Assembly (NCBI RefSeq): GCF_907164905.1
Contig: NZ_CAJRAF010000001.1
Location: forward strand, 593,001-657,000
Direction: 5' to 3'
Length of the DNA stretch: 64,000 nucleotides
Origin: Dyadobacter sp. CECT 9275
Lineage (GTDB): Bacteria > Bacteroidota > Bacteroidia > Cytophagales > Spirosomataceae
Below the pieces are notes generated by a model that worked only from the letters and a program-made list of their open reading frames with translations, had not been told where the DNA came from and made no database searches. Position numbers and translations under genes: made by a program. Of the stretch, positions 1 through 64,000 are shown piece after piece. Each line of letters begins with the position of its first letter. The stretch's first letter is position 1.

Positions 1-749
1 TAGGATATCGAAGGAATGGTAAAAGCATTGGCAACTTTCCGGGGGTCGGCTGTCATCATGCCATCCACATCCGTCCATATCTCGATGGAATCCGCCTCCA
101 GTGCCGCTCCGATAATGGATGCCGTGTAGTCGGACCCGCCGCGGCCAAGGGTAGTGGTGATCCCTTCTGCCGTGGAAGCGATAAAGCCCGTCACACATTG
201 TAAGGCGGTGCTTTTGGCAAAATATTCAAGTATCTGATGGTTAGTGACTTCAAAATTAACATCCCCCATGCCATAGGTGGCATTGGTGTGGATTATCTGC
301 CGGGCGTCGCAGAACTCAGCGTTGATCCCTTTGCTTCTTAGTATTTCGGTAATAACCAGTGTAGACAAACGTTCACCGAAGCTCATAATAAGATCCAGCG
401 TCCGGTCGGACAGTTCACGAATCCAGGAAACACCTTTCAGGATATCCCCGAGCTCATTAAATAAGCCTCTGACAGCTGCAAATGTACTGCTCTGATGTTT
501 GACGTTGATCAGCCCACGGACAACGGCAAAATGCCTTTCTTCTACAACTTTCAGGAATTCGATGTACTCGGTGTTTCCGGAAGCAGCCATTTTCCCGATT
601 TCAATGAGCTTGTTCGTGACTCCGCCCATGGCAGAAAAAACCACTGCAATATGCTCACCTCGTTCAAGATTGTTTTCTATGATACTGATTACCGTCCTGA
701 TGCTGTCTGCCGAACCGACAGAAGTGCCACCGAATTTAAGAACCTTCAT
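1..749 (-). CDS. Aspartokinase, N-terminal part (runs off the left edge)
   Basis: The first 249 codons of an aspartate kinase, which phosphorylates L-aspartate at the entry to the Lys/Thr/Met pathway. The protein begins MKVLKFGGTSVGSADS, carrying the family's KFGGTSV nucleotide-binding motif at residues 5-11, and later shows GRGGSDYTAS, the second conserved kinase motif. The ATG lies at 747-749 in reverse. The gene is cut by the window edge, so it cannot be told whether it is a monofunctional LysC type or the bifunctional aspartokinase/homoserine dehydrogenase (ThrA) that is common in Bacteroidota. A TATATTTG box lies upstream at 825-832. No frameshift is seen in the visible part. Confidence 0.93.
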   Translation of the reverse strand, partial: MKVLKFGGTSVGSADSIRTVISIIENNLERGEHIAVVFSAMGGVTNKLIEIGKMAASGNTEYIEFLKVVEERHFAVVRGLINVKHQSSTFAAVRGLFNELGDILKGVSWIRELSDRTLDLIMSFGERLSTLVITEILRSKGINAEFCDARQIIHTNATYGMGDVNFEVTNHQILEYFAKSTALQCVTGFIASTAEGITTTLGRGGSDYTASIIGAALEADSIEIWTDVDGMMTADPRKVANAFTIPSIS

Positions 750-824
750 TAATAAAATTTGTACGAATTACTGATACGGACCCGTCTTCTCCGCCGATTT
801 AAGGCAGCTTTTTTAATTAAGGTG

Positions 825-832
825 CAAATATA
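825..832 (-). promoter_or_regulatory. Possible -7 box of the aspartokinase gene
   Basis: The reverse strand reads TATATTTG, matching the Bacteroidota -7 consensus TAnnTTTG, about 75 bases before the aspartokinase ATG. No convincing TTG element sits 19-21 bases further upstream, so this is a motif match only. Confidence 0.35.
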
Positions 833-1042
833 GTGATTCACAGGCAGGTTGCCAGCCCTGATTTATAATCAGATCATCGGTGACGCTCTTTTACAGCAGG
901 ATTACAGGCGGTTAGTATCTTTTACAATTCGTTTACAATATTTTACTGGTAATTGGCCGTCGGCGTTTTCGGTGTTTTTACATTTGGAAGCAGTCTCAGT
1001 TGACTTGTATGAAATGATTGATCCATCCTTAATAATCAAAGT

Positions 1043-1510
1043 ATGATAAAAAGTAAAATCCCTGTTCTTTATGTGACGCTGGTGCTGGCAATGACATTCG
1101 CAGTATCCGATGCTTTTCCGCAAATGCCCATCGGCAGTTTCTATGGCGGTCGGTTGCTTCTGAACGGCAAGCCGTTTGATGCAAATCATTTTCCTGATGT
1201 TGGCAGAGGTGTCCTCACCCTTGTGAAGGAGGACCCGCAATCGGGAAAAACGCCGCTGATTACATTTTACGCCTATATAAAACGGGCCGGTAAAATCATT
1301 GATGCTCACTCGTACGCGCACAATCATCCCGTGGAAAAGGTTGAAATCGCAGAACTTTTAAAGTCTGCTAAGGCGGGTGACGTGCTGATCATTGACCCGG
1401 CAAATCCGGCCGACAAGGTTGGCAGAAGCGTAATAACCGTGGTACATAGGCCTGTTCTGCCTGCTTTTCAATGGTTTTATGTGCTGAATAAAAACGGCAA
1501 GGACTGTTAG
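1043..1510 (+). CDS. Secreted hypothetical protein upstream of a ToxR-like regulator
   Basis: A 155-residue protein of unknown function. Residues 1-26 form a signal peptide (basic MIKSK, then a hydrophobic stretch to about SDAFPQ), so export is expected. The rest is soluble, with a C-terminal part containing EIAELLKSAKAGDVLIID that faintly resembles domains predicted for envelope-stress sensing; I would not assign a family. The stop is 6 bases before the next reading frame, a membrane-anchored winged-helix regulator, so the two are probably co-transcribed and may work together, as ToxS does with ToxR (inference from order only). Confidence 0.7.
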   Translation: MIKSKIPVLYVTLVLAMTFAVSDAFPQMPIGSFYGGRLLLNGKPFDANHFPDVGRGVLTLVKEDPQSGKTPLITFYAYIKRAGKIIDAHSYAHNHPVEKVEIAELLKSAKAGDVLIIDPANPADKVGRSVITVVHRPVLPAFQWFYVLNKNGKDC

Positions 1511-1516
1511 AAAAGG

Positions 1517-2461
1517 ATGGATTTTAATAAATTTGAACTGTATCCATACACTGAATCTTATCAGATGCTGAAATCCGGTAATAAACTTTTTAAGTGGCAT
1601 TTTGGCATCTGCATGGTGCTGTCAGTTTTGGGCTATCACGGTGTATGGGCAAATAATGAGTCGATCCGTTTTGCGGAAAAGGCAAACCTGGCCATTCGCC
1701 GGACGGTTCATCATTTAATTACCGCGAACGGCGACTCTACTTCGCGCATTGCTCCGGTTGTTCAGCAAGATGCACACACCTTTACCATTCGGCTCGACAG
1801 TATTTTTGATTACCGCAAGCTCCCCAATCTACTTCAGCAATCACTGGATCAGTATGGTATCAATCAAGGGTACGACGTTGTAATCTTGAAGGATGAAACC
1901 AGGGAGGTGGAGCTTGGATACAGTTTTTTGGACCTTAAGCAAAAAGGAGGAGTACCCTGCAGGACGCGTAGGCAGGTACCCGGGTCCTACAGTTTGAAAA
2001 TAACCTTTCAACCAGAGCTCAAAGGAGCAGGTATTACGGGCTGGTGGTTGCTACCTGCCGGTAGTCTGCTGGCGGTGCTGGGGCTGATGATCTGGAAAAG
2101 ACGCAAAGAGGACCATATCAGTGGTACAATTACGGATTCAGAAGAGGCAACCTCTCGGAAACTGGTTTTTGGGAATTCGATACTGGATGTGCAGGGCCTT
2201 CGGCTGGTGTCGGCTGGTGTTGCTTACGACCTTACTTACCGCGAAGGAAAGCTCCTGAATTTGTTTGCCAGCTGTCAGAATCAGATTTTGGAAAGGGATT
2301 TTATCTTGAAATCCGTTTGGGAGGACGAAGGTATTATTGTTGGCCGGAGCGTGGACGTGTTTGTTTCAAGGCTCAGGAAAATGCTTTCTCAGGATCAGGA
2401 TATAAAAATTGCCGCTGTACATGGCATCGGGTACCGGCTTGAGGTAAGAAGCAGCAGTTGA
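1517..2461 (+). CDS. Membrane-tethered winged-helix (ToxR-like) transcriptional regulator
   Basis: One-component regulator of 314 residues. From N to C: a hydrophobic signal or anchor at about 27-46; a periplasmic region to about 172; a transmembrane helix (GWWLLPAGSLLAVLGLMIW, about 175-193) followed by basic KRRK; and an OmpR/PhoB-type winged helix at about 215-310 with recognition helix GRSVDVFVSRLRKML and the closing wing HGIGYRL. There is no receiver domain, so a signal probably passes from the periplasm through the membrane to DNA. Translation may start at the ATG at 1517 or at Met17 (1565); the latter gives a more typical signal peptide. It follows a small secreted-protein gene by 6 bases. 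The target genes are unknown. Confidence 0.82.
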   Translation: MDFNKFELYPYTESYQMLKSGNKLFKWHFGICMVLSVLGYHGVWANNESIRFAEKANLAIRRTVHHLITANGDSTSRIAPVVQQDAHTFTIRLDSIFDYRKLPNLLQQSLDQYGINQGYDVVILKDETREVELGYSFLDLKQKGGVPCRTRRQVPGSYSLKITFQPELKGAGITGWWLLPAGSLLAVLGLMIWKRRKEDHISGTITDSEEATSRKLVFGNSILDVQGLRLVSAGVAYDLTYREGKLLNLFASCQNQILERDFILKSVWEDEGIIVGRSVDVFVSRLRKMLSQDQDIKIAAVHGIGYRLEVRSSS

Positions 2462-2517
2462 ATTTTGAAATACTTAGCTTTTAACCGGAAGTCTCAGGTA
2501 TAGTTGTCAAAAAGTTA

Positions 2518-2557
2518 AATAGGCCTGAAAATCTGATGTTTGATTTTCAAGCCTATT
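2518..2557. terminator. Bidirectional terminator between convergent genes
   Basis: A 16-bp stem with one wobble pair and an 8-base loop (arms 2518-2533 and 2542-2557) lies between the stop codons of the ToxR-like regulator and the barrel protein. A/T-rich flanks on both sides suit termination in both directions. Confidence 0.7.
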
Positions 2558-2566
2558 CAATTTAAG

Positions 2567-3301
2567 TCAAAACGCTATTCCTAATCCTGCTCCGATATTC
2601 ACCACCCCTATAAAACGTTTTTCGCTTATCTTTTCTGAAAAATCGAAAGTGCCGCGTTTGGCATTAATCGTTACATTTTTAATATCGGCCTTTGCGCCAA
2701 TCACATCTCCGCCTAATTGAAAATAAAGATTTCCGGCAATCGGGAACCGGATGCTGGCCCCTGCTCCAAAGCCGTAAGCGGTGGTAGTAGCATGTACCAG
2801 ATCTACAGTTACAGGATCTCCACCGGACGTTGAAGTGCCGATCAGTTTTACCGAGGGTGATTCCGCCCAGATTTTGCCACCTTGCAAATGCGCTTCCAGC
2901 TGTACCCGGTTCATATTGATATACAAAGCAGGGCCTACCATAGCAGCATTCAGCTTCCATTTGGATACATTGCTCTGCCAGGTAAATGTTTCATTGAGCA
3001 GCGTGGCATAACTGTTGGCTTTGTCCAGAATGGGGCCTGAGTTGGTCGTGTTCAGATTCATGCTGCCCGAAAGGCGAAGCCCAAGCCAGGGGAACAAGCG
3101 GAAATCATAATTGGCCTGTCCGTAATAGCCCGACCCTGTGAGCCCTGCAAACGGATCATCCAGTTTTTCACGTGCCAGTTCTCCCACTGGCAAGCTGTAG
3201 CCACCCGTAACGGACAGAAAGCTGCGGGTGTCCTGGGCCTGGCTCCGGACATTACTTAAAAAGGAGGAAAGCAGTATAAAGGAGGAAAATAAGTACTTCA
3301 T
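2567..3301 (-). CDS. Outer-membrane beta-barrel protein (porin-like)
   Basis: A 244-residue exported protein with a signal peptide (MKYLFSSFILLSSFLSNVRSQA). The mature part opens with SVTGGYSLPVGELA and continues as alternating hydrophobic strands rich in Gly, Tyr and Phe, ending IGVVNIGAGLGIAF. This is the appearance of the small outer-membrane barrels (OmpA-like barrel / PorT-like superfamily) common in Bacteroidota. No specific substrate or partner can be assigned. It is convergent with the ToxR-like regulator and separated from it by a terminator. Confidence 0.75.
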   Translation of the reverse strand: MKYLFSSFILLSSFLSNVRSQAQDTRSFLSVTGGYSLPVGELAREKLDDPFAGLTGSGYYGQANYDFRLFPWLGLRLSGSMNLNTTNSGPILDKANSYATLLNETFTWQSNVSKWKLNAAMVGPALYINMNRVQLEAHLQGGKIWAESPSVKLIGTSTSGGDPVTVDLVHATTTAYGFGAGASIRFPIAGNLYFQLGGDVIGAKADIKNVTINAKRGTFDFSEKISEKRFIGVVNIGAGLGIAF

Positions 3302-3498
3302 GGACTATGTTTTTCGGATTGAGTAAAACAGACTAAACACTAACTTCAAGCCTAACGGTTTTATTATATTCTTTGGTTCATGTAATTAATTTAGGGAAAT
3401 TTTATCAACACAATTTCCTATTTCAGGCACTCATTTTTGTACCCATGTAATCTGGTATGGATTTGGTAGGGCGTCAGACAAACCAAATAATGATAACC

Positions 3499-3747
3499 AT
3501 GAACAGGGAAGAAATCGATAAAGAAGCCAGAGCTACCAAAAACACCAGAAATACCTGGAAATGGATTATAGGCATAGGGGTTGTCCTCATGCTGATAGCG
3601 TTTTGGGGCGGATTCTTTAATCATGATGAAAACTTTAGCGGAGCAGAAACGCCGTCTGCTACGGCCCCTGATACCTTAGCCACTGACACCGTCGGGACGG
3701 AGACTAATCCCGATACGGTGATGGAAAATGTAAGAGACACGCAATAG
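3499..3747 (+). CDS. Small single-pass membrane protein, unknown
   Basis: An 82-residue protein starting at MNREEIDKEARATKNT; an in-frame ATG 9 bases upstream and one at 3457 are less likely starts. A charged N-terminus is followed by one membrane helix (about 21-39, WKWIIGIGVVLMLIAFWGG) and a Thr/Pro/Asp-rich tail (repeated DT and TDT pairs) that would lie outside the membrane. There is no recognisable domain. Its stop is 8 bases from the stop of the convergent FAD/Fe-S dehydrogenase gene, with no obvious terminator between them. Confidence 0.55.
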   Translation: MNREEIDKEARATKNTRNTWKWIIGIGVVLMLIAFWGGFFNHDENFSGAETPSATAPDTLATDTVGTETNPDTVMENVRDTQ

Positions 3748-3755
3748 ACCATGAT

Positions 3756-6728
3756 TTAAATAAGAGCATCCCATAGAATCTCGGCCGGATGTAACGCTTT
3801 CCGGCCGGTTCCATCTTTAATCTGATGGCGACAGCTGGTACCGGGCGCAGCGATGATCACCTCCTCGGGTTGCTGCCTCACGGTAGGAAATAACACAAGC
3901 TCCCCGATTTTCATAGATACCTCAAAATGCTCTTCTTCATAACCAAAGGAACCGGCCATCCCGCAACAGCCGGATGGAATTAGCTGTACCCTGTAATTTT
4001 CCGGCAATGAAAGTGCCATCTTGGGCGCTGTAAGTGTGGATAATGCCTTTTGGTGACAATGCCCATGAAGTTTGATCAGCCGTTCTTCCTTTGTAAAAGA
4101 ATCTTTCTTTATCCTTTTGGCATCGATTTCCCTGGCTATGAATTCCTCAAATAAAAGGGTATTCTCTGAAATACGTCGGGCAGCATCTTTGAGGTCGCCG
4201 GGGACCAGATCGATATACTCGTCCCGAAAGGAAAGTATAGCGGAGGGTTCTATTCCTACAAGCGGAGCATCGGAGGTGATGAGATCTTTCAGAAGCTGCA
4301 CGTTCTGCGTGGCCAGTTTTTGTGCTTCTTTGACCAGGCCTTTTGACAGATAGGAGCGCGCGGATTCCACATGAACCGGAATAATCACTTCATATCCAAG
4401 TTTTTCTAAAAGCCGGATGGCCTTAGTGCCTACTTCTACATCATTGTAGTTGGTAAATTCGTCACAAAAAAGATATACCTTTTTGTCAGTAACTGCATCC
4501 GGTTGCGGTGCCTTTTTTGATCTTTTGTCATACCACTGTCTCAGCGTTGTATTGTGCAGCAGCGGCATGGACCTCTCAGGATGAAAACCCACAACCCGGT
4601 TGGCAATTTTCCGGATTGCTTCCGTCCCGAACACAGCATTAAACGCCCAGGGAGCGATGGAAGCCAGTTTCATTTGTTTTGAAAAATGGGCAATCAGCTT
4701 GCTCCGCAACGGTACGGCATGAGTCTGGTAATACTGCTGGGTAAATTCTGCTTTCATTTTGCCTACATCCACACTGGAAGGGCACTCGGACTTACAACCC
4801 TTGCAGGACAGGCAGAGGTCTAGCACCTCCTTTACCATATCCTGCGTAACCGATTCTTTTGCAGGGCTAAACTCCGGGGACGATCTTTCTGTGAGATATT
4901 GCCTCAAAATGTTAGCTCTTGCCCGGGTAGTATCCCTTTCTTTGCGCGTTGCCATATAACTGGGGCACATGGTTCCGCCGGTTAATTCCGTTTTTCTGCA
5001 ATCGCCTGATCCGCTGCATTTTTCAGCGAGGCGAAGTATACCTTCTTCCTTGGTGAAGTCGAAAAGTGTTGGAAAGGCAGCTTTTTCCTGGTCCTGTTCA
5101 TACCGCAGAAATTCGTTCATCGGAGGTGTATTCACGATCTTGTTGGCATTAAAAATGCCATCGGGGTCCCAGATCCTCTTCACCTGTCCAAACAATTGAT
5201 ATACTTCCTCACCCATCATGAACGGAATGAATTCACCGCGGAGGCGTCCGTCGCCGTGCTCACCTGAAAGTGCTCCGTTGTATTTTTTTACCAGTTTTGC
5301 CGTATCTGCCAGTACCTCCCTGAATTGCTTTTTTCCTTCGCTTGTTTTCAGGTTGATCATCGGTTCAACGTGCAGCTCCCCTGCGCCGGCATGTGCATAA
5401 TAGGAAGCATGCAGGCCGTGTTGTTTTAATAAAACTTCAAGCTCCTCAATGTAGGCGGGTAAGTCTTCTACGGCCACGGCGCAATCCTCAATCAGGTTAA
5501 CAGGCTGGGTATCTCCGGGCAGGTTCCTGATGAGCCCAAGCCCTGCCTTCCGAATATCCCAGGCTTTATTGGCATCTGCTCCAAACAGAAGAGGATAAGC
5601 GTAACCCAGGTTTTCGTTCTGTAAATCACTAATGAGGCGCTCCGCCTGGATTTTAACGTCATCTTCGGTATCTCCCCAAAATTCTACCATTAACAATGCC
5701 GCGGGATCTGCCTGCATAAAGAAACGGTTTTGAGAATAAACCGTATGGTTTTTGGTGAAATTCATGATGTATTTGTCCACCAGTTCCGAAGCCTTCGGAT
5801 GATACTGCATGGCCACACGGTTGGCATGAAGAGCCTCGGCTAACGAATGGGTATGGATACACACCACCCCAACAGAAGCCGGAGGGACATCCACAAGTGC
5901 TATTTTGGCTTCGGTTACAAAACATAAGGTACCCTCAGAGCCCGCGATCAGGTTGCAGAGATTAATATTGTCGTTCTCAAAATGATTCACCAGTGCGTCG
6001 AGCGCATAACCCGAATTGCGGCGGGTAACGGTAGGCTTGGCAAATTGTTTTTTGATCAGGGCCTGATCAACCGGATTGGACAAAATTCCCCACATACCGG
6101 CATATATTGCCTTTTCACGAGGACCTGCCTCGCCGGTGGCCGCTAATTTTTTCTGATAGTCAGTTGTTTTCTGGTTGGAAAAAGACACATCGCTTCCATC
6201 GGCAAGGATGGCCTTCACCTCCAGCAGATGATCTCTTGTGGTACCCCAGGTGATGGAATGGAGCCCGCAGGAATTATTTCCGATCATACCACCGATCATG
6301 GCACGGCTGGCCGTGGAAGTTTCCGGCCCGAAGAGTAATCCGTACGGGGCAAGAAATTTATTAAGATCATCCCGAATCACGCCTGGCTGCACCCTCACCC
6401 ATTTTTCGTCTTTATTTACCTCTATGATAGCGCCGAAATGTTTGGAAATGTCTACCACAATTCCATTTCCTACTACCTGACCTGCTAAAGATGTACCTGC
6501 AGCTCGAGGAATAAGTGTAACTTTGTGGTCATTAGCAAAGCGAATCAGTTTTTTGATGTCGTCAGTTGTTTTGGGAAGGGTTACAGCCAGAGGCATTTCC
6601 TGGTAAACAGAGGCATCAGTAGCGTAAATAGCCTTTTGAGCTTTGTGAATAGTACTATCGTCGAAGTAGAGTTCTCCTTCAAACTGAGAACGAAGCGAAT
6701 TGAAATCCAATAAGGTTAAACGGTTCAT
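3756..6728 (-). CDS. FAD-binding and Fe-S oxidoreductase (D-2-hydroxyacid dehydrogenase, YdiJ-like)
   Basis: A large single-chain dehydrogenase of about 990 residues, probably oxidising a D-2-hydroxyacid such as D-lactate or D-2-hydroxyglutarate. Numbering from the ATG at 6728: an FAD-binding type 4 domain at about 45-270 (PRAAGTSLAGQVVGNG, GNNSCGLHSITWG, IAGSEGTL); an FAD-oxidase C-terminal domain to about 540 (HAGAGELHVEP, GEHGDGRLRGEF); two cysteine clusters, the second CLSCKGCKSECP at about 639-650; and a C-terminal part with two CCG-type cysteine motifs (HGHCHQKAL and PSGCCGMAGSFGYEEEH). This order matches the GlcD-GlpC fusion family. The frame is open 22 codons further upstream, but MNRLTLLDF is the better start. 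The exact substrate cannot be read from sequence. Confidence 0.88.
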   Translation of the reverse strand: MNRLTLLDFNSLRSQFEGELYFDDSTIHKAQKAIYATDASVYQEMPLAVTLPKTTDDIKKLIRFANDHKVTLIPRAAGTSLAGQVVGNGIVVDISKHFGAIIEVNKDEKWVRVQPGVIRDDLNKFLAPYGLLFGPETSTASRAMIGGMIGNNSCGLHSITWGTTRDHLLEVKAILADGSDVSFSNQKTTDYQKKLAATGEAGPREKAIYAGMWGILSNPVDQALIKKQFAKPTVTRRNSGYALDALVNHFENDNINLCNLIAGSEGTLCFVTEAKIALVDVPPASVGVVCIHTHSLAEALHANRVAMQYHPKASELVDKYIMNFTKNHTVYSQNRFFMQADPAALLMVEFWGDTEDDVKIQAERLISDLQNENLGYAYPLLFGADANKAWDIRKAGLGLIRNLPGDTQPVNLIEDCAVAVEDLPAYIEELEVLLKQHGLHASYYAHAGAGELHVEPMINLKTSEGKKQFREVLADTAKLVKKYNGALSGEHGDGRLRGEFIPFMMGEEVYQLFGQVKRIWDPDGIFNANKIVNTPPMNEFLRYEQDQEKAAFPTLFDFTKEEGILRLAEKCSGSGDCRKTELTGGTMCPSYMATRKERDTTRARANILRQYLTERSSPEFSPAKESVTQDMVKEVLDLCLSCKGCKSECPSSVDVGKMKAEFTQQYYQTHAVPLRSKLIAHFSKQMKLASIAPWAFNAVFGTEAIRKIANRVVGFHPERSMPLLHNTTLRQWYDKRSKKAPQPDAVTDKKVYLFCDEFTNYNDVEVGTKAIRLLEKLGYEVIIPVHVESARSYLSKGLVKEAQKLATQNVQLLKDLITSDAPLVGIEPSAILSFRDEYIDLVPGDLKDAARRISENTLLFEEFIAREIDAKRIKKDSFTKEERLIKLHGHCHQKALSTLTAPKMALSLPENYRVQLIPSGCCGMAGSFGYEEEHFEVSMKIGELVLFPTVRQQPEEVIIAAPGTSCRHQIKDGTGRKALHPAEILWDALI

Positions 6729-6878
6729 GGTACTGGAAGCCTGCATTTGAAACAGGATTCTGTTTTGGTTCAGGAAATAGAATTCAAAGACCAAAGATAA
6801 GACTGCCGGGACAAAAAAGAACTGAAACTATAACGGATAATCCATTCATAAGTTAAATATGATATTGGCACAATTATT

Positions 6879-6886
6879 TAATTTTG
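6879..6886 (+). promoter_or_regulatory. Possible -7 box for the thioredoxin-fold gene
   Basis: TAATTTTG matches TAnnTTTG about 60 bases before the ATG at 6947. No TTG element was found at the right distance upstream. Confidence 0.3.
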
Positions 6887-6946
6887 CTGGTATTCTGATA
6901 CAGACGCTAGCCGACAGCAGTTTTAATAGCCAAATTCCGATTAAAA

Positions 6947-8428
6947 ATGATATCAAAACTTACCTATCACATTTTTTTACTTTTGCTATTTGTAACTGCT
7001 ATTCAGGGCTTTGCGCAAAAGGAAACCGGAATTACGATTGGAACATCAGGCGCTAATAATGCAACGGTTACTCTTGTTTTGGAAGATGTACGTTTTCACC
7101 CCAACCTGGGCATAGGCCTGGCAGATACGGAACTGAAAACAATTAGTTCCTTTAATTTTAAAGATACACCTTCGGAAAAAACAGTACTGGATATTACTGA
7201 GCCTAAAATGGTGCGGCTTCAGTTTGCAGGGGCCGGGATCAGCCGTACCTGGATGTTATTCATGCAGCCCGGAGATGACCTGATCGTGATGTTTTCAGCC
7301 AATGCGGACGTGGCCTATGCAGGTACCAATGCGCAATACCAGGATTATCTGAGAAGCTATTTTATGCTCAATCAGTATCAGTACCTGCCCGTATTTGGTT
7401 ACAAACCTGCTCAGGTCGAAAACAAGATTGTAGTGCAGCAAAGCGACAGCCTTCAGCGGCTGAGGGTTACTTCTTTTGCAAAATTTAAAGCGGAACACAA
7501 TCCGGTACCGGCTTTTGAAGCCTATATCAACGCTACCATCACCACCGAACCGCAGGTGATCAGGCAATTGATCTACGAAAAATTACTCAGAAGAAACAGG
7601 ATAGCCAAGCTGGACGAAACCCAGCGGAAGCTATTGGAGGACATGACTCTGGCAGAGTTCAAAGTGCTTTCTGACGATGCTCTGCTGAGTAAATCATATA
7701 GGGACGAGCTCAGAAACTGGGCCTTGATACCTTCTACCCGCAAATTTCCGCTGGAGCTAAACAGCAGATACGAAATCAGTGCGGAAGCCTTGAAAGACGT
7801 TTACGCTTTCAGTAAAGAGAAACTGGCCGATTTTCCCAAGCAAAAGGAATACCTGCTCACCTACTGGCTGAATTATGCTGTGACTGCCATACCTACACTT
7901 GAAACGGGAAAAGAGCTGCTGGAGGATTATAAGGTAACTTTCCCGAAGTCGCCCTATACCGACTACCTGGCCGGACTTATCAAAACGCGTGAGTCACTTG
8001 AGCCGGGGTCGGCCTTGCCCGAAATTACTTTGCTGGACACCGACAGCTCAGCGGTGGATATGAAGCAGCTGGAGGGAAAGCCGTTAGTCATGGTGTTTGC
8101 GTTCAGTATCGGGCAGCATGAGCCGGGACTTAAAGTATTGGAGGAGAAATACAAAGGGAAAGTGACGTTTGCGTATGTTTCTGTTTTGCCCGGCATTCAA
8201 TTGCGAACGTTGAAACAATACTCTGCCAATCGGCCCGGTGTAAAACATTTGTACGCTTCGGACGAAAATATTGAATTGCTCAAGACCAGATATGCACTTG
8301 ATATTCGCTTCCCTTTTTTGGTGGCCGATGCTTCGGGCAAAATCATAAACCGCTGGATTCCTCCGGAGTTTCCTACCAACAAGACATTGGATGCCGAGAT
8401 ACTAAAAGCCACTACAATCGGGCAGTAG
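6947..8428 (+). CDS. Exported protein with a thioredoxin-like C-terminus lacking the CXXC pair
   Basis: A 493-residue exported protein (signal peptide MISKLTYHIFLLLLFVTAIQG). The long N-terminal and middle part (to about 345) has the look of the TlpA-associated domains of Bacteroidota. The C-terminal ~140 residues follow the AhpC/TlpA pattern: GSALPEITLLDTDSSAVDMK, then EGKPLVMVFAFSIGQHEPGL, and PFLVADASGKIINRW. Where TlpA proteins carry W-C-x-x-C, this one reads FAFSIGQHEP, with no cysteines. A thiol-disulfide role is therefore doubtful; a binding or scaffolding role is possible (inference). It is a single gene, convergent with the FG-GAP protein across a long hairpin. Confidence 0.75.
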   Translation: MISKLTYHIFLLLLFVTAIQGFAQKETGITIGTSGANNATVTLVLEDVRFHPNLGIGLADTELKTISSFNFKDTPSEKTVLDITEPKMVRLQFAGAGISRTWMLFMQPGDDLIVMFSANADVAYAGTNAQYQDYLRSYFMLNQYQYLPVFGYKPAQVENKIVVQQSDSLQRLRVTSFAKFKAEHNPVPAFEAYINATITTEPQVIRQLIYEKLLRRNRIAKLDETQRKLLEDMTLAEFKVLSDDALLSKSYRDELRNWALIPSTRKFPLELNSRYEISAEALKDVYAFSKEKLADFPKQKEYLLTYWLNYAVTAIPTLETGKELLEDYKVTFPKSPYTDYLAGLIKTRESLEPGSALPEITLLDTDSSAVDMKQLEGKPLVMVFAFSIGQHEPGLKVLEEKYKGKVTFAYVSVLPGIQLRTLKQYSANRPGVKHLYASDENIELLKTRYALDIRFPFLVADASGKIINRWIPPEFPTNKTLDAEILKATTIGQ

Positions 8429-8500
8429 CCTGGAGGAACGGTCCGCGCGGCGGAATGTAATTCCAAGTTCCTTGCTCGGGTGATGCAATAAATGTTTGTT

Positions 8501-8560
8501 CGCGGATGTTTGTTCGCCAATGTTTGTGGGGACACAAACATTGGCGAACAAACATCCGCG
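8501..8560. repeat. 28-bp perfect inverted repeat between convergent genes
   Basis: Arms 8501-8528 and 8533-8560 are exact reverse complements around a 4-base loop (GGGA). The left arm and the bases before it also contain a short direct repeat, ATGTTTGTTCGC at 8492-8503 and again at 8506-8517. It sits between two convergent stop codons, where it could end transcription from both sides, but no U-tract follows on either strand. That and its perfection suggest a REP- or MITE-like element as an alternative. Confidence 0.85.
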
Positions 8561-8620
8561 AGAGCCCATTGCGTTAGCGTAGTCCTGTTCTGCGGATGAT
8601 TGGCGAAGTACAATGCTGCA

Positions 8621-10453
8621 CTACCTGCTTACCACAATCTTTTTTGAAATCACGGCTTCGTCTTTCTTTGTTAAACGAACAATGTACAGGCCTCCATGCA
8701 AATTATCGATGGATATACCTTTGTCGGATATCTTGTCGGTAGTCAGCATGATTTTTCCTGACAGGTCCGTAATTTCCACGGAACTGATCTGCTCCTCGGT
8801 ACCCGGTGTAAAGAAAAGTTTGTCGGAAACCGGGTTGGGGAAAGTGGTCAGTTCCAGAGATTCGCCAAAGGATACGCTCTGCATACGGCTGTATGTAAAC
8901 GTTCCGTCCTGGTCCACCATTTTCAGGCGGTATAGATTTTGTCCCTGGTATGGGGTTTTGTCGGTGAAGGAATAAGGCTGGAGTGAAGTGCTTTCCTTTA
9001 CGGCGGCCACGCGTCCCAGCATGTTCCAGCGTTTTCCATTTGCACTGCGCTGTATTTCAAAATAATCCGTGTTGGTTTCGGCGGCGGTGGTCCAGCGGAG
9101 TAAAGCCTGGCCTTCGCTTTTGGTGGCCTCAAAACTGGCAAGCGTGACCGGCAGCGCGTCCATGTCTCTAAAAATAAATGCCGCTCCCTTAGGGTTCGTG
9201 AACGTATCTTCCGCATCACGGTCCCAGGAATTGAAGCTGTGCCCCGCGATCAGTTGACTGCCGTCGATTACGACTCCACCAGCCACAGGGAAAACCTCCA
9301 TTGCTGCGGCGTCTGATGGCGTAATCGATTTCACCAGACCCCAGTTGTCAGCCCCCGTATAGTCTTTGTTGTAGATATGAATAGCACCCACTAATAGCAT
9401 GGGTTCAGGCACGGACGGGGAATAGAACCCTTGGGCGACCGCAAGATTATTGCCACTTAACGATACTGAGAAGCCAAACAAACCGGTTTGAAACGGGCTA
9501 GGGTCGGAAAGTACCAAAATAGGGGTGTCCCAGCTGCCGGTATTATAAAGATAGACATGGCCAAGATTGTTAGCCTCAGCCCCAGCTCCGATGGCTGCGT
9601 GACTTCCGCTGATGGAGACCGTATATCCAAACGACCCATCAGGCCATGGATTTTGCGATGTTATTCTTGGGCCAGGCGTCCATGTGGAACCATCTTTTTC
9701 AAAAGCATACACGGCCCCTGCAGTGTTAGTCTCATCAACATTCTCTCTACCTGCTCCTGCCAGTATGAAATTACCTGAAATGGCTAAACCTGCCCCAAAA
9801 TTGGCACCCATCTGCCAATTGTCACCGGCGGTGATTTTTTGAGCAAACCCCCACGAGTCAGTAGTCCCTTGATTTTTGAAGAAAATGTAGGCTGCCCCGG
9901 AACCGTCTCGTCCGGCTTCAACGGTTTCTATTGGAGCACCTACTACAATGTAGTCGCCGTCTATCGCCACGGCTGTGCCAAACGCTGCTCCCTGGATAGG
10001 CGTTGACGCTACCAGGGTCTTGATCAGCCCCCAATCGTCTCCTGCATCTTTTTTATAGAGGTATGCCGCGCCTTCGTCGGTGTCAGTAACGGTATTGGTT
10101 TCATCCACGTCCTGACCACCGCAGCCCACCACTATGTAATCTCCCTGGATGGCTACACTGGAACCAAAATCATCTCCCGCGGCGGGTGTAGGAGCAGTAA
10201 GTGTCTTAACCAAGGTCCATTCTCCGGAAATTTTCTTGTATACATTCACGGCACCAGCGCCTTCAAGTTCAGTAACCTGCTTTCCACGAAAGGCGACAAC
10301 CGCATAGTTTCCGCTGATCGACACTGCCTTTCCAAAGTAGTCGCCTGGCAGTTGCGTTTCCGCAACGATTTTAATTTCTTCTGTCCAATCCTGTGCGTGC
10401 GCGGTGATAGCAAAGGCGGTCAGCATAAAAAGGAGGTAATTTTTCAGAATCAT
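8621..10453 (-). CDS. FG-GAP repeat protein with type IX secretion sorting domain
   Basis: A secreted or surface protein of about 610 residues (start at MILKNYLLFMLTAF; an ATG 6 codons upstream is also open). After a signal peptide ending near AHAQ, at least six FG-GAP-like blade motifs follow (for example DYFGKAVSISGNYAVV, DDFGSSVAIQGDYIVV, AAFGTAVAIDGDYIVV), predicting a beta-propeller at about 25-410. A linker domain (LPVTLASFEATKSEGQALL) precedes the C-terminal T9SS type A sorting domain (TFPNPVSDKLFF, GGLYIVRL, KKIVVSR). Such proteins are exported by Sec, then by the Por/Gld system, and the tail is removed or used for anchoring. The ligand is unknown. Confidence 0.88.
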   Translation of the reverse strand: MILKNYLLFMLTAFAITAHAQDWTEEIKIVAETQLPGDYFGKAVSISGNYAVVAFRGKQVTELEGAGAVNVYKKISGEWTLVKTLTAPTPAAGDDFGSSVAIQGDYIVVGCGGQDVDETNTVTDTDEGAAYLYKKDAGDDWGLIKTLVASTPIQGAAFGTAVAIDGDYIVVGAPIETVEAGRDGSGAAYIFFKNQGTTDSWGFAQKITAGDNWQMGANFGAGLAISGNFILAGAGRENVDETNTAGAVYAFEKDGSTWTPGPRITSQNPWPDGSFGYTVSISGSHAAIGAGAEANNLGHVYLYNTGSWDTPILVLSDPSPFQTGLFGFSVSLSGNNLAVAQGFYSPSVPEPMLLVGAIHIYNKDYTGADNWGLVKSITPSDAAAMEVFPVAGGVVIDGSQLIAGHSFNSWDRDAEDTFTNPKGAAFIFRDMDALPVTLASFEATKSEGQALLRWTTAAETNTDYFEIQRSANGKRWNMLGRVAAVKESTSLQPYSFTDKTPYQGQNLYRLKMVDQDGTFTYSRMQSVSFGESLELTTFPNPVSDKLFFTPGTEEQISSVEITDLSGKIMLTTDKISDKGISIDNLHGGLYIVRLTKKDEAVISKKIVVSR

Positions 10454-10471
10454 TTGATTGAGGTTGGTCAT

Positions 10472-10965
10472 AGTTCGATTTGATTTATAGAGAATAGTGT
10501 TTACAATGATCGTTGAGAAACCTGCCGGATAGTTGGGGTTCGATACAGCTTAGTTATCACTGGTTACTAAGCTGTAACCCATAGCTTTCCTGGATCAATA
10601 ACTTGCACATGCATTATTGACCGGTTTCCATAGCTTATCAAATAGAGCAGCAGACTAGCCGTTACAGGGTGACGCCATGTCGTATTTCTTTGGATTACTT
10701 TGAAAATATATTTTGAAAATCAAATGTAGACATTTTAAGTATTTCCAGTATAAATTTTTGTTAAAAACGATTTTTTAGGTAGAAGGCCCTGCGGCCATGT
10801 TGATTATTTCCTGATCGGACTTTACCAACTAGGCATCAAATCAATGCAAGGGAGATTTATTAAAGGTGGCAAGATTACTGGAATCCAAATAAAGATCTAA
10901 GATCATTCCAATTTGAATCATATTTAGTATTAGCTTAGTATGTTCTGTTTTATTTCAAGACAACC
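10472..10965. other. Intergenic region with a short hairpin, no gene seen
   Basis: About 490 bases separate the divergent FG-GAP protein and AT-rich lipoprotein genes. It holds a 10-bp inverted repeat (10545-10554 with 10566-10575) upstream of the FG-GAP gene, which could be an operator or leader structure. Base composition drops towards A/T after about 10690. No open frame with coding character was found. Confidence 0.5.
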
Positions 10966-12387
10966 ATGAGTGCATCAGTCGGTATATTATTTGAATGGTA
11001 CTTAGACATTGCGAAGCTAATTATACGAGGAAAGGTACTTTTTATACTTCTTGGTATAATTAATTTGCTAATAGCTTGTAAGCATGATAATGATATTGCC
11101 CCTCCAAGGGACAAGCAGTTTATCAAATCTGTTTACGTAAAGGGTGCATCATCAATTGCAATCGATTCTACCAACGGTATCATACAGGTTGTGCTTCCTG
11201 AGAACTACCTGGATGATGTAATTAATATTGAGGTGATTTTGTACGATGGGGTCATTTTGTCTGATACAACCTATTCTGAAAACAAAATTGCCTATAAGTT
11301 TCGGGGAGCCAGGCCAAAACAATTTGTTGTCAAGCAACAAAATAAGGACTCAATAATAGGGAAATATTATTTTATATATGTGAGGCATTTAGGGAAATTA
11401 ACAGCTGAGCTTGCTTCTGATTTTTTGGTATATCCTCAGAACAAAATAACTGAACCAAACGATAATTGTATTGGATACATCAGATTAAATTCTGGAATGG
11501 GATCTCTTCCGGAAACTCCAACGTCACCCCAAAGGCTAAATGGATTATTGAGAGATTTGCCTGGGAACGTCAACCTTACAGGTTTCTTTGACCAAGGGTT
11601 TTCATATTTACACTTTGAAGGAGCTTATGATCTTTTAAGATCTCGTAAGGCAGAATTAAGCATATTTTATGGTGATAAGAAATTTGTTTTTCCAAGTCTA
11701 CCAACGGTTCAAAGAGCTCCACTTACGGCTTTAGTAGATGTAAGCCTAAGGCAGGTGGGCTCTTTACCCAAGGGGAAAGAAATTATTATTGAGGGGGGAT
11801 ATTTTCTAGAAGATAAGAAATATTACATAAAATTGGGAAATGACCTTCATAAGGAGGAATTTTTAGTGGATGCATTTTATCTAGGCCATAACAGGATTAG
11901 CTTTGTCTTTCCAGCCAATTTACCCGATGGTACCTATTTATTTTCAATATTTGAGGATGAAGATAAAATAAATGAAATCAGTTATACGGTATCTAATGAT
12001 GTTTCAAGTAGGGGTATCGGCCAGGTATGGACCGAGAATTTTAGCTGCCCGGATCGAATTATATTTGCTAAAAATGCAGAAAGAATAAAACTAAGCAAAG
12101 GGCAGACATTTTATGTTAATCCGGTTCCTTTACAAACACAGCATGTCACTCTTCCAAATAATCCGGGACGGGAATTCCCGTCTCTGGAGTTGAGAAATGA
12201 AGCTGGTAGTGTTACTTTAAAATCAGAGTTGAAAACCGACATTTGTTATGCGGATTATACCATTAACATGTTTTACGGAGCTTTTGTAATACCGGAGAGC
12301 ATCTCTCCTGGGAACTATCAGGCACGTCTTGTTTACAGTGATGGCGGGAAGTCTTTCCCCTTTTGGTGTTTTTTTGAAATAAATTAG
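10966..12387 (+). CDS. AT-rich lipoprotein with IPT/TIG-like region, unknown function
   Basis: A 473-residue protein. After an unusually long N-terminus (23 residues) a hydrophobic segment ends in the lipobox LLIAC, with Cys38 the likely lipidated residue, so the mature protein is attached to the membrane; the true start may lie inside. The rest is beta-rich. The part around 255-345 (DVSLRQVGSLPKGKEIIIEG, then FPANLPDGTYLFSIF) resembles an IPT/TIG fold, and a similar closing pattern recurs near the end (PESISPGNYQARLVYSDGG). The gene is clearly richer in A/T (TTA, ATA and AAA codons) than its neighbours, which suggests recent transfer or relaxed selection. No enzymatic motif was seen. Confidence 0.65.
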   Translation: MSASVGILFEWYLDIAKLIIRGKVLFILLGIINLLIACKHDNDIAPPRDKQFIKSVYVKGASSIAIDSTNGIIQVVLPENYLDDVINIEVILYDGVILSDTTYSENKIAYKFRGARPKQFVVKQQNKDSIIGKYYFIYVRHLGKLTAELASDFLVYPQNKITEPNDNCIGYIRLNSGMGSLPETPTSPQRLNGLLRDLPGNVNLTGFFDQGFSYLHFEGAYDLLRSRKAELSIFYGDKKFVFPSLPTVQRAPLTALVDVSLRQVGSLPKGKEIIIEGGYFLEDKKYYIKLGNDLHKEEFLVDAFYLGHNRISFVFPANLPDGTYLFSIFEDEDKINEISYTVSNDVSSRGIGQVWTENFSCPDRIIFAKNAERIKLSKGQTFYVNPVPLQTQHVTLPNNPGREFPSLELRNEAGSVTLKSELKTDICYADYTINMFYGAFVIPESISPGNYQARLVYSDGGKSFPFWCFFEIN

Positions 12388-12562
12388 GAAGATAGTAGTG
12401 AAACAATGAACGCATTGGTACCAGATTGGCTTTTGATTACCTTTTAATATCCTATCTGAAATTTAGCAAAATAAAATCTGATGCTATCGGTGCTCCATTA
12501 AAGTTTTTTTTCAGGCTTGAATGCAGTGTAATTGTTACCTGCCTGGTTTATTAGAACCAAAA

Positions 12563-13843
12563 TCACTGGCTATTTTCCTCGTTTTTGTCGGCAATGTTGA
12601 TCAGATGTATGGTGTTCTGATAATTGTAAAAGACGGAAAGGCCGGAGGTATCACATATTTGTCTGACGATGGACAAGCCCAGCCCCACGGATTCGGGTCC
12701 TGATGATTCCTTTTTAAATCTTTCAAAAAGTCGTGTCGGATCGGTTTTCAGTTCCGAACCTGTATTGCTGATCTGTATCGCATGTGGCCATCCCTGGATA
12801 TGGATTTTTCCGTGTTCATGGTTATGCCGGATGGCATTATTGATCAGGTTGGTCAGTAAAATGTCGGCCAGGGCGGGAGACATTTTTTTTCGGAAATGGC
12901 CCATCCAGTTAATCTCTACCGATATGTTCCGATGGTTTATTATGTCTTCAAAATCATTGAGCTTGTTTTCGGTAAGTTCTTTAAAATCAACAATTTCTTC
13001 GGTACTGAATTGCTGGTTGTCAATTTTGGCAAGTAGTAAAAGCCCTTGGTTGAGCCGGGACATGCGGCGGGAGGCATGGTAGATTTCCTCAATCCAATAG
13101 GTATGTTCCGCGTCCAGATCTTTGGACTGGATAAATTGCTCCACTCTTGCGTTAATCAACGCCAGGGGGGTCTGGATTTCATGTGAGGCATTTTCTGTAA
13201 ATTCTTTCAGACTTCGGTAGTCGTGCTGCATTTTGTCGCCCATTTTTTCAAAAACATCGTTCAGTTCATTGAACTCTGTGATCTCAGTGGGGGGGAGTGC
13301 AAGTTTGTTCTCTTTCGTCCAGTCAAACTGTTTTATTTTAGAGAGCGTATCGTAAAACGGCTGCCAGAGCTTGTCCGACAGCTTGCGGTGAAACCAGTAC
13401 ATGCTCAGTAGCAGCAGTGCCAGGAATATCATCATTGCAACGGAAATGGCCTCGATCAGCTTGTACGACTGGATCATGGATTTGCGGATGGATACTTTAT
13501 GAGGTACCCCGCCGATCATCGTGTAAAATGTCAGCTGACGAAACGGGTCCGCACTATCTTCGTAACGATTGTTGATGAGTGTATCGGTAAAAATGGTCCG
13601 GTTAACGAATTGCCCAAAAACGGGAACCACTTCTATTTTATTTTCAACAAAATAAGAACTGTTACTCCAGGTATCATGTGTTTTCAGATAGGCCTCAAAA
13701 TCCCGGCGTTCCACATTGAGCCTGCTTTCTACTTCTTCGTAGATCATCATTTTTACGATCCAGTAGAATGCAATGCCTGCGGCGAGGTAAATGACCGGGG
13801 AAACGATCAGATACATCCGGCTGGTTTTGGATAGCAGTTTCAA
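12563..13843 (-). CDS. Two-component sensor histidine kinase
   Basis: A 426-residue kinase. Transmembrane helices at about 12-33 and 133-151 enclose a roughly 100-residue periplasmic sensor region; a HisKA domain follows with His221 in the H-box ENASHEIQTPLALI; then an HATPase_c domain with the N-box NLINNAIRHNHEHG and the G-box SVGLGLSIVRQI. Its start overlaps the stop of the response-regulator gene by 4 bases (ATGA), so the two are translationally coupled. The regulator gene is divergent from the TolC/RND efflux operon, and the pair probably senses a compound exported by that pump (inference). The resemblance is to CusS/BaeS-type kinases. Confidence 0.92.
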   Translation of the reverse strand: MKLLSKTSRMYLIVSPVIYLAAGIAFYWIVKMMIYEEVESRLNVERRDFEAYLKTHDTWSNSSYFVENKIEVVPVFGQFVNRTIFTDTLINNRYEDSADPFRQLTFYTMIGGVPHKVSIRKSMIQSYKLIEAISVAMMIFLALLLLSMYWFHRKLSDKLWQPFYDTLSKIKQFDWTKENKLALPPTEITEFNELNDVFEKMGDKMQHDYRSLKEFTENASHEIQTPLALINARVEQFIQSKDLDAEHTYWIEEIYHASRRMSRLNQGLLLLAKIDNQQFSTEEIVDFKELTENKLNDFEDIINHRNISVEINWMGHFRKKMSPALADILLTNLINNAIRHNHEHGKIHIQGWPHAIQISNTGSELKTDPTRLFERFKKESSGPESVGLGLSIVRQICDTSGLSVFYNYQNTIHLINIADKNEENSQ

Positions 13844-14517
13844 GGTGCAGTGAATTTATAACCGATCCCGTAAATTGATTGAATATAGTCCTTTCCTCCC
13901 TTTTCCAGAAGTTTCCGGCGCAGATTTTTGATGTGTGAGTATACCATATCCAGCGAATCGGAGGAGTCGATATGATCGCCCCACAAATGCTCAGCAATGG
14001 ATTCCTTCGTTAAGGCAACATCGATATTGGAAAGAAAATAAAGCAGCAGATCATACTCCTTGCGCGACAGCGCTGTTTCTTTACCGCTCACAAACACCTT
14101 TCTGGCCTGCAGCTGGACGATGATATCATTCCATTGCATGTCATTGTTCCCTCCAAAATTTCGTCTCCGGATCAGTGATTTCACGCGCGCGTTGAGCTCC
14201 GACAAATGAAATGGCTTTGTCAAATAGTCGTCCGAACCGATTTCAAGGCCTTTAATTTTATCTTCCAGTGAATTGCGTGCCGAGATGATAATGATACCTG
14301 TGGTGGCCGCAATTTTTTTGAGCGTTTTGATGATGCCATACCCGTCTCCATCAGGAAGGGTAAGATCAACAATGGTGCAATCATACTGGTAGATACTTAC
14401 TTTTTCATCGGCCTCCCAAAAGCTGTTTGCTACTTCACACACAAATCCTTCCCTGGACAGGTAGTCCATGATGCTCTCTGCAAGCCCTTTTTCGTCTTCA
14501 ACTATTAATATTTTCAT
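13840..14517 (-). CDS. OmpR-family response regulator
   Basis: A 225-residue regulator. The receiver domain (1-115) has the acidic pair at EDE (7-9), the phosphoacceptor Asp51 in IVDLTLPDGDG, and a conserved Lys in YLTKPFHL. The C-terminal winged helix (about 130-223) ends with the recognition helix near SLDMVYSHIKNLRRKL and the wing IYGIGYKF. It is the first gene of a two-gene operon with the kinase. Two 11-bp-spaced direct repeats in the divergent promoter region (14615-14634) and an inverted copy (14566-14574) are good candidates for its binding sites, implying control of the efflux operon and of itself. Confidence 0.92.
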   Translation of the reverse strand: MKILIVEDEKGLAESIMDYLSREGFVCEVANSFWEADEKVSIYQYDCTIVDLTLPDGDGYGIIKTLKKIAATTGIIIISARNSLEDKIKGLEIGSDDYLTKPFHLSELNARVKSLIRRRNFGGNNDMQWNDIIVQLQARKVFVSGKETALSRKEYDLLLYFLSNIDVALTKESIAEHLWGDHIDSSDSLDMVYSHIKNLRRKLLEKGGKDYIQSIYGIGYKFTAP

Positions 14518-14565
14518 CAGAAAAACAGAATATTAACCGCAAAGCTACCGGCTGATGTTGGAAAT

Positions 14566-14634
14566 ATTTGGGAAGTATTCAATAAACCTTTAAAAAGGAA
14601 GTCGAAGGGCCTTTTTCCCAAATGTTTCCCAAAT
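14566..14634. promoter_or_regulatory. Candidate response-regulator binding sites
   Basis: The 9-mer TTCCCAAAT occurs at 14615-14623 and again at 14626-14634, an 11-base repeat step. Its reverse complement ATTTGGGAA lies at 14566-14574, closer to the regulator gene. OmpR-family regulators typically bind tandem direct repeats at about 11-bp spacing, so this arrangement suits the divergently encoded regulator (inference). Confidence 0.5.
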
Positions 14635-14684
14635 TGAATTCTAGTTTCGGGCAAAATTATTCCTTGGTTAACATTATTCACTAC

Positions 14685-16145
14685 ATGAATTATCAGCACC
14701 ACCGAAGTTTTTCCCGAAGCGCGAAGCCTTCTGAGAAAAAATCTTCAGCCCTACCTCTCATGCCGATGTCAGTCAGGCACTTTTGTTTGATTGCCCTTGG
14801 GTTATTTATTTTTTCGTTCAATACTGCTGCCCAGCAGGTATCTCTCCAAGAGATACTGGACCAGGGCAAACAGAATTTCCCTTTCCTGAAATCCAAGCAA
14901 TCGGAAATAAGGAGCGCCGAAAGCCGGATTAAAAGTGTGAAAACAGATTACCTGCCAGCCTTCGTCGTGCAGGATCAGTACACGTTCGGGACCAATAACA
15001 ATGTAAACGGAGGTTTTTTCCCAAATGAAGGTATGGCCTTTTCTCCATCGGGGGGGATCAGGCCGGAAAATATCTACAAAGGTGTTTTCGGGAGTTTTAC
15101 AACCGCCCTGGTAGACTGGCGGGTGTTTAACTTTGGCAAACTGAATGCCAACGTAGCCGCCGCCAACGCGGAACTGACCAGGTCACAGGCGGACTATGAA
15201 AACGAGCTTTTTCAGCATCAGGTCAGGATTGTGGACGCCTATCTTGTTTTGCTGATCAATCAGAAACTTGTAACTGCCCAGGAGCGGAACCTTGAGAGGG
15301 CGCTTGTATTTAAACAGGTTACAGATGCGGCGGTGGGTTCGGGTATGCGGCCGGGCGTGGATAGTTCTCTCGCCAGTGCCGAATATGCCAAGGCCAGGCT
15401 GCTGCTGCTGGAAAGCCAGCGTTCTGAAAAAGCCCAGCGCCTGAGGCTTTCCGAACTGAGTGGTGTTCTCCAGGACAACATTCAGGTGGATTCCATGCAG
15501 TTTTATTCCCGGTTGCCGGTGGGTACGGTTTCGCCGGATGCATTTCTTAAAAATCCGTTACTCAAATTATCACAGACTCAGATAGACGCTTCTGCGGCCA
15601 GAAGCATTTCCATCCGCAAGTCTTCCTTGCCTTCGGTTTCACTTCTGGCGGCGGGAATGGCCAGAGGGTCGGGTGTTTCCAACAAGGATAATGCCTACCG
15701 TACTGATTTCGGAAGTGGTATGAACTATCAGGTATACAATTACTTCTTCGGTATTTCAACGCGCTGGAACCTTACCAATATCCTGAAAGTGAGGAACGAC
15801 TACAAGAGTGAGCAGTTCCAGGCAGAGCGGTTCAGGGAGATTTACAATACACAGAAACTGCAGATGGACCGGCAGCTCCGTGAATCGGATATTCAGTTTG
15901 CGCTTTCCATGGAACAGGCAAGGCTCACACCGGTTCAGCTGAATGCGGCCAGAACGGCGTTTCTTCAGGCTGAGGCACGTTATCAGAACGGGATGACCGA
16001 TCTGTTTACCTTAGCTCAGAGTGTCAACACCCTTAACCGCGCAGAAGTAGATAAGTATGTTGCCAATGGAAATGTCTGGCGCTCGCTGTTAATGAAAGCC
16101 GCCGCTGCCGGAGATCTGTCCCTTTTTCTGAACCAGCTGGAGTAA
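14685..16145 (+). CDS. TolC-family outer-membrane efflux protein
   Basis: The outer-membrane channel of a tripartite efflux pump, about 486 residues from the ATG at 14685. The frame is open to 14622, but that start would lie within the putative regulator sites; Met at 14760 or 14766 would give a shorter leader. A signal segment (FCLIALGLFIFSFNTAAQ) precedes an alpha-helical coiled-coil protein with the two OEP repeats: VSLQEILDQGKQNFPFLKSK at the start and, in the second half, MEQARLTPVQLNAARTAF and ARYQNGMTDLFTLAQSVN. It stands 65 bases before the RND permease-adaptor gene, and the three functions make a complete pump. Confidence 0.9.
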   Translation: MNYQHHRSFSRSAKPSEKKSSALPLMPMSVRHFCLIALGLFIFSFNTAAQQVSLQEILDQGKQNFPFLKSKQSEIRSAESRIKSVKTDYLPAFVVQDQYTFGTNNNVNGGFFPNEGMAFSPSGGIRPENIYKGVFGSFTTALVDWRVFNFGKLNANVAAANAELTRSQADYENELFQHQVRIVDAYLVLLINQKLVTAQERNLERALVFKQVTDAAVGSGMRPGVDSSLASAEYAKARLLLLESQRSEKAQRLRLSELSGVLQDNIQVDSMQFYSRLPVGTVSPDAFLKNPLLKLSQTQIDASAARSISIRKSSLPSVSLLAAGMARGSGVSNKDNAYRTDFGSGMNYQVYNYFFGISTRWNLTNILKVRNDYKSEQFQAERFREIYNTQKLQMDRQLRESDIQFALSMEQARLTPVQLNAARTAFLQAEARYQNGMTDLFTLAQSVNTLNRAEVDKYVANGNVWRSLLMKAAAAGDLSLFLNQLE

Positions 16146-16210
16146 CGGCTGCGGTTTGCATAGCAGTAAATTCTCTTCCCTCATTACCGAAAATAAAATC
16201 TTAATCGTAT

Positions 16211-19200
16211 ATGTATCAACTCATTCGAACGGCCCTGCGGCAACCCATTTCCATTGTGGTAGTCGTGATTGGCATTCTCTTCTTTTCGATACTTTCTATC
16301 CGGAGTATCCCTGTAGATATCTTTCCCAATCTGGACCTGCCCACCATTTATGTGGTGCAGCCCTATGGCGGTATGGCCCCCGACCAGATGGATGGCTTCA
16401 TTGCCACCCGTTACCAGGATCACTTTCTGTACGTGTCGGGGATCCGGGATGTGGACGTGAAAACCATCCAGGGGCTGTCGCTTATCAAACTTTCTTTTTA
16501 TCCCGGAACCGATATGGCCCAGGCAGCTGCGGAAGTTGCCAATAACGTGTCCCGGGCCAAGGCCTATATGCCCGAGGGAACCGTGCCGCCGCAGGTGGTC
16601 CGGTTTGATGCGAGTTCGGTACCCATCGGGCAGATGGTGTTTGAGAGCTCGTCCCGTTCCCTGAACGAGATTCAGGATTTTGCATCTTCCCGCGTACGTC
16701 CTATGTTTTCCAGGATTGAGGGGGTATCCAGCCCGCCGCCATTCGGAGGAAACCAGCGGACCATCGTGATACGGGTTGACCCCGAGCGGATCAGGAGTTA
16801 TCATCTCACACCCGAAGAAATCATCAAATCCATTGTGGTCAACAACCAGCCATCACCTGCCGGTAACATCAGAATGGGAGACCGTACCTTAATGACCCCC
16901 GTTAACTCGCTCATCAACCGGCCTGAAGACTTTCTGAATATCCCCATCCGGATTGGTGCGGGGCCAACGGTTTTTGTGAGGGATATAGGTACCGTGGAAG
17001 ACGGCGCCGATATGACTGTGAGTTATGCCCTGATCAACGGAAAAAGGGCGGTATATATCCCGGTAGTAAAAAAATCAGATGCCTCTACGCTGGATGTGGT
17101 CAATAACATCAGAGCGGCACTGCCGCAACTGCGGAATGCGGTACCCGAAGACGTCAAGATCAGTTATGAATTTGATCAGTCGGTATATGTAACTAACTCC
17201 CTGAAAAGTCTGATCACGGAAGGTATCCTGGGGGCTTTGCTCACTGGTTTGATGGTACTGCTCTTCCTGCGCGACTGGCGCAGTGTGATCATCGTGATCG
17301 TGACCATTCCTATTTCCATACTTTCGGCGGTGATACTGATGAACCTTTTTGGGCAGACGATTAATATCATGACACTGTCAGGACTGGCCCTGGCCATCGG
17401 GGTTTTGGTTGACCAGGCCACGGTGACCATTGAAAACATTCACCAGCACCAGGAAATGGGCAAACCCAAGGAGCAGGCGATTTGGGATGCCTGCAAGGAA
17501 ATTGCATTCCCAGAATTCCTGATCCTGCTGGCTATTCTGGCGGTGTTTGCACCGTCATTTGTCATGAGCGGCATTCCAAGGTCCATGTTTCTGCCGCTTT
17601 CGCTTGCCGTAGGTTTTGCAATGATCGCTTCTTTTTTACTGTCCCAGACCCTGGTTCCTGTACTGGCCAACTGGTTGCTGAAAAGCCACCCGCACCATGA
17701 AGCGCCAACGCTTGCCCTGGATGAGCGTGAAATTCATGATGTGATAGAGGAGGGGGCTCATCCTTCACTTCCGGTGAAAGGTTTCGAAAAATTCAAACTG
17801 AGGTATCTGGGTGTGCTGGAAGGGGTGATCGGCAAAAGATCATTCGTCATTCCTGCCTATCTCATAGTTTCGGTTCTGTTAATCGTGGGTGGTTTTATGC
17901 TGATTGGTACTGATATTCTGCCCAAAGCCAACAGCCACCAGTTCCAGATGCGCCTGCGGGTTGCCGATGGTACCCGGGTAGAGCGTACCGAAACAGCTAC
18001 GCTGAAAGTGCTTGACCTGATCAAATCGGAGGTAGGAAAAGAACATGTGGAGATTTCCTCGGCTTATGTCGGCACGGTACCTTCCAGTTATGGTACATCC
18101 AATATTTTTGTTTTCAACAGCGGCCCCCATGAAGCGGTGCTGCAGGTATCGCTGCACGAAGACTTTCCGGTTCGGATGGATATGCTAAAGGAAAAACTAA
18201 GGGAGCGGATCGCAAAAGAAATTCCCGCTTTGAAAATATCTTTTGAGCCGATAGAACTTGTTGATAAAATTATGAGCCAGGGTGCTTCCACACCTATTGA
18301 GGTAAGCGTTGCGGCAAAGAGCGTGGAAGATGCAGGTAAGTTTGCCCGGAAGATTCAGGCAGAAATGGAAAAAATAGCTTTCCTGCGCGATGTACAGATA
18401 GCCCAGCCACTTGCCTACCCGATCCTGAATGTGGATATCAACCGCGAACGCGCCGGGCAACTCGGTATTACCTCCACGCAGGTTGCAAGGTCCATGGTGG
18501 CAGCAACTTCTTCCAGCCGGTTCACTGATAAAAATCTTTGGCTGGATAACTCCAAAGGGCTCGCCTATCAGGTTCAGGTACAGATACCCGAATACCAGAT
18601 GACTTCGGTGGAAGACATTGGAACCATACCTTTGAAAACTGGGGCAAGCAATCCGCTCCTGGCAGATGTTGCCACATTTTCGGAGAAAACGGCTCCGGGA
18701 GAATACGACAGAGCAGGTCCGAACCGGCTCGTGACGGTGACGGCAAATCTCCATAAAAAGGATTTGGGTGCGGCCACGAAGGCGGTGACCGCGGCTATAA
18801 AAAATGCGGGAGAACCTCCAAGAGGTGTATTGGTGGAGCTCAAAGGCCAGTCAAATCTTTTGACCGAAACGCTCGGCAGTTTACAGACCGGGCTGATGAT
18901 CGCGATCGTAATCATGTTCCTGCTAATGGCCGCTACATACCAGTCGTTCAAGCTGTCAATGGTAGTACTTTCCACTATTCCGGCCGTGGTAGTGGGGGCA
19001 ATAGGTTTGCTGCTTCTGACCGGAGCCACGTTGAATCTGCAATCCTACATGGGGCTGATCATGTCCGTGGGGGTATCTGTAGCCAATGCGATCTTGATGG
19101 TTACCAACGCCGAAAATTTAAGATTGCAACTTAAGGATTCCTCCAAAGCCGTAGTACTTGCTGCCGGCAGCCGGATACGTCCGATCCTGATGACGAGTAT

Positions 19201-20602
19201 CGCGATGATCGCGGGCATGGTACCGATGGCGTCAGGGCTGGGAGAAGGCGGAGACCAGATAGCCCCTTTGGGTCAGGCGGTAATCGGTGGGCTGATCGCC
19301 TCCACACTTGCTTCGCTTTTAATCCTGCCCGCCATTTTTACAATGGTTCAGAAAAAAGCATCAGTTGAATCAATATCAATGGATCCGGAAGATCCTGAAA
19401 GTAATTTCTTTAAAAAACTACAACTGTCCATGTCTATGAACACTTTAAAATCCCTGACCCTCTTCGTGATTGTAAGCTTTGCTCTGGCGGGCTGCGGCTC
19501 GGAAGCGGAAACCGAAAAGAAAACCGAAGAACACAAAACGGAGGTACCCGCTGCTACCGAGCTCATATCCGTGCAAAGCCTCAAACCTGCTAAGGAAATT
19601 GCATTACCAGGAGAGCTGAAACCCTGGAATAAGGTGAGTATTCATCCGAAGGTCAAAGGTTTTGTGAAAACGGTTCAGGCGGACAGAGGTACTGTTGTGA
19701 GAAAAGGGCAGGTACTGGCGGTACTGGAGGCACCAGAAATCCTGACGGAGCTCAACCAGGCTAAAGCACAGCTCATTTCAGCCGAGGCGGCGGTAAGTGA
19801 GTACGATACCAAGTACAAAACCAGCAGGCTCACCTACGGCAGAATGCTGAGAACCAACCAGACGCAGGGAGCGGTTTCGCTGAACGAGCTGGACGTTGCC
19901 CATGCCCGTGTGCTGACCGACAGCTCGCTTGCAGCTGTATCCAGGGGGAATCTTCAGGCAGCACGCTCGAACATGGAAACTAAATCCCAACTGGCCAGAT
20001 ACCTTACCGTCACGGCTCCTTTTGATGGTATCATCACCGAACGGAACATCAGTCCGGGCGCGCTGGTGGGCCCGGGAGAAAATAATGCCCGGCCTTTGTT
20101 TATTCTGGAAGACAACAAAAAACTCCGGCTTACACTGGCCATTCCCGAAAACCTGTCGGGGTCCGTTCCAGCCAAGGGAAATGTAACTTTCACAGTACCT
20201 GCGAGCCCTGAAAAACAATATAGTGCCGTTTTTGCGAGGAGCTCCCGAACTTTGTCGGAGGAAAACAGGGCCATGATGGCTGAATTCGACGTGGATAACC
20301 GCGACAATCAGTTGAAGGCCGGGATGTATGCCCAGGTACAGCTGCATGTTGAGCGTTCAGAAAATACACTTTTTGTGCCTGTAAGTTCTGTAGTCACATC
20401 AAGTGAGAAGATATTCGTGATCAGGCAAAAGGATAATAAAGCGGAATGGGTGTCTGTGAAGAAGGGTACCGTGGTGGATACGCTGGTGGAAGTGTTCGGG
20501 AATCTGCAGGCCGGTGATCCGATTGTAAAAAAAGCATCGGAAGAAATCAGGGACGGGCAGCAGCTGGAAGGCAAAGCCAAACTAACTGCGAAAGCTGAAT
20601 AA
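16211..20602 (+). CDS. RND efflux permease fused in frame to its periplasmic adaptor
   Basis: A 1463-residue reading frame. Residues 1-1060 are an RND permease: the first membrane helix at about 11-30, the porter domains, TM4 with GVLVDQATVTIENI (Asp401), a second porter half, TM10 with SVGVSVANAILMV, and a last helix ending near residue 1050. Residues 1076-1463 are a complete membrane-fusion (adaptor) protein with its own signal-like helix and lipobox ALAGC (Cys1095), a biotinyl-lipoyl-like arm (GFVKTVQADRGTVVRKGQV), a helical hairpin, and the barrel domains. The join has no stop codon. The former signal peptide would act as a 13th helix and place the adaptor in the periplasm, which is topologically possible. 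An A6 run just before the join makes a one-base difference a real alternative. The substrate is unknown. Confidence 0.85.
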   Translation: MYQLIRTALRQPISIVVVVIGILFFSILSIRSIPVDIFPNLDLPTIYVVQPYGGMAPDQMDGFIATRYQDHFLYVSGIRDVDVKTIQGLSLIKLSFYPGTDMAQAAAEVANNVSRAKAYMPEGTVPPQVVRFDASSVPIGQMVFESSSRSLNEIQDFASSRVRPMFSRIEGVSSPPPFGGNQRTIVIRVDPERIRSYHLTPEEIIKSIVVNNQPSPAGNIRMGDRTLMTPVNSLINRPEDFLNIPIRIGAGPTVFVRDIGTVEDGADMTVSYALINGKRAVYIPVVKKSDASTLDVVNNIRAALPQLRNAVPEDVKISYEFDQSVYVTNSLKSLITEGILGALLTGLMVLLFLRDWRSVIIVIVTIPISILSAVILMNLFGQTINIMTLSGLALAIGVLVDQATVTIENIHQHQEMGKPKEQAIWDACKEIAFPEFLILLAILAVFAPSFVMSGIPRSMFLPLSLAVGFAMIASFLLSQTLVPVLANWLLKSHPHHEAPTLALDEREIHDVIEEGAHPSLPVKGFEKFKLRYLGVLEGVIGKRSFVIPAYLIVSVLLIVGGFMLIGTDILPKANSHQFQMRLRVADGTRVERTETATLKVLDLIKSEVGKEHVEISSAYVGTVPSSYGTSNIFVFNSGPHEAVLQVSLHEDFPVRMDMLKEKLRERIAKEIPALKISFEPIELVDKIMSQGASTPIEVSVAAKSVEDAGKFARKIQAEMEKIAFLRDVQIAQPLAYPILNVDINRERAGQLGITSTQVARSMVAATSSSRFTDKNLWLDNSKGLAYQVQVQIPEYQMTSVEDIGTIPLKTGASNPLLADVATFSEKTAPGEYDRAGPNRLVTVTANLHKKDLGAATKAVTAAIKNAGEPPRGVLVELKGQSNLLTETLGSLQTGLMIAIVIMFLLMAATYQSFKLSMVVLSTIPAVVVGAIGLLLLTGATLNLQSYMGLIMSVGVSVANAILMVTNAENLRLQLKDSSKAVVLAAGSRIRPILMTSIAMIAGMVPMASGLGEGGDQIAPLGQAVIGGLIASTLASLLILPAIFTMVQKKASVESISMDPEDPESNFFKKLQLSMSMNTLKSLTLFVIVSFALAGCGSEAETEKKTEEHKTEVPAATELISVQSLKPAKEIALPGELKPWNKVSIHPKVKGFVKTVQADRGTVVRKGQVLAVLEAPEILTELNQAKAQLISAEAAVSEYDTKYKTSRLTYGRMLRTNQTQGAVSLNELDVAHARVLTDSSLAAVSRGNLQAARSNMETKSQLARYLTVTAPFDGIITERNISPGALVGPGENNARPLFILEDNKKLRLTLAIPENLSGSVPAKGNVTFTVPASPEKQYSAVFARSSRTLSEENRAMMAEFDVDNRDNQLKAGMYAQVQLHVERSENTLFVPVSSVVTSSEKIFVIRQKDNKAEWVSVKKGTVVDTLVEVFGNLQAGDPIVKKASEEIRDGQQLEGKAKLTAKAE
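19412..19439 (+). other. Permease-adaptor junction with A6 run and latent ATGA overlap
   Basis: A run of six A bases lies at 19412-19417. As written, the permease frame continues through it into the adaptor's ATG at 19436-19438. With one base fewer the permease would end at TGA 19437-19439, which overlaps that ATG as ATGA, the usual layout of coupled genes. A second in-frame ATG is at 19430. Confidence 0.8.
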
Positions 20603-20611
20603 TTTTAACGA

Positions 20612-20658
20612 ATCGTTTGCTTGCTGAATGACCATGACTCTTTCAGCAAGCAAACGAT
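20612..20658. terminator. Bidirectional terminator after the efflux operon
   Basis: A perfect 17-bp stem (20612-20628 with 20642-20658) sits between the stop of the efflux gene and the stop of the convergent lipoprotein gene. The U-tract is weak on both strands. Confidence 0.7.
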
Positions 20659-20663
20659 CTGTC

Positions 20664-21419
20664 CTACTCCTCATAACTGATGAAAGCGGCATTATCTCCC
20701 CAGATGGTGCTTGCTTCAAAATCAAAAACAAGTTCGTTCACATACCGGTCATCTGAAAAATGATCCCTTAGCTTTACCGGGAAACGTACGCCGTCAGAAC
20801 TGTATTCTCCTGATATTTTGTATCTCCCGATAGGAATATCCACAAGGTAGCCATAATCATCAGAATACGGTTTTCCATGTTTTAGTTTCAGCGTTTTCCC
20901 TTCTGAACCGTCGATGAGTTTCCCCACTGGCACGAGCGTAAACTCTATATTTTCCGAGTCATAAATAGTGCTGTTCAATGATTTATTAATGTGGACGGTT
21001 CCGCCATAATAACCATTTTCCTCCAGCGGCTTCTTTCCGGTCATTTTCCACTGAAAATTTACGACGGCTCCGGCAATGCTGAACGGTTCGTAGATATCCG
21101 GATGCAGTGGCAAGTCAAATTCCTGTCCGTTATATACTTTTCTGATCGTTGCCGAAATCATGAAAGTACCTACTTTGGGAAGCTGGATTTTATAAACCCC
21201 GTTGTTGTCGCTTGTTCCCAAAGCATTGGAATGATAGATCATGGTGTTGTCTACCACAATTTTAGCTCCTTGTAGAGGATTGCCTTTTACGTCCACTACC
21301 TTTCCCTTGGCATACCCTTCTTCACTTGTGACGGTGTTTGGGTCCACGTTGTTTTCGTCCCGGGTACAGGAACTTATTGCGAACATTATAAAACACCAGA
21401 TTATTAATAAGTTTTTCAT
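20664..21419 (-). CDS. Lipoprotein with carboxypeptidase-regulatory-like domain
   Basis: A 251-residue lipoprotein. The start at MKNLLIIWCFIMF gives a signal peptide with lipobox ISSC (Cys18); the frame is open 57 codons further upstream, but that stretch lacks coding character. Residues about 38-110 form a CarboxypepD_reg-like beta-sandwich (GKVVDVKGNPLQGAKIVVDN, then TSDNNGVYKIQLPKVGTFMI), as seen at the start of TonB-dependent receptors and in cell-surface proteins. The rest is beta-rich and unassigned. No enzymatic motif is visible, and an outer-membrane surface or periplasmic role is likely (inference). It follows the membrane-protein gene on the same strand after about 70 bases. Confidence 0.75.
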   Translation of the reverse strand: MKNLLIIWCFIMFAISSCTRDENNVDPNTVTSEEGYAKGKVVDVKGNPLQGAKIVVDNTMIYHSNALGTSDNNGVYKIQLPKVGTFMISATIRKVYNGQEFDLPLHPDIYEPFSIAGAVVNFQWKMTGKKPLEENGYYGGTVHINKSLNSTIYDSENIEFTLVPVGKLIDGSEGKTLKLKHGKPYSDDYGYLVDIPIGRYKISGEYSSDGVRFPVKLRDHFSDDRYVNELVFDFEASTIWGDNAAFISYEE

Positions 21420-21487
21420 AAAATAATATTGGTTGAAATGCGCCCGGTCAGTGCTTTCTGGCCGGGAACACCTGTAATGATGTAGTA

Positions 21488-21985
21488 TTAAAAACCCGCA
21501 GGTCTGAATGGATGTATCAATTCTGAAAAAAGCAGAATGACCAACCCCAGGATGCACAAAGCTCCCCTGATAACGATATATGCCAGCCATTTTTGCTGCA
21601 GTTCGGTTAAGAGGTTCTGCGGTTTAAGGGTGGTATCATTGATAAGATCGTTGATCGGCATGCTTAGTTTTATGGCCAGGAGCATATCAGCAGCCAGGAG
21701 CAGGAATGCTGCGGCAGCATAATAATGGGATTTACTTCCCTGAACGCGAAAGGATACAAACATCCAGGCTAACAGCAGTGCGAGTCCCGCCAGATAACCA
21801 AATTTAAGTTTAGGACCGATAACGCTATCCGTTGCACGTCTTATTTCTACAAAGGTGTCTGCCGAAACATTTAACATGGCCTTGGAAAAACCCAGGAAGA
21901 TGTAAAAGGCTCCCTGAGATGCCAGAGCGAAATAAATGAAAACACATACCAGTTTCAGGTAAGGGAAAAGGTCCGCCTGTCTCAT
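21488..21985 (-). CDS. Integral membrane protein, four helices, unknown
   Basis: A 165-residue protein with four predicted membrane helices (about 9-31, 62-80, 86-105 and 138-158) and a short loop with polar residues between helices 1 and 2 (SADTFVEIRRATD). It recalls DUF1772-like membrane proteins, but that is a guess. The ATG overlaps the stop of the upstream parallel-beta-helix lipoprotein gene by 4 bases (21982-21985), so translation is coupled. Confidence 0.65.
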   Translation of the reverse strand: MRQADLFPYLKLVCVFIYFALASQGAFYIFLGFSKAMLNVSADTFVEIRRATDSVIGPKLKFGYLAGLALLLAWMFVSFRVQGSKSHYYAAAAFLLLAADMLLAIKLSMPINDLINDTTLKPQNLLTELQQKWLAYIVIRGALCILGLVILLFSELIHPFRPAGF

Positions 21986-23451
21986 TTTTCCTGTAAAATG
22001 GGCTGGTCAGCGTTTCCTTCAAATGTATTAACCGTAGCAGCATCTGTATTAATGGATGCCTGATAGTTGACATAAACACCATATCCGCCACTATTGCTGA
22101 TCTGAGTGTTTTTGATGGTCATCCTGGCCTGGCTGCCATACACGGCAATGTTCGCTTTCTTGCCGGAAACAAGCGGAATGCTTCCTCCGCCGGATACCAC
22201 CGTATGTTCCAGAACATTCAGGGCGCTTACAGAATAACAAATCATTCCTTTCCAGACCGCCTGGTTACCCTCTCGACCTTTAATGGTAATTTTAGATTCT
22301 TTGGTACCAATTGCGCTGAGGTATCCTTTGTTCACAGTTATTTGTTTATCCCGTGCCAGTTCCAGGGTTACTCCAGGCATGAGTTTAAGCCCGGCATCCA
22401 GGGTCAGGCTGTTAGTCAGATAATAAGGTGTTTTGTCCTTAAATCCGCTCCATTGTGCTTCCGAAGAACTGCTTCCGGTAAGGGTACCACCGGAAATCTC
22501 TACCACGTTCCTCCCGTTATTACCGCTAAAAACCGAATTTTCGTCAAGACTTTTCACATGATCAGGGGCTACTGAAATACCAGATTCGATATTGTCTCTG
22601 AAAGTGTTGGAAGTAAATGTTTTCAGAATGGCGTCTTCCTGGAGGTACAGGCCATACCCCGCATTGTTTTCGAACAAGCTGTTTTTTACTGAAATCTGGG
22701 CATCAGACGATCCTGTCAAAGCAATACCGGCTTTGATCCCGCTAAACAGCACTTTGCTGCCCGTGTGCAAAACCTCAACATACTCAAGTTCATTTCCGCT
22801 GCTGCCAGACCTCATGATGATACCTGCCCAAAAGCCTCTGGTTTTTTCCTGGCCTATCAGGCGAATGGCCTTTGAAGCCTCTCCTTTGGCAATCAGTACC
22901 CCACCGTTGTCGTTGACTTCCAGCCGGGTATCTCTGGCAAAACCAATGACAACCCCCGGTTTAATGGTTAGCTCTGCCTGAACAGTTACGTTCTGATTCA
23001 CCACATAATCCGGGAAGTCGGGGTTGGAAATTCTATCCTCCAGTACCATTTTTGATGTGATATTGGTTGCCAGTACCATGGGGGCAGTAACGGCCGCAGT
23101 TACCAACACCCTGTCACTACTTTCTCCGTTGGCATTGCTTATGGTCAGTTCCAGTTCATAATCACCCGCAACATCGGGTACGAATGTCGGTTTCTCCGTT
23201 GTTGGCTTGCTGATCGATGCAGTACTTCCCGACGGTTTTTTAGAAAATGACCAGCGATAGTCGAAAGGTTCATTTTCGCTATCTTCTGATGCAGTTCCGT
23301 CCAAAACAACCACTTCGCCCACTTCCACTTTCTGGTCTGCCCCGGCGCGGGCAGTAAGGGTGTTTGCGGGTTTCACTTCTTCTTCTTCCTTACAGGCTGC
23401 CAATAGCAATGTAAAGGATAACGCGGGTAATAGAAATTTTTTAAAATTCAT
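21982..23451 (-). CDS. Lipoprotein with PKD domain and right-handed beta-helix
   Basis: A 489-residue lipoprotein: signal peptide with lipobox LLAAC (Cys20), then the acidic KEEEEVK tract. Residues about 33-120 form a PKD/Ig-like domain (RAGADQKVEVGEVVVLDG, FDYRWSFSKKPSG, AGDYELELTISNANGESSDR). From about 150 to the end there are short beta-helix-like rungs in two similar halves, each beginning with a gain-of-shape phrase (LTIKPGVVIGFARDTRLEV and LKLMPGVTLELARDKQITV) and each containing WAGIIMRSG or WKGMICYS. This resembles other Bacteroidota parallel-beta-helix surface proteins, some of which bind or cut polysaccharide. No catalytic triad was identified. The small membrane-protein gene follows with a 4-base overlap. 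Confidence 0.8.
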   Translation of the reverse strand: MNFKKFLLPALSFTLLLAACKEEEEVKPANTLTARAGADQKVEVGEVVVLDGTASEDSENEPFDYRWSFSKKPSGSTASISKPTTEKPTFVPDVAGDYELELTISNANGESSDRVLVTAAVTAPMVLATNITSKMVLEDRISNPDFPDYVVNQNVTVQAELTIKPGVVIGFARDTRLEVNDNGGVLIAKGEASKAIRLIGQEKTRGFWAGIIMRSGSSGNELEYVEVLHTGSKVLFSGIKAGIALTGSSDAQISVKNSLFENNAGYGLYLQEDAILKTFTSNTFRDNIESGISVAPDHVKSLDENSVFSGNNGRNVVEISGGTLTGSSSSEAQWSGFKDKTPYYLTNSLTLDAGLKLMPGVTLELARDKQITVNKGYLSAIGTKESKITIKGREGNQAVWKGMICYSVSALNVLEHTVVSGGGSIPLVSGKKANIAVYGSQARMTIKNTQISNSGGYGVYVNYQASINTDAATVNTFEGNADQPILQEK

Positions 23452-23841
23452 GGCTAATGATACTTGTGATAAAAAATAAACTCGGGTGCAAAGAATGGAT
23501 TTTGCATTGCCGCCGACAGTTGTTTTTATCTAAACCGCGGAGATAATCTTTCCAGATGAAACAAATAGCGTTTGACTGATTTTACGGTAAAGCGTTTCAG
23601 CCCTGGCGTAATGTCGGGTTGGGAAAAAGGCTTAACGGATGTGGTGAATGCAGGCAATCGGGCAAAACAATGATTTGTCGACAAACGGCTGATTTATCAA
23701 TTAAAATATGCCCAAAATAGCTGCAAATGCACTTTTGAAGACAAAATAGGTTGTTGGTCGATAAAGCCTGCTGTCTGTTTTCGTTCATTGGAAACCTGTT
23801 GCTGAAATGTTAATTATGTGCCTTACCATCATCTGAATTTC
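23452..23841. other. Divergent intergenic region, no gene seen
   Basis: About 390 bases separate the beta-helix lipoprotein gene (reverse) from the cupin gene (forward). Promoters for both should lie here, but no clear TTG / TAnnTTTG pair or inverted repeat was recognised, and short open frames across it lack coding character. Confidence 0.4.
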
Positions 23842-24384
23842 ATGAAGCGAAAAATTTTTAACCCGGTTATCAGAGACACGACTACTTTTCTGCAGACTGC
23901 CGAAGAAACCAATGGGGTTTTCTCTTATATAGAGGTAACCCTGCGGCCGGGCGGGCAGACACCGCTGCATTATCACAAAAACTTTACGGAAACATTTACT
24001 GCCGAAGAAGGAGAGCTGGGCCTGCACCTGGGAGCCGGCAAAAAAATATTGCTCAGCCCCGGCGAAACCTGCACCGTCCCAATCGGGCAAACGCACAATT
24101 TTTTTAATCCCGGAAATGAAGAAATCCGGTTCAAGGTACTAACGCAACCCGGAAGTGCTGGCTTTGAAAATGCACTCAGGATACTGTACGGCCTGGCTGG
24201 CGACGGGCTTACGGATGAAAGGGCAGTCCCCAAAAAATTTGTTGATTTGGCAGTAGTTGCGGTAATGAGTGATATGCATTTGCCGGGAGTCCAGGGCCTG
24301 CTTTACCCGCTGATGAGGTGGATCGCCAACCGTGCTAGGCGTAACGGTACCGAGCAGTACTTACTGGACCGGTATTGCCGGTGA
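23842..24384 (+). CDS. Cupin-domain protein
   Basis: A 180-residue soluble protein. Residues about 28-115 form a cupin barrel: motif 1 GGQTPLHYHKNFTETF carries the metal-binding His-x-His and Glu, followed by EGELGLHL; motif 2 has GETCTVPIGQTHNFFNPG with the closing His and Asn. Substrate and reaction cannot be assigned; cupins range from dioxygenases and isomerases to sugar-binding proteins. The chosen start is MKRKIFNPV; an ATG 8 codons upstream is also open. Its stop is 3 bases from the stop of the convergent LytTR regulator gene. No signal peptide is seen. Confidence 0.82.
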   Translation: MKRKIFNPVIRDTTTFLQTAEETNGVFSYIEVTLRPGGQTPLHYHKNFTETFTAEEGELGLHLGAGKKILLSPGETCTVPIGQTHNFFNPGNEEIRFKVLTQPGSAGFENALRILYGLAGDGLTDERAVPKKFVDLAVVAVMSDMHLPGVQGLLYPLMRWIANRARRNGTEQYLLDRYCR

Positions 24385-24387
24385 AGA

Positions 24388-25110
24388 TTAATAAACGGTC
24401 TTGAAACGTCGCTGGCACTCCGCCCGATAGTTACGCCCAATGGGTACCTCCGTGCCCGAAATTTCCACCTTATGCGGATGGAAGCTTTCGATTTTGTCAC
24501 ATGAAACAATGAAAGACCGGTGAATTCTCATGAAATCGTCTTCGGGCAGGAGTTCTTCAAGCAAACTTATTTTTTGTTTGGAAATCAGTACTTTGTCCGG
24601 CATCACCACTTTGATGTAGTCGCGTAGGCTCTCGACCCAAAGAATCTCCCGTACATTGACTTTCACCATTTTACGGTCTACTTTCAGGTATAAAAAAATT
24701 TCCTTCTCGGCAGCCGGAGGCTTTTCTGCAAAGGTCATCTGGCTTGATTGGGTATCAAAAGCGTTGAATATCTTGTCCATCGCTTTCAGAAACCTGTCGA
24801 AGGGAATGGGTTTGACCAGGTAGTCTACAGCGTTGAGATCAAATCCCTCCACGGCATAATCATGATAGGCCGTGGTGAAAATTACCTTGGGTGGAGTTTT
24901 GAGGCTCCTCAGCAAATCGGTACCCTTCAGGCCCGGCATTTTGATATCCAGAAACATCAGGTCAATACGGTTCTGCTGCAACACCTGAAATGCCTGAAGC
25001 GCGTCGCGGCATCGGGCGATGATCTCGATCTCTGAAAAATGATGAAGATAATTGTCCAGTACCTCAATGGCGTGAGGTTCGTCGTCCACCAGAATAGCCT
25101 TTAATTTCAT
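24388..25110 (-). CDS. LytTR-family response regulator
   Basis: A 240-residue regulator. The receiver domain (1-120) has the phosphoacceptor Asp55 in LMFLDIKMPG, acidic residues at DDE (9-11) and Lys in YLVKPIPF. The C-terminal LytTR DNA-binding domain (about 140-238) shows LWVESLRDYIKV, the RIHRSFIVS stretch and IPIGRNYR-like ending (VPIGRNYRAEC). The gene follows the partner kinase after 5 bases, so the two form one operon. Such pairs in Bacteroidota sense extracellular or cell-envelope signals, but the target is not shown by this sequence. Confidence 0.92.
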   Translation of the reverse strand: MKLKAILVDDEPHAIEVLDNYLHHFSEIEIIARCRDALQAFQVLQQNRIDLMFLDIKMPGLKGTDLLRSLKTPPKVIFTTAYHDYAVEGFDLNAVDYLVKPIPFDRFLKAMDKIFNAFDTQSSQMTFAEKPPAAEKEIFLYLKVDRKMVKVNVREILWVESLRDYIKVVMPDKVLISKQKISLLEELLPEDDFMRIHRSFIVSCDKIESFHPHKVEISGTEVPIGRNYRAECQRRFKTVY

Positions 25111-25115
25111 AATAT

Positions 25116-26216
25116 TCAGATAGTTGTAAGCAGGTTGAGTCTGATTTCCAGGACGGCCAGGAACATTTCTTCCTCCTCAATAATCCGCAACTTGTGTGCC
25201 GAAGGATAAAGAATATCAAGCCGCTTTCTGATATTGGTTAACCCGATACTGGATCCCTGCCTTTCCTTGTCGGTAATTACCCGGTGTTCCGGCTTGCTGT
25301 TTGATACCTTAAATTTTAGTTTGTCGTCCTTGATCCTCAGGTCCATATTGATCCAGGCATCACCAACTTTTTCTCCTGCGCCATGTTTGAAGGCATTTTC
25401 AACCAGGGGAAGCAGCAGCAGCGGAGCAATCCGGTAACCGGAATGCAGCCCGTTGATACTGAAATTGATTTCAAGCCGTTCCTCGTATCTTATTTTTTCG
25501 AGGGCAATATAACTTTTGATCATTTCGACATCTTTGGTCAGATCCACGTAAGCCGTGTTTGCTTCATAGAGCATATACCTTAAAATTCCGGAAAGGCCGA
25601 TAACTACCTCGGGAGACTTGGGCGATTGGCTGAGCGTGAGGCCGTACAGATTATTGAGGGTATTAAAAAGAAAATGAGGATGAAGCTGGCCTTTCAGAAA
25701 ATTGAGCTCGGCTTCGGCGGCTGCCTGCCTTTTTTCAAACCACATCATGAAAAACTTGACAGAAAGCGCTACCCACACGATCAGATTGCTCTGTTCTATA
25801 GCATTGATGATGTAAAAGGGTTTTTTTAACTGTTCATAAAAGCTGCCGTCCAGTTTGTGCCACTGAAAGTCCGGCCGCTGTTTTTGCATTTCCCGCAGGA
25901 TCCAGGGGTCCGCGATCAGGATTTCGGTTAACCGGAAAGCCAATGCGGACAGGAGCAGACAGCCGACCAGAAAAAAAGCGAACGACCAGTACTTACGCCT
26001 GTTGATAAACCGGTAAATACCTATGTTGACAATCGAATAGTAATAGAACAGATGGATCGGAAGAAACAGCAGCATAATTTTGGCGGAGATCGCCAGATCG
26101 GGCATACCTTGTCCGTAAATGAGAGTCATTACCGCCCAGACAATCAGCCAGAAGCCGATATGAAGGAGTATTCGTCTGGATCGGGTGTTAAGGAGAGTGC
26201 TCAAGTTTAACTGCAT
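25116..26216 (-). CDS. LytS-like sensor histidine kinase
   Basis: A 366-residue membrane kinase of the His_kinase (PF06580) type. Four membrane helices occupy about 18-35, 43-70, 77-98 and 141-158, followed by a short linker. The phosphorylated histidine lies in the motif QLHPHFLFNTLNNL (179-190, His181), and the ATPase domain has PLLLLPLVENAFKHG and GIGL-like glycine motif (SSIGLTNIRKRL). It precedes the LytTR regulator gene on the same strand with a 5-base gap. The helical N-terminus suggests sensing within the membrane. Confidence 0.92.
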   Translation of the reverse strand: MQLNLSTLLNTRSRRILLHIGFWLIVWAVMTLIYGQGMPDLAISAKIMLLFLPIHLFYYYSIVNIGIYRFINRRKYWSFAFFLVGCLLLSALAFRLTEILIADPWILREMQKQRPDFQWHKLDGSFYEQLKKPFYIINAIEQSNLIVWVALSVKFFMMWFEKRQAAAEAELNFLKGQLHPHFLFNTLNNLYGLTLSQSPKSPEVVIGLSGILRYMLYEANTAYVDLTKDVEMIKSYIALEKIRYEERLEINFSINGLHSGYRIAPLLLLPLVENAFKHGAGEKVGDAWINMDLRIKDDKLKFKVSNSKPEHRVITDKERQGSSIGLTNIRKRLDILYPSAHKLRIIEEEEMFLAVLEIRLNLLTTI

Positions 26217-26394
26217 TTTACAAAGATACCGGTTTCTGTTTTAGTCATTTAACCGCAGTGTCAAAATCGACATAAAGCAGGTTATTGTCGACAAAATACC
26301 GAGGCATTGCCAGCGTGCCCCATTGAGCCTGTTTCGGAGTGTCCGGATAATGCAGGGTCGTAATCATGTGATTTTCCAGATAATGAAGGTATAA

Positions 26395-26427
26395 TTGGAA
26401 AGTTTAGCCGATCCTTTTTTAACTTTG
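26395..26427 (+). promoter_or_regulatory. Promoter of the A-type Fe-S carrier gene
   Basis: TTGG at 26395-26398 and TAACTTTG at 26420-26427 are separated by 21 bases, matching the Bacteroidota TTG / TAnnTTTG promoter in sequence and spacing. The predicted transcript would begin about 50 bases before the ATG at 26486. Confidence 0.6.
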
Positions 26428-26485
26428 CTGAACTTTCTCGTTTCATTCAAATGTTAACTCATTGCTGAAATAAAATTAAAAGATT

Positions 26486-26812
26486 ATGGTAACTGTAAGT
26501 GAAACCGCAAAAAACAAGATCGTTGAATTACGCAAAGCAGATGGCTTTCAGGACGACTATCAGATCCGTGTAGGTGTGTTGGGTGGAGGATGTTCGGGGC
26601 TTACCTATAATCTTGAATTTAATTCGGAAAGTAAGCCGAGCGATATGATTTTTGAAGACAAAGGCGTAAAGATCATTGTGGATAAAAAAAGTTTGCTGTA
26701 TCTGGCCGGTACGGTCCTTGAATTTTCGGATGGTCTCAATGGAAAAGGATTCCAGTTTATTAATCCAAATGCAACACGTACCTGCGGATGCGGAGAAAGT
26801 TTTGCCGTGTAA
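26486..26812 (+). CDS. Fe-S cluster assembly accessory protein, A-type carrier (IscA/ErpA/HesB)
   Basis: A 108-residue cytoplasmic carrier that binds and hands on iron-sulfur clusters. The three conserved cysteines are present: Cys36 in GGGCSGLTY and Cys100/Cys102 in CGCGESF at the C-terminus. Length and layout match the HesB/IscA family exactly. IscA, ErpA and SufA types cannot be separated on this evidence. It is a single gene with a well-formed promoter upstream and a strong hairpin terminator downstream (26837-26875). Confidence 0.95.
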   Translation: MVTVSETAKNKIVELRKADGFQDDYQIRVGVLGGGCSGLTYNLEFNSESKPSDMIFEDKGVKIIVDKKSLLYLAGTVLEFSDGLNGKGFQFINPNATRTCGCGESFAV

Positions 26813-26836
26813 GTGACATTTTAAAAATATTTATTT

Positions 26837-26875
26837 AAACGAAACGCGCTGTGAATTTCACAGCGCGTTTCGTTT
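26837..26875 (+). terminator. Rho-independent terminator after the Fe-S carrier gene
   Basis: Near-perfect 19-bp arms (26837-26855 and 26857-26875) with a minimal loop begin 24 bases after the stop codon; the right arm ends in TTTCGTTTAT. Confidence 0.8.
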
Positions 26876-26970
26876 ATAGGACAGAATCGATTTAATTTGT
26901 CATCATATCCTAATCCGGATTGTTACACACTTGATCCGGTGAGCGGTATTTTCATAAATTAAATTCATTA

Positions 26971-27870
26971 ATGAAACCAACTCTTTTAATTTTAGCTGCC
27001 GGCATTGGCAGTCGGTACGGTGGAATCAAACAGCTTGACCAGTTCGGCCCAAATGGTGAGACGATCATCGACTATTCTCTATACGATGCCATCCGGAGTG
27101 GTTTCGGGAAAGTGGTGTTCATTGTGCGCCAGGAAATAAAAGAAAGTGCCGAGGCGCTTTTTGCACCAATACTTAAAGGTAAAATAGATTACGATTTTGC
27201 AATTCAGGGTGTGCAGTCTTATGTACCAGCGGACCTTGGTACCGTGGACCGCGTGAAGCCATGGGGTACCGGGCATGCCACACTTTGCGCCTGGGAGCAA
27301 ACGAAGACGCCTTTTGCGGTCATTAATGCGGACGATTTTTATGGACGCGATGCGTTTGCGACGATGTCCGAATTCTTACAAAATGATACGGACGACAGGC
27401 AGCACGCCATGATCGGGTATGAGCTGAAACGTACCTTATCCGAAAACGGAACGGTATCCCGCGGAGTATGTGTTGAAAGAGCGGACCATAACCTGGAATC
27501 TGTTGTGGAGCGTACCAAAATTTTTGAGAAAGACGGCGCAATTTATTTTGAAGAAGAAGCCGGGCTTACAGAACTTGCACCGGAAACACCGGTTTCCATG
27601 AACTTCTGGGGCTTCAAACCATCTATGTTTCCAATTACCAATGACTTGTTTCAGGCCTATGCCAGAAACAATATCCATACTCCCAAAGCGGAGTTTTATA
27701 TCCCTACCGTAATGACACATATTATCAAAAGCGGGCTGGGTGACTGCCGGGTTTTCCGCAGCGCTTCGGACTGGTTTGGTGTTACTTATCCGGAGGATAA
27801 ACCCACAGTACAAGCAGCGTTATCCGCACTGCATGCGTCCGGAGATTATCCGGATAAACTTTGGGAATAG
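26971..27870 (+). CDS. Nucleotidyltransferase (NDP-sugar pyrophosphorylase-like)
   Basis: A 299-residue enzyme of the sugar-phosphate nucleotidyltransferase family, which joins a sugar phosphate to a nucleoside triphosphate. The N-terminal signature LILAAGIGSRYGGIKQLD holds the nucleotide-binding loop with a conserved Arg/Lys; GTGHATLCAWE and NADDFYGRDAF give the substrate and metal-binding regions. The sugar and base are not decided by these motifs. It is a single gene, convergent with the SGNH hydrolase gene, with a bidirectional terminator between them. Confidence 0.85.
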   Translation: MKPTLLILAAGIGSRYGGIKQLDQFGPNGETIIDYSLYDAIRSGFGKVVFIVRQEIKESAEALFAPILKGKIDYDFAIQGVQSYVPADLGTVDRVKPWGTGHATLCAWEQTKTPFAVINADDFYGRDAFATMSEFLQNDTDDRQHAMIGYELKRTLSENGTVSRGVCVERADHNLESVVERTKIFEKDGAIYFEEEAGLTELAPETPVSMNFWGFKPSMFPITNDLFQAYARNNIHTPKAEFYIPTVMTHIIKSGLGDCRVFRSASDWFGVTYPEDKPTVQAALSALHASGDYPDKLWE

Positions 27871-27895
27871 TGAAATCGTAGGATTGTATCCAATA

Positions 27896-27934
27896 AAAAG
27901 AGGTGCCCCATCTTGAAAATGAGGCACCTCTTTT
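27896..27934. terminator. Bidirectional terminator between nucleotidyltransferase and SGNH hydrolase
   Basis: A 12-bp stem (27896-27907 with 27923-27934), with AAAA on the left and TTTT on the right, gives a U-tract on each strand. Confidence 0.85.
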
Positions 27935-27957
27935 ACATTTAATGTAATGGATCCCTA

Positions 27958-28635
27958 CTACTTCTGAAGTAAGGCGTCCAGCATTTTTTCTGCCAGGAAT
28001 TTATTCCCGAACTCTGTAAGGTGCACACGGTCCGATGTCAGGATACCTTTTTCCTTGTTTTCAGGATTGTTTTGTACAAGGTAATCCGCGAAATATTTCC
28101 TCAGATCACACAGCTGTAAACTGTTCCTGGCGGCAATATCACGGATTGTTTTGGCATACTGGTTCAGATCTCCGTCCTGCTGGTTAGAGTTGTCGTTTCT
28201 TTCACCAATAACCGTGGGCGTACACAGAATGACTCTGATGTTCTGCGCCTTCAGTTTCCTGATGATCGCTTCATAGAATTTCACATACTTGTCCAGATCT
28301 GTCCCGGTACCAGACGACGCTTTATGCCAAACGTCATTGATGCCTATATAAATAAAGACAACGTCGGGTTTCTTGGATAAAACATCATCTTCCAGTCTGA
28401 GGTAAAGATCATATACTTTATTGCCGCCTATACCTGCACCGATTAATTCAAACTGGCCGGCTTGTCCTTTTGTTTTCAGCATTTCACCCACTTGAGTGAT
28501 GTAGCCTGTAGGGCCGACACCGGCCTGTGTAATAGAATCTCCGAAAAAGATGACACGCAGGGGCTTGTCCTGGCGCATGGCCAGCAATGGAAGGGACAGC
28601 AGGGCAATCTGGAAAAATTTGAAAACGTTTCGCAT
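27958..28635 (-). CDS. SGNH/GDSL hydrolase (esterase or lipase family)
   Basis: A 225-residue exported hydrolase. The N-terminus (MRNVFKFFQIALLSLPLLA) is a signal peptide. Block I FFGDSITQAG carries nucleophile Ser34; block II has the conserved Gly in GAGIGGNKVYDL; block III is GINDVWHK with Asn; block V is DRVHLTEFG with the Asp-x-x-His pair. All four SGNH residues are thus present. Members include carbohydrate acetyl-esterases and lysophospholipases, and the substrate cannot be chosen here. No operon partner is visible. Confidence 0.88.
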   Translation of the reverse strand: MRNVFKFFQIALLSLPLLAMRQDKPLRVIFFGDSITQAGVGPTGYITQVGEMLKTKGQAGQFELIGAGIGGNKVYDLYLRLEDDVLSKKPDVVFIYIGINDVWHKASSGTGTDLDKYVKFYEAIIRKLKAQNIRVILCTPTVIGERNDNSNQQDGDLNQYAKTIRDIAARNSLQLCDLRKYFADYLVQNNPENKEKGILTSDRVHLTEFGNKFLAEKMLDALLQK

Positions 28636-28714
28636 GAGAAAATTTGAAATAGGATTTAGCTAAAAAGACGATGTATTCGAAAAGTTACCCTTCGGATAGG
28701 CACCAGAGTACGAT

Positions 28715-29620
28715 TTATTCGGTACCCGGTGTGATGATCCGGATCTGGCCGGGCAGGGCGGTATAGGGTAAAGCAAATGCAATACCGGGTTGCAGTTGTT
28801 TCTGCATGTGCAGAGGAAGCTTTAAGGCTCGGATTTTATCCTGTATCATGGCGCTCACCAGCACATGATCCTGAAGGATCGAGCAGGATACCACTTCTCC
28901 ATAGAGGATAAGGCCTTCCTCCTCCTCCGTATTTTCATTGAGGTATACTTCCTTTGGGGTGCCACATCTGGTGATCCTTCCCTGATCCATCACTGCTACC
29001 TGATCGGCGATACGGAAGATATCCCCGATATTATGCGTCACCATGATCATCGTGAACTGATATTTCCGATGGAAGTCGGCCAGGATATCCTGCACGGTTT
29101 TTCTGAAACCCGTATCCAGAGCTGACATTGGCTCGTCCAGGAGGAGCAGGTCTGGCTTGCTGACAAGCGCCCTTGCAATGGCCACCCGCTGCTGCTGCCC
29201 GCCGGAAAGCTGGCTGGGCTTTCGATCCGCCAGTGTTGACAGATCAATACTTTCCAGAATTTCCCCGACAATCTTGTTATCATTGCCTTTGGGCAAGGCA
29301 AACAGCAGATTGTTTTGTACCGTCAGATGCGGAAAAAGGGCATAATCCTGAAATACAAAGCCTGTTTTTCGTTGCTGTGCGGGGATATTGATTTGGGCGG
29401 AGGAATCAAACCAAACGTTTTTTCCGAATGTGATTTTACCGGTTTCGGGTTGGATCAGGCCGGCAATCTGTTTAAGCAGGGTGGTTTTCCCTACACCGGA
29501 AGGGCCCGTCAATGCAAGGATTGCCCCTTTGTCAACACGGAGCGATAGGTCCATAGGCATTTTGCCACCGGCGCCCAGCAATGCATGCCGGATATGGATT
29601 TCAAGCGGACGGTCTGACAC
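28715..29620 (-). CDS. modC: Molybdate ABC transporter, ATP-binding protein
   Basis: The ATPase of the molybdate importer, 301 residues, at the inner membrane. It has Walker [13 protein letters not shown] (39-50), signature [15 protein letters not shown], Walker [13 protein letters not shown] and switch His in MVTHNIGD. The tail of about 60 residues after 240 contains a stretch ([20 protein letters not shown]) that looks like a molybdate-binding (TOBE/MOP) domain, as in ModC. The start overlaps the end of the modB gene by 20 bases. It is the third gene of a modABC operon. Confidence 0.9.
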
Positions 29621-30278
29621 GGAGCAGGCGGTTATTGACAGAATATACCAAAAGCAGAATCGTAAAGGTAATCACAAACAGTACCAGTGCATACTGGTTT
29701 GCTGCGGGATAATTCAGCGCTTCCACTTCATTGTAAATGGCAACCGAGGCAACTTTGGTAACCCCCGGAATATTGCCGCCGATCATCAGTACCACTCCAA
29801 ATTCCCCAACGGTATGCGCAAACGTGAGTACGAAAGCGGTTAATATGGCTGGCTTGCAGTTGGGAAGCAGTATCCTGATAAATGTTTCCCATTCGCTTTT
29901 TCCCAAGGTATAGGAAGCCTCCCTCAGTGAGGCAGGCAAGGCCTGAAGGCCAGCGCGAATGGGGTAGATCATAAAAGGAAGGCTGTAAATAACGGACGCA
30001 ATCACGAGCCCGGGAAATGAAAATACAAGGCGGATACCTATTATTTTTTCCACCCAGCTGCCAAACCAGTAGGAGGGGCTGAAAGCCAGTAACAAATAAA
30101 ACCCAATGACCGAAGGCGGAAGTACGAGCGGCATGCCGATCAGCGCTTCAAGGATACCCCGTCCTTTAAATTTACCGAATGCCAGCCAGTAGGCCACGGG
30201 CATTGCAAGCAGCAGCAGGATGACCGAGGTGATACTTGCCAGCTTAAAAGTAAGCCAAAGCGGTTGCCAGTCCATCAT
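29601..30278 (-). CDS. modB: Molybdate ABC transporter, permease
   Basis: The 225-residue permease of the molybdate importer, with five to six membrane helices and the cytoplasmic EAA-type loop REASYTLGKSEWETFIRILLP, which contacts the ATPase. SLPFMIYPIRAGLQALP and FAHTVGEFGVVLMIGGNIPG are typical of ModB/CysU permeases. It lies 3 bases after the modA gene and overlaps modC by 20 bases. Confidence 0.92.
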   Translation of the reverse strand: MMDWQPLWLTFKLASITSVILLLLAMPVAYWLAFGKFKGRGILEALIGMPLVLPPSVIGFYLLLAFSPSYWFGSWVEKIIGIRLVFSFPGLVIASVIYSLPFMIYPIRAGLQALPASLREASYTLGKSEWETFIRILLPNCKPAILTAFVLTFAHTVGEFGVVLMIGGNIPGVTKVASVAIYNEVEALNYPAANQYALVLFVITFTILLLVYSVNNRLLRVRPSA

Positions 30279-30281
30279 TGA

Positions 30282-31034
30282 TTATTTATAACCGTATCGT
30301 TTAAAAATGGCTTTTGCTTCTGCCGAATAGAGAAAATCATAAAACTGGCGACTGGTTTCCTTTTTTGGAGAACTGTCGCTGTGCTTCAGCAAAATGGCCG
30401 ACTGGCTAATGGGTGCATAGAGTGTGGAATCCAGGATAACGTAGCTCCCTTTTTCTTTCATTTCGGGGGATAATACAATTGATAGCGCATTAAAACCAGC
30501 TTCCACGGATCCCGATGTGATGTACTGGGCCGTTTGAGCAATGCTTTCTCCAAACACAAGCTTGCCTTTCAGTTCGGTATAAAGATTCAGTTTTTTTAAA
30601 ACCTGTTCAGCGGCTTCACCATAAGGAGCATTTCTGGGATTCGGAATTGCAATTTTTTTTACCTTGTCACTGGTCAGCAGCTGTACATTGAGCTGTTCGG
30701 CAGGGATACGCTTGCTCCATAATACCAAGGTTCCTGTGGCGTAAACTCTGGGTTTTTCGTCGGATCCGCCGTTGCCGTAAATTTCCTGAGGGTATCTGGT
30801 ATCCGCTGAAACGAAAACATCAAAAGGTGCCCCTTCGCGGATTTGTGCGGTGAGCTTTCCGGAAGAGCCGGTGATGATTTCAGCTTGTTTTCCGTACTTT
30901 TTTTCAAATGCTGCTTTGATATCCTTCATCACATACTGGACACTCGCTGCCGTGGCGATAATGAGTTTCTCGGATGGTTTGGAACAGCTTCCGAGGAGTA
31001 TCAGAATGGAAAACAGAAAGGTTGTTATCTTCAT
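30282..31034 (-). CDS. modA: Molybdate ABC transporter, substrate-binding lipoprotein
   Basis: A 250-residue periplasmic binding protein for molybdate (or tungstate). The signal peptide ends in the lipobox LLGSC (Cys17), so it is lipidated. The mature part opens KLIIATAASVQYVMKDI, has GSSGKLTAQIREGAPFDVFVSAD and IPNPRNAPYGEAAEQVL, the family's typical ligand-site phrases. First gene of modABC. No ModE regulator or molybdoenzyme is seen nearby. It is divergent from the aminotransferase gene. Confidence 0.93.
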   Translation of the reverse strand: MKITTFLFSILILLGSCSKPSEKLIIATAASVQYVMKDIKAAFEKKYGKQAEIITGSSGKLTAQIREGAPFDVFVSADTRYPQEIYGNGGSDEKPRVYATGTLVLWSKRIPAEQLNVQLLTSDKVKKIAIPNPRNAPYGEAAEQVLKKLNLYTELKGKLVFGESIAQTAQYITSGSVEAGFNALSIVLSPEMKEKGSYVILDSTLYAPISQSAILLKHSDSSPKKETSRQFYDFLYSAEAKAIFKRYGYK

Positions 31035-31227
31035 TTTGCTAAGTTACTCTAATTTGCTTTTACAAGGCTGGAACGGTCCACAGAATTTGGCATTGATGTT
31101 CCATGCTGATTTTAAGGATAAACTTTAATGCTATTTACTTATTTGGTTGCGACCGTTGCGGTTAAAAGTAGTAAATTGCGCCCCATTTTTGAACACCTTA
31201 AACGGTGATAAATTTATTTAAAAATCA

Positions 31228-32385
31228 ATGATAATAGAAACTGCGCTAAGAACCCGCCAAACTTCCGAATATTACTTTTCGGTAAAGCTGGCTGAGGTGC
31301 GCAAACTGCTTGCCGAAGGTCATGATGTGATTAATCTCGGCATAGGAAATCCGGATATGATGCCCTCGGAACAAACGATCCAGGCATTAGCAAATGCAGC
31401 CCTGAAACCTCAGGCCCACGGTTATCAGCCCTATGTGGGAACACCTGCTTATCGCAACGCGATTGCCTCTTTCTATTATCAGACCTATGGTGTAAAGCTC
31501 GATCCTCTTACCGAAATCCTGCCTCTCATTGGTTCTAAGGAGGGCATTACACATATATCGCTCACATTTCTGGATCCTGGCGATGAAGTACTCGTGCCCG
31601 AACTGGGTTATCCGGCCTACCGTGCCGTGAGCCAGATGGTGGGAGCGGTTGTTCAGGAGTACCCTTTAAGAGAAGAGCATGGCTGGCAGCCCGACTGGGA
31701 AGTTATGGAAGGCCTGGTGTCTGCACGGACCAAGATCATGTGGCTCAACTATCCGCATATGCCAACGGGAGCACCCGCTACCATCGCGTTGTTTGAACAG
31801 GCCGTCGCTTTTGCGCAAAAACATAAAATATTATTGTGCCATGATAATCCTTACAGTCTGGTACTGAATAAGAAAAAACCCATCAGTCTGCTTTCAGTTC
31901 CGGGTGCCCGGGAGGTAGCCATTGAACTGAATTCCATGAGCAAGTCACATAATATGGCTGGTTGGCGGCTGGGCTGGGTGGCGGCCGCAAAGCCCTACAT
32001 TGATGCCGTGCTCACCATTAAGAGTAATGTGGATTCAGGGATGTTCTGGGCTATGCAAGAGGCGGCGGTGGCTGCCTTGCAGAATGATCAGGCGTGGCAT
32101 GATTCCCGGAACGCGGTATATCAGGGCCGTTTGGATGCGGCAGAGGCTTTTCTGTCCGCCCTAAACTGTACCTGGGATTCCAGGCAGGAGGGTATGTTTC
32201 TTTGGGGTAAACTGCCGGATTCTGTGGAATCTGCGGAGCAACTGGTGAATTCTTTACTGTTGGAAAAATACGTATTTATTGCACCGGGTTTTATTTTCGG
32301 CCCCAAAGGACAAAGGTATATCCGCTTGTCACTGTGTATGCCTAAAGAACGGATATGGGAAGCGGTGAAGCGGATTAAAGGATAG
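31228..32385 (+). CDS. PLP-dependent aminotransferase (class I, probably aromatic/aspartate type)
   Basis: A 385-residue fold-type I aminotransferase. It has the glycine-rich GIGNPDMMPSEQTIQAL, the Asn/Tyr substrate contacts in NYPHMPTGAPA, the PLP Lys239 in MSKSHNMAGWRLGW and the Arg of the C-terminus (RYIRLSLCMP). The next gene encodes prephenate dehydrogenase, 86 bases on, so a role in tyrosine/phenylalanine transamination or another step of amino-acid synthesis is a reasonable inference. Aspartate and LL-diaminopimelate aminotransferases share these motifs and cannot be excluded. Between the genes lies a purine-rich G-tract. Confidence 0.85.
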   Translation: MIIETALRTRQTSEYYFSVKLAEVRKLLAEGHDVINLGIGNPDMMPSEQTIQALANAALKPQAHGYQPYVGTPAYRNAIASFYYQTYGVKLDPLTEILPLIGSKEGITHISLTFLDPGDEVLVPELGYPAYRAVSQMVGAVVQEYPLREEHGWQPDWEVMEGLVSARTKIMWLNYPHMPTGAPATIALFEQAVAFAQKHKILLCHDNPYSLVLNKKKPISLLSVPGAREVAIELNSMSKSHNMAGWRLGWVAAAKPYIDAVLTIKSNVDSGMFWAMQEAAVAALQNDQAWHDSRNAVYQGRLDAAEAFLSALNCTWDSRQEGMFLWGKLPDSVESAEQLVNSLLLEKYVFIAPGFIFGPKGQRYIRLSLCMPKERIWEAVKRIKG

Positions 32386-32388
32386 TGG

Positions 32389-32442
32389 CTGAAAGGGAGG
32401 GAGGGGGAGAAAACGGAGGAGAGGGAGGAAGGCCTGGGTTTT
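32389..32442 (+). other. Purine-rich G-tract between the aminotransferase and tyrA genes
   Basis: Several G-runs (GGG, GGG, GGGGG, later GGG) separated by short A/G spacers lie in this gap of 86 bases. The strand is almost pure purine and could fold as a G-quadruplex in mRNA or on the displaced strand. Function unproven. Confidence 0.5.
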
Positions 32443-32471
32443 ACATTTGTTGTTGATTTAATGCTAAGTTT

Positions 32472-33329
32472 ATGATTATTAGTATAATCGGTATTGGTCT
32501 TTTGGGCGGCTCATTTGCTTTAGGCCTGCGTGAAAAATACCCTCATTTAAAATTTGTCGGTGTGGATACTTCCACCGTCAACCAGAAAATTGCCCTGGCT
32601 AAAGGGATTGTGGATGAAATCGTTTCCCTGGAAGAAGCTTTGCAGATTTCTGAACTGAATGTACTGGCTACGCCGGTGGATGCTATTACCAGGCTTTTAC
32701 CGCTTATGCTGGACCAGTTACCGGAGGGAAGAACGATTATGGACCTGGGGTCTACCAAAGAACTTATCTGCAGTCTCGCCGACCAGCATCCCAAAAGGGC
32801 GCAGTTTGTGGCTGTCCATCCTATGGCTGGTACCGAAAATTCCGGGCCCGGTGCGGCCTTTAAAGAGCTTTTACCTGATAAAAATGTCATTATCTGCGAC
32901 AAGGAGAAGAGTTCACCGGATGCGTTGATGCTGGTTGAAACCTTTTTGCGGGATTGTGGTATGAAAATTCATTACATGAACCCCGTTGAGCATGACCTCC
33001 ATCTGGCCTATGTTTCGCACTTGAGCCATATCAGTTCGTTTGCACTCGGGCTTACCGTGCTGGATAAAGAACAGGATGAAAGAGCGATCTTTGATATGGC
33101 AAGTACAGGGTTTTCGTCTACGGTCCGTTTGGCTAAAAGTTCCCCCCAGATGTGGGCTCCCATTTTTGATCAGAATAAAACCAATGTTTCCAAAGCGCTT
33201 GGCGATTATATTGAATTACTGAAGAAATTCAAAGATGCCATTGATCAGAGTGATACCGAAACAAGCCTCGGCTTTATGAGCAGGGCCAATGACATTGGCA
33301 GGATCCTGGCCGGAATTGAAAAAAAATAG
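32472..33329 (+). CDS. tyrA: Prephenate dehydrogenase
   Basis: A 285-residue NAD(P)-dependent enzyme that decarboxylates prephenate to 4-hydroxyphenylpyruvate on the way to tyrosine. It shows the Rossmann motif IGIGLLGGSFALGL near the start, the conserved HPMAGTENSGPGAAF of the substrate site, and HDLHLAYVSHLSHISSFAL with the conserved His residues. No ACT domain or chorismate mutase is attached, so it is the monofunctional form. It follows the aminotransferase gene, with which it would complete tyrosine synthesis. Confidence 0.92.
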   Translation: MIISIIGIGLLGGSFALGLREKYPHLKFVGVDTSTVNQKIALAKGIVDEIVSLEEALQISELNVLATPVDAITRLLPLMLDQLPEGRTIMDLGSTKELICSLADQHPKRAQFVAVHPMAGTENSGPGAAFKELLPDKNVIICDKEKSSPDALMLVETFLRDCGMKIHYMNPVEHDLHLAYVSHLSHISSFALGLTVLDKEQDERAIFDMASTGFSSTVRLAKSSPQMWAPIFDQNKTNVSKALGDYIELLKKFKDAIDQSDTETSLGFMSRANDIGRILAGIEKK

Positions 33330-33376
33330 TATTCAAATATTCTAAATTTTTAACCGGGGAGAGTATTTTCTTTTTT

Positions 33377-34720
33377 ATGTTCCAGCGAATTGTTGACAGT
33401 TTTAGTAAGGATGTTTTTCTGATATATCTATTGTATGCCGGTATTCTGTTAAGGATATTTCTTTATTTTACACTTCCCGGTTTGGGGGTCGATGCGCACG
33501 GAGAAGTAATAAATTTTATTTTGCAAAAAGGCAGATTGCCATTAGCACGAGAGGTTTTTTGTGCAATGCATCCTCCGCTTTATTATATTTTAGCACTTCC
33601 TTTTTTCTATTTTGATACTCTTCAGAGCCAGAAAATAACACAAATTTTTTCCCTCCTGCTTGCATGTGGTAACCTATATCTACTATTTCGGCTTTGCAAG
33701 GATTTACTACCTGATATCCTGACAAGAAATGTCGCTTTTTTATTAGCATTGTTTCTGCATTCTTTTGTTACCTTTTCCTTATATGTTTCCAATGATACAT
33801 TGGCATATTTTATTGGGACGGCCATTTTTTATGCTCTTCACAGATATATCTCCGCGCCCACAAGGCTGAACGAAGTAATTGTCGCCATTTTACTGGGACT
33901 TGGACTATTGACAAAAGGCACATTTCTGGCATTTGCGCCGCCCCTGGTCCTGGTTGTGCTATTATCACTTTGGAAAAGAGATGTGCCTTTTATGACCATA
34001 CTAGGTAGAGTGCTGCTTTTTGGATTTGTCGTCTTCACGCTCGGCTGCTACAAGTATCTGGAAAATTATCATGCAGAGAACCGTTTCGTTGTACATAACT
34101 TAGATTTCTTCCATTATATGCCGGCCAATATGTATGATGGCGACAGAAGTATATGGTATTTTAATTTAAAGCAATTGATCCTAAATCCGACTTACTTTGA
34201 AGGAGATAGATCTCTTGAAAGTATTTATCCAGTTTTATTTTATGCTACCTTCTGGTATAAGTTTTGCGAACCATTTAATGGATTTGAACTGGGTTCCCGC
34301 ACTGCATTTAAATATATAGGAAGCATCTTATATATGGTGGGCCTTGTCCCTTCGGTGCTACTATTACTAGGATCATTTGTTAAGTCAATTTCTGTTCTGG
34401 AGTTCTTAAAAAAGCTTAGGTCTAATGAAAGGAAGTCTTTTGAAAAAGGGCTTGAAGAAGCCGCCTGGCTAAGTATTTTATTCCTGAGTATTTTATTGGT
34501 GATCATTGCCGGATACAAGTACAATGTATGGGTGTGTTTTCAGTCCCGTTTATTTCTTCAATCGTTTTTCCCTATTATCTGGATCCTGTACACAGGATTT
34601 ATTTTCATGAAGGAGAGATTTTATTTTGCATATAAAGCAGGTATCCTGTCGATGGTTTTTATCTCTGTGCTCTGCATTATTTATTATCTGACCGAAGGTA
34701 TTCATGTCCTTATGTACTGA
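33377..34720 (+). CDS. Multi-pass membrane protein, glycosyltransferase family 39-like
   Basis: A 447-residue integral membrane protein with about nine to eleven helices. It begins with a helix at about 14-35 and has the loop GLGVDAHGEVINFILQKGRLPL after it, in the position where ArnT/PMT-type glycosyltransferases keep their acidic catalytic loop. HPPLYYILALPFFYFD is also typical of that group. The donor (polyprenyl-phosphate sugar) and acceptor are not shown. The gene is noticeably A/T-rich compared with the tyrA gene 47 bases upstream, a hint of separate origin. A strong terminator follows at 34902. Confidence 0.7.
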   Translation: MFQRIVDSFSKDVFLIYLLYAGILLRIFLYFTLPGLGVDAHGEVINFILQKGRLPLAREVFCAMHPPLYYILALPFFYFDTLQSQKITQIFSLLLACGNLYLLFRLCKDLLPDILTRNVAFLLALFLHSFVTFSLYVSNDTLAYFIGTAIFYALHRYISAPTRLNEVIVAILLGLGLLTKGTFLAFAPPLVLVVLLSLWKRDVPFMTILGRVLLFGFVVFTLGCYKYLENYHAENRFVVHNLDFFHYMPANMYDGDRSIWYFNLKQLILNPTYFEGDRSLESIYPVLFYATFWYKFCEPFNGFELGSRTAFKYIGSILYMVGLVPSVLLLLGSFVKSISVLEFLKKLRSNERKSFEKGLEEAAWLSILFLSILLVIIAGYKYNVWVCFQSRLFLQSFFPIIWILYTGFIFMKERFYFAYKAGILSMVFISVLCIIYYLTEGIHVLMY

Positions 34721-34901
34721 TAATGCCGTTATCCGGACATGTTTCTAACATGAGCGACTAAAAAGGGGATCTTATCATGCTGGAAATAGGACCTGCTTTT
34801 TTATTTCATATCTGAAGATGTGGTTGATCAGCTTTCGGGAATTTATGCCGGAGCTTTTATTTGAAGCTCGCAAGTGGATCCTGTACAGCAGGGCTGGAAT
34901 T

Positions 34902-34947
34902 AAAAGCAAGGAGGCCGTTCCCAATCGGGGACGGCCTCCTTGCTTTT
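34902..34947. terminator. Bidirectional terminator between the membrane protein and susD-like genes
   Basis: A 21-bp stem with one wobble pair (34902-34922 with 34927-34947) begins AAAAGC and ends GCTTTT, so both strands have a U-tract. It lies 180 bases after the glycosyltransferase-like gene and just after the SusD-like gene. Confidence 0.88.
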
Positions 34948-34962
34948 ATTATTGAGGGATCC

Positions 34963-36711
34963 TTAGAAGTTCAATATCCACATCTTAGCGGATGCAATAT
35001 CTTTTCCTCCCAGTGCAGTAACAGCAGCATTGTAATTTTCTTTGTTGTTACTTGCCTCATCCAGTGGATACATGTAACGCTGAGGGTAGGTGTACGAACC
35101 GAACGAAGCAGCAATTTTAGCTATGAAAGTAGGTTTTCCCGTTCTCTTATAGTCCGTGTAAGCTTCGTTCTGATTGGTGATCAGCATGGCTAGCCATTTC
35201 TGCGTGGCGATCTTTTCAAGATCAGCAGTGGTTCCGTCCAGTGCAACACCAGGTTTCGCATAGTAGGCGGTAAAATTGTCCACTATTTTGTCTGAGCCAA
35301 TGTACGTGGCAGGTTTGGTACCATCTTCGATCTGCCATCTGAGGAAGGATAACTTGATGCCGTTTTCGTAGTAGCCTTTAACAGTACCTGCTGAGATCCA
35401 TCCTTTTTGGCGAGCCTCTGCCAGCAGGAATGCCATCTCGTCCGATTCCATCAATACAGCCTTAAGCCGTGGGTCGCTGGTTTTGGACAACAAAGCGGAG
35501 AATCCGGTAAGACGGCGGTTGTCGTAAAAACCATTGCTTCCCGTCAGCCCTGTTCCGCCATATTGTGCCTGAACGTTGGTAGGGTTGGGTGTTCCAAACC
35601 ATTTTGCATCCAGTACGTAAGGAACGGACGTAACGTTGCCGTTCAGGTCTCTTCCTGCTGCAACCATCGCGGCAGCGTCGTCAGCAGTGGCCGGATAATG
35701 GTTAATGGTGTACGTAAAACCATTGATCTTAACCGCTTCGTCTACCTTCGCAGGCTTACTTGACAATGGGGAAAGAACGGGTGCAAAAATAACGTACATA
35801 CGTGGGTCGTCCAGAGCAACCATCTGATCGATCAGATATTTGGTTGGTTTTTGCTCTGTAAAGGTATTTCCGGTTCCCCAGTTCCTTTGGGTATACCACG
35901 ATTCCGCCTCAGTGGTGCCTGGGAAAGTAAGGCCAGCATTATCTGCCACTGCTGACATATAATTGTTACTGCTTGCAATGGCCTGCATGTCAGCACTCAA
36001 ATCCTTACCGGCTTTCTTGAAAGCTTCGTAAGAATGTACCATCAGACGGAACTTGAGAGAGTTGGCAAATTTAATCCACTTTGTTTTGTCTCCCTTGAAC
36101 AGTACATCATGATCTGCGGGTAACCCTTTGCTGTTGGCATCTGAAAGGATGGAAACGGCATTGTTCAGCATCGCAAACATGTTTTCATAAACTTCTTTTT
36201 GGGAATCGAATTTTGGGAAAATATCCCCGGTTCTTCCCTGAACGGCCTCACTGAAAGGGATATCTCCGTATTTTTCGGTAAGATAGGACGCCACTACACA
36301 TTTAAGGATGTCTGCCGCAGCCACGTTGGCCATGTTACCTTCCGTTGTGGCCAGCTTTCTAACCGCTTCGAGCGTTCTTAGCTGTCCTGCTCCGTCGTTA
36401 CCAGTACCTGCGTAGGCATTCTTATCCTGGAACAGCCAGTTTGCATCTGTCTTGGTGTAAAAAGCGGGGATCTGGTCACCACTGTAGCAGTCCATAAAGT
36501 ACAATGCGGCCTGCCCTCTGGGTGCATCTGTTGCCGCCTGACCATAACTTTTCGCCACGTTTACAATGGACGTAGTCAACTGATACCGTGAGTAGGTAAA
36601 GTAATCTTTATTGAAGGAAGCCTCCCTTTCATCTAGCCGCAGTTGGTCGCCACAGGATGTAGCAAGTACCAGTGTCGAGCATAGGGCAACATATTTTATT
36701 AACTTGATCAT
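34963..36711 (-). CDS. SusD/RagB-like outer-membrane nutrient-binding lipoprotein
   Basis: A lipoprotein of about 582 residues from the ATG at 36711; the frame is open 9 codons upstream. The lipobox is ATSC (Cys20). The body is helix-rich with the TPR-like SusD core: GQAALYFMDCYSGD, AADILKCVVASYLTEKYGDIPFSEA, KWIKFANSLKFRLMVHSYE and the late DEMAFLLAEARQKGW. It fits the second SusD family (SusD-like_2). SusD proteins cap the TonB-dependent SusC channel and bind the glycan or peptide to be imported. It follows susC by 23 bases. No hydrolase gene is adjacent, so the substrate is unknown. Confidence 0.9.
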   Translation of the reverse strand: MIKLIKYVALCSTLVLATSCGDQLRLDEREASFNKDYFTYSRYQLTTSIVNVAKSYGQAATDAPRGQAALYFMDCYSGDQIPAFYTKTDANWLFQDKNAYAGTGNDGAGQLRTLEAVRKLATTEGNMANVAAADILKCVVASYLTEKYGDIPFSEAVQGRTGDIFPKFDSQKEVYENMFAMLNNAVSILSDANSKGLPADHDVLFKGDKTKWIKFANSLKFRLMVHSYEAFKKAGKDLSADMQAIASSNNYMSAVADNAGLTFPGTTEAESWYTQRNWGTGNTFTEQKPTKYLIDQMVALDDPRMYVIFAPVLSPLSSKPAKVDEAVKINGFTYTINHYPATADDAAAMVAAGRDLNGNVTSVPYVLDAKWFGTPNPTNVQAQYGGTGLTGSNGFYDNRRLTGFSALLSKTSDPRLKAVLMESDEMAFLLAEARQKGWISAGTVKGYYENGIKLSFLRWQIEDGTKPATYIGSDKIVDNFTAYYAKPGVALDGTTADLEKIATQKWLAMLITNQNEAYTDYKRTGKPTFIAKIAASFGSYTYPQRYMYPLDEASNNKENYNAAVTALGGKDIASAKMWILNF

Positions 36712-36734
36712 AATCGTATCTGTTTTATAATTCA

Positions 36735-39700
36735 TCAAAAGCTAACTCCAAGCTTTAAGCCCATTGTACGCATTGGAGGTAATCCAAATTGCGCCACACC
36801 CATACCGGAAACACCATCGTTGAAAGCAGTTTCAGGGTCCTCGTTCATCCGGTTTTTAGCCCAGAACATAACGTTTTTGGTGAAAAAGGTGAGCGACAGA
36901 TCCTGCAAATGAAGTTTCTGAACAAAGGCCTTATCGAATTGATAGGTTAGATTGATTTCCTTTATCTTGAATGAAGTTGCATCGTGCGTTCTGAATTGTG
37001 CACCTGACCATAATTCATTTCCTTCCATTGCGTATGGATTCAGATAAATGGTTTTGTTAGGATCATCACCATTTTTGATATACGCTGCGTCAGGAAGGCT
37101 CAGTTTTTCCTCTGCTGTCAGGTTAGACAGATCGTAATTAGGGTCAATGTAAACGGCATTCCAGTATCCGAAATATCTTGGGTCACCATTGTACAACGGC
37201 ATTACACTCTGCATTTTCTCTCTGTAATCCTCAAAGCCAGCTTCTGTGAATGTTGCATCCGGATTTGGCATGCTTGGCAGACCACCCGCGAAACGACCAC
37301 CGGTAAATAATTTGTCATAGTCTTTGCCATAGATCTTCTTGATGTCGGCCATACCATCATCAATCATGATTTTCTGTGTTTCAGAAATGAACACACCACC
37401 CACTCTCAGGCTGGTAACCACGTTCAGTCTGAAATTTTTGTATTTGGCATCCGCATTAAAGCCCATGATCGCCTTGGGGTTCATATTACCCAGGTAACCA
37501 TACTTTCTGATGTGGTCTGTTGTTGTAACAGCTTCCTCGATGATACCGCTCATACCCGTCAGCATCATGCCTTTGTACTTTCCGCTTTGGATGTAAGGAA
37601 TGGGCGCCTGAGCATACATGTCACCCACTTTGGATCCTTTGAAGAGTGATAAGTTTGCAGTACCCGCATAACCATAAAACTTCTCGGCAAATCTGGAATC
37701 CAGCTTTTCAATTTTAGAATTGAAAGTGGACAGGTTACCACCAACACCTACTTCCCAGTCTTTGGTACGGATAGGTACAAATCTTAAGGAAAGTTCAATA
37801 CCCTTGGAAATAACAGATCCCATGTTGGTCAGCACGGAACTGAAACCTGATGACCCTACCACCGGAAGGTTCTGGATCTGGTTAATGTGGTTTTTAGAAT
37901 AAGCAGTAAATTCTCCCGTTACTCTGCTGTTAAGCGCTCTGAAGTCAAGACCAATTTCCTGAGTTACGTTCAGCTCAGGATCGATATCGGCATCTACAAG
38001 GGTACCACCGATCGTTCCCATCTGTACACCACCCCAGGTATTGCCATTAATTCCATAGCTATCCAGGTTAACAGGGTTCCCGATACCATAACCAGTTTGA
38101 GAATAACTTCCTCTCAGTTTTATAAGATTGATGGCTGGTCCCATTTTAAATGTTTCCGTTGCAATCCAGCTTAGCGATGCACCAGGGTAAAAATGGCTGG
38201 CTTTTTCACTTGGAAGAATACCGGCCCAGTCATTACGTCCTGTAACTTCAAGGTAAAGGGTACCTTTCCATCCAAGGGTTGCAGTGGCATAAGCACCGTA
38301 GTTTCTGGTAGAATATCCTCTGTCAAATGAGGCAGCTTGTCTTACAGCCGCTGGCAGCGATGCATAATTGAACGAGTTGGGTGTAGCTAATTCGCTTCCA
38401 CCGAAGCCCGAACTGTTTGCTTCATTGAATTTGTAAGAGAAACCTCCCAAAGCGTCCAGAGACAACTGATCATCCAGGAAGTTTTTATTAAATGAAAGCA
38501 GAACATCGGTATTCACGGAAACGTTGTTGGAGTTCTGCTGCTCATATCCACCTTTTTCCGCTCTTTCTGAACCCCATGGTGTTTTGCGTTCGAACGCGAA
38601 ATTCTCATGGTTCATACCGGTACGTACCGTCAGATTAAGCGGATCAATCAATTTCCAGTCCAGCTGAATTTTTCCGAAAACGATGTCTTTGGCAAATGTT
38701 CTGATTACATTTTGGGCAGCAAAATAAGGGCCGTTTTTACCAACAGCTTTGTCAAAGCCCTGCGCGTTTACACGGCTCAAACGAGCTTCACCAGGGTTGT
38801 TCAGGTAAGGCGTATTCTGGTAAGTACCGGTCCAGTCAGTCAGCCAGGTGTTGGCATCTTTCCATACCGACATTTTTGGCATGTTGATCGGCATAGACAT
38901 CGCATGGGCAAGCGGGTTATCTTCTCTTTTTCCCTGAATGTGCGACTGGTTAGGAGCAAACGTGCGCGAATACGAAGCCATGGAAGTGATCGTCACTTTT
39001 TTATTGACTTTGTATTGGGCATCAAAGGATACGTTGGTACGAATCGTTTTGTTGCTTGGGATAACACCCGAATAGGTCATATTTCCTACGTTGACCCTGT
39101 AATTTCCTTTGTCGTAGTTTCCTGTTACAGCCACGTTGTTGTCCAGCATGACGCCCGTTTTCAGGAATGCAAGCAAAGGATTTTGGTCACCGCGCGCTTC
39201 CAGAATTGACTTCTCCCACTTCTGGTTCACGATATCCCATCTCCATAGAGGATCAACATTGTTTTTTGTATCATTAACAGCCCAGCCAAGCCCTTTTTTG
39301 TCATCGGTCATCGGCTCTCCTTCTTCTCCACCCTGGAAGAACTGTCTTTGAACCGGAGGTGCGCTATAGGCACGGTCAAATGAAACAGCACTGTTTACTG
39401 AAATGCCAAGGCCTCTTTTAGCCTGCGCTCCTGATTTTGTGGTAATCAGGATTACCCCGTTACCCGCAGAAGAACCATAAAGAGCGGAAGCACTGGCACC
39501 TTTCAGGATGGAAATGCTTTCGATATCATTCGGGTTGATAGAGTTCATGTAGTTACCTACATCGATACCCGCGGTAGTACCCACACTGTTGGACATCAAA
39601 GGTACCCCGTTCAAAACGATCAGTGGCTGAGTTGCATTATTGATGTTAGACTTAGCGTCATTTCCTTTCATGATACCTGCCAGCGAAGTTGCTCCACGAA

Positions 39701-40271
39701 TGTTGAACATCACGGATGAGGTAGGTGAGGAGTTTAGGCTGTTCATCTGAACCCCGGTTGTTTTTCCATCCAATGATTTCAAAGGGTTGGATGTTCCGGC
39801 TGCTTCAATATCACCGGAATTAAAAGAGGTGGTAGCATACCCGAGGGCTCTTTTTGATTTGGAGATACCGAGGGCTGTTACAACTACTTCGTTCAGTGTT
39901 TCAGCACTTTCTTTCAGCACTACATCAATCACCGAGCTGTTGCCAACAGGTATTTCCTGTGACTGATACCCGATAAAAGAAACGATCAGTACCTGGCCAG
40001 GTGCGTCGCCTACAACGATGGAAAAGTTACCATTCACGTCTGTAGAGCTCCCTGTGGTGGTTCCTTTTAAAAGAACGTTGACGCCAGGAAGTCCGATGCC
40101 ATCTTTTTCTGCAGTGATTTTTCCGGTGATGGTACGCTCGGCAATGGCTTTTTTACCATTCGGCGCCATTCGGTTTCCAAAAGCAAGGGGTGCGATGGTA
40201 CCTGCGCAAAGCAGCCACACACTTACCAGGAGACATATCCTCTTCCCGGTGGTTAAAATAGAGGTTTTCAT
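36735..40271 (-). CDS. SusC/RagA TonB-dependent outer-membrane transporter
   Basis: A 1178-residue TonB-dependent importer. After a signal peptide (about 1-32) there is a CarboxypepD_reg-like domain (ITGKITAEKDGIGLPGVNVL, NGNFSIVVG), then the TonB-box-like VVVTALGISKSK, the plug domain (about 130-250, with LKGASASALYGSSAGNGVI), and a 22-strand barrel to the C-terminus ending LGLKLGVSF. No STN domain is present, so direct signalling to a FecR anti-sigma factor is unlikely, unlike in the second locus. It forms a pair with the SusD-like gene downstream. Regulators or enzymes for it are not seen nearby. Confidence 0.93.
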   Translation of the reverse strand: MKTSILTTGKRICLLVSVWLLCAGTIAPLAFGNRMAPNGKKAIAERTITGKITAEKDGIGLPGVNVLLKGTTTGSSTDVNGNFSIVVGDAPGQVLIVSFIGYQSQEIPVGNSSVIDVVLKESAETLNEVVVTALGISKSKRALGYATTSFNSGDIEAAGTSNPLKSLDGKTTGVQMNSLNSSPTSSVMFNIRGATSLAGIMKGNDAKSNINNATQPLIVLNGVPLMSNSVGTTAGIDVGNYMNSINPNDIESISILKGASASALYGSSAGNGVILITTKSGAQAKRGLGISVNSAVSFDRAYSAPPVQRQFFQGGEEGEPMTDDKKGLGWAVNDTKNNVDPLWRWDIVNQKWEKSILEARGDQNPLLAFLKTGVMLDNNVAVTGNYDKGNYRVNVGNMTYSGVIPSNKTIRTNVSFDAQYKVNKKVTITSMASYSRTFAPNQSHIQGKREDNPLAHAMSMPINMPKMSVWKDANTWLTDWTGTYQNTPYLNNPGEARLSRVNAQGFDKAVGKNGPYFAAQNVIRTFAKDIVFGKIQLDWKLIDPLNLTVRTGMNHENFAFERKTPWGSERAEKGGYEQQNSNNVSVNTDVLLSFNKNFLDDQLSLDALGGFSYKFNEANSSGFGGSELATPNSFNYASLPAAVRQAASFDRGYSTRNYGAYATATLGWKGTLYLEVTGRNDWAGILPSEKASHFYPGASLSWIATETFKMGPAINLIKLRGSYSQTGYGIGNPVNLDSYGINGNTWGGVQMGTIGGTLVDADIDPELNVTQEIGLDFRALNSRVTGEFTAYSKNHINQIQNLPVVGSSGFSSVLTNMGSVISKGIELSLRFVPIRTKDWEVGVGGNLSTFNSKIEKLDSRFAEKFYGYAGTANLSLFKGSKVGDMYAQAPIPYIQSGKYKGMMLTGMSGIIEEAVTTTDHIRKYGYLGNMNPKAIMGFNADAKYKNFRLNVVTSLRVGGVFISETQKIMIDDGMADIKKIYGKDYDKLFTGGRFAGGLPSMPNPDATFTEAGFEDYREKMQSVMPLYNGDPRYFGYWNAVYIDPNYDLSNLTAEEKLSLPDAAYIKNGDDPNKTIYLNPYAMEGNELWSGAQFRTHDATSFKIKEINLTYQFDKAFVQKLHLQDLSLTFFTKNVMFWAKNRMNEDPETAFNDGVSGMGVAQFGLPPMRTMGLKLGVSF

Positions 40272-41080
40272 TGAATTTGGATTAGGTTAGTAAAATTGAT
40301 CATACACTTTGAGGTTATATTACATTTAGGACTTGTCAATTCCGCGGTCCCGGCATTCATTACCATGCTACTGGTCATTCCATTATACCTAAATTTTTAT
40401 GGAACAGCATGCCTGATACCTCAGTCATTGGGCTTTGTTTCTCGTTTTTTTCTTTTCTCTTCATATTTAACCTGTTTAATTTTAGTATTCGCTTCGGATT
40501 TTCGCGGGTTTAATAAGGACCGAACTGACTTTAACGATGTAAATACAAGATCGGCGGCAAATCGTACTATCTCTAAAATAGGTTTTTTGTTAAGGAATTG
40601 TTAAAACTACCCATCGGACAAGCTGGCTGAATTTCAGACAGCCTTTATATCCTGGCGTGACAGGATGTTTATACAACTTGTGGTTGTTTTCTGGATGTCC
40701 TGTCCGTTCAATTGTTTTCCTGGCCCGGAGCGCGATGGTATCCTGCCTCAAAGTATAAAAAACAGAACAACCAACGTGTTAACGCCACGGTCCATACGAC
40801 CAGCAATGAGTTGACGTTCTGATAAGGATAACGGGAGTGATGAAGTGGTTAAACATAGCTGGTGCACTCAGCCGGAACCATGCAGGCGCTACCTGTTGTA
40901 ACAAGCTAACATAAAATCTTCGAAAACAAAAGAGTTGAGTACTTAAATTTAAACTACTATAATTGCAGGCGGAAAAGGCTCATCAAAGCCGCCTTTATAT
41001 ATTTGCCAAGATCCTCCTCACCTGTTTCTTAAAAACACCGAAAACCTGAACAACATTATACCGTTTAAAGATCACTGAAG
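40272..41080. other. Long intergenic region, no gene recognised
   Basis: About 810 bases separate susC (reverse) from the PAS kinase gene (forward). Short open frames inside lack coding character. A TATATTTG box lies at 40998-41005 before the kinase. The susC promoter is expected near 40300-40600, in an A/T-rich stretch, but no clear match was found. Confidence 0.4.
40998..41005 (+). promoter_or_regulatory. Possible -7 box of the PAS kinase gene
   Basis: TATATTTG matches TAnnTTTG and lies about 75 bases before the TTG start at 41081. No TTG element was found at the usual spacing upstream. Confidence 0.35.
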
Positions 41081-42739
41081 TTGGACAGAAGTATAGATCA
41101 ACAGACCGGGTTGCAATTTTTACGTAACACCGGTGAAATGGGGGACCTGATTTTCACCCACGATTGGACCAACACCCCTCTGGGAACTATTGACAAGTGG
41201 CCGCGTAGCCTGCGTACTACTTTGGGAATAATGTTACACTCCGCTTTCCCAATGTTTCTGTTTTGGGGGAAAGATCGTATTTGCTTCTATAACGATGCTT
41301 ACCGCCCCAGCCTGGGAGTAAGCGGAAAACACCCGGCCATAGGAAAACCCGCACAGGAGGTATGGCCTGAGATATGGGAATTCATTGGTGATTTGATTAG
41401 CACGGTATATGTTACGGGAGTGCCCCAATGGTTTCAGGATAAACTGGTGCCGATCTATCGGAATGGCCGGATTGAAGATGTATACTGGACCTTCAGCTAT
41501 AGTCCCGCATATGGAGATGATGGTCAGATAGGAGGTGTACTGGTGACCTGTATGGAGACTACATCCACGGTATTGGCGCGGAAACAGATAGAGGAAACGG
41601 TTACCGAAAGAACAAGGGAGTTGGAACAGGCGAATGCTTCGGTACGGCAGCTAAACGCCTATCTTCAGGATATTATCAATTCTTTTAAGCAGCCGCTTCA
41701 GGTACTTGAGCCGGTATTTGAGGAAGGTGTAATTGTTGACTTTCGATATCGGTTAACCAACCAGGCATACGCGAATTGCGCGAATACCACTCCTGAGGCC
41801 ATTCAAAACAAAAGGGTTAGTGAAATTTTCCCGGGTTATCTGAAAACTACAAGTTTCTCGAACGTAGCCAAAACCTACCTGTCGGGCGAGACAGATACCT
41901 GGATGATTCATTACGATCAGGATGGGCTTGACCTGTACAACGAGATGACCGCCATTAAAATGGAGAATGAGGTAATTCTTCATTTTGCTGATTTTACAAA
42001 ACTGAAATACCTGGAGTTTGAATTGCTTAAGAAAATTACTGAGCTGGAAAATTCTAACAATAATCTGGAAGCTTTCGCTCATGCTGCATCGCATGATCTT
42101 AAGGAACCCATCCGAAAGATTCAGATTTTCTCAAGCCGGCTCAGAATGCAGCTCGCCGAGCGGATGGACGAACGTGATCTGGCCATGTTTAACTCGATTG
42201 AGAATGCATCCAAACGGATGAGTCGTATGATTGACGATCTGCTTTTGTACGCACAGTTTAGCATGTTGCCCCCAGAAAAAGAGAAGGTCGATCTGAACGT
42301 GACGATTCAGCAGGTATTGGAGGATCTTGAAGTGAGTATCCTGGAAACCGGCACTTCTGTTATCCTGGCCGATCTTCCGGTTGTGAAAGTTTATGGAAGA
42401 CAGCTTCATCAGATGTTTCAGAACTTGTTGAGCAATTCTGTGAAGTATCGTAATCCTGACGTTCCCCTCCGTATTGACATTTCATACCAGCCCCGGACTG
42501 AAGACGGTAAGCCATATCATCTTATTGAAGTTCGGGATAACGGAATGGGTTTTGAGCAGGAATTTGCGGCTAAAATATTCCAGTTGTTCACCCGCCTGCA
42601 TAATGGCGGAGCGCAATCAGGAAGTGGTATCGGCCTTTCCACAGTGAAAAAGGTGATTGATAATCACAATGGTATGGTAAGGGTTGAAAGTAAGGTAGGA
42701 ATCGGCACTTCGTTCCAGGTGCTTTTGCCGGTGAACTGA
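41081..42739 (+). CDS. PAS-domain sensor histidine kinase, cytoplasmic
   Basis: A 552-residue kinase without membrane helices. Two PAS-like domains (about 25-165 and 195-308) are followed by a short coiled coil, HisKA with His338 in AHAASHDLKEPIRKI, and HATPase_c with NLLSNSVKYRN and GSGIGLSTVKKVIDN. The last part resembles bacteriophytochrome-type kinases. The start is read at TTG 41081; the first ATG is at 41138, which would lose 19 residues only. No response regulator lies next to it, so the partner is elsewhere (orphan kinase). The PAS ligand is unknown. Confidence 0.88.
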   Translation: MDRSIDQQTGLQFLRNTGEMGDLIFTHDWTNTPLGTIDKWPRSLRTTLGIMLHSAFPMFLFWGKDRICFYNDAYRPSLGVSGKHPAIGKPAQEVWPEIWEFIGDLISTVYVTGVPQWFQDKLVPIYRNGRIEDVYWTFSYSPAYGDDGQIGGVLVTCMETTSTVLARKQIEETVTERTRELEQANASVRQLNAYLQDIINSFKQPLQVLEPVFEEGVIVDFRYRLTNQAYANCANTTPEAIQNKRVSEIFPGYLKTTSFSNVAKTYLSGETDTWMIHYDQDGLDLYNEMTAIKMENEVILHFADFTKLKYLEFELLKKITELENSNNNLEAFAHAASHDLKEPIRKIQIFSSRLRMQLAERMDERDLAMFNSIENASKRMSRMIDDLLLYAQFSMLPPEKEKVDLNVTIQQVLEDLEVSILETGTSVILADLPVVKVYGRQLHQMFQNLLSNSVKYRNPDVPLRIDISYQPRTEDGKPYHLIEVRDNGMGFEQEFAAKIFQLFTRLHNGGAQSGSGIGLSTVKKVIDNHNGMVRVESKVGIGTSFQVLLPVN

Positions 42740-43015
42740 AGAACAGCCGCAAAATCAGGAAAGGTGATCCATTCACCAAAACACCCGCATTAGAAAATTA
42801 AATATTCGCAGGCGAGCCGTAAAAAACAGCTCCTGGCTTTTTACAGACTTAACAACACCCTTTCCTGCTGATTCCCGTAGCCGACAGCTTAGATGATTGC
42901 CTGGCGAAAACTATCTCCGAACCGGCAATCTCAGTTATGGCTACAGTATCAATAGATTCGGCTACATCGGTTTGCCTTGTGCTGCAGAAATTTGCAGAAA
43001 CAAAAAAACTGAAAA

Positions 43016-43915
43016 ATGAAAATAGTAGTAACAGGTTCATTGGGGCACATCAGCGGGCCCCTGACCGAAACATTGGTTCAAAATGGCCACCAGGTAACCG
43101 TGATCAGCAGTCATGCGGAAAGAGTAAAAGATATTGAAGCCCTGGGTGCCACAGCTGCCATTGGCACGCTGGAAGACGTTGATTTTTTAACTGCTGCTTT
43201 TACAGGTGCCGATGCGGTATATTGTATGGTGCCTCCGGGGAACTACTTTGATCCCAACTTCGACTTGCTGGCATATTATCAGCGATTAGGTACCCATTAT
43301 GCACAGGCCATACGGCAGGCGGGTATTAAGCGTGTGGTCAACCTCAGTACCATCGGGGCGCATCTGTCCGAAGGCTCGGGGATACTGATAGGGGCTCACC
43401 ATGTACAGCATATCCTGAACCAACTCCCCGGCGGGGTGGCCATCACGCACATGCGGCCTACATCTTTCTACTACAATTTATATGGCTATCTGGAAATGAT
43501 CAGGTCGCAAGGGGTCATTGCAGCGAACTATGGCGCGGATCGTCTGATACCCTGGGTATCTCCCATCGACATCGCATCAGCCGTGGCCGAGGAACTGGAA
43601 ACGCCGTTTACCGGCAGAAAAATCCGGTATGTTGCCAGTGAGGAGCTGACAGGTAACCAAACGGCGGCCATTTTGGGGGCGGCTATCGGGAAGCCCGATT
43701 TGAAATGGGAACTGATTTCCGACGAGCAGTCGCTGAGCGCATTGGAGGCAATCGGGATGAATAAACGAATTGCAGCTGGTTTGGTGGAAATGTATGCCAG
43801 CCTGTACAGCGGGGTATTGGCAGAGGATTATAATCTGAACAAACCGGAGGTTATGGGAAAGGTGAAACTGACGGACTTTGCCAGGGAATTCGCTGCTGCT
43901 TTTGAGCAAAAATAA
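43016..43915 (+). CDS. NmrA-like NAD(P)-binding protein
   Basis: A 299-residue Rossmann protein of the atypical short-chain dehydrogenase group. It begins MKIVVTGSLGHISGPL, a glycine-motif for NAD(P), followed by GATAAIGTLEDVDFLTAAF and GADAVYCMVPPGNYF. The Tyr-x-x-x-Lys catalytic pair of classical SDRs is not found, which fits NmrA-type redox sensors and NAD(P)H quinone reductase-like proteins. The AraC-type regulator gene follows 12 bases on, so both are probably one operon, with the regulator perhaps controlling it (inference). Confidence 0.82.
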   Translation: MKIVVTGSLGHISGPLTETLVQNGHQVTVISSHAERVKDIEALGATAAIGTLEDVDFLTAAFTGADAVYCMVPPGNYFDPNFDLLAYYQRLGTHYAQAIRQAGIKRVVNLSTIGAHLSEGSGILIGAHHVQHILNQLPGGVAITHMRPTSFYYNLYGYLEMIRSQGVIAANYGADRLIPWVSPIDIASAVAEELETPFTGRKIRYVASEELTGNQTAAILGAAIGKPDLKWELISDEQSLSALEAIGMNKRIAAGLVEMYASLYSGVLAEDYNLNKPEVMGKVKLTDFAREFAAAFEQK

Positions 43916-43927
43916 TTAACTTGTGAC

Positions 43928-44845
43928 ATGGCAACTACGCAACCGCTTCGATTTAAAACGATTACAGCATTTCACCAGTTCAGGCGGCTGCCCAAGCCGG
44001 AGCATCCGCTGATCAGCGTGATCGACCTGGCGTTGATGCAAAGGGTATCGGCCAATGAAATGGGGATGGTCAAGGATTTTTACATGATTGCTTTAAAAAG
44101 GAATTTTAACGCAAAAATGAAATATGGCCAGCAGGATTATGATTTTGATGAAGGTGTCATGTTCTTCATGGCGCCCGGACAAGTGCTGAGAATCGAGGTC
44201 GGGACGGATACACAACTGAAACAGTCGGGATGGATGTTACTGGTCCATCCCGATTTTTTATGGAATACCCCGTTAGCCAAAACCATTAAACAATACGAAT
44301 ATTTCGACTACTCAGTGAATGAGGCCCTTTTTGTTTCGGAAAAGGAAGAAAACATCGTTACCGGAATCATAGAGGGTATTCAGCAGGAGTATCACGCCAA
44401 CCTCGATAAGTTCAGCCAGGACCTGATCATTGCCCAGCTGGAACTGCTGCTCAGGTATTCGGAAAGATTTTATCACCGGCAATTCATCACCAGGAAAATA
44501 GCCAATCACAAAATCCTGGATCGCCTGGAGAATATCCTGACACAATATTTCAATGGCGATGATTTGATGAAAAAGGGACTTCCAACCGTTCAGTACATTG
44601 CCGAAACGCTCAACATTTCGCCGAATTACCTGAGTGGTATGCTGAAATTATTGACCGGACAAACCACCCAGCAGCACATTCACGACAAGCTGATTGACCG
44701 GGCGAAGGAGAAATTGTCGACCACCGATTTATCGGTGAGCGAAATTGCTTACGAGCTGGGGTTTGAACATTCCCAGTCGTTCAGCAAATTATTCAAGACC
44801 AAAACAAGCCAGTCGCCATTGGAATTTCGGCAATCGTTTAATTGA
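43928..44845 (+). CDS. AraC-family transcriptional regulator
   Basis: A 305-residue regulator. The N-terminal sensing part (to about 190) is of the cupin-like type and contains FMAPGQVLRIEVG. The C-terminal HTH domain (about 205-303) has the two helix-turn-helix units IAETLNISPNYLSGMLKLLTG and VSEIAYELGFEHSQSFSKLF, with the family ending TSQSPLEFRQ. It follows the NmrA-like gene by 12 bases. Confidence 0.9.
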   Translation: MATTQPLRFKTITAFHQFRRLPKPEHPLISVIDLALMQRVSANEMGMVKDFYMIALKRNFNAKMKYGQQDYDFDEGVMFFMAPGQVLRIEVGTDTQLKQSGWMLLVHPDFLWNTPLAKTIKQYEYFDYSVNEALFVSEKEENIVTGIIEGIQQEYHANLDKFSQDLIIAQLELLLRYSERFYHRQFITRKIANHKILDRLENILTQYFNGDDLMKKGLPTVQYIAETLNISPNYLSGMLKLLTGQTTQQHIHDKLIDRAKEKLSTTDLSVSEIAYELGFEHSQSFSKLFKTKTSQSPLEFRQSFN

Positions 44846-45013
44846 TACCATCCAGTGTTTTAATTTCTGAAATAGCGGTTGTGTCGCCAAATTGAACACT
44901 TCCTTTGTTTTCCACCTCGAACTTCATAATTTACGTCTCGTCGGGCTGTGAAACTTCACAACCCAGCTGCCGGCAAAAGTTTCCGGAAATTATGTACATA
45001 ACAGTATTGTCTG

Positions 45014-46195
45014 ATGGATTTATTGAACCCCAAAAAAGGGACAACTGCCGTATGGGCAGGAGAGACAGACCGGTTTTTCAAAGGAGCCACCACCGTTCCG
45101 GTCGTTAACAGCGTAGCATTTTCTTATGAAGACCTGGATGAGTGGTACGATGTCGCAACAGGAAAAACATCGGGTCATATTTATAGCAGGAATACCAATC
45201 CGACGGTTCATGTTCTCGAAGAAAAAATAAGGCTGCTCGAAGGGGCAGAAGCGGCAACTTCTTTTGCAACCGGCATGGGTGCCATCAGTAATACCTTGTT
45301 TGCATTGCTTGGCCCCGGCAAAAGGGTGGTGTCTGTGAAAGATACCTATGGGGGGACCAGTAAGATTTTCCTGGAGTTTCTGCCTCCGTATGCTATTGAT
45401 GTCACCCTTTGTGAAACGACTGATCACGAAGCACTTGAAACAGAGATAGCAAAAGGCTGTGACGTGGTGTACCTGGAAACTCCTACTAATCCGACGCTCA
45501 AAATAATGGATATCCGCCGGTTGTCCGAGGCTGCACATAGGGTGGGGGCAGTGGTGGTGGTGGACAATACCTTTGCTACACCTATTAATCAGAACCCCAT
45601 ACAGCTCGGCGCCGACCTGGTTATTCACAGCGCTACTAAATTCATTTGCGGTCATTCGGATGCTATGGGAGGGTTATTATGTGGCAAGGCAGAATTGGTT
45701 AAAAAAGTATTCAGTTTCAGGGAGATCAACGGTGCCAGCCTTCAGGCAGATCCCGCTTACCTGATCTTGCGCGGCATGAAAACACTTGAGCTGCGGATTG
45801 AACGCCAGAATGCCTCGGCCCTGAAAATTGCAAAGTACCTCAAAACTCATCCGGCCATTGAGGATGTATTTTATCCGGGTTTGGAAAGTCATCCGGGGCA
45901 CGAGATCGCCAGAACGCAAATGTCTGGATATGGCGGTGTTTTGAGTTTTGCGCTGAAAGGTAACTACGATACGGTAAAAGCATTTCTCCCCAAACTCAAA
46001 CTGGTACACCTGGCGGCAAGTCTGGGATCTGTCAGCACGCTCGCCGGGCCGCCCAGGACCACAAGCCACGTAGAACTCTCGGAAGAGCAACGCGCATTGC
46101 TGGGGATACCCGAAAGTTTGATAAGGTATTCGGTCGGTATCGAAAATGTGGAAGATCTTTTAGCGGATCTTGAACAGGCACTGGCCGCTCTGTAG
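45014..46195 (+). CDS. Cys/Met-metabolism PLP enzyme (cystathionine gamma-synthase family)
   Basis: A 393-residue PLP enzyme of the Cys/Met metabolism family, which includes cystathionine gamma-synthase, cystathionine beta-lyase, methionine gamma-lyase and O-acylhomoserine sulfhydrylase. The PLP Lys209 is in SATKFICGHSD; YSRNTNPTVHVLEEKI, ETPTNPTLKIMD and VDNTFATP give the other cofactor contacts. The motifs do not decide between the four reactions. Upstream (44943-44986) are two small inverted repeats, but no known S-adenosylmethionine riboswitch was recognised. Confidence 0.88.
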   Translation: MDLLNPKKGTTAVWAGETDRFFKGATTVPVVNSVAFSYEDLDEWYDVATGKTSGHIYSRNTNPTVHVLEEKIRLLEGAEAATSFATGMGAISNTLFALLGPGKRVVSVKDTYGGTSKIFLEFLPPYAIDVTLCETTDHEALETEIAKGCDVVYLETPTNPTLKIMDIRRLSEAAHRVGAVVVVDNTFATPINQNPIQLGADLVIHSATKFICGHSDAMGGLLCGKAELVKKVFSFREINGASLQADPAYLILRGMKTLELRIERQNASALKIAKYLKTHPAIEDVFYPGLESHPGHEIARTQMSGYGGVLSFALKGNYDTVKAFLPKLKLVHLAASLGSVSTLAGPPRTTSHVELSEEQRALLGIPESLIRYSVGIENVEDLLADLEQALAAL

Positions 46196-46279
46196 CGATA
46201 TTGACTTTTAGTTGTCAAAATGCCTCGTTATTAATGATGTATGTAAAAATAAATTGCCGATAACTATCTCATATACCAT

Positions 46280-47311
46280 ATGTTTAAAGGTTTAAATTTT
46301 CTATTCCTGGTCGGAATGACCCTGCTGGTGGCTAGTACGGGATTTGCTCAAACAGGCAAAGACATCGCTGCCGGGCGACTGGAAAGAGAAATGGAACGGA
46401 TAGCGAAACTGGCCAAGGGTAAAGTCGGTATTTATGCGGTGCACCTGGAATCAGGCATGGAGGTAAGTATGAACCTGAAAGAAAGATTCCCGATGGCAAG
46501 TACGGTAAAAGTAGCCATTGCGGTACAGCTTTTAAAAAAGATAGAAAAAGGGGAGCTGTCGCTGATGACCATGGTGGATCTGCAGCCGTCGGATCTGCAT
46601 CCCGGAAGTGGTACCCTGGATGTGCTGTTTGCCAAACCGGGTGTTCAGCTTTCGGTACAGAACCTGCTCGAGCTGATGATGACCATCAGTGATAATTCCG
46701 CTACCGACATTTTACTTCGGCTGGCGGGCGGCGCTGAGGCCGTCAGGGACTGTCTGAAAAACCTGGGCATTCAGGGGATGTCCGTAGATCGAACCATTAT
46801 CCAGCTCATCGCAGACCTGGAAGGAATTACCCTACCTCCGCAGGAGCAGTGGGTATCGGGTTTTTACAGCAAATTATGGGAAACTACCACACCCGCATCC
46901 CGGCTCGCTGCCGAAATGAAACTGAGAACTGACCCACGCGATACCTCCACGCCCGAGGCGATGGTGAACCTGCTCAGCCAGATTTACAAGGGTACCGCAC
47001 TTCAACCGGAAAGCAGGGATCTGCTACTGGCAGTAATGGAAAGGTGTAAAGGAGGTACCGCGCGGATCAAAGGATACCTTCCGCCTGAAACGGTGGTGGC
47101 CCATAAAACAGGAACCTTAAATGCCAGTGCCACCGATGATGTTGGGATTATTACTTTGCCGGATCATGCCGGACATATAGCCATTGCTGTTTTTGTGGCC
47201 TCCTCCGCTCAGCCAATGGCAGAACGTGAACAGACCATAGCCCACCTGAGCCGTACGGTTTATGATTATTTTCTCTTTCAACAACCTGTAACTTCCGCTT
47301 ATCCCCGCTGA
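46280..47311 (+). CDS. Class A beta-lactamase-like serine hydrolase
   Basis: A 343-residue exported protein (signal peptide to about GFAQ) with the penicillin-interacting fold. Ser74 and Lys77 form the SxxK motif in PMASTVKVAIAV; SDN is at 137-139; KTG at 276-278. The omega-loop region after SVDRTII is longer than in classical class A enzymes, and no clear Glu166-Asn170 (ExxLN) is seen before DPRDTSTPEAM. Deacylation of beta-lactams may therefore be inefficient, and a cell-wall peptidase or esterase role is possible. Only a biochemical test can say. One base separates its stop from the ATG of the next serine hydrolase, so they are co-translated. Confidence 0.8.
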   Translation: MFKGLNFLFLVGMTLLVASTGFAQTGKDIAAGRLEREMERIAKLAKGKVGIYAVHLESGMEVSMNLKERFPMASTVKVAIAVQLLKKIEKGELSLMTMVDLQPSDLHPGSGTLDVLFAKPGVQLSVQNLLELMMTISDNSATDILLRLAGGAEAVRDCLKNLGIQGMSVDRTIIQLIADLEGITLPPQEQWVSGFYSKLWETTTPASRLAAEMKLRTDPRDTSTPEAMVNLLSQIYKGTALQPESRDLLLAVMERCKGGTARIKGYLPPETVVAHKTGTLNASATDDVGIITLPDHAGHIAIAVFVASSAQPMAEREQTIAHLSRTVYDYFLFQQPVTSAYPR

Positions 47312-47312
47312 T

Positions 47313-48809
47313 ATGAAGTACCTTCTGCTCGCCATGCTCATCGGCATAACATGTACTTCACATGCTCAGAAAAAAATAACTGCCAAACAGATTCAGGAGT
47401 TTGACAGCTATGTGGAAATGGTTCGCAAACAATGGGATGTGCCAGGGCTGTCGATTACAGTGGTCAAGGATAATCAGGTTATTTTCAAAAAGGGATATGG
47501 TGTGCGGGAACTGGGAAAACCGGAACGGGTGGATACCCAAACCTTATTTGCCTGCGCCTCCACAACCAAGGCCATGACCGTTGCGCTGATGGGTATGCTG
47601 GTGGATGAAGGGAAAATCCGGTGGGATGATCCTGTTTATAAATATCTGCCAGAACTCCAGTTTTATGATCCTTACGTTACGCGCAATGTAAGGATACGGG
47701 ACCTGCTCACGCACAATACGGGTGTTGGCAGTACCGATTTTTTTACAGGAGCCATGCACATCCCTGTCAATGAAATGTTCAAACGGATGGTGCTCGTTAA
47801 ACCTTCCTATCCATTGCGGGGAGGGTTTGTGTATCAGAATATAATGTACTCAGCGGCGGGCCGTATCATTGAAAGACTTACCGGTAAATTATGGTCGGAG
47901 GTGATACAGGAAAGGATCTTCACTCCGCTGGGGATGGATCAGACTGCTCCCAAAAGAGGGTTTATCAAAACAGAAAATGTAACCAGGCCGCATTACAAAA
48001 TCAACGATACCATCAGGGTAATTGATTACGGAGCCGACAGTGAGATCGGGTCTGCAGGTGCCGTGTGGTCGTCTGCGGATGATATGAGTAAATGGGTGAT
48101 TTGCATGCTGGACAGCAGTAAGTTTAACGGAGGCCGACTTCTAAAGCCTGAAACCTGGGCAGAAATATTTAAGCCGCACACGATGTTCCCGGCCGACGAA
48201 TACCCTACCATGCAAATCCTGCAACCTAACTGGCGCACCTACGGACTCGGGTGGTACCAGCACGACTACAAGGGGAAAAAAGTTAATTTTCACACCGGAA
48301 GCCTTTCAGGATTGACCGCCATCACCGCACAGTTGCCGGAAGAAAAACTGGGTATTTTCGTGTTTGGGAATTATGACCATGCAGAGGTAAGGCATGTACT
48401 GGTTTATAAAGCTTTTGACTGGTTTGCACTCGGAGGCGCACGGGACTGGAATTCGGAGTTCAGGACACTGTATTCCGGTCTGGCAGAAAAGAACAGAGAA
48501 AACGTTGCGGATTTTGAGAAGAAGAGAGTTTTGAATACCAAGTCCTCACTGGCTTTGCAGGAATATGCCGGGAAGTATGTCAGTCCGCTCTATGGCGAAG
48601 CGGAAATTATCGTAATGGACAATTTGCTGTCCGTTAATGTAAACCATGTTTTGTATGCCAAATTAGCCCACTGGCATTATGATACTTTCCGGGGCCCGTA
48701 TCAAAAGGCATGGTATGGCAAGGCCACCGCAAGATTTAATCTGAATGTTGGGGGGGAGGTGGATGTGCTGTGGTTTGATGGAATGGAATTCAGAAAAGCT
48801 AAAAATTAA
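47313..48809 (+). CDS. Serine hydrolase, class C beta-lactamase / AmpC-type family
   Basis: A 498-residue exported hydrolase with the beta-lactamase (PF00144) fold. The SxxK motif has Ser83 and Lys86 in ACASTTKAMTV, the Tyr-x-Asn motif is Y174-Q-N176 in FVYQNIMYSAAG, and HTG sits at about 345 in FHTGSLSGLTA. The C-terminal ~100 residues form a DUF3471-like lipocalin-type domain (YAGKYVSPLYGEAEIIV), as in many esterases and D-aminopeptidases of this family. It directly follows the class A-like gene (1-base gap). True AmpC activity is not implied. Confidence 0.85.
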   Translation: MKYLLLAMLIGITCTSHAQKKITAKQIQEFDSYVEMVRKQWDVPGLSITVVKDNQVIFKKGYGVRELGKPERVDTQTLFACASTTKAMTVALMGMLVDEGKIRWDDPVYKYLPELQFYDPYVTRNVRIRDLLTHNTGVGSTDFFTGAMHIPVNEMFKRMVLVKPSYPLRGGFVYQNIMYSAAGRIIERLTGKLWSEVIQERIFTPLGMDQTAPKRGFIKTENVTRPHYKINDTIRVIDYGADSEIGSAGAVWSSADDMSKWVICMLDSSKFNGGRLLKPETWAEIFKPHTMFPADEYPTMQILQPNWRTYGLGWYQHDYKGKKVNFHTGSLSGLTAITAQLPEEKLGIFVFGNYDHAEVRHVLVYKAFDWFALGGARDWNSEFRTLYSGLAEKNRENVADFEKKRVLNTKSSLALQEYAGKYVSPLYGEAEIIVMDNLLSVNVNHVLYAKLAHWHYDTFRGPYQKAWYGKATARFNLNVGGEVDVLWFDGMEFRKAKN

Positions 48810-48993
48810 CGGATATAGATGTCCTGATGAGCAGAACTTCTATGGTGTTGTTGAATTTTTTTGAATCAAATGATATAATTAATCAGAGATAAAACAATAA
48901 ATTTGACAGCTTAGATACTTTATTTGCAAAAGGACAAGGGTTTTGCCGTTTTCCTGAAAGCTACCTAACTATTAAGTGAGTCAGATTTCTTCG

Positions 48994-49605
48994 ATGAGTG
49001 CCTTAGCCGTTAAAAACCTGCCGGATGATGAGGAGATATTGCTGTGGCATGAGCTGTTGACAGGTAATGTCACTTCGTTTGAACAGCTTATCGGGCGTAC
49101 CTATGATCTGTTGTTTCAATATGGCAGCAAATTCAGCCGTGACAGGGAGTTGATCAAGGATTCCATCCAGGATGTGTTTCTGGAAGTTTGGGAAAAAAGG
49201 AGTACCCTCAACGGGAATATTCCTCCCAAAGCTTATCTGCTGGCATCCCTTCGCCGCAGGTTACACAGGCTCGGCCAACGTAACCGAATGGTCCCGGTGG
49301 AAGATTTCAGCCAGCTTCCTTCCGGCTTTGACATCGAATTCAGTGCGGAGTATCTTTTTATCCGGCTGGAAGAAGACAAACAGACCGCAAGCCGCATCAC
49401 ATGCCTGCTGAATGAATTACCCAAAAGACAAAAAGAGGCGGTCTATCTTAAATTCTTCCATGACCTCGACCGCGACGAAATAGCTACCATCATGGATATC
49501 CATCCGCAGTCGGTATCCAACCTATTGCAAACTGCTTTTAAATGGATGAAAAACCAGTGGAAGGTATTGATATCCATTGTGTTACTGGTTAGCCTCTTTC
49601 AGTAG
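48994..49605 (+). CDS. ECF RNA polymerase sigma factor
   Basis: A sigma factor of about 203 residues from the ATG at 48994; a GTG at 48976 would add 6 residues. Region 2 is at about 25-75 (DLLFQYGSKFSRDRELIKDS, QDVFLEVW) and region 4 at about 130-185 (LPKRQKEAVYLKFFHDLDRD, IATIMDIHPQSVSNLL). It ends in a hydrophobic stretch (WKVLISIVLLVSLFQ) that might touch the membrane. The next gene is a FecR-type anti-sigma factor and then SusC/SusD, the standard cell-surface-signalling arrangement for a carbohydrate locus. Confidence 0.92.
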   Translation: MSALAVKNLPDDEEILLWHELLTGNVTSFEQLIGRTYDLLFQYGSKFSRDRELIKDSIQDVFLEVWEKRSTLNGNIPPKAYLLASLRRRLHRLGQRNRMVPVEDFSQLPSGFDIEFSAEYLFIRLEEDKQTASRITCLLNELPKRQKEAVYLKFFHDLDRDEIATIMDIHPQSVSNLLQTAFKWMKNQWKVLISIVLLVSLFQ

Positions 49606-49702
49606 TCCGCATTGCTCTCCATAAAATTTAAAAAAAAGATAAAAAAATACAGTATCGGATAAAGGTACGTGTCTAATGGTATTTGAATGATAACATTTTG
49701 AC

Positions 49703-50815
49703 ATGGATCGTTACCATAATTTTACCGCTGAGGAGTTTCTCTGGGATGAATCTTTCCGTAACTGGGTTTTGAGGCCCACGAGGGAAGATGACGCCAGATG
49801 GCGAAACTGGATCGCGGAAAATCCTGATAAGGAGTCTGTCATTCTTCGCGCGAAGGGCCTTGTCCTGGGCATATCTCCTGGCGTCGTTGCGCTGCCCGAT
49901 GCAGAGAAACAAAATGCGATCAGGAAGATATTGAGTCAGTTAAGTGAGCCTTCTGAGGAGGCAGAACAGATAGATGTCCTCCGTTTTTATCAAAAAAACT
50001 GGTTCCGTTTAGCGGCTGCTATTCTGTTGGTTATTGGACTGGCATGGGGCATGTGGGGACGGCATACAGATAAATCCAGGGTTAATTATGAGCAACTGGT
50101 GGCTACTTCTGCTGACGTGCTGACCGAAAAAGTGAACCATACGGACAAGCCCTTCCTGGTTACACTGCAGGATGGGAGTACTGTATTGCTGAACCCCCAA
50201 AGCAAAATCAGCTATCCTGCAAAATTCGGGTCCGACAAACGTGAGGTGTACCTCTCAGGCGAGGCTTTTTTTGATATAGCCAAAGATCCTTCCAAACCAT
50301 TTTTTGTGTATGCCAATGAAGTGGTTACCAAAGTATTGGGCACAAGCTTTTTTGTGCGGTCCTATACCAATGAAAAGGAGGTATCGGTTTCAGTGAAAAC
50401 CGGTCGAGTGGCGGTTTTTGCCAGAACGGATCCGGGCATTGAAAACAAACAGAATTCCAAGGAACTGACAGGCGTGGTGATTGAACCAAACCAGCAGATT
50501 GTTTTCGTGCGCGAAACGGTAAAAATCACCAAGAGCCTTATTTCCAAACCCGAGCTTGTGGCAGAAAAAGACAATCATTACAATTTTGACTTTGACGAAA
50601 CCCCTGTTTCTGCGGTTTTCTCGGTTCTTCAGAATGCATACGGTATTGAAATTATATACGACAAAAATATCATGAGCGAGTGCCCTATCACAGCCACGCT
50701 CACCGAATTGTCATTATTTGAAAAACTTGATCTGATCTGTAAGGCCGTCGGAGCGGAGTATGAACTGATCGACGGGCGGATCATTATTGAAGGTAAAGGT
50801 TGTAAAATGCAATAA
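49703..50815 (+). CDS. FecR-domain anti-sigma factor
   Basis: A 370-residue regulator of the sigma factor. A cytoplasmic N-terminus of about 100 residues binds sigma; one membrane helix is at 101-119 (FRLAAAILLVIGLAWGMWG); the FecR domain at about 140-245 contains VTLQDGSTVLLNPQSK and VYLSGEAFFDIAKD; and a C-terminal DUF4974-like STN-type fold has NFDFDETPVSAVFSVLQNAY. It would receive the signal from the STN domain of the adjacent SusC protein and then release the sigma factor. It lies 97 bases after the sigma gene. Confidence 0.93.
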   Translation: MDRYHNFTAEEFLWDESFRNWVLRPTREDDARWRNWIAENPDKESVILRAKGLVLGISPGVVALPDAEKQNAIRKILSQLSEPSEEAEQIDVLRFYQKNWFRLAAAILLVIGLAWGMWGRHTDKSRVNYEQLVATSADVLTEKVNHTDKPFLVTLQDGSTVLLNPQSKISYPAKFGSDKREVYLSGEAFFDIAKDPSKPFFVYANEVVTKVLGTSFFVRSYTNEKEVSVSVKTGRVAVFARTDPGIENKQNSKELTGVVIEPNQQIVFVRETVKITKSLISKPELVAEKDNHYNFDFDETPVSAVFSVLQNAYGIEIIYDKNIMSECPITATLTELSLFEKLDLICKAVGAEYELIDGRIIIEGKGCKMQ

Positions 50816-50822
50816 AGAAAAA

Positions 50823-50848
50823 GCCGGCAATGCTCCAACATTACCGGC
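50823..50848. terminator. Hairpin between the anti-sigma and susC genes
   Basis: Ten-base arms (50823-50832 and 50839-50848) with one mismatch around a 6-base loop, preceded by an A-run. It begins 8 bases after the fecR stop. There is no U-tract on the forward strand, so partial attenuation between regulators and susC is only a possibility. Confidence 0.4.
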
Positions 50849-50949
50849 CTCAGAGTGCCCCGAAGGTTTTGCCGACCATAACATCTCATTTTGTGGGATG
50901 CGGGGAAGTTAGTGCCAATAATCACAATTAACAAAAACTGTTCAAAACT

Positions 50950-53900
50950 ATGAAAATACCGTTACAGTTCAATCGTCAACTGTTAATTCTTATGCGGATA
51001 GGTCTGGCTCAACTTGTTTTATCAGTGTGGTTTATGGGTACGGCCACCGCCGTTGATGTCCGTGCCCAGGAATTATTAAACAAGAAAATAAGTGTACAGG
51101 CCCAGAATCAGGATGTGAAAGCAGTACTTCACCTGATTGAAAAACAGGTGGGCGTCCGGTTTATTTTCAGTTCCAAGCTGATCCAGTCCAACCGGAAAAT
51201 TACCATTCTTAAATCCAATCAGGAGTTATCAAAAGTATTGGAGGACTTTCTGGTGCCACTTGGTCTGATGTATGAGGTTTCAGGAAAAAACATCGTGATC
51301 AAACCTTCGGCCCAAATTCCCGAAACTCAGCCCGGCACTTCCCTTAAAACAACCCTCTGGCAGGCAGCAGAGATTGTGATCAAGGGAAAAGTAACCGATG
51401 CAGATACCAAGGAAGCATTGCCGGGAGTCAATATTCTGGTAAAAGGTACCCAGACCGGTACCTCAACCGACGCCAATGGAAACTACTCCCTCTCGCTGGA
51501 AGATGCCAACGTAACCCTGGTTTTTAGTTTTGTGGGTTACGAGTCGCAGGAACACAGGGCGGGGAATTCAAATGAAATCAATATCAGTCTTAAAACAGAC
51601 CAGAAATCTCTGGAAGAAGTACTGGTGGTGGGTTATGGTACGGTAAAGAAAAGTGATCTGACCGGATCCGTTTCATCCGTGAAGTCTGCTGAACTCACCG
51701 CCTATCCTGCGTTGGGGACGGTGCAGGCGCTGCAGGGACGTGCTGCCGGTGTTCAGATCCAGTCCAACAATGGTGAGCCGGGTTCATCTTTTAAGGTACG
51801 TATCCGGGGAGGTACTTCCATTAATGCCAGCAGCGATCCTATTTATGTGGTGGACGGTTTCGTGGGCGGTGCTTTGCCCCCTCCGGAAGATATTGAATCT
51901 ATTGAAGTGTTGAAAGATGCTTCTGCAACAGCCATTTACGGGTCCAGAGGCGCCAATGGGGTGATCATGGTAACCACTAAAAAGGGGCAGTCGGGCAAAC
52001 CCAGAATTGACTTCAATACCTCGTTCTCGTCTCAGACCGAAATCAACAGGCTCAAGCTGCTGAACGCTGAGCAGTTCCTTGCATACGTAAAAGAAGCGCG
52101 ACCAAATATTGTATCTGCAGGTGCAGATACCGACTGGCAGGATCTGATCCTGCGCAAAGGAGGTATTCAGAATCACCAGCTTTCGATCTCCGGCGGTAGT
52201 GATGCGGTAAAATACTATGTATCAGGAGCGTATTACGACCAGAAAGGTATCATTCTAAATTCCGGATACAAACGTTATTCCGTAACCAGCAATATTGATA
52301 TCCAGGCGGCAAAAAGATTAAAAGTAGGGCTTAATCTTTTCGCTCAGCGCATCTCCCGTCAGCAGTCAAAAACGCAGGAAGGCTCCGGCGGACTGACACC
52401 CGGAGTCATTGCATCGGCGTTTAAATTTGAGCCCGACCAGCCCATCATGGATGCCAACGGAAGATTTACCGTGGCCAGGCTGAACGACCCGATCGACAAC
52501 CCCTATGCCATTGCGACACAACTTCAGAATGAATCGTTAAACGACCGGATACAAGGGAACCTTTATGCCGAATATGATATCCTGAAAGGCCTCAAATTCA
52601 GGACTACCCTGGGTGCTACCACCAACAGCGGACGGGCCGGTACCTTCACGCCAACAACCCTGAACGACGGCCGGAATGTGGGCGGCAGGGCTTCTGTTAA
52701 CGGGTCAAAAAGTACCTTGCTGCTGAATGAAAACTACCTGACGTACAGTACCAAAATAGATGCTTTCCATGATCTTTCCGCTATGGTGGGTTATTCGCAA
52801 CAAACATCCTCCAGCGAGGCCTGGGGCGGAACAGGCCAGTCGTTTATTACTGATGCGGTTTCTTATTGGAACCTGGGCGGTTCGTCGGTATGGCAAAGTC
52901 CTACTTCCGGTCTGACGGAGTGGCAGCTGGCTTCCTACTATGCAAGAGTAACGTACGCATTTGCAGATCGTTATCTGTTTACCGGTAATATCCGCCGCGA
53001 TGGATCATCCAATTTCAGCAAAAACCATAAGTGGGCCATGTTCCCATCTGGTGCTTTTGCCTGGAAAATGTCAAGCGAACCTTTTATGGCGAATGTAAGG
53101 GCCATTAATCAATGGAAATGGAGAGTGAGTTACGGCTTAACGGGTAACCAGGCCATTGCGCCTTACCAGACCATGGCCAGGTTCTCCAATGTATACACCA
53201 TTATTAATGGGGTTCCTGTAAACGCTGTGAGGCCTACCACCATTGCAAACGACGACCTCACCTGGGAAACCACAGCGCAGTTTGACGTGGGTACAGACGT
53301 AAGTCTTTTTAATAACCGTCTGAACCTGATGGTGGATTACTACCGTCGGGTTACCAAAGACCTGCTTTTCAGCGTACAGCTTCCGCAATATTCAGGATAT
53401 ACCAATCAGCTGCAGAACATCGGTTCGGTGGAGAACAAAGGATTTGAGATCACAGTCAATACCCGTAACCTGGTGGGTGCCCTGAAATGGAGCACGGATA
53501 TCAACCTGTCTGTGAACAGAAACAAGGTACTTACCTTGCCGGGAGGCACCGATATCCTTTACGGTTCGGCACCAGGACACATGGTTGGGCTGGGGCAGAC
53601 ACAGATCTTACGTGAGGGCTATCCGGTAGGAAGTTTTTACGGATGGATCTATGACGGCGTTTACCAGCAGGGAGATACTTTCATTCCGGGTGGAGGATTT
53701 GAAGTGGCAGCAGGCGGAGAGAAGTTCAGGGATATTAATGGTAAAAAAGACAGCAATGGCAAACTAACCGGGGAGCCCGACGGACAGCTCAACAGCGACG
53801 ACCGTACCATCATCGGCAATCCGCATCCAAAGTTCACCTGGGGTATGAACAATGATTTCAGCTGGAAGGGTCTGGACCTCAACGTTTTCTTCCAGGCTTC

Positions 53901-54330
53901 CCAGGGGAATGATATGCTGAGTTATACGCTCATGGAACTTAACCTGCTTTCGGGGATCAACAATGCTACCACGGATGCATTGAACCGCTGGTCTCCAACC
54001 AATACCAATACGGATGTTCCCAAAGCATTGACAGGACGTACCCGAAGGGTTTCCACACGCTGGATTTCAGATGGAAGTTTTGTCCGGTTAAAAAACCTTG
54101 CACTCGGGTACAATTTGCCAAAACCGGTTCTGGATAAACTGAAACTTACCAAGCTCAGAGTATACGTAAGTGCCCAGAACATCCTGACGTTCACCAAATA
54201 CAAGGGTTATGATCCCGAAGTAAATTATTCGTCGGATGGTAATACCGAAAGTAATACCAATCTGGGGTTGGACTACGCCAGTTATCCCAACGCCAAGTCG
54301 TATACGGTTGGTTTGAACATCGGTTTCTAG
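50950..54330 (+). CDS. SusC/RagA TonB-dependent transporter with STN signalling domain
   Basis: A 1126-residue importer. After the signal peptide (to about residue 39) there is a secretin/TonB short N-terminal (STN) domain at about 45-115 (KISVQAQNQDVKAVLHLI, VRFIFSSKLI), then CarboxypepD_reg (GKVTDADTKEALPGVNIL), the TonB-box-like LVVGYGTVKKSDLTGSV, plug (IEVLKDASATAIYGSRGANG) and barrel, ending YTVGLNIGF. The STN domain lets the receptor signal through the FecR protein to the ECF sigma factor when its substrate is bound. It is followed 29 bases later by its SusD partner. Confidence 0.95.
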   Translation: MKIPLQFNRQLLILMRIGLAQLVLSVWFMGTATAVDVRAQELLNKKISVQAQNQDVKAVLHLIEKQVGVRFIFSSKLIQSNRKITILKSNQELSKVLEDFLVPLGLMYEVSGKNIVIKPSAQIPETQPGTSLKTTLWQAAEIVIKGKVTDADTKEALPGVNILVKGTQTGTSTDANGNYSLSLEDANVTLVFSFVGYESQEHRAGNSNEINISLKTDQKSLEEVLVVGYGTVKKSDLTGSVSSVKSAELTAYPALGTVQALQGRAAGVQIQSNNGEPGSSFKVRIRGGTSINASSDPIYVVDGFVGGALPPPEDIESIEVLKDASATAIYGSRGANGVIMVTTKKGQSGKPRIDFNTSFSSQTEINRLKLLNAEQFLAYVKEARPNIVSAGADTDWQDLILRKGGIQNHQLSISGGSDAVKYYVSGAYYDQKGIILNSGYKRYSVTSNIDIQAAKRLKVGLNLFAQRISRQQSKTQEGSGGLTPGVIASAFKFEPDQPIMDANGRFTVARLNDPIDNPYAIATQLQNESLNDRIQGNLYAEYDILKGLKFRTTLGATTNSGRAGTFTPTTLNDGRNVGGRASVNGSKSTLLLNENYLTYSTKIDAFHDLSAMVGYSQQTSSSEAWGGTGQSFITDAVSYWNLGGSSVWQSPTSGLTEWQLASYYARVTYAFADRYLFTGNIRRDGSSNFSKNHKWAMFPSGAFAWKMSSEPFMANVRAINQWKWRVSYGLTGNQAIAPYQTMARFSNVYTIINGVPVNAVRPTTIANDDLTWETTAQFDVGTDVSLFNNRLNLMVDYYRRVTKDLLFSVQLPQYSGYTNQLQNIGSVENKGFEITVNTRNLVGALKWSTDINLSVNRNKVLTLPGGTDILYGSAPGHMVGLGQTQILREGYPVGSFYGWIYDGVYQQGDTFIPGGGFEVAAGGEKFRDINGKKDSNGKLTGEPDGQLNSDDRTIIGNPHPKFTWGMNNDFSWKGLDLNVFFQASQGNDMLSYTLMELNLLSGINNATTDALNRWSPTNTNTDVPKALTGRTRRVSTRWISDGSFVRLKNLALGYNLPKPVLDKLKLTKLRVYVSAQNILTFTKYKGYDPEVNYSSDGNTESNTNLGLDYASYPNAKSYTVGLNIGF

Positions 54331-54359
54331 CATTTCAAAATCCTTAAACAAGAGACAAA

Positions 54360-55877
54360 ATGAAGTACCCTATAAAAAAATTATTTCTCCTCTCTTTCGC
54401 AGCCATTATGCTGGGCTGTGTTGATCTGGACGAAAAGCCTGTCGGATTATTGGCACCCGAATCCATGTTCCGCTCCAAGCAGGACGTTCAGACAGCTATT
54501 TTCGGTGCTTATGGCTGGATCGCCACAGAAAGGCTTTATGGCAGGCAATTCGTTTCCGCACTGATGCTGCGGAGTGATATGGAAGACATCGGTGACCGCG
54601 GTACACCCGCAGAAAGACAGCAGGTCAACGATTTTAGTATGGATGATAACAACAACATGGTCATTCAGTTCTGGCCAACGTGGTACCAGGTCATCAGTGC
54701 CGCCAATGCGGCAATTGCCGGAGCGGAAGCTTTGAAACTACCCGAAAATGAGATCAACCCGCTCATCGCAGAGGCTCGTTTTGTAAGGGCATTCAGTTAT
54801 TTTCACCTGGTGCAGGTTTTTGGAGATATCCCTTATATCGACTATTTCATCAGTAATCCGAATACGGTAAAAGAGATTTCCAAAACACCCGCGGCAACGG
54901 TTTATACAGGCATCATGGCCGACCTGGAATTTGCCAAACAATGGCTGCCGGAAAAGCAGCCTGCCGAGGTACGCAGCCGCCCGTCAAAAGGTACTGCCGC
55001 TTCTTATCTGGCGTCGGTATACCTGACCAACCAGGATTATCAGAAAGCATATACCGAAGCAAAGTGGGTGATCGACAACAAGGATAAATTTGGCTATGCC
55101 CTCGAGGCCGACTTCCAGACACTCTTTAAGGCGCCCCAGGCCAACAATATGAAGGAGCACGTTTTTGATATTGATTTCCTGGGCTTGCAAAGCGGAGCCG
55201 GTGGCGCCAACGACGACATCGTTCCTCCCATGACGGGCGTAAGGGGTGGTGATGCGCCCAGGAGTGGATGGAGTGTGATTGTGCCCTCAATGAAAGTATA
55301 TGAAACCTGGGATTCAAGAGATTACAGGAAGGAAGTAAGTTTTGACGACTCGATCATGATCGGCGGGAAGCTGGCGCCTTACACGCAATTTCCCAATACC
55401 AAACGGCCGCATATTGCCAAGTATGCCCGGTTTGCAGGAAATTCCAACTCTGAGGGCCGTTATTCGGATCATAACTATGCCGCCTTCCGGTATGCCGAAG
55501 TGCTGTTGATTGCCGCGGAAGCATCCGCAGAACTCAACGGTTCCAACGAGGAGGCCATCGGGTATATCAACCAGATCAGGGCAAGAGCACGGAACTGGGC
55601 AGGCAAGCAAACCAATTTTCCTGAAAATGTAAAGGCTGGTTTGGGCAAAGCCGAGTTCATTGAGCTGGTGCTGGAAGAACGCCGCCTGGAGCTGGCCTTT
55701 GAATACAAACGCTGGTACGATATCAAACGCCGGAATCTGGGAGAAAAAGTATTTAAGGGTCCCGACGCCATGGAACCCCATGCCAACTTCAATCCTGCCC
55801 GCGATTACCTGATGCCCTTGCCAAGGGTGGAGCTGCAGGTGAACCCCAATCTGGCACCGCAGAATCCGGGATATTGA
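54360..55877 (+). CDS. SusD/RagB outer-membrane glycan-binding lipoprotein
   Basis: A 505-residue lipoprotein: signal with lipobox MLGC (Cys20), then the typical ESMFRSKQDVQTAIFGAY, four TPR-like helices (AEARFVRAFSYFHLVQVFGD, then YLASVYLTNQDYQKAY) and the closing RAARNW-like region (NQIRARARNWAG) with EERRLELAFEYKRWYDIKR. It belongs to the main SusD/RagB family and would cap SusC in the same operon. A terminator follows at 55952-55987. Confidence 0.94.
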   Translation: MKYPIKKLFLLSFAAIMLGCVDLDEKPVGLLAPESMFRSKQDVQTAIFGAYGWIATERLYGRQFVSALMLRSDMEDIGDRGTPAERQQVNDFSMDDNNNMVIQFWPTWYQVISAANAAIAGAEALKLPENEINPLIAEARFVRAFSYFHLVQVFGDIPYIDYFISNPNTVKEISKTPAATVYTGIMADLEFAKQWLPEKQPAEVRSRPSKGTAASYLASVYLTNQDYQKAYTEAKWVIDNKDKFGYALEADFQTLFKAPQANNMKEHVFDIDFLGLQSGAGGANDDIVPPMTGVRGGDAPRSGWSVIVPSMKVYETWDSRDYRKEVSFDDSIMIGGKLAPYTQFPNTKRPHIAKYARFAGNSNSEGRYSDHNYAAFRYAEVLLIAAEASAELNGSNEEAIGYINQIRARARNWAGKQTNFPENVKAGLGKAEFIELVLEERRLELAFEYKRWYDIKRRNLGEKVFKGPDAMEPHANFNPARDYLMPLPRVELQVNPNLAPQNPGY

Positions 55878-55951
55878 GTTACCTCTTTACGGACAGATAA
55901 CCGGCCAAAATCAGCGATACGGATTTAGGATTTATTGTAGTGATATTCATG

Positions 55952-55988
55952 AAGAGGGTGCCAAATCTGTGATGAGGCACCCTCTTTG
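55952..55988 (+). terminator. Rho-independent terminator after susD
   Basis: An 11-bp stem (55952-55962 with 55976-55986) with a 13-base loop and T-rich end, 75 bases after the susD stop. Confidence 0.78.
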
Positions 55989-56066
55989 ATTTGGATGTTT
56001 TCATTATAACTGGACGAAGAATAGTGATTTGCCAATTAACGCTTATCCGAAGGTCTGCGTAAAACC

Positions 56067-56130
56067 CGTATTCCATTGTCAGTAAATCTGATTTCAAGGA
56101 TAAAATCAGGTTTACTGACAATGGAATACG
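56067..56130. repeat. 28-bp near-perfect inverted repeat before the glycosidase gene
   Basis: Arms 56067-56094 and 56103-56130 match except for one wobble pair, with an 8-base loop. It lies between the susD terminator and the glycosidase gene, about 145 bases before its ATG. It has no U-tract, so it is not a plain terminator. It may be an operator, a leader structure or a small repeat element. Confidence 0.8.
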
Positions 56131-56276
56131 CTAAAATAGCTGGGATAGGGTGAGACAATTTACAACTTGTATTAAGCGCAATATGGTCTACAACAGGATA
56201 TTCAGCGTATAGTAAATTATCTCTATAATTTATATCCCAGCCCCAATCATCTTCCAGGCAAAATGACGATACAATT

Positions 56277-58829
56277 ATGCTGAATACCTTTAAGCTCTCC
56301 TGGCTGCTTTTTATTATCTTATCACCCTTCCTGGCAAATGCTCAGAAAAATACAGAAAAGGCTGACATCCAGACGGCGGAATCTTCTCAATATATTAAAT
56401 GGAAACTGGATTTCCGGGAGAAGGGCTTTGATCTGAGAACACTTGACGATCCTGCTATTGCCCTGGAAGGGGTAAATGGAGCTATTGAGATCAATGGAAA
56501 ACCATACTCTTTAAGTAATGCGAAACTCATTTCTTCCAAAGAGACCATAACCGGGCAGGGGCCGGGACGAAGAGTTGAATACTTGTTTCCCGAAATTAAC
56601 TGTCGGTGGATATGGAACTTCGTCTCCCTCAGTGATGGAGTAGAAATTTCGGCAATAGTAAAGAATGTGGGCAAAACGCCCCTGTTAATTGAAAACTGGA
56701 ATGTTGTAAGCCTATCTCAGGCCCAGAGCGGGCGCTTCACCTTTGGAAGCGATCCGGGTAATGCCCGCTTTTTCAGATGGCATACCTGGGATATGCGTGT
56801 TGAACTGCTGGAGAGTGGAAAAGGCAGGCACTCTTCGGAAAACCTTTGTTTGCTGGTGGACCCCGTACTAAAACAGTCGTTTATGGCTGCCTTTCTTACC
56901 ATGGATCGTATGCGCAGTGACCATAGCCTGCGTTATTCGCCAGAGAATGGAATCGAGGAATACAAGGCGACATGCCGCTTTGGTAAATATGAATTACGCC
57001 CGAAACAGGAACTGGTTTCTGAAAAGCTCCATATTTCGTTTCAAAAGGATCCCTACAAAGCGTTGGAAAACTGGGCGGATGTCATTTATCAAAACAAGAA
57101 GCCTGTATTTGCGGATTTACCGCCTGTTGGCCTGAGCGGAGTTGCCTGGGTAGATACCTGGAATGAGCACGAAGGTGGCTACGCGGAGGTTTCAATCGAA
57201 AATATTAAAGCATTCAGAAATAAATTCAAAGGATTTGATGCGGACATTTTCCGCATTAGTACACTGAATTCGTTAAAAGACGGAATTCCCGGCAATTGGA
57301 AAATAGCCAACGAACGGCACTTCGCATTTACCAACGGCTACGAGAATTTCATCAAAGAACTGAATAAGTATGGTCTCAAAGCAGGAGTATGGGTGTCTCC
57401 ATTTTGGTTTGCCGGTGAAGCAGACGGCGTGCTGAAAAATAACCAGGAAAACTTGCTGCGCGACTGCAACGGAAAAATCATGTCCGAAAGATTGAATTGG
57501 TCAGAAAACCGGGACGACACCACCCGTATTTCCCGGCTAAACAAATATTGGCTCGATGGCACGCACCCAAAAACAGGGGAATATTTAAAAGACGTTTTTG
57601 CGTACAACCGCAAAATTGGCGTGCGTTTTTATATGCTTGATTTTCTGGATGTACCCAAAAACAGCTGTTTGTATGACCGGTCAAAAACTCCTTTGGAAGC
57701 AGCTGGAACTATTTTGAAGATGATCCGAAAAACAACCGGAGACGACACACATCTTCAGACTGCCGTTTCGTCTACTCCTGCCTACAGTAGCATTATTAAC
57801 GCAGCCAGGGTAGGGCGCGACTATGGCGAAAGTAGGCCTTTGCAAAGCCAGGGAACTCCGTTGAGCGATTGGGGCAACGCAACCTATGTCCTTAACGACC
57901 ATCATTATTCCAATACCCACTACCTGGTACAGAATGCCGCGGCTTCCTACTTTACGCACAGGAAATTGTACATCAATGATATTAACGCTTTTACCATTGA
58001 TAAGCCTGTCCCCCTTGAGCATGCCCGGATCACGACCACCATGTTCGGGTTATCCGGCAGTCCGCTGATGTTTGACGACGACTTTCGCAGAATGGATAGC
58101 GAACGTCTTAAAATGGCCAAGCTTTGTTTGCCAAGAACAAAAGGATGGCCAATGCCCGTAGATCTTTTTGATAACGTCTATCCGGATAACTACTCGCGGT
58201 ATTTAAAACTTCCGGTAGAAACTTCCTGGGGTTCTTATCAATTAGTGGCGGTTTTTAACCATGATGATACAGTTTATAACGCTCAGCTTGATTTTACCCG
58301 GCTTGGCCTTGATACTAAAAAACCTTACTGTGTATACGAATTCTGGACAGAAGAATATTGCGGAACCTATCAGGAACGTTTCAAATATAGTATCCCTCCA
58401 AAGTCCTGCCGCCTGTTCCGCATCTTTGAAAACCGCCAACATCCCTGGCTACTCTCTACGGATATGCACATCCAGCAAGGAGCAGTAGAAGTAAAAAACC
58501 TTCAATGGGATGAGAAGAGAATGCGTTTGTCAGGAACCGCAACCCGCCCCGTAGGTGAGGTAGGAAACTTGTTTTTCCTTATGCCAAGGAGAATGCGCGT
58601 TACAGACAACAAAGGGTTATGGTTACTGAAAGAGTTGGAGGATTATAAGGTCATCATCCGTAAGGAAATTACATTCACAAAAGAAGAAGAGGATTTTGAG
58701 ATCTTTTTTGAGCCCTGGACAGAAAGGAAGTACGTTCCCGGCCATTTGATGCCGAACGCTACCGTAGAAGAGTGGTTGGAGCAAGTAAAAAAACAGCGCA
58801 AGCCGGGAGACACACGGGTGTTTGAATGA
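56277..58829 (+). CDS. GH36-like alpha-galactosidase family glycoside hydrolase
   Basis: An 850-residue exported enzyme (signal peptide to about FLANAQ). The N-terminal beta-supersandwich extends to about 290. The catalytic barrel follows: GVAWVDTWNEHEGGY, the aromatic site GVWVSPFWFAGEADG, the nucleophile motif YMLDFLDV with Asp455, and RVGRDYGESRP with the likely acid/base Asp515. The late GSPLMFDDDF is also family-like. A C-terminal beta-domain and tail end the protein. These features match GH36/GH27-type alpha-galactosidases, but the sequence is divergent and the substrate should be regarded as an alpha-galactoside only by inference. It is next to SusC/SusD and belongs to the same uptake locus. 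Confidence 0.78.
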   Translation: MLNTFKLSWLLFIILSPFLANAQKNTEKADIQTAESSQYIKWKLDFREKGFDLRTLDDPAIALEGVNGAIEINGKPYSLSNAKLISSKETITGQGPGRRVEYLFPEINCRWIWNFVSLSDGVEISAIVKNVGKTPLLIENWNVVSLSQAQSGRFTFGSDPGNARFFRWHTWDMRVELLESGKGRHSSENLCLLVDPVLKQSFMAAFLTMDRMRSDHSLRYSPENGIEEYKATCRFGKYELRPKQELVSEKLHISFQKDPYKALENWADVIYQNKKPVFADLPPVGLSGVAWVDTWNEHEGGYAEVSIENIKAFRNKFKGFDADIFRISTLNSLKDGIPGNWKIANERHFAFTNGYENFIKELNKYGLKAGVWVSPFWFAGEADGVLKNNQENLLRDCNGKIMSERLNWSENRDDTTRISRLNKYWLDGTHPKTGEYLKDVFAYNRKIGVRFYMLDFLDVPKNSCLYDRSKTPLEAAGTILKMIRKTTGDDTHLQTAVSSTPAYSSIINAARVGRDYGESRPLQSQGTPLSDWGNATYVLNDHHYSNTHYLVQNAAASYFTHRKLYINDINAFTIDKPVPLEHARITTTMFGLSGSPLMFDDDFRRMDSERLKMAKLCLPRTKGWPMPVDLFDNVYPDNYSRYLKLPVETSWGSYQLVAVFNHDDTVYNAQLDFTRLGLDTKKPYCVYEFWTEEYCGTYQERFKYSIPPKSCRLFRIFENRQHPWLLSTDMHIQQGAVEVKNLQWDEKRMRLSGTATRPVGEVGNLFFLMPRRMRVTDNKGLWLLKELEDYKVIIRKEITFTKEEEDFEIFFEPWTERKYVPGHLMPNATVEEWLEQVKKQRKPGDTRVFE

Positions 58830-58999
58830 TCTCGGAATCAATCAGAGAACACTTTCCGGTAGCCGGTTTGATTAAATTGTCAGTAAACTATTCAGGTATC
58901 TGATCATAGCCTTAAAAGGAGTGATACCTTTATCAATCCACAGGCCTATGCAAACGGCCAAACCTGTTTAATCCAGTATTTCCTAAACCTTATATCATT

Positions 59000-60283
59000 A
59001 TGAGCGAGCATAACAGCAGGAGAGATTTCCTGAAACAGGCAGGCCTCGGAGCATTGGGCCTCACCATTCTTCCATCCCTTTACGGCAAAGTAGCCGCCAG
59101 CGACAGGCTCCGTATTGCGCACATCGGCCTCGGCGGCATGGGGAACGCACACATGAAATGGTTTGCCAACTTGCCCGAAGTGGAGATTGTGGCACTTTGT
59201 GATGTGGATCAGCTGCACCTGGGCGAAACGCATCAGAAACTTCAGGCCATGCAGCCCAATGGGAAAGTACAGACTTACGAAGATTTCAGGCATATCCTGG
59301 ACCGCAAGGACATCGACGCCATAACCGTGGCCACGCCGGATCACTGGCATGCGCAAATTGCCACACTGGCGTTTCAGGCCGGGAAGGACGTTTACGGCGA
59401 AAAGCCTCTTTCGTATGATTTGAAGGAAGGAAAAATGATGCTGAAGCATGCAACAAAATACGACCGGATTTTCCAGATGGGCAATCAGATCCATGCCGGA
59501 GATAACTTTCACCGGGTGGTGGAAATCATCAAGTCCGGAGCCATCGGGAAGGTACATACCGTAAGGTTATGGAAAACCGGCGGTTCGCCTGATCTTGGGT
59601 CTCCGTCCGTAAAGCCCATCCCAAGTACCCTAAACTGGGACATGTGGCTGGGGCCCGCCCCCTATACCGACTATATTCCTGAGAAATGCCATTTTAACTA
59701 CCGGTACTTCCTCGACTATTCCGGCGGAATGTTTGCTGATTTCTGGTGCCACATTGCCGATGTGGTTTACTCCGCCATTCAACCCAAGGGACTAAAAACA
59801 ATTAACGCAAGGGGAGAGGCTCCAACCGGAATAGCCACCGCGCCCAAATGGCTGGATGTGGATTATGAATTTGACGGTCTTAAACTGTACTGGACCACCA
59901 TACCACCCAATGTACCCGGCGCTGCAAAAAGAGGGATAGGTGCGTTTTTTGAGGGAGACAAAGGAACGCTGATCTGCGATTACAATACCCGGGAAATTAC
60001 CATAAACGGAGAAACGGTAACCGATATTCCCGAGATACCGATCACCAATCCGAGGTCTCCCGGCCACCAGCAGAACTTTGTGGATGCCGTTAAAGCACGC
60101 AAACAGCCGGAGTCCAACCTGGCCTATGCCCGGGAACTTACCATGCCCATGCACCTGGGGCTGATCTCCTACCGGCTCAAGAGAGAACTCACCTGGAATG
60201 CCGAAAAGGAGAAATTCAAAGGAGACAAGGAAGCCAACAGACTGCTGTCCCGGAAACGGAGGAAAAAATGGGACCTGGTTTGA
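59000..60283 (+). CDS. Gfo/Idh/MocA family oxidoreductase, Tat-exported
   Basis: A 427-residue NAD(P)-dependent oxidoreductase. A Tat signal (SRRDFLKQAG with the twin Arg) precedes a Rossmann domain beginning LRIAHIGLGGMGNAHMKWFA, ALCDVDQLHLGE, with the Glu-Lys-Pro motif in YGEKPLSYDL. The C-terminal domain has IGKVHTVRLWKTGGSP, then YRYFLDYSGGMFADFWCHIAD with the catalytic-region His. Family members oxidise sugars or inositols and often supply 3-keto-sugars to glycosidases in Bacteroidota. It lies 170 bases after the GH36-like gene; a shared pathway is likely. Confidence 0.92.
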   Translation: MSEHNSRRDFLKQAGLGALGLTILPSLYGKVAASDRLRIAHIGLGGMGNAHMKWFANLPEVEIVALCDVDQLHLGETHQKLQAMQPNGKVQTYEDFRHILDRKDIDAITVATPDHWHAQIATLAFQAGKDVYGEKPLSYDLKEGKMMLKHATKYDRIFQMGNQIHAGDNFHRVVEIIKSGAIGKVHTVRLWKTGGSPDLGSPSVKPIPSTLNWDMWLGPAPYTDYIPEKCHFNYRYFLDYSGGMFADFWCHIADVVYSAIQPKGLKTINARGEAPTGIATAPKWLDVDYEFDGLKLYWTTIPPNVPGAAKRGIGAFFEGDKGTLICDYNTREITINGETVTDIPEIPITNPRSPGHQQNFVDAVKARKQPESNLAYARELTMPMHLGLISYRLKRELTWNAEKEKFKGDKEANRLLSRKRRKKWDLV

Positions 60284-60315
60284 TCAACCCCCGTTCTAGT
60301 ACCTGAACCTGCTTT

Positions 60316-60355
60316 GTAACGGTAAAACCACTCTTTCAGCTGGTTTTACCGTTAC
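60316..60355 (+). terminator. Rho-independent terminator after the oxidoreductase gene
   Basis: A perfect 15-bp stem (60316-60330 with 60341-60355), 10-base loop, followed by AGTTGTTTTT. It ends the carbohydrate locus. Confidence 0.85.
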
Positions 60356-60675
60356 AGTTGTTTTTAGCCATCCGTTCAGCGAAAATGGTCGGCAGGGGGT
60401 ATAGAGGGTAATTTTCAATGGGTAGCTTTTTGGTCAATTTTGAATGGAGATATCCTCTTTTTTGTTTTGGTAAGTACTCTGCTAGCATAAGAAAAGGGGG
60501 CCGGTTGTGGGAAGGTACCAGACGTTAATACCAAATTGAGTGAAAAACATCGAATAAAATTATGGAACATAACCGTATGAATAGGTGTGCATAGTGTAAA
60601 ATAGGTGCGTATAGCATTTTGAAAGGAAGATCCCGGAGTGAGCTCAACAATCCGGAATTACTTTGTTTTTAAAAC
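60356..60675. other. Intergenic stretch with a short tandem repeat, no gene seen
   Basis: Between the terminator and the small unknown gene. It contains two imperfect copies of AATAGGTGTGCATAG (at about 60580 and 60600) with no obvious function, and no open frame with coding character. Confidence 0.4.
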
Positions 60676-61011
60676 TTACAGGCAATCCTCCTTAGATCTA
60701 TCCAGCCGTACAATGGTTTCGTAAAGATTCCTGAGCTCTTCCTGGTATCTTGATGCAGCACCCAAATTTACGCCACGGATCGAATTGAATTCATCCCTGT
60801 CCATCTTTACATTTGTCAAAATAGCTTCATGACAAATATCTGTTCCGCTCTGGGCTAGCTCTGTAATTACGTCTTTGGCATTTTCCAGCAGGAATACATT
60901 CCAGCTATAAATGGACGGATTTTCCAATTCATTATACCTGCTGATGTATTTAGCTATAATTGCGCTTGTGCGATCCTGATGATCGGTTAATAAATCTTGA
61001 AATGTTTTCAT
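60676..61011 (-). CDS. Small cytoplasmic protein, unknown
   Basis: A 111-residue hydrophilic protein, rich in helix formers, starting MKTFQDLLTDHQDRT, with no signal or membrane segment. I do not recognise a family. The composition and good reading frame suggest it is real. It is on the reverse strand, downstream of the ice-binding-domain gene (gap about 97 bases), and may share its transcript. Confidence 0.55.
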   Translation of the reverse strand: MKTFQDLLTDHQDRTSAIIAKYISRYNELENPSIYSWNVFLLENAKDVITELAQSGTDICHEAILTNVKMDRDEFNSIRGVNLGAASRYQEELRNLYETIVRLDRSKEDCL

Positions 61012-61108
61012 AAAAGAGAAGAGTAAAAAACAAATGGTTGAGAATAAATGGAAGTGATGTTTCAGTAGTAGCCTACTGGTACCTTCAATGTCAGAGAAAT
61101 GAGGAAAT

Positions 61109-62353
61109 TTATTGTTTTATAAATTTTATTTGTTCCACTGCGCCGTTTAGACGTGCAATGCGGCCTACATATATACCTGCCGCCAGGTTTGAAACATCAA
61201 TTGTATTGGACATAGCGGAAGCCGTGTTTTTTGAACAATCGTAAACCAAATGCCCGGTTATGCTACTTAGCTGAATACGCTCTACCTGCTTCATATCATC
61301 GATGATCAGCGTCAGCTTCTCTTTTACAGGATTAGGATACATGACCATCGCGGCGAGTTGGTCAAATTCAATATTCCTTATTCTGCTATAGGCAAATGTC
61401 AGATCCGTGTCAATCATTTTCAGACGATACAGATTTGTCCCGCTTTGCACATCCTTGTCCGTGTAACTATAAGATCTTAGGTATGTACTTTCTCCAGCCG
61501 ATTTTACGCTGCTTATCGTTTTCCAGCTGTAGCCATTTAAACTGTGCTGAATATCAAACCGGTCGCTATTGGTTTCCGCAGTGGTGGCCCAGGTAAGTAA
61601 AGCAGAGCGGCCTTCACCAGGTTTAACATCAAATGCTGTTAGGGTAACAGGCAAGGCAGTTTCCTCATTGGTAATTATGTTGTTATGCAAGGTAATAGCA
61701 CCCGCAGTTGTAAAAGCCTTTCCAACAAGCGTAGCTTCTTCCAGTAGCTCTATGGCTCCACCAGCCACTATGGTACCTGCAAAGGTAGATTGGCTCCCGA
61801 GACTAACCGCATCCTGAAAACGCCAGTAAACATTGTCTGCAGCGGCATTATTGGTAAGTATAATTTTGGAAGAGGTACCCGTAGAAAAGGCTCCGCCGAA
61901 CTTAAAAATAAAAACAGCATCGGGGTCTGAACCGGCGTCGAGTGTCAGATTTCCCTCCAAAGCGACTGCTCCGTTCAGGCAGTAAACGCCGGGCGTTAGG
62001 ATTGTACCATTGCCAATAGGAGAGGTTAATACGGTTACGCCACAGGTGATGTCCGTGAATGAATCATAAACGCCCTGCATTTTTTCCGTGGCCGCAATTG
62101 CCTCCGCATCTGTTGGAATGTAACTGGTACCAGTGAACGTTACCCCCGGATCGGTGAACCCTGTCGTGGCACCTGCGCCTGTCCCGATGTCCCCTGCAAC
62201 TTTTGAGTTACCGTTGTTGGTCAGCTCTCCTGCCGCAGTAAATAAAATGAATGGAGCTACAGCATCATCAATTACTGGTGTAGTTTGCGCGGAGACCCGT
62301 TCATTAAAAGCTATGAACGAAATAAGAAAGACTGTTAAAAATAAATTTTTCAT
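61109..62353 (-). CDS. Ice-binding family (DUF3494) protein with T9SS sorting domain
   Basis: A 414-residue exported protein (signal to about VSAQ). Residues about 25-220 match the DUF3494 ice-binding-like beta-solenoid: FILFTAAGELTNNGNSKVAG, GDIGTG, the capping TPGVYCLNGAVALEGNLTLD, VFIFKFGGAFSTGTSSKI and FAGTIVAGGAIELLEEATLV. A linker domain (LPVTLTAFDVKPGEGRSALL) and the C-terminal T9SS type A tail (MYPNPVKEKLTLIIDDMK, GIYVGRI) follow, with the same layout as the FG-GAP protein at 8.6-10.5 kb. Ice binding in family members is established for some; here it is inferred, and adhesion is an alternative. Confidence 0.85.
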   Translation of the reverse strand: MKNLFLTVFLISFIAFNERVSAQTTPVIDDAVAPFILFTAAGELTNNGNSKVAGDIGTGAGATTGFTDPGVTFTGTSYIPTDAEAIAATEKMQGVYDSFTDITCGVTVLTSPIGNGTILTPGVYCLNGAVALEGNLTLDAGSDPDAVFIFKFGGAFSTGTSSKIILTNNAAADNVYWRFQDAVSLGSQSTFAGTIVAGGAIELLEEATLVGKAFTTAGAITLHNNIITNEETALPVTLTAFDVKPGEGRSALLTWATTAETNSDRFDIQHSLNGYSWKTISSVKSAGESTYLRSYSYTDKDVQSGTNLYRLKMIDTDLTFAYSRIRNIEFDQLAAMVMYPNPVKEKLTLIIDDMKQVERIQLSSITGHLVYDCSKNTASAMSNTIDVSNLAAGIYVGRIARLNGAVEQIKFIKQ

Positions 62354-63017
62354 AAGTTGATTTTAAAATGTCATGAATTCCTCCGGGTTGCCGTGGATTC
62401 CCTAATGTAAAATGATGTTGTTTCAGGATTATCCAGGAAGATCACGGGCAAAAAAATCTCAGCAGATTGATCTGCCTATTGCGCAAAAGTCCTGTATAAC
62501 AATTTGTAGGCTAAAGCTGCATCAGTAGGTTATGATGCAGAACAAGAATGGTAAAAATCCTTTGATCGGGATTTTTTTGATAGGATAATATACTGAAAGA
62601 CAATTAAATATGAGCATCTTATGATCAGAGCACATGAGGAGCACCGCTTTTTGTCTCAAAGTATTTCTACAAAAATTATTCCACTACCTTTATCAAGGAA
62701 TTACATAGCAAATCAGCAAGAAACTCCCCATAAAAGTAAAAGTGGGATATTCTGATTAACGTGTAAGTTTTAGGGATAAATGCCCCCAAAAGGTATCTGG
62801 GGTGAATGGGGCCATATTTTCTACAGAATGCATATATTGTTAAAGCCTGTTTTACCCGTTTCCCACTATCCCGGTTTCCCACTTTAACGGTAAAACCTAC
62901 TGAAATAGATGGTTTTACTGTTAAAGTTCTATTTAAATTCGAGCCTAATACCTTGCGGGTGTGAGAGCCGCCCGGCCCTATCCGGAGTTGAGGGACTCAG
63001 GTTGCAGATAAGGCAAA
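62354..63017. other. Intergenic region without a convincing gene
   Basis: Upstream of the ice-binding-domain gene. It holds the hairpin at 62881-62927 and A/T-rich sequence. A short reverse frame (62676-62882) has no coding character. The piece 62940-62995 reads on the reverse strand like a degenerate tRNA arm, but it does not fold properly. Confidence 0.4.
62881..62927 (+). terminator. Orphan terminator-like hairpin
   Basis: A 17-bp stem with one wobble pair (62881-62897 with 62911-62927). Its core resembles the terminator at 60316-60355, both containing TTAACGGTAAAACC-type sequence, but no gene ends just before it. Confidence 0.55.
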
Positions 63018-63043
63018 AAAGGCCAGGCAGTAGCCTGACCTTT
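63018..63043 (-). terminator. Terminator behind a tRNA 3'-end-like fragment
   Basis: Arms 63018-63028 and 63033-63043 (one wobble pair, 4-base loop) followed, on the reverse strand, by a T6 run. It directly follows the tRNA-like 3' fragment in that direction. Confidence 0.75.
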
Positions 63044-63062
63044 ATGTGACCGCGACGGGAAT
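63044..63062 (-). other. tRNA 3'-end-like fragment, possible attachment site
   Basis: On the reverse strand the sequence ATTCCCGTCGCGGTCACAT reads like the end of a tRNA: T-loop end, T-stem, acceptor strand and discriminator A, without encoded CCA. Resemblance stops at 63062/63063, so the rest of the tRNA is missing. This is the expected remnant of integration into a tRNA gene. Confidence 0.42.
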
Positions 63063-63202
63063 GCATTAAGCGTTAATTATCAGTGTGTTTGTTGTATACT
63101 TTACTCGGAGGTATCAAATAGGTATCAAATTTCTTATATTTACTATACACTTGGGCTTGCTAATGCTTGATACGAAAGTGAAGTGAAATTAAACCGTACG
63201 CA

Positions 63203-63355
63203 ATGAATATTTTTAATAAGAGGTTGAAGTCTAATGAAGGAAATCAAAATTCAAATCCTAAATCCCATAGAGTAGATAAAATTTATTCGTTATTAGAATT
63301 ATACCATTTCACTCCGGCACTATTTGTTGGAAAATATTTAAATAAAATTCGATAG
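63203..63355 (+). CDS. Short AT-rich open frame, 50 residues, possibly truncated
   Basis: Begins MNIFNKRLKSNEGNQ and ends LFVGKYLNKIR. The middle (VDKIYSLLELYHFTPALFVG) has a plausible amphipathic, protein-like composition. No family recognised. The abrupt end suggests a truncated or decaying gene within the putative island. Confidence 0.35.
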   Translation: MNIFNKRLKSNEGNQNSNPKSHRVDKIYSLLELYHFTPALFVGKYLNKIR

Positions 63356-63437
63356 CTAAATACAAAGTTAACAATTTATTATTCCTTTAATAAGTTGTTT
63401 ATTTCATCAGGAGATTACTACTTAGGATAGTAAATAC

Positions 63438-63560
63438 TTATAATTTTAAAGTGTAAGGTCTCCGCAGTTTGTGATATCTTAGTCTTTCAATAATATTGTA
63501 GCCTTCTGCATCAGAGCTAGAAGGAATTATAATTTTGTTAAGTGAATTTTTATATACCAT
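63438..63560 (-). CDS. Short AT-rich open frame, 40 residues
   Basis: Reads MVYKNSLNKIIIPSSSDAEG and then YNIIERLRYHKLRRPYTLKL. Its ATG overlaps the stop (TAATG) of another short open frame on the same strand. Protein-like composition, but no family recognised; it could be a fragment. Confidence 0.3.
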   Translation of the reverse strand: MVYKNSLNKIIIPSSSDAEGYNIIERLRYHKLRRPYTLKL

Positions 63561-63723
63561 TAGTTATGGAATTCAGATAATTTTTGCTCTAATAAACTTC
63601 TTTTTCTAGATCTATTCAATGGTTTATCTACTGACGATAAAGTTTAAATGAGATTAGAGTCATACATGGAAAGGATTTGATGTTTTCTTAAAAAAATCTG
63701 CGAGTGAAGGAAAGACTGACTAT

Positions 63724-64000
63724 TTATTCATTTAAAAATAATTCCATTTTTGTTTTTTCTTTATCCAGAATACTTTTTAATAAAGGTGATATATTATTTT
63801 TACTTTCTTCTTCAGCAATTTTAATCATATCCTTCCTTAGGTCAATGAATATAAGTAAGTCCTTACCTGAATATTGGTTGTTAGAATCCACTTGCTCTAT
63901 TATTTTTTCTTTATTTGAATTTGATAATTCATCCCATACACTTGGTTTTAAAAACCAATGATCTGAATGATATATCATCCAATTTTCGATTTCTGATAGC
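63724..64000 (-). CDS. Unknown protein, C-terminal part (runs off the right edge)
   Basis: The frame is open to the window edge; the visible part reads LSEIENWMIYHSDHWFLKPS and then continues as a hydrophilic, Lys/Glu-rich helical protein ending KEKTKMELFLNE. The ATG inside (63978) is probably not the start, as the residues before it look coding. No family recognised; its size and composition recall small immunity-type proteins of islands, but that is speculation. Confidence 0.5.
   Translation of the reverse strand, partial: LSEIENWMIYHSDHWFLKPSVWDELSNSNKEKIIEQVDSNNQYSGKDLLIFIDLRKDMIKIAEEESKNNISPLLKSILDKEKTKMELFLNE

Follow-up and report, generated by a model that had tools for sequence, protein, structure and literature searches.

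A naturally fused RND permease–adaptor gene in Dyadobacter with a conserved start-like site at the former adaptor start

How many proteins can be expected from a gene in which two parts of an efflux pump share one reading frame? In Dyadobacter, an RND permease and its periplasmic adaptor are one continuous gene. An earlier note on the window (the whole stretch of 64,000 nucleotides from Dyadobacter sp. CECT 9275 analysed here) read this gene as a single 1463-residue chain that would force a 1:1 permease:adaptor stoichiometry. The questions are whether the join is real and whether the long chain is the only product. The pump is laid out as follows:

14622..16145, plus strand: TolC-family outer membrane factor (OMF) of the same pump, PF02321
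16211..20602, plus strand: whole fused open reading frame, 1463 codons plus stop, ATG start; frame open in 33/33 distinct orthologues
16211..19408, plus strand: RND permease part, residues 1-1066; PF00873 match at residues 5-1046
19493..20599, plus strand: mature adaptor (RND_mfp/HlyD); TIGR01730 match at residues 1118-1451

Both parts are complete members of their families. The permease part has a full-length match to PF00873 ACR_tran (655.6 bits, cut-off 28; model positions 2-1020 of 1021) and ends in a cytoplasmic tail, SxDPEDPES-F, that is common to the separate relatives. The adaptor part matches TIGR01730 RND_mfp with 162.6 bits against a cut-off of 94.9, which identifies it as an RND periplasmic adaptor (MFP/PAP), and matches to PF16576 and PF13437 (HlyD) lie inside residues 1142-1374 of the frame. 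Of the 26 fused loci with numbers up to L080, 25 have an OMF match next to the permease; in the remaining one, L025, the upstream DNA is too short. The proton relay of AcrB (D407, D408 and K940) is absent, and all 33 fused sequences have D401-Q402 and A958 instead. Nearly all separate relatives also have Q or E, and A or S, at these positions, so the change is a trait of this RND branch and not of the fusion. It lowers the case for an AcrB-like mechanism, not that for RND family membership.

The relatives were fetched with six peptides, four in the permease and two in the adaptor (best 80 of 93 matches). None of them spans the join, so the fetch was not biased toward fusion. When 149 loci were compared by translation, 58 were fused and one (L074) lacked the permease end, whereas in all 90 unfused loci a stop codon divides the permease from the adaptor. 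The 58 fused loci represent 33 distinct gene sequences, in every one of which the frame is open. The single chain of the earlier note is therefore real, and the comparison with related genomes that it had proposed found the fusion in all 33 Dyadobacter orthologues: an orthologue of at least 83% identity occurs in 33 of the 48 Dyadobacter genomes searched, each with an open frame. Over all comparisons, 125 other loci were classified as separate permease and adaptor genes. In a tree of 33 fused and 41 separate rows, the fused sequences form one clade with an SH-aLRT value of 100; the tree is restricted to separate rows of at least 59% identity (60% from L081 on), with no stop inside the match, starting no later than residue 5 and numbered outside L113-L120. 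A single origin, in the Dyadobacter lineage that carries the fusion, is the best explanation of this pattern. Spirosomataceae and relatives (Larkinella, Spirosoma, Runella, Siphonobacter) have OMF-RND-adaptor sets with the same gene order and a lipoprotein adaptor. Permease identity in sets of this type is 70-83%, and their permease stop and adaptor start often overlap as ATGA.

Further fused families were also considered. Dyadobacter paralogues and other genera gave many one-frame spanning matches, with 30-74% identity, in a wider search that sampled 390 genomes from the order and 395 from the phylum and scored at most two candidates per genome. In each one that was fetched, a stop codon separates the two parts, and these candidates were rejected. 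Because the genome search does not halt at stop codons, the open-frame lengths it gives cannot be taken as evidence of fusion. This negative result covers the spanning matches listed, and a fused lower-ranking paralogue could be missed.

The number of products depends on the junction, which contains the following features:

19403..19435, plus strand: linker, residues 1065-1075; no stop in 33/33 sequences
19409..19450, plus strand: residues 1067-1080, where synonymous variation is lower than anywhere else in the gene; interpreted as the start region of a free adaptor
19436..19438, plus strand: internal ATG, Met1076, proposed second start and old adaptor start; in 33/33 fused sequences
19436..19492, plus strand: lipoprotein signal peptide, residues 1076-1094; gap-free in 33 sequences
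19493..19495, plus strand: lipobox Cys1095 in 33/33 sequences; preceding residue A in 19, S in 13 and G in 1

As in the separate relatives, the internal ATG shares bases with a +1-frame TGA (ATGA). Its start-context score is 6.9. The 102 starts used for training score 6.8, the start of the fused gene itself scores 7.9, and 2273 other ATGs score -8.2 (sd 4.9). The internal ATG is level with the ordinary starts of this genome and ranks first among start-like ATGs in 31/31 genes scored; L056 and L112, in which the permease match starts beyond residue 1, are not among these. Orthologues of the gene's own start, which inflate the true-start score, were kept out of the training sets. The ranking weakens with smaller training sets: the internal ATG was first in 5/31 genes with 25 starts from the window, in 13/31 with 28 starts from the gene's own genome and in 0/31 with 28 starts from other genera. 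Its score is comparable to the 4.1 and 6.2 of genuine adaptor starts in separate relatives (34 starts scored; L036 has no usable start, and 3 of 17 spaced picks have no Cys at the expected place). The ATG is also the least structured codon position in 25/31 genes, with ties counted as first. Additionally, residues 1067-1074 fall inside the stretch of lowest synonymous variation at 8/8 window widths, and the junction window ranks first in 4/4 subsets. A second dip occurs at residues 623-646, with no start there to explain it. The conserved internal start signal suggests that the adaptor is also made alone. With such computable marks of a working start at Met1076, a free adaptor would be expected beside the long chain, and this start-like context, together with the base-level constraint, speaks against a forced 1:1 stoichiometry.

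The proposal that the adaptor has kept its own signal helix and lipobox holds throughout the fused set. In this gene Cys1095 is preceded by LAG, and its segment has a pN/pS of 0.54 compared with 0.065 for the permease. The hydrophobic core has 14 residues, the length of a lipoprotein signal, and this length is invariant. The topology of RND proteins such as AcrB and the net charge of +3 or +4 before the signal helix both predict an N-in helix after the permease, in line with the earlier note, which had placed the adaptor outside. Its lasting 13th membrane segment fares less well: an invariant core of signal length makes a cleaved signal at least as likely. Homologues of Lgt and LspA are present, and the invariant Cys1095 indicates that these enzymes probably cut the long chain too. 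A free adaptor alone would also keep Cys1095, so its conservation is no proof of long-chain cleavage.

Several other explanations have to be weighed against this evidence. The A6 run at 19412-19417, where 23 of the 33 fused sequences have six or more A, could point to an assembly error, or to programmed slippage by which two ordinary genes are regained. However, the 10 sequences with fewer are equally open, and 33 distinct sequences agree. A one-base error in the run, by which the earlier note could have failed, was not found; slippage on the run was rejected, and as general explanations both are excluded. The linker could also be open as a by-product, with the adaptor made from the internal start, the extended permease working alone and the frame remaining open by chance or because bases of the start region are unable to become a stop. 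Base-level constraint on the start region lowers the chance of stops, and 15% of simulated runs had no stop when the linker evolved at 0.15 of the neutral rate. At 0.3-1.0 of the neutral rate, however, 6.1-10.7 of the 33 sequences would be expected to carry a linker stop, none does, and all 33 frames stayed open in 0-1.7% of 300 runs. Moreover, codons 1068-1069 do vary, differing from AAA AAA in 10/33 sequences and never to a stop. This makes the by-product reading unlikely. The linker also has a one-codon deletion in Dyadobacter sp. CECT 9275 and in L009.

If, on the other hand, only the long chain were translated, Met1076 would be unused and LspA would split a polyprotein. The invariant lipobox and the presence of both enzymes would fit, and a precedent exists in the cytochrome b/c1 polyprotein fbcH, which is split by signal peptidase. 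There, too, an internal signal peptide stands between a polytopic membrane protein and a domain that is exported; fbcH uses signal peptidase I, whereas the Dyadobacter fusion has a lipobox. A polyprotein leaves the start context and the synonymous dip unexplained and is very improbable. A lasting fusion, as in the earlier note, in which the long chain is again the only product and the signal helix remains in the membrane as a 13th segment with exactly one tethered adaptor per permease, would agree with the open frames and the stop-free linker. Engineered or linked MFP-RND fusions have been used in structural work, according to the available parts of PMC6447562 and PMC4754349. This reading accounts neither for the start-like context and the dip nor for the invariant lipobox Cys and the fixed signal length, and we regard it as quite improbable.

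The explanation that we prefer, with a probability of about 0.65, is that the one gene gives a long permease-adaptor chain and, overlapping with it, a second product, the adaptor as a free lipoprotein. The conserved fusion, start region, lipobox and stop-free linker are present in the sequence; from them we infer the use of the internal start, the cleavage and the ratio. The fusion would have arisen once, when an ordinary permease gene and its adaptor gene came into the same frame. On the same message, ribosomes starting at 16211 would make the long chain, and those starting at the former adaptor start, ATG 19436, would yield only the adaptor, as a lipoprotein. Within the long chain, the adaptor signal peptide comes after the permease tail in the cytoplasm; as an N-in helix, it would bring the adaptor to the periplasm. 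Lgt and LspA would probably lipidate this chain and cut it before Cys1095, and the adaptor released in this way would not differ from the free one. Every permease would then come with one adaptor in cis and have access to extra free adaptor, which could satisfy the adaptor:permease ratio of roughly 2:1 that is favoured for such pumps. Should the long chain stay uncut, which is a tentative and rather unlikely variant, three adaptors tethered to the permease trimer by the 13th helix may alternate with three free lipoproteins in a six-membered ring. This would hard-wire 3:6:3 and make the two adaptor positions inequivalent.

An engineered AcrB-AcrA fusion was reportedly made by Hayashi in 2016. 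The open literature searched yielded engineered RND-adaptor fusions only and no natural one. The RND-MFP fusions in the available parts of PMC6447562 and PMC4754349 are likewise one chain, but man-made for structural or functional work; that of Dyadobacter is natural, of single origin and equipped with a conserved internal start. In the accessible text of PMC11899642, Cas11b is made from an internal methionine of cas8b, as proven experimentally. Similarly, one gene there encodes a long subunit and a free C-terminal part through an in-frame internal start; Cas11b belongs to a cytoplasmic CRISPR complex and is proven, whereas the Dyadobacter case concerns a membrane pump and is predicted only. 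The adaptor:permease ratio of tripartite pumps has long been argued, with 3:3:3, 3:6:3 and 3:9:3 proposed, and the fused dimeric adaptor DSY0927 and the two-adaptor pump TriABC have been cited for 3:6:3 (PMC4446572, in the part available). These gene layouts also bear on adaptor number, but there an adaptor is joined to or paired with an adaptor, while in Dyadobacter it is joined to the permease.

A natural one-frame gene with a second adaptor start would make both the ratio and the difference between adaptor positions testable by removing one adaptor source at a time. It would also mean that a gene fusion can be kept without loss of the separate product, and annotation of the long open reading frame alone would miss the free adaptor.

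The permease and the adaptor are encoded in one open frame of 1463 codons, and the pump genes around it are listed here.

16211-20602, plus strand: fused ORF, from the ORF listing of the window
Residues 5-1046 of it, plus strand: RND permease part (PF00873, 655.6 bits)
Residues 1118-1451 of it, plus strand: RND adaptor part (TIGR01730, 162.6 bits, cut-off 94.9)
14622-16145, plus strand: TolC-family gene by family match, just upstream of the fused ORF
12563-14517, minus strand: putative response regulator and histidine kinase, divergent, beyond the TolC gene, named from protein sequence alone

The single reading frame described in the earlier note is real and is not a sequencing error, as the frame is open in all 33 distinct gene sequences. 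Six peptides from the permease and adaptor, scanned against species genomes, gave 76 loci from the best 80 of 93 matches; the 25 with Dyadobacter titles were all fused. In a search of 48 Dyadobacter genomes, 33 held an orthologue (83% identity or more), nine held only more distant paralogues, and six had no match at E 1e-250. When the same locus was compared across these genomes by direct translation, all 33 orthologues were fused. The two sets overlap and jointly comprise 58 fused loci, which reduce to the 33 distinct gene sequences. A one-base difference in the A6 run at the join (19412-19417) does not explain the fusion: the run is kept in 23 sequences and absent from 10, and all 33 are open. 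The 7.2 Mb source genome, for which Dyadobacter supplies the nearest named matches, encodes four further permeases of the same group (53-55% identity), each adjoined by a separate adaptor match; three of them (L002-L004) were translated directly and are not fused.

In a tree of 74 permeases, built with the join excluded, the 33 fused rows form one side of a branch with an SH-aLRT of 100; the method was a quick one, with long-branch warnings elsewhere in the tree. The sequences indicate that the fusion arose once. Permease and adaptor are separate genes in the relatives from Larkinella, Spirosoma, Fibrella, Runella, Siphonobacter, Chryseolinea and Xanthocytophaga. Of the 34 separate relatives scored, 17 have an ATGA in which the permease stop TGA and the adaptor ATG overlap, and in the others the two are spaced. 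This ATGA is still present at the Dyadobacter junction, where its ATG has come into frame with the permease. Other candidates in which the two parts lie together were all separate (20/20, 6/6 and 9/9 in three batches), and no fused homologue beyond the 33 was found among the matches listed and fetched in genomes of the genus (48), family (222), order (390) and phylum (395). The permeases of two contigs, titled Thalassovita (Pseudomonadota; L023) and Flavobacterium sp. SUN052 (L031), were placed among Cytophagales in the tree, which could reflect transfer, mislabelling or a binning error.

Three tests point to a conserved internal start at ATG 19436-19438 (Met1076), the former start of the adaptor. 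The codon is ATG in 33/33 sequences. When synonymous variation in each codon column was set against that in the remaining columns for the same amino acid, the gene's lowest stretch fell inside residues 1056-1085 and spanned 1067-1074 at all eight widths (9-31 codons); at width 15 it covered residues 1067-1080 with a combined z of -6.1. The junction also came out lowest in three subsets: eight diverse members, a clade of 11 and the remaining 22. The gene's true start serves as a positive control and ranked third lowest at six widths and fourth and fifth at one width each. Residues 623-646 (18077-18148) had the second-lowest variation at all eight widths across the 33 sequences, with no ATG to account for the dip. 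The window species, alone among the 33, has an extra in-frame ATG at 19430-19432, two codons upstream of the conserved one.

Start context was scored with a matrix trained on 102 unambiguous starts from 400 kb of this genome, to which the fused locus contributed none. The internal ATG ranked first in 31/31 genes, with a mean score of 6.9 (training starts, 6.8; the gene's own start, 7.9; other ATGs of these genes, -8.2, sd 4.9, n = 2273). True adaptor starts of separate relatives scored 4.1 (17 overlapping) and 6.2 (17 spaced). Smaller training sets still placed the internal ATG above the average of the other ATGs but put it first in only 5/31 (25 window starts), 13/31 (28 own-genome starts) or 0/31 (28 starts from other genera). 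The 40-base stretch surrounding this ATG was the least structured codon position in 25/31 genes, ties counted as first; the other six ranked 7, 14, 21, 33, 46 and 261 of about 1451.

The linker contains no stop in any of the 33 sequences, and its only indel is the loss of a single codon, seen in the window species and one fused orthologue (L009). Neutral simulation on the third-position tree (length 16.4; 300 runs per rate) gave linker stops in 10.7 of 33 leaves at the full rate, a number that fell to 6.1 when the rate was cut to 0.3 of this; runs without any linker stop made up 0, 1.7% and 15% at the full, 0.3 and 0.15 rates. The dS at the linker, 0.546 against 1.889, approximately matches the 0.3 rate. 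Given the absence of linker stops and the conserved internal start, both the long chain and a free adaptor look selected at the sequence level, and the evidence is stronger for the free adaptor.

The signal peptide, residues 1076-1094, is gap-free in the 33 sequences and has a hydrophobic core of 14 residues (mean Kyte-Doolittle 2.15); the net charge over residues 1065-1081 is +3 or +4. Cys1095 is preceded by A, S or G in 33/33 and is invariant inside a freely varying segment (pN/pS 0.54 vs 0.065 for the permease). Homologues of Lgt (PF01790) and LspA (PF01252) are present in the genome, with two matches each (LspA/Lgt family matches at 311660-312175, 237708-238448 and 1247369-1248085 on contig C1 and 303954-304382 on contig C2 of assembly G000). 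Because RND permeases, such as AcrB, end in the cytoplasm, the signal helix would enter the membrane in an N-in orientation, bringing the adaptor into the periplasm. The conserved lipobox is compatible with an LspA cut of the long chain or with none, since a free adaptor alone would preserve the site.

All 33 fused sequences carry D-Q at residues 401-402 (17411-17416) and A at 958 (19082-19084), in place of the proton-relay residues D407-D408 and K940 of AcrB. In nearly all of 88 separate relatives the Q is either Q or E and the A either A or S. The energy coupling of this RND branch may thus differ. Among fused loci that extend far enough upstream, nearly all have divergent histidine kinase/response regulator-like genes beside the pump, as do many separate-gene relatives; the pair at 12563-14517 is a likely regulator.

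Both parts are members of known families; what is new is the fusion with a retained start. Hayashi 2016 reportedly describes an engineered RND-adaptor fusion. Engineered or linked fusions appear in two publications (PMC6447562, PMC4754349), and no natural one was found in the open literature searched. The closest proven analogue of this gene logic that was found is Cas11b, whose translation begins at a methionine inside cas8b (PMC11899642); that start is proven, whereas the one here is predicted.

The locus most likely works as a single message with two starts. The long chain would take the permease to the membrane along with one adaptor and would probably be split at Cys1095, and the internal start would supply further adaptor of the same mature form. 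With free adaptor added by this proposed second start, the forced 1:1 ratio of permease to adaptor suggested earlier would fall away. The extra adaptor could meet the excess called for by the 3:6:3 view of such pumps (PMC4446572).
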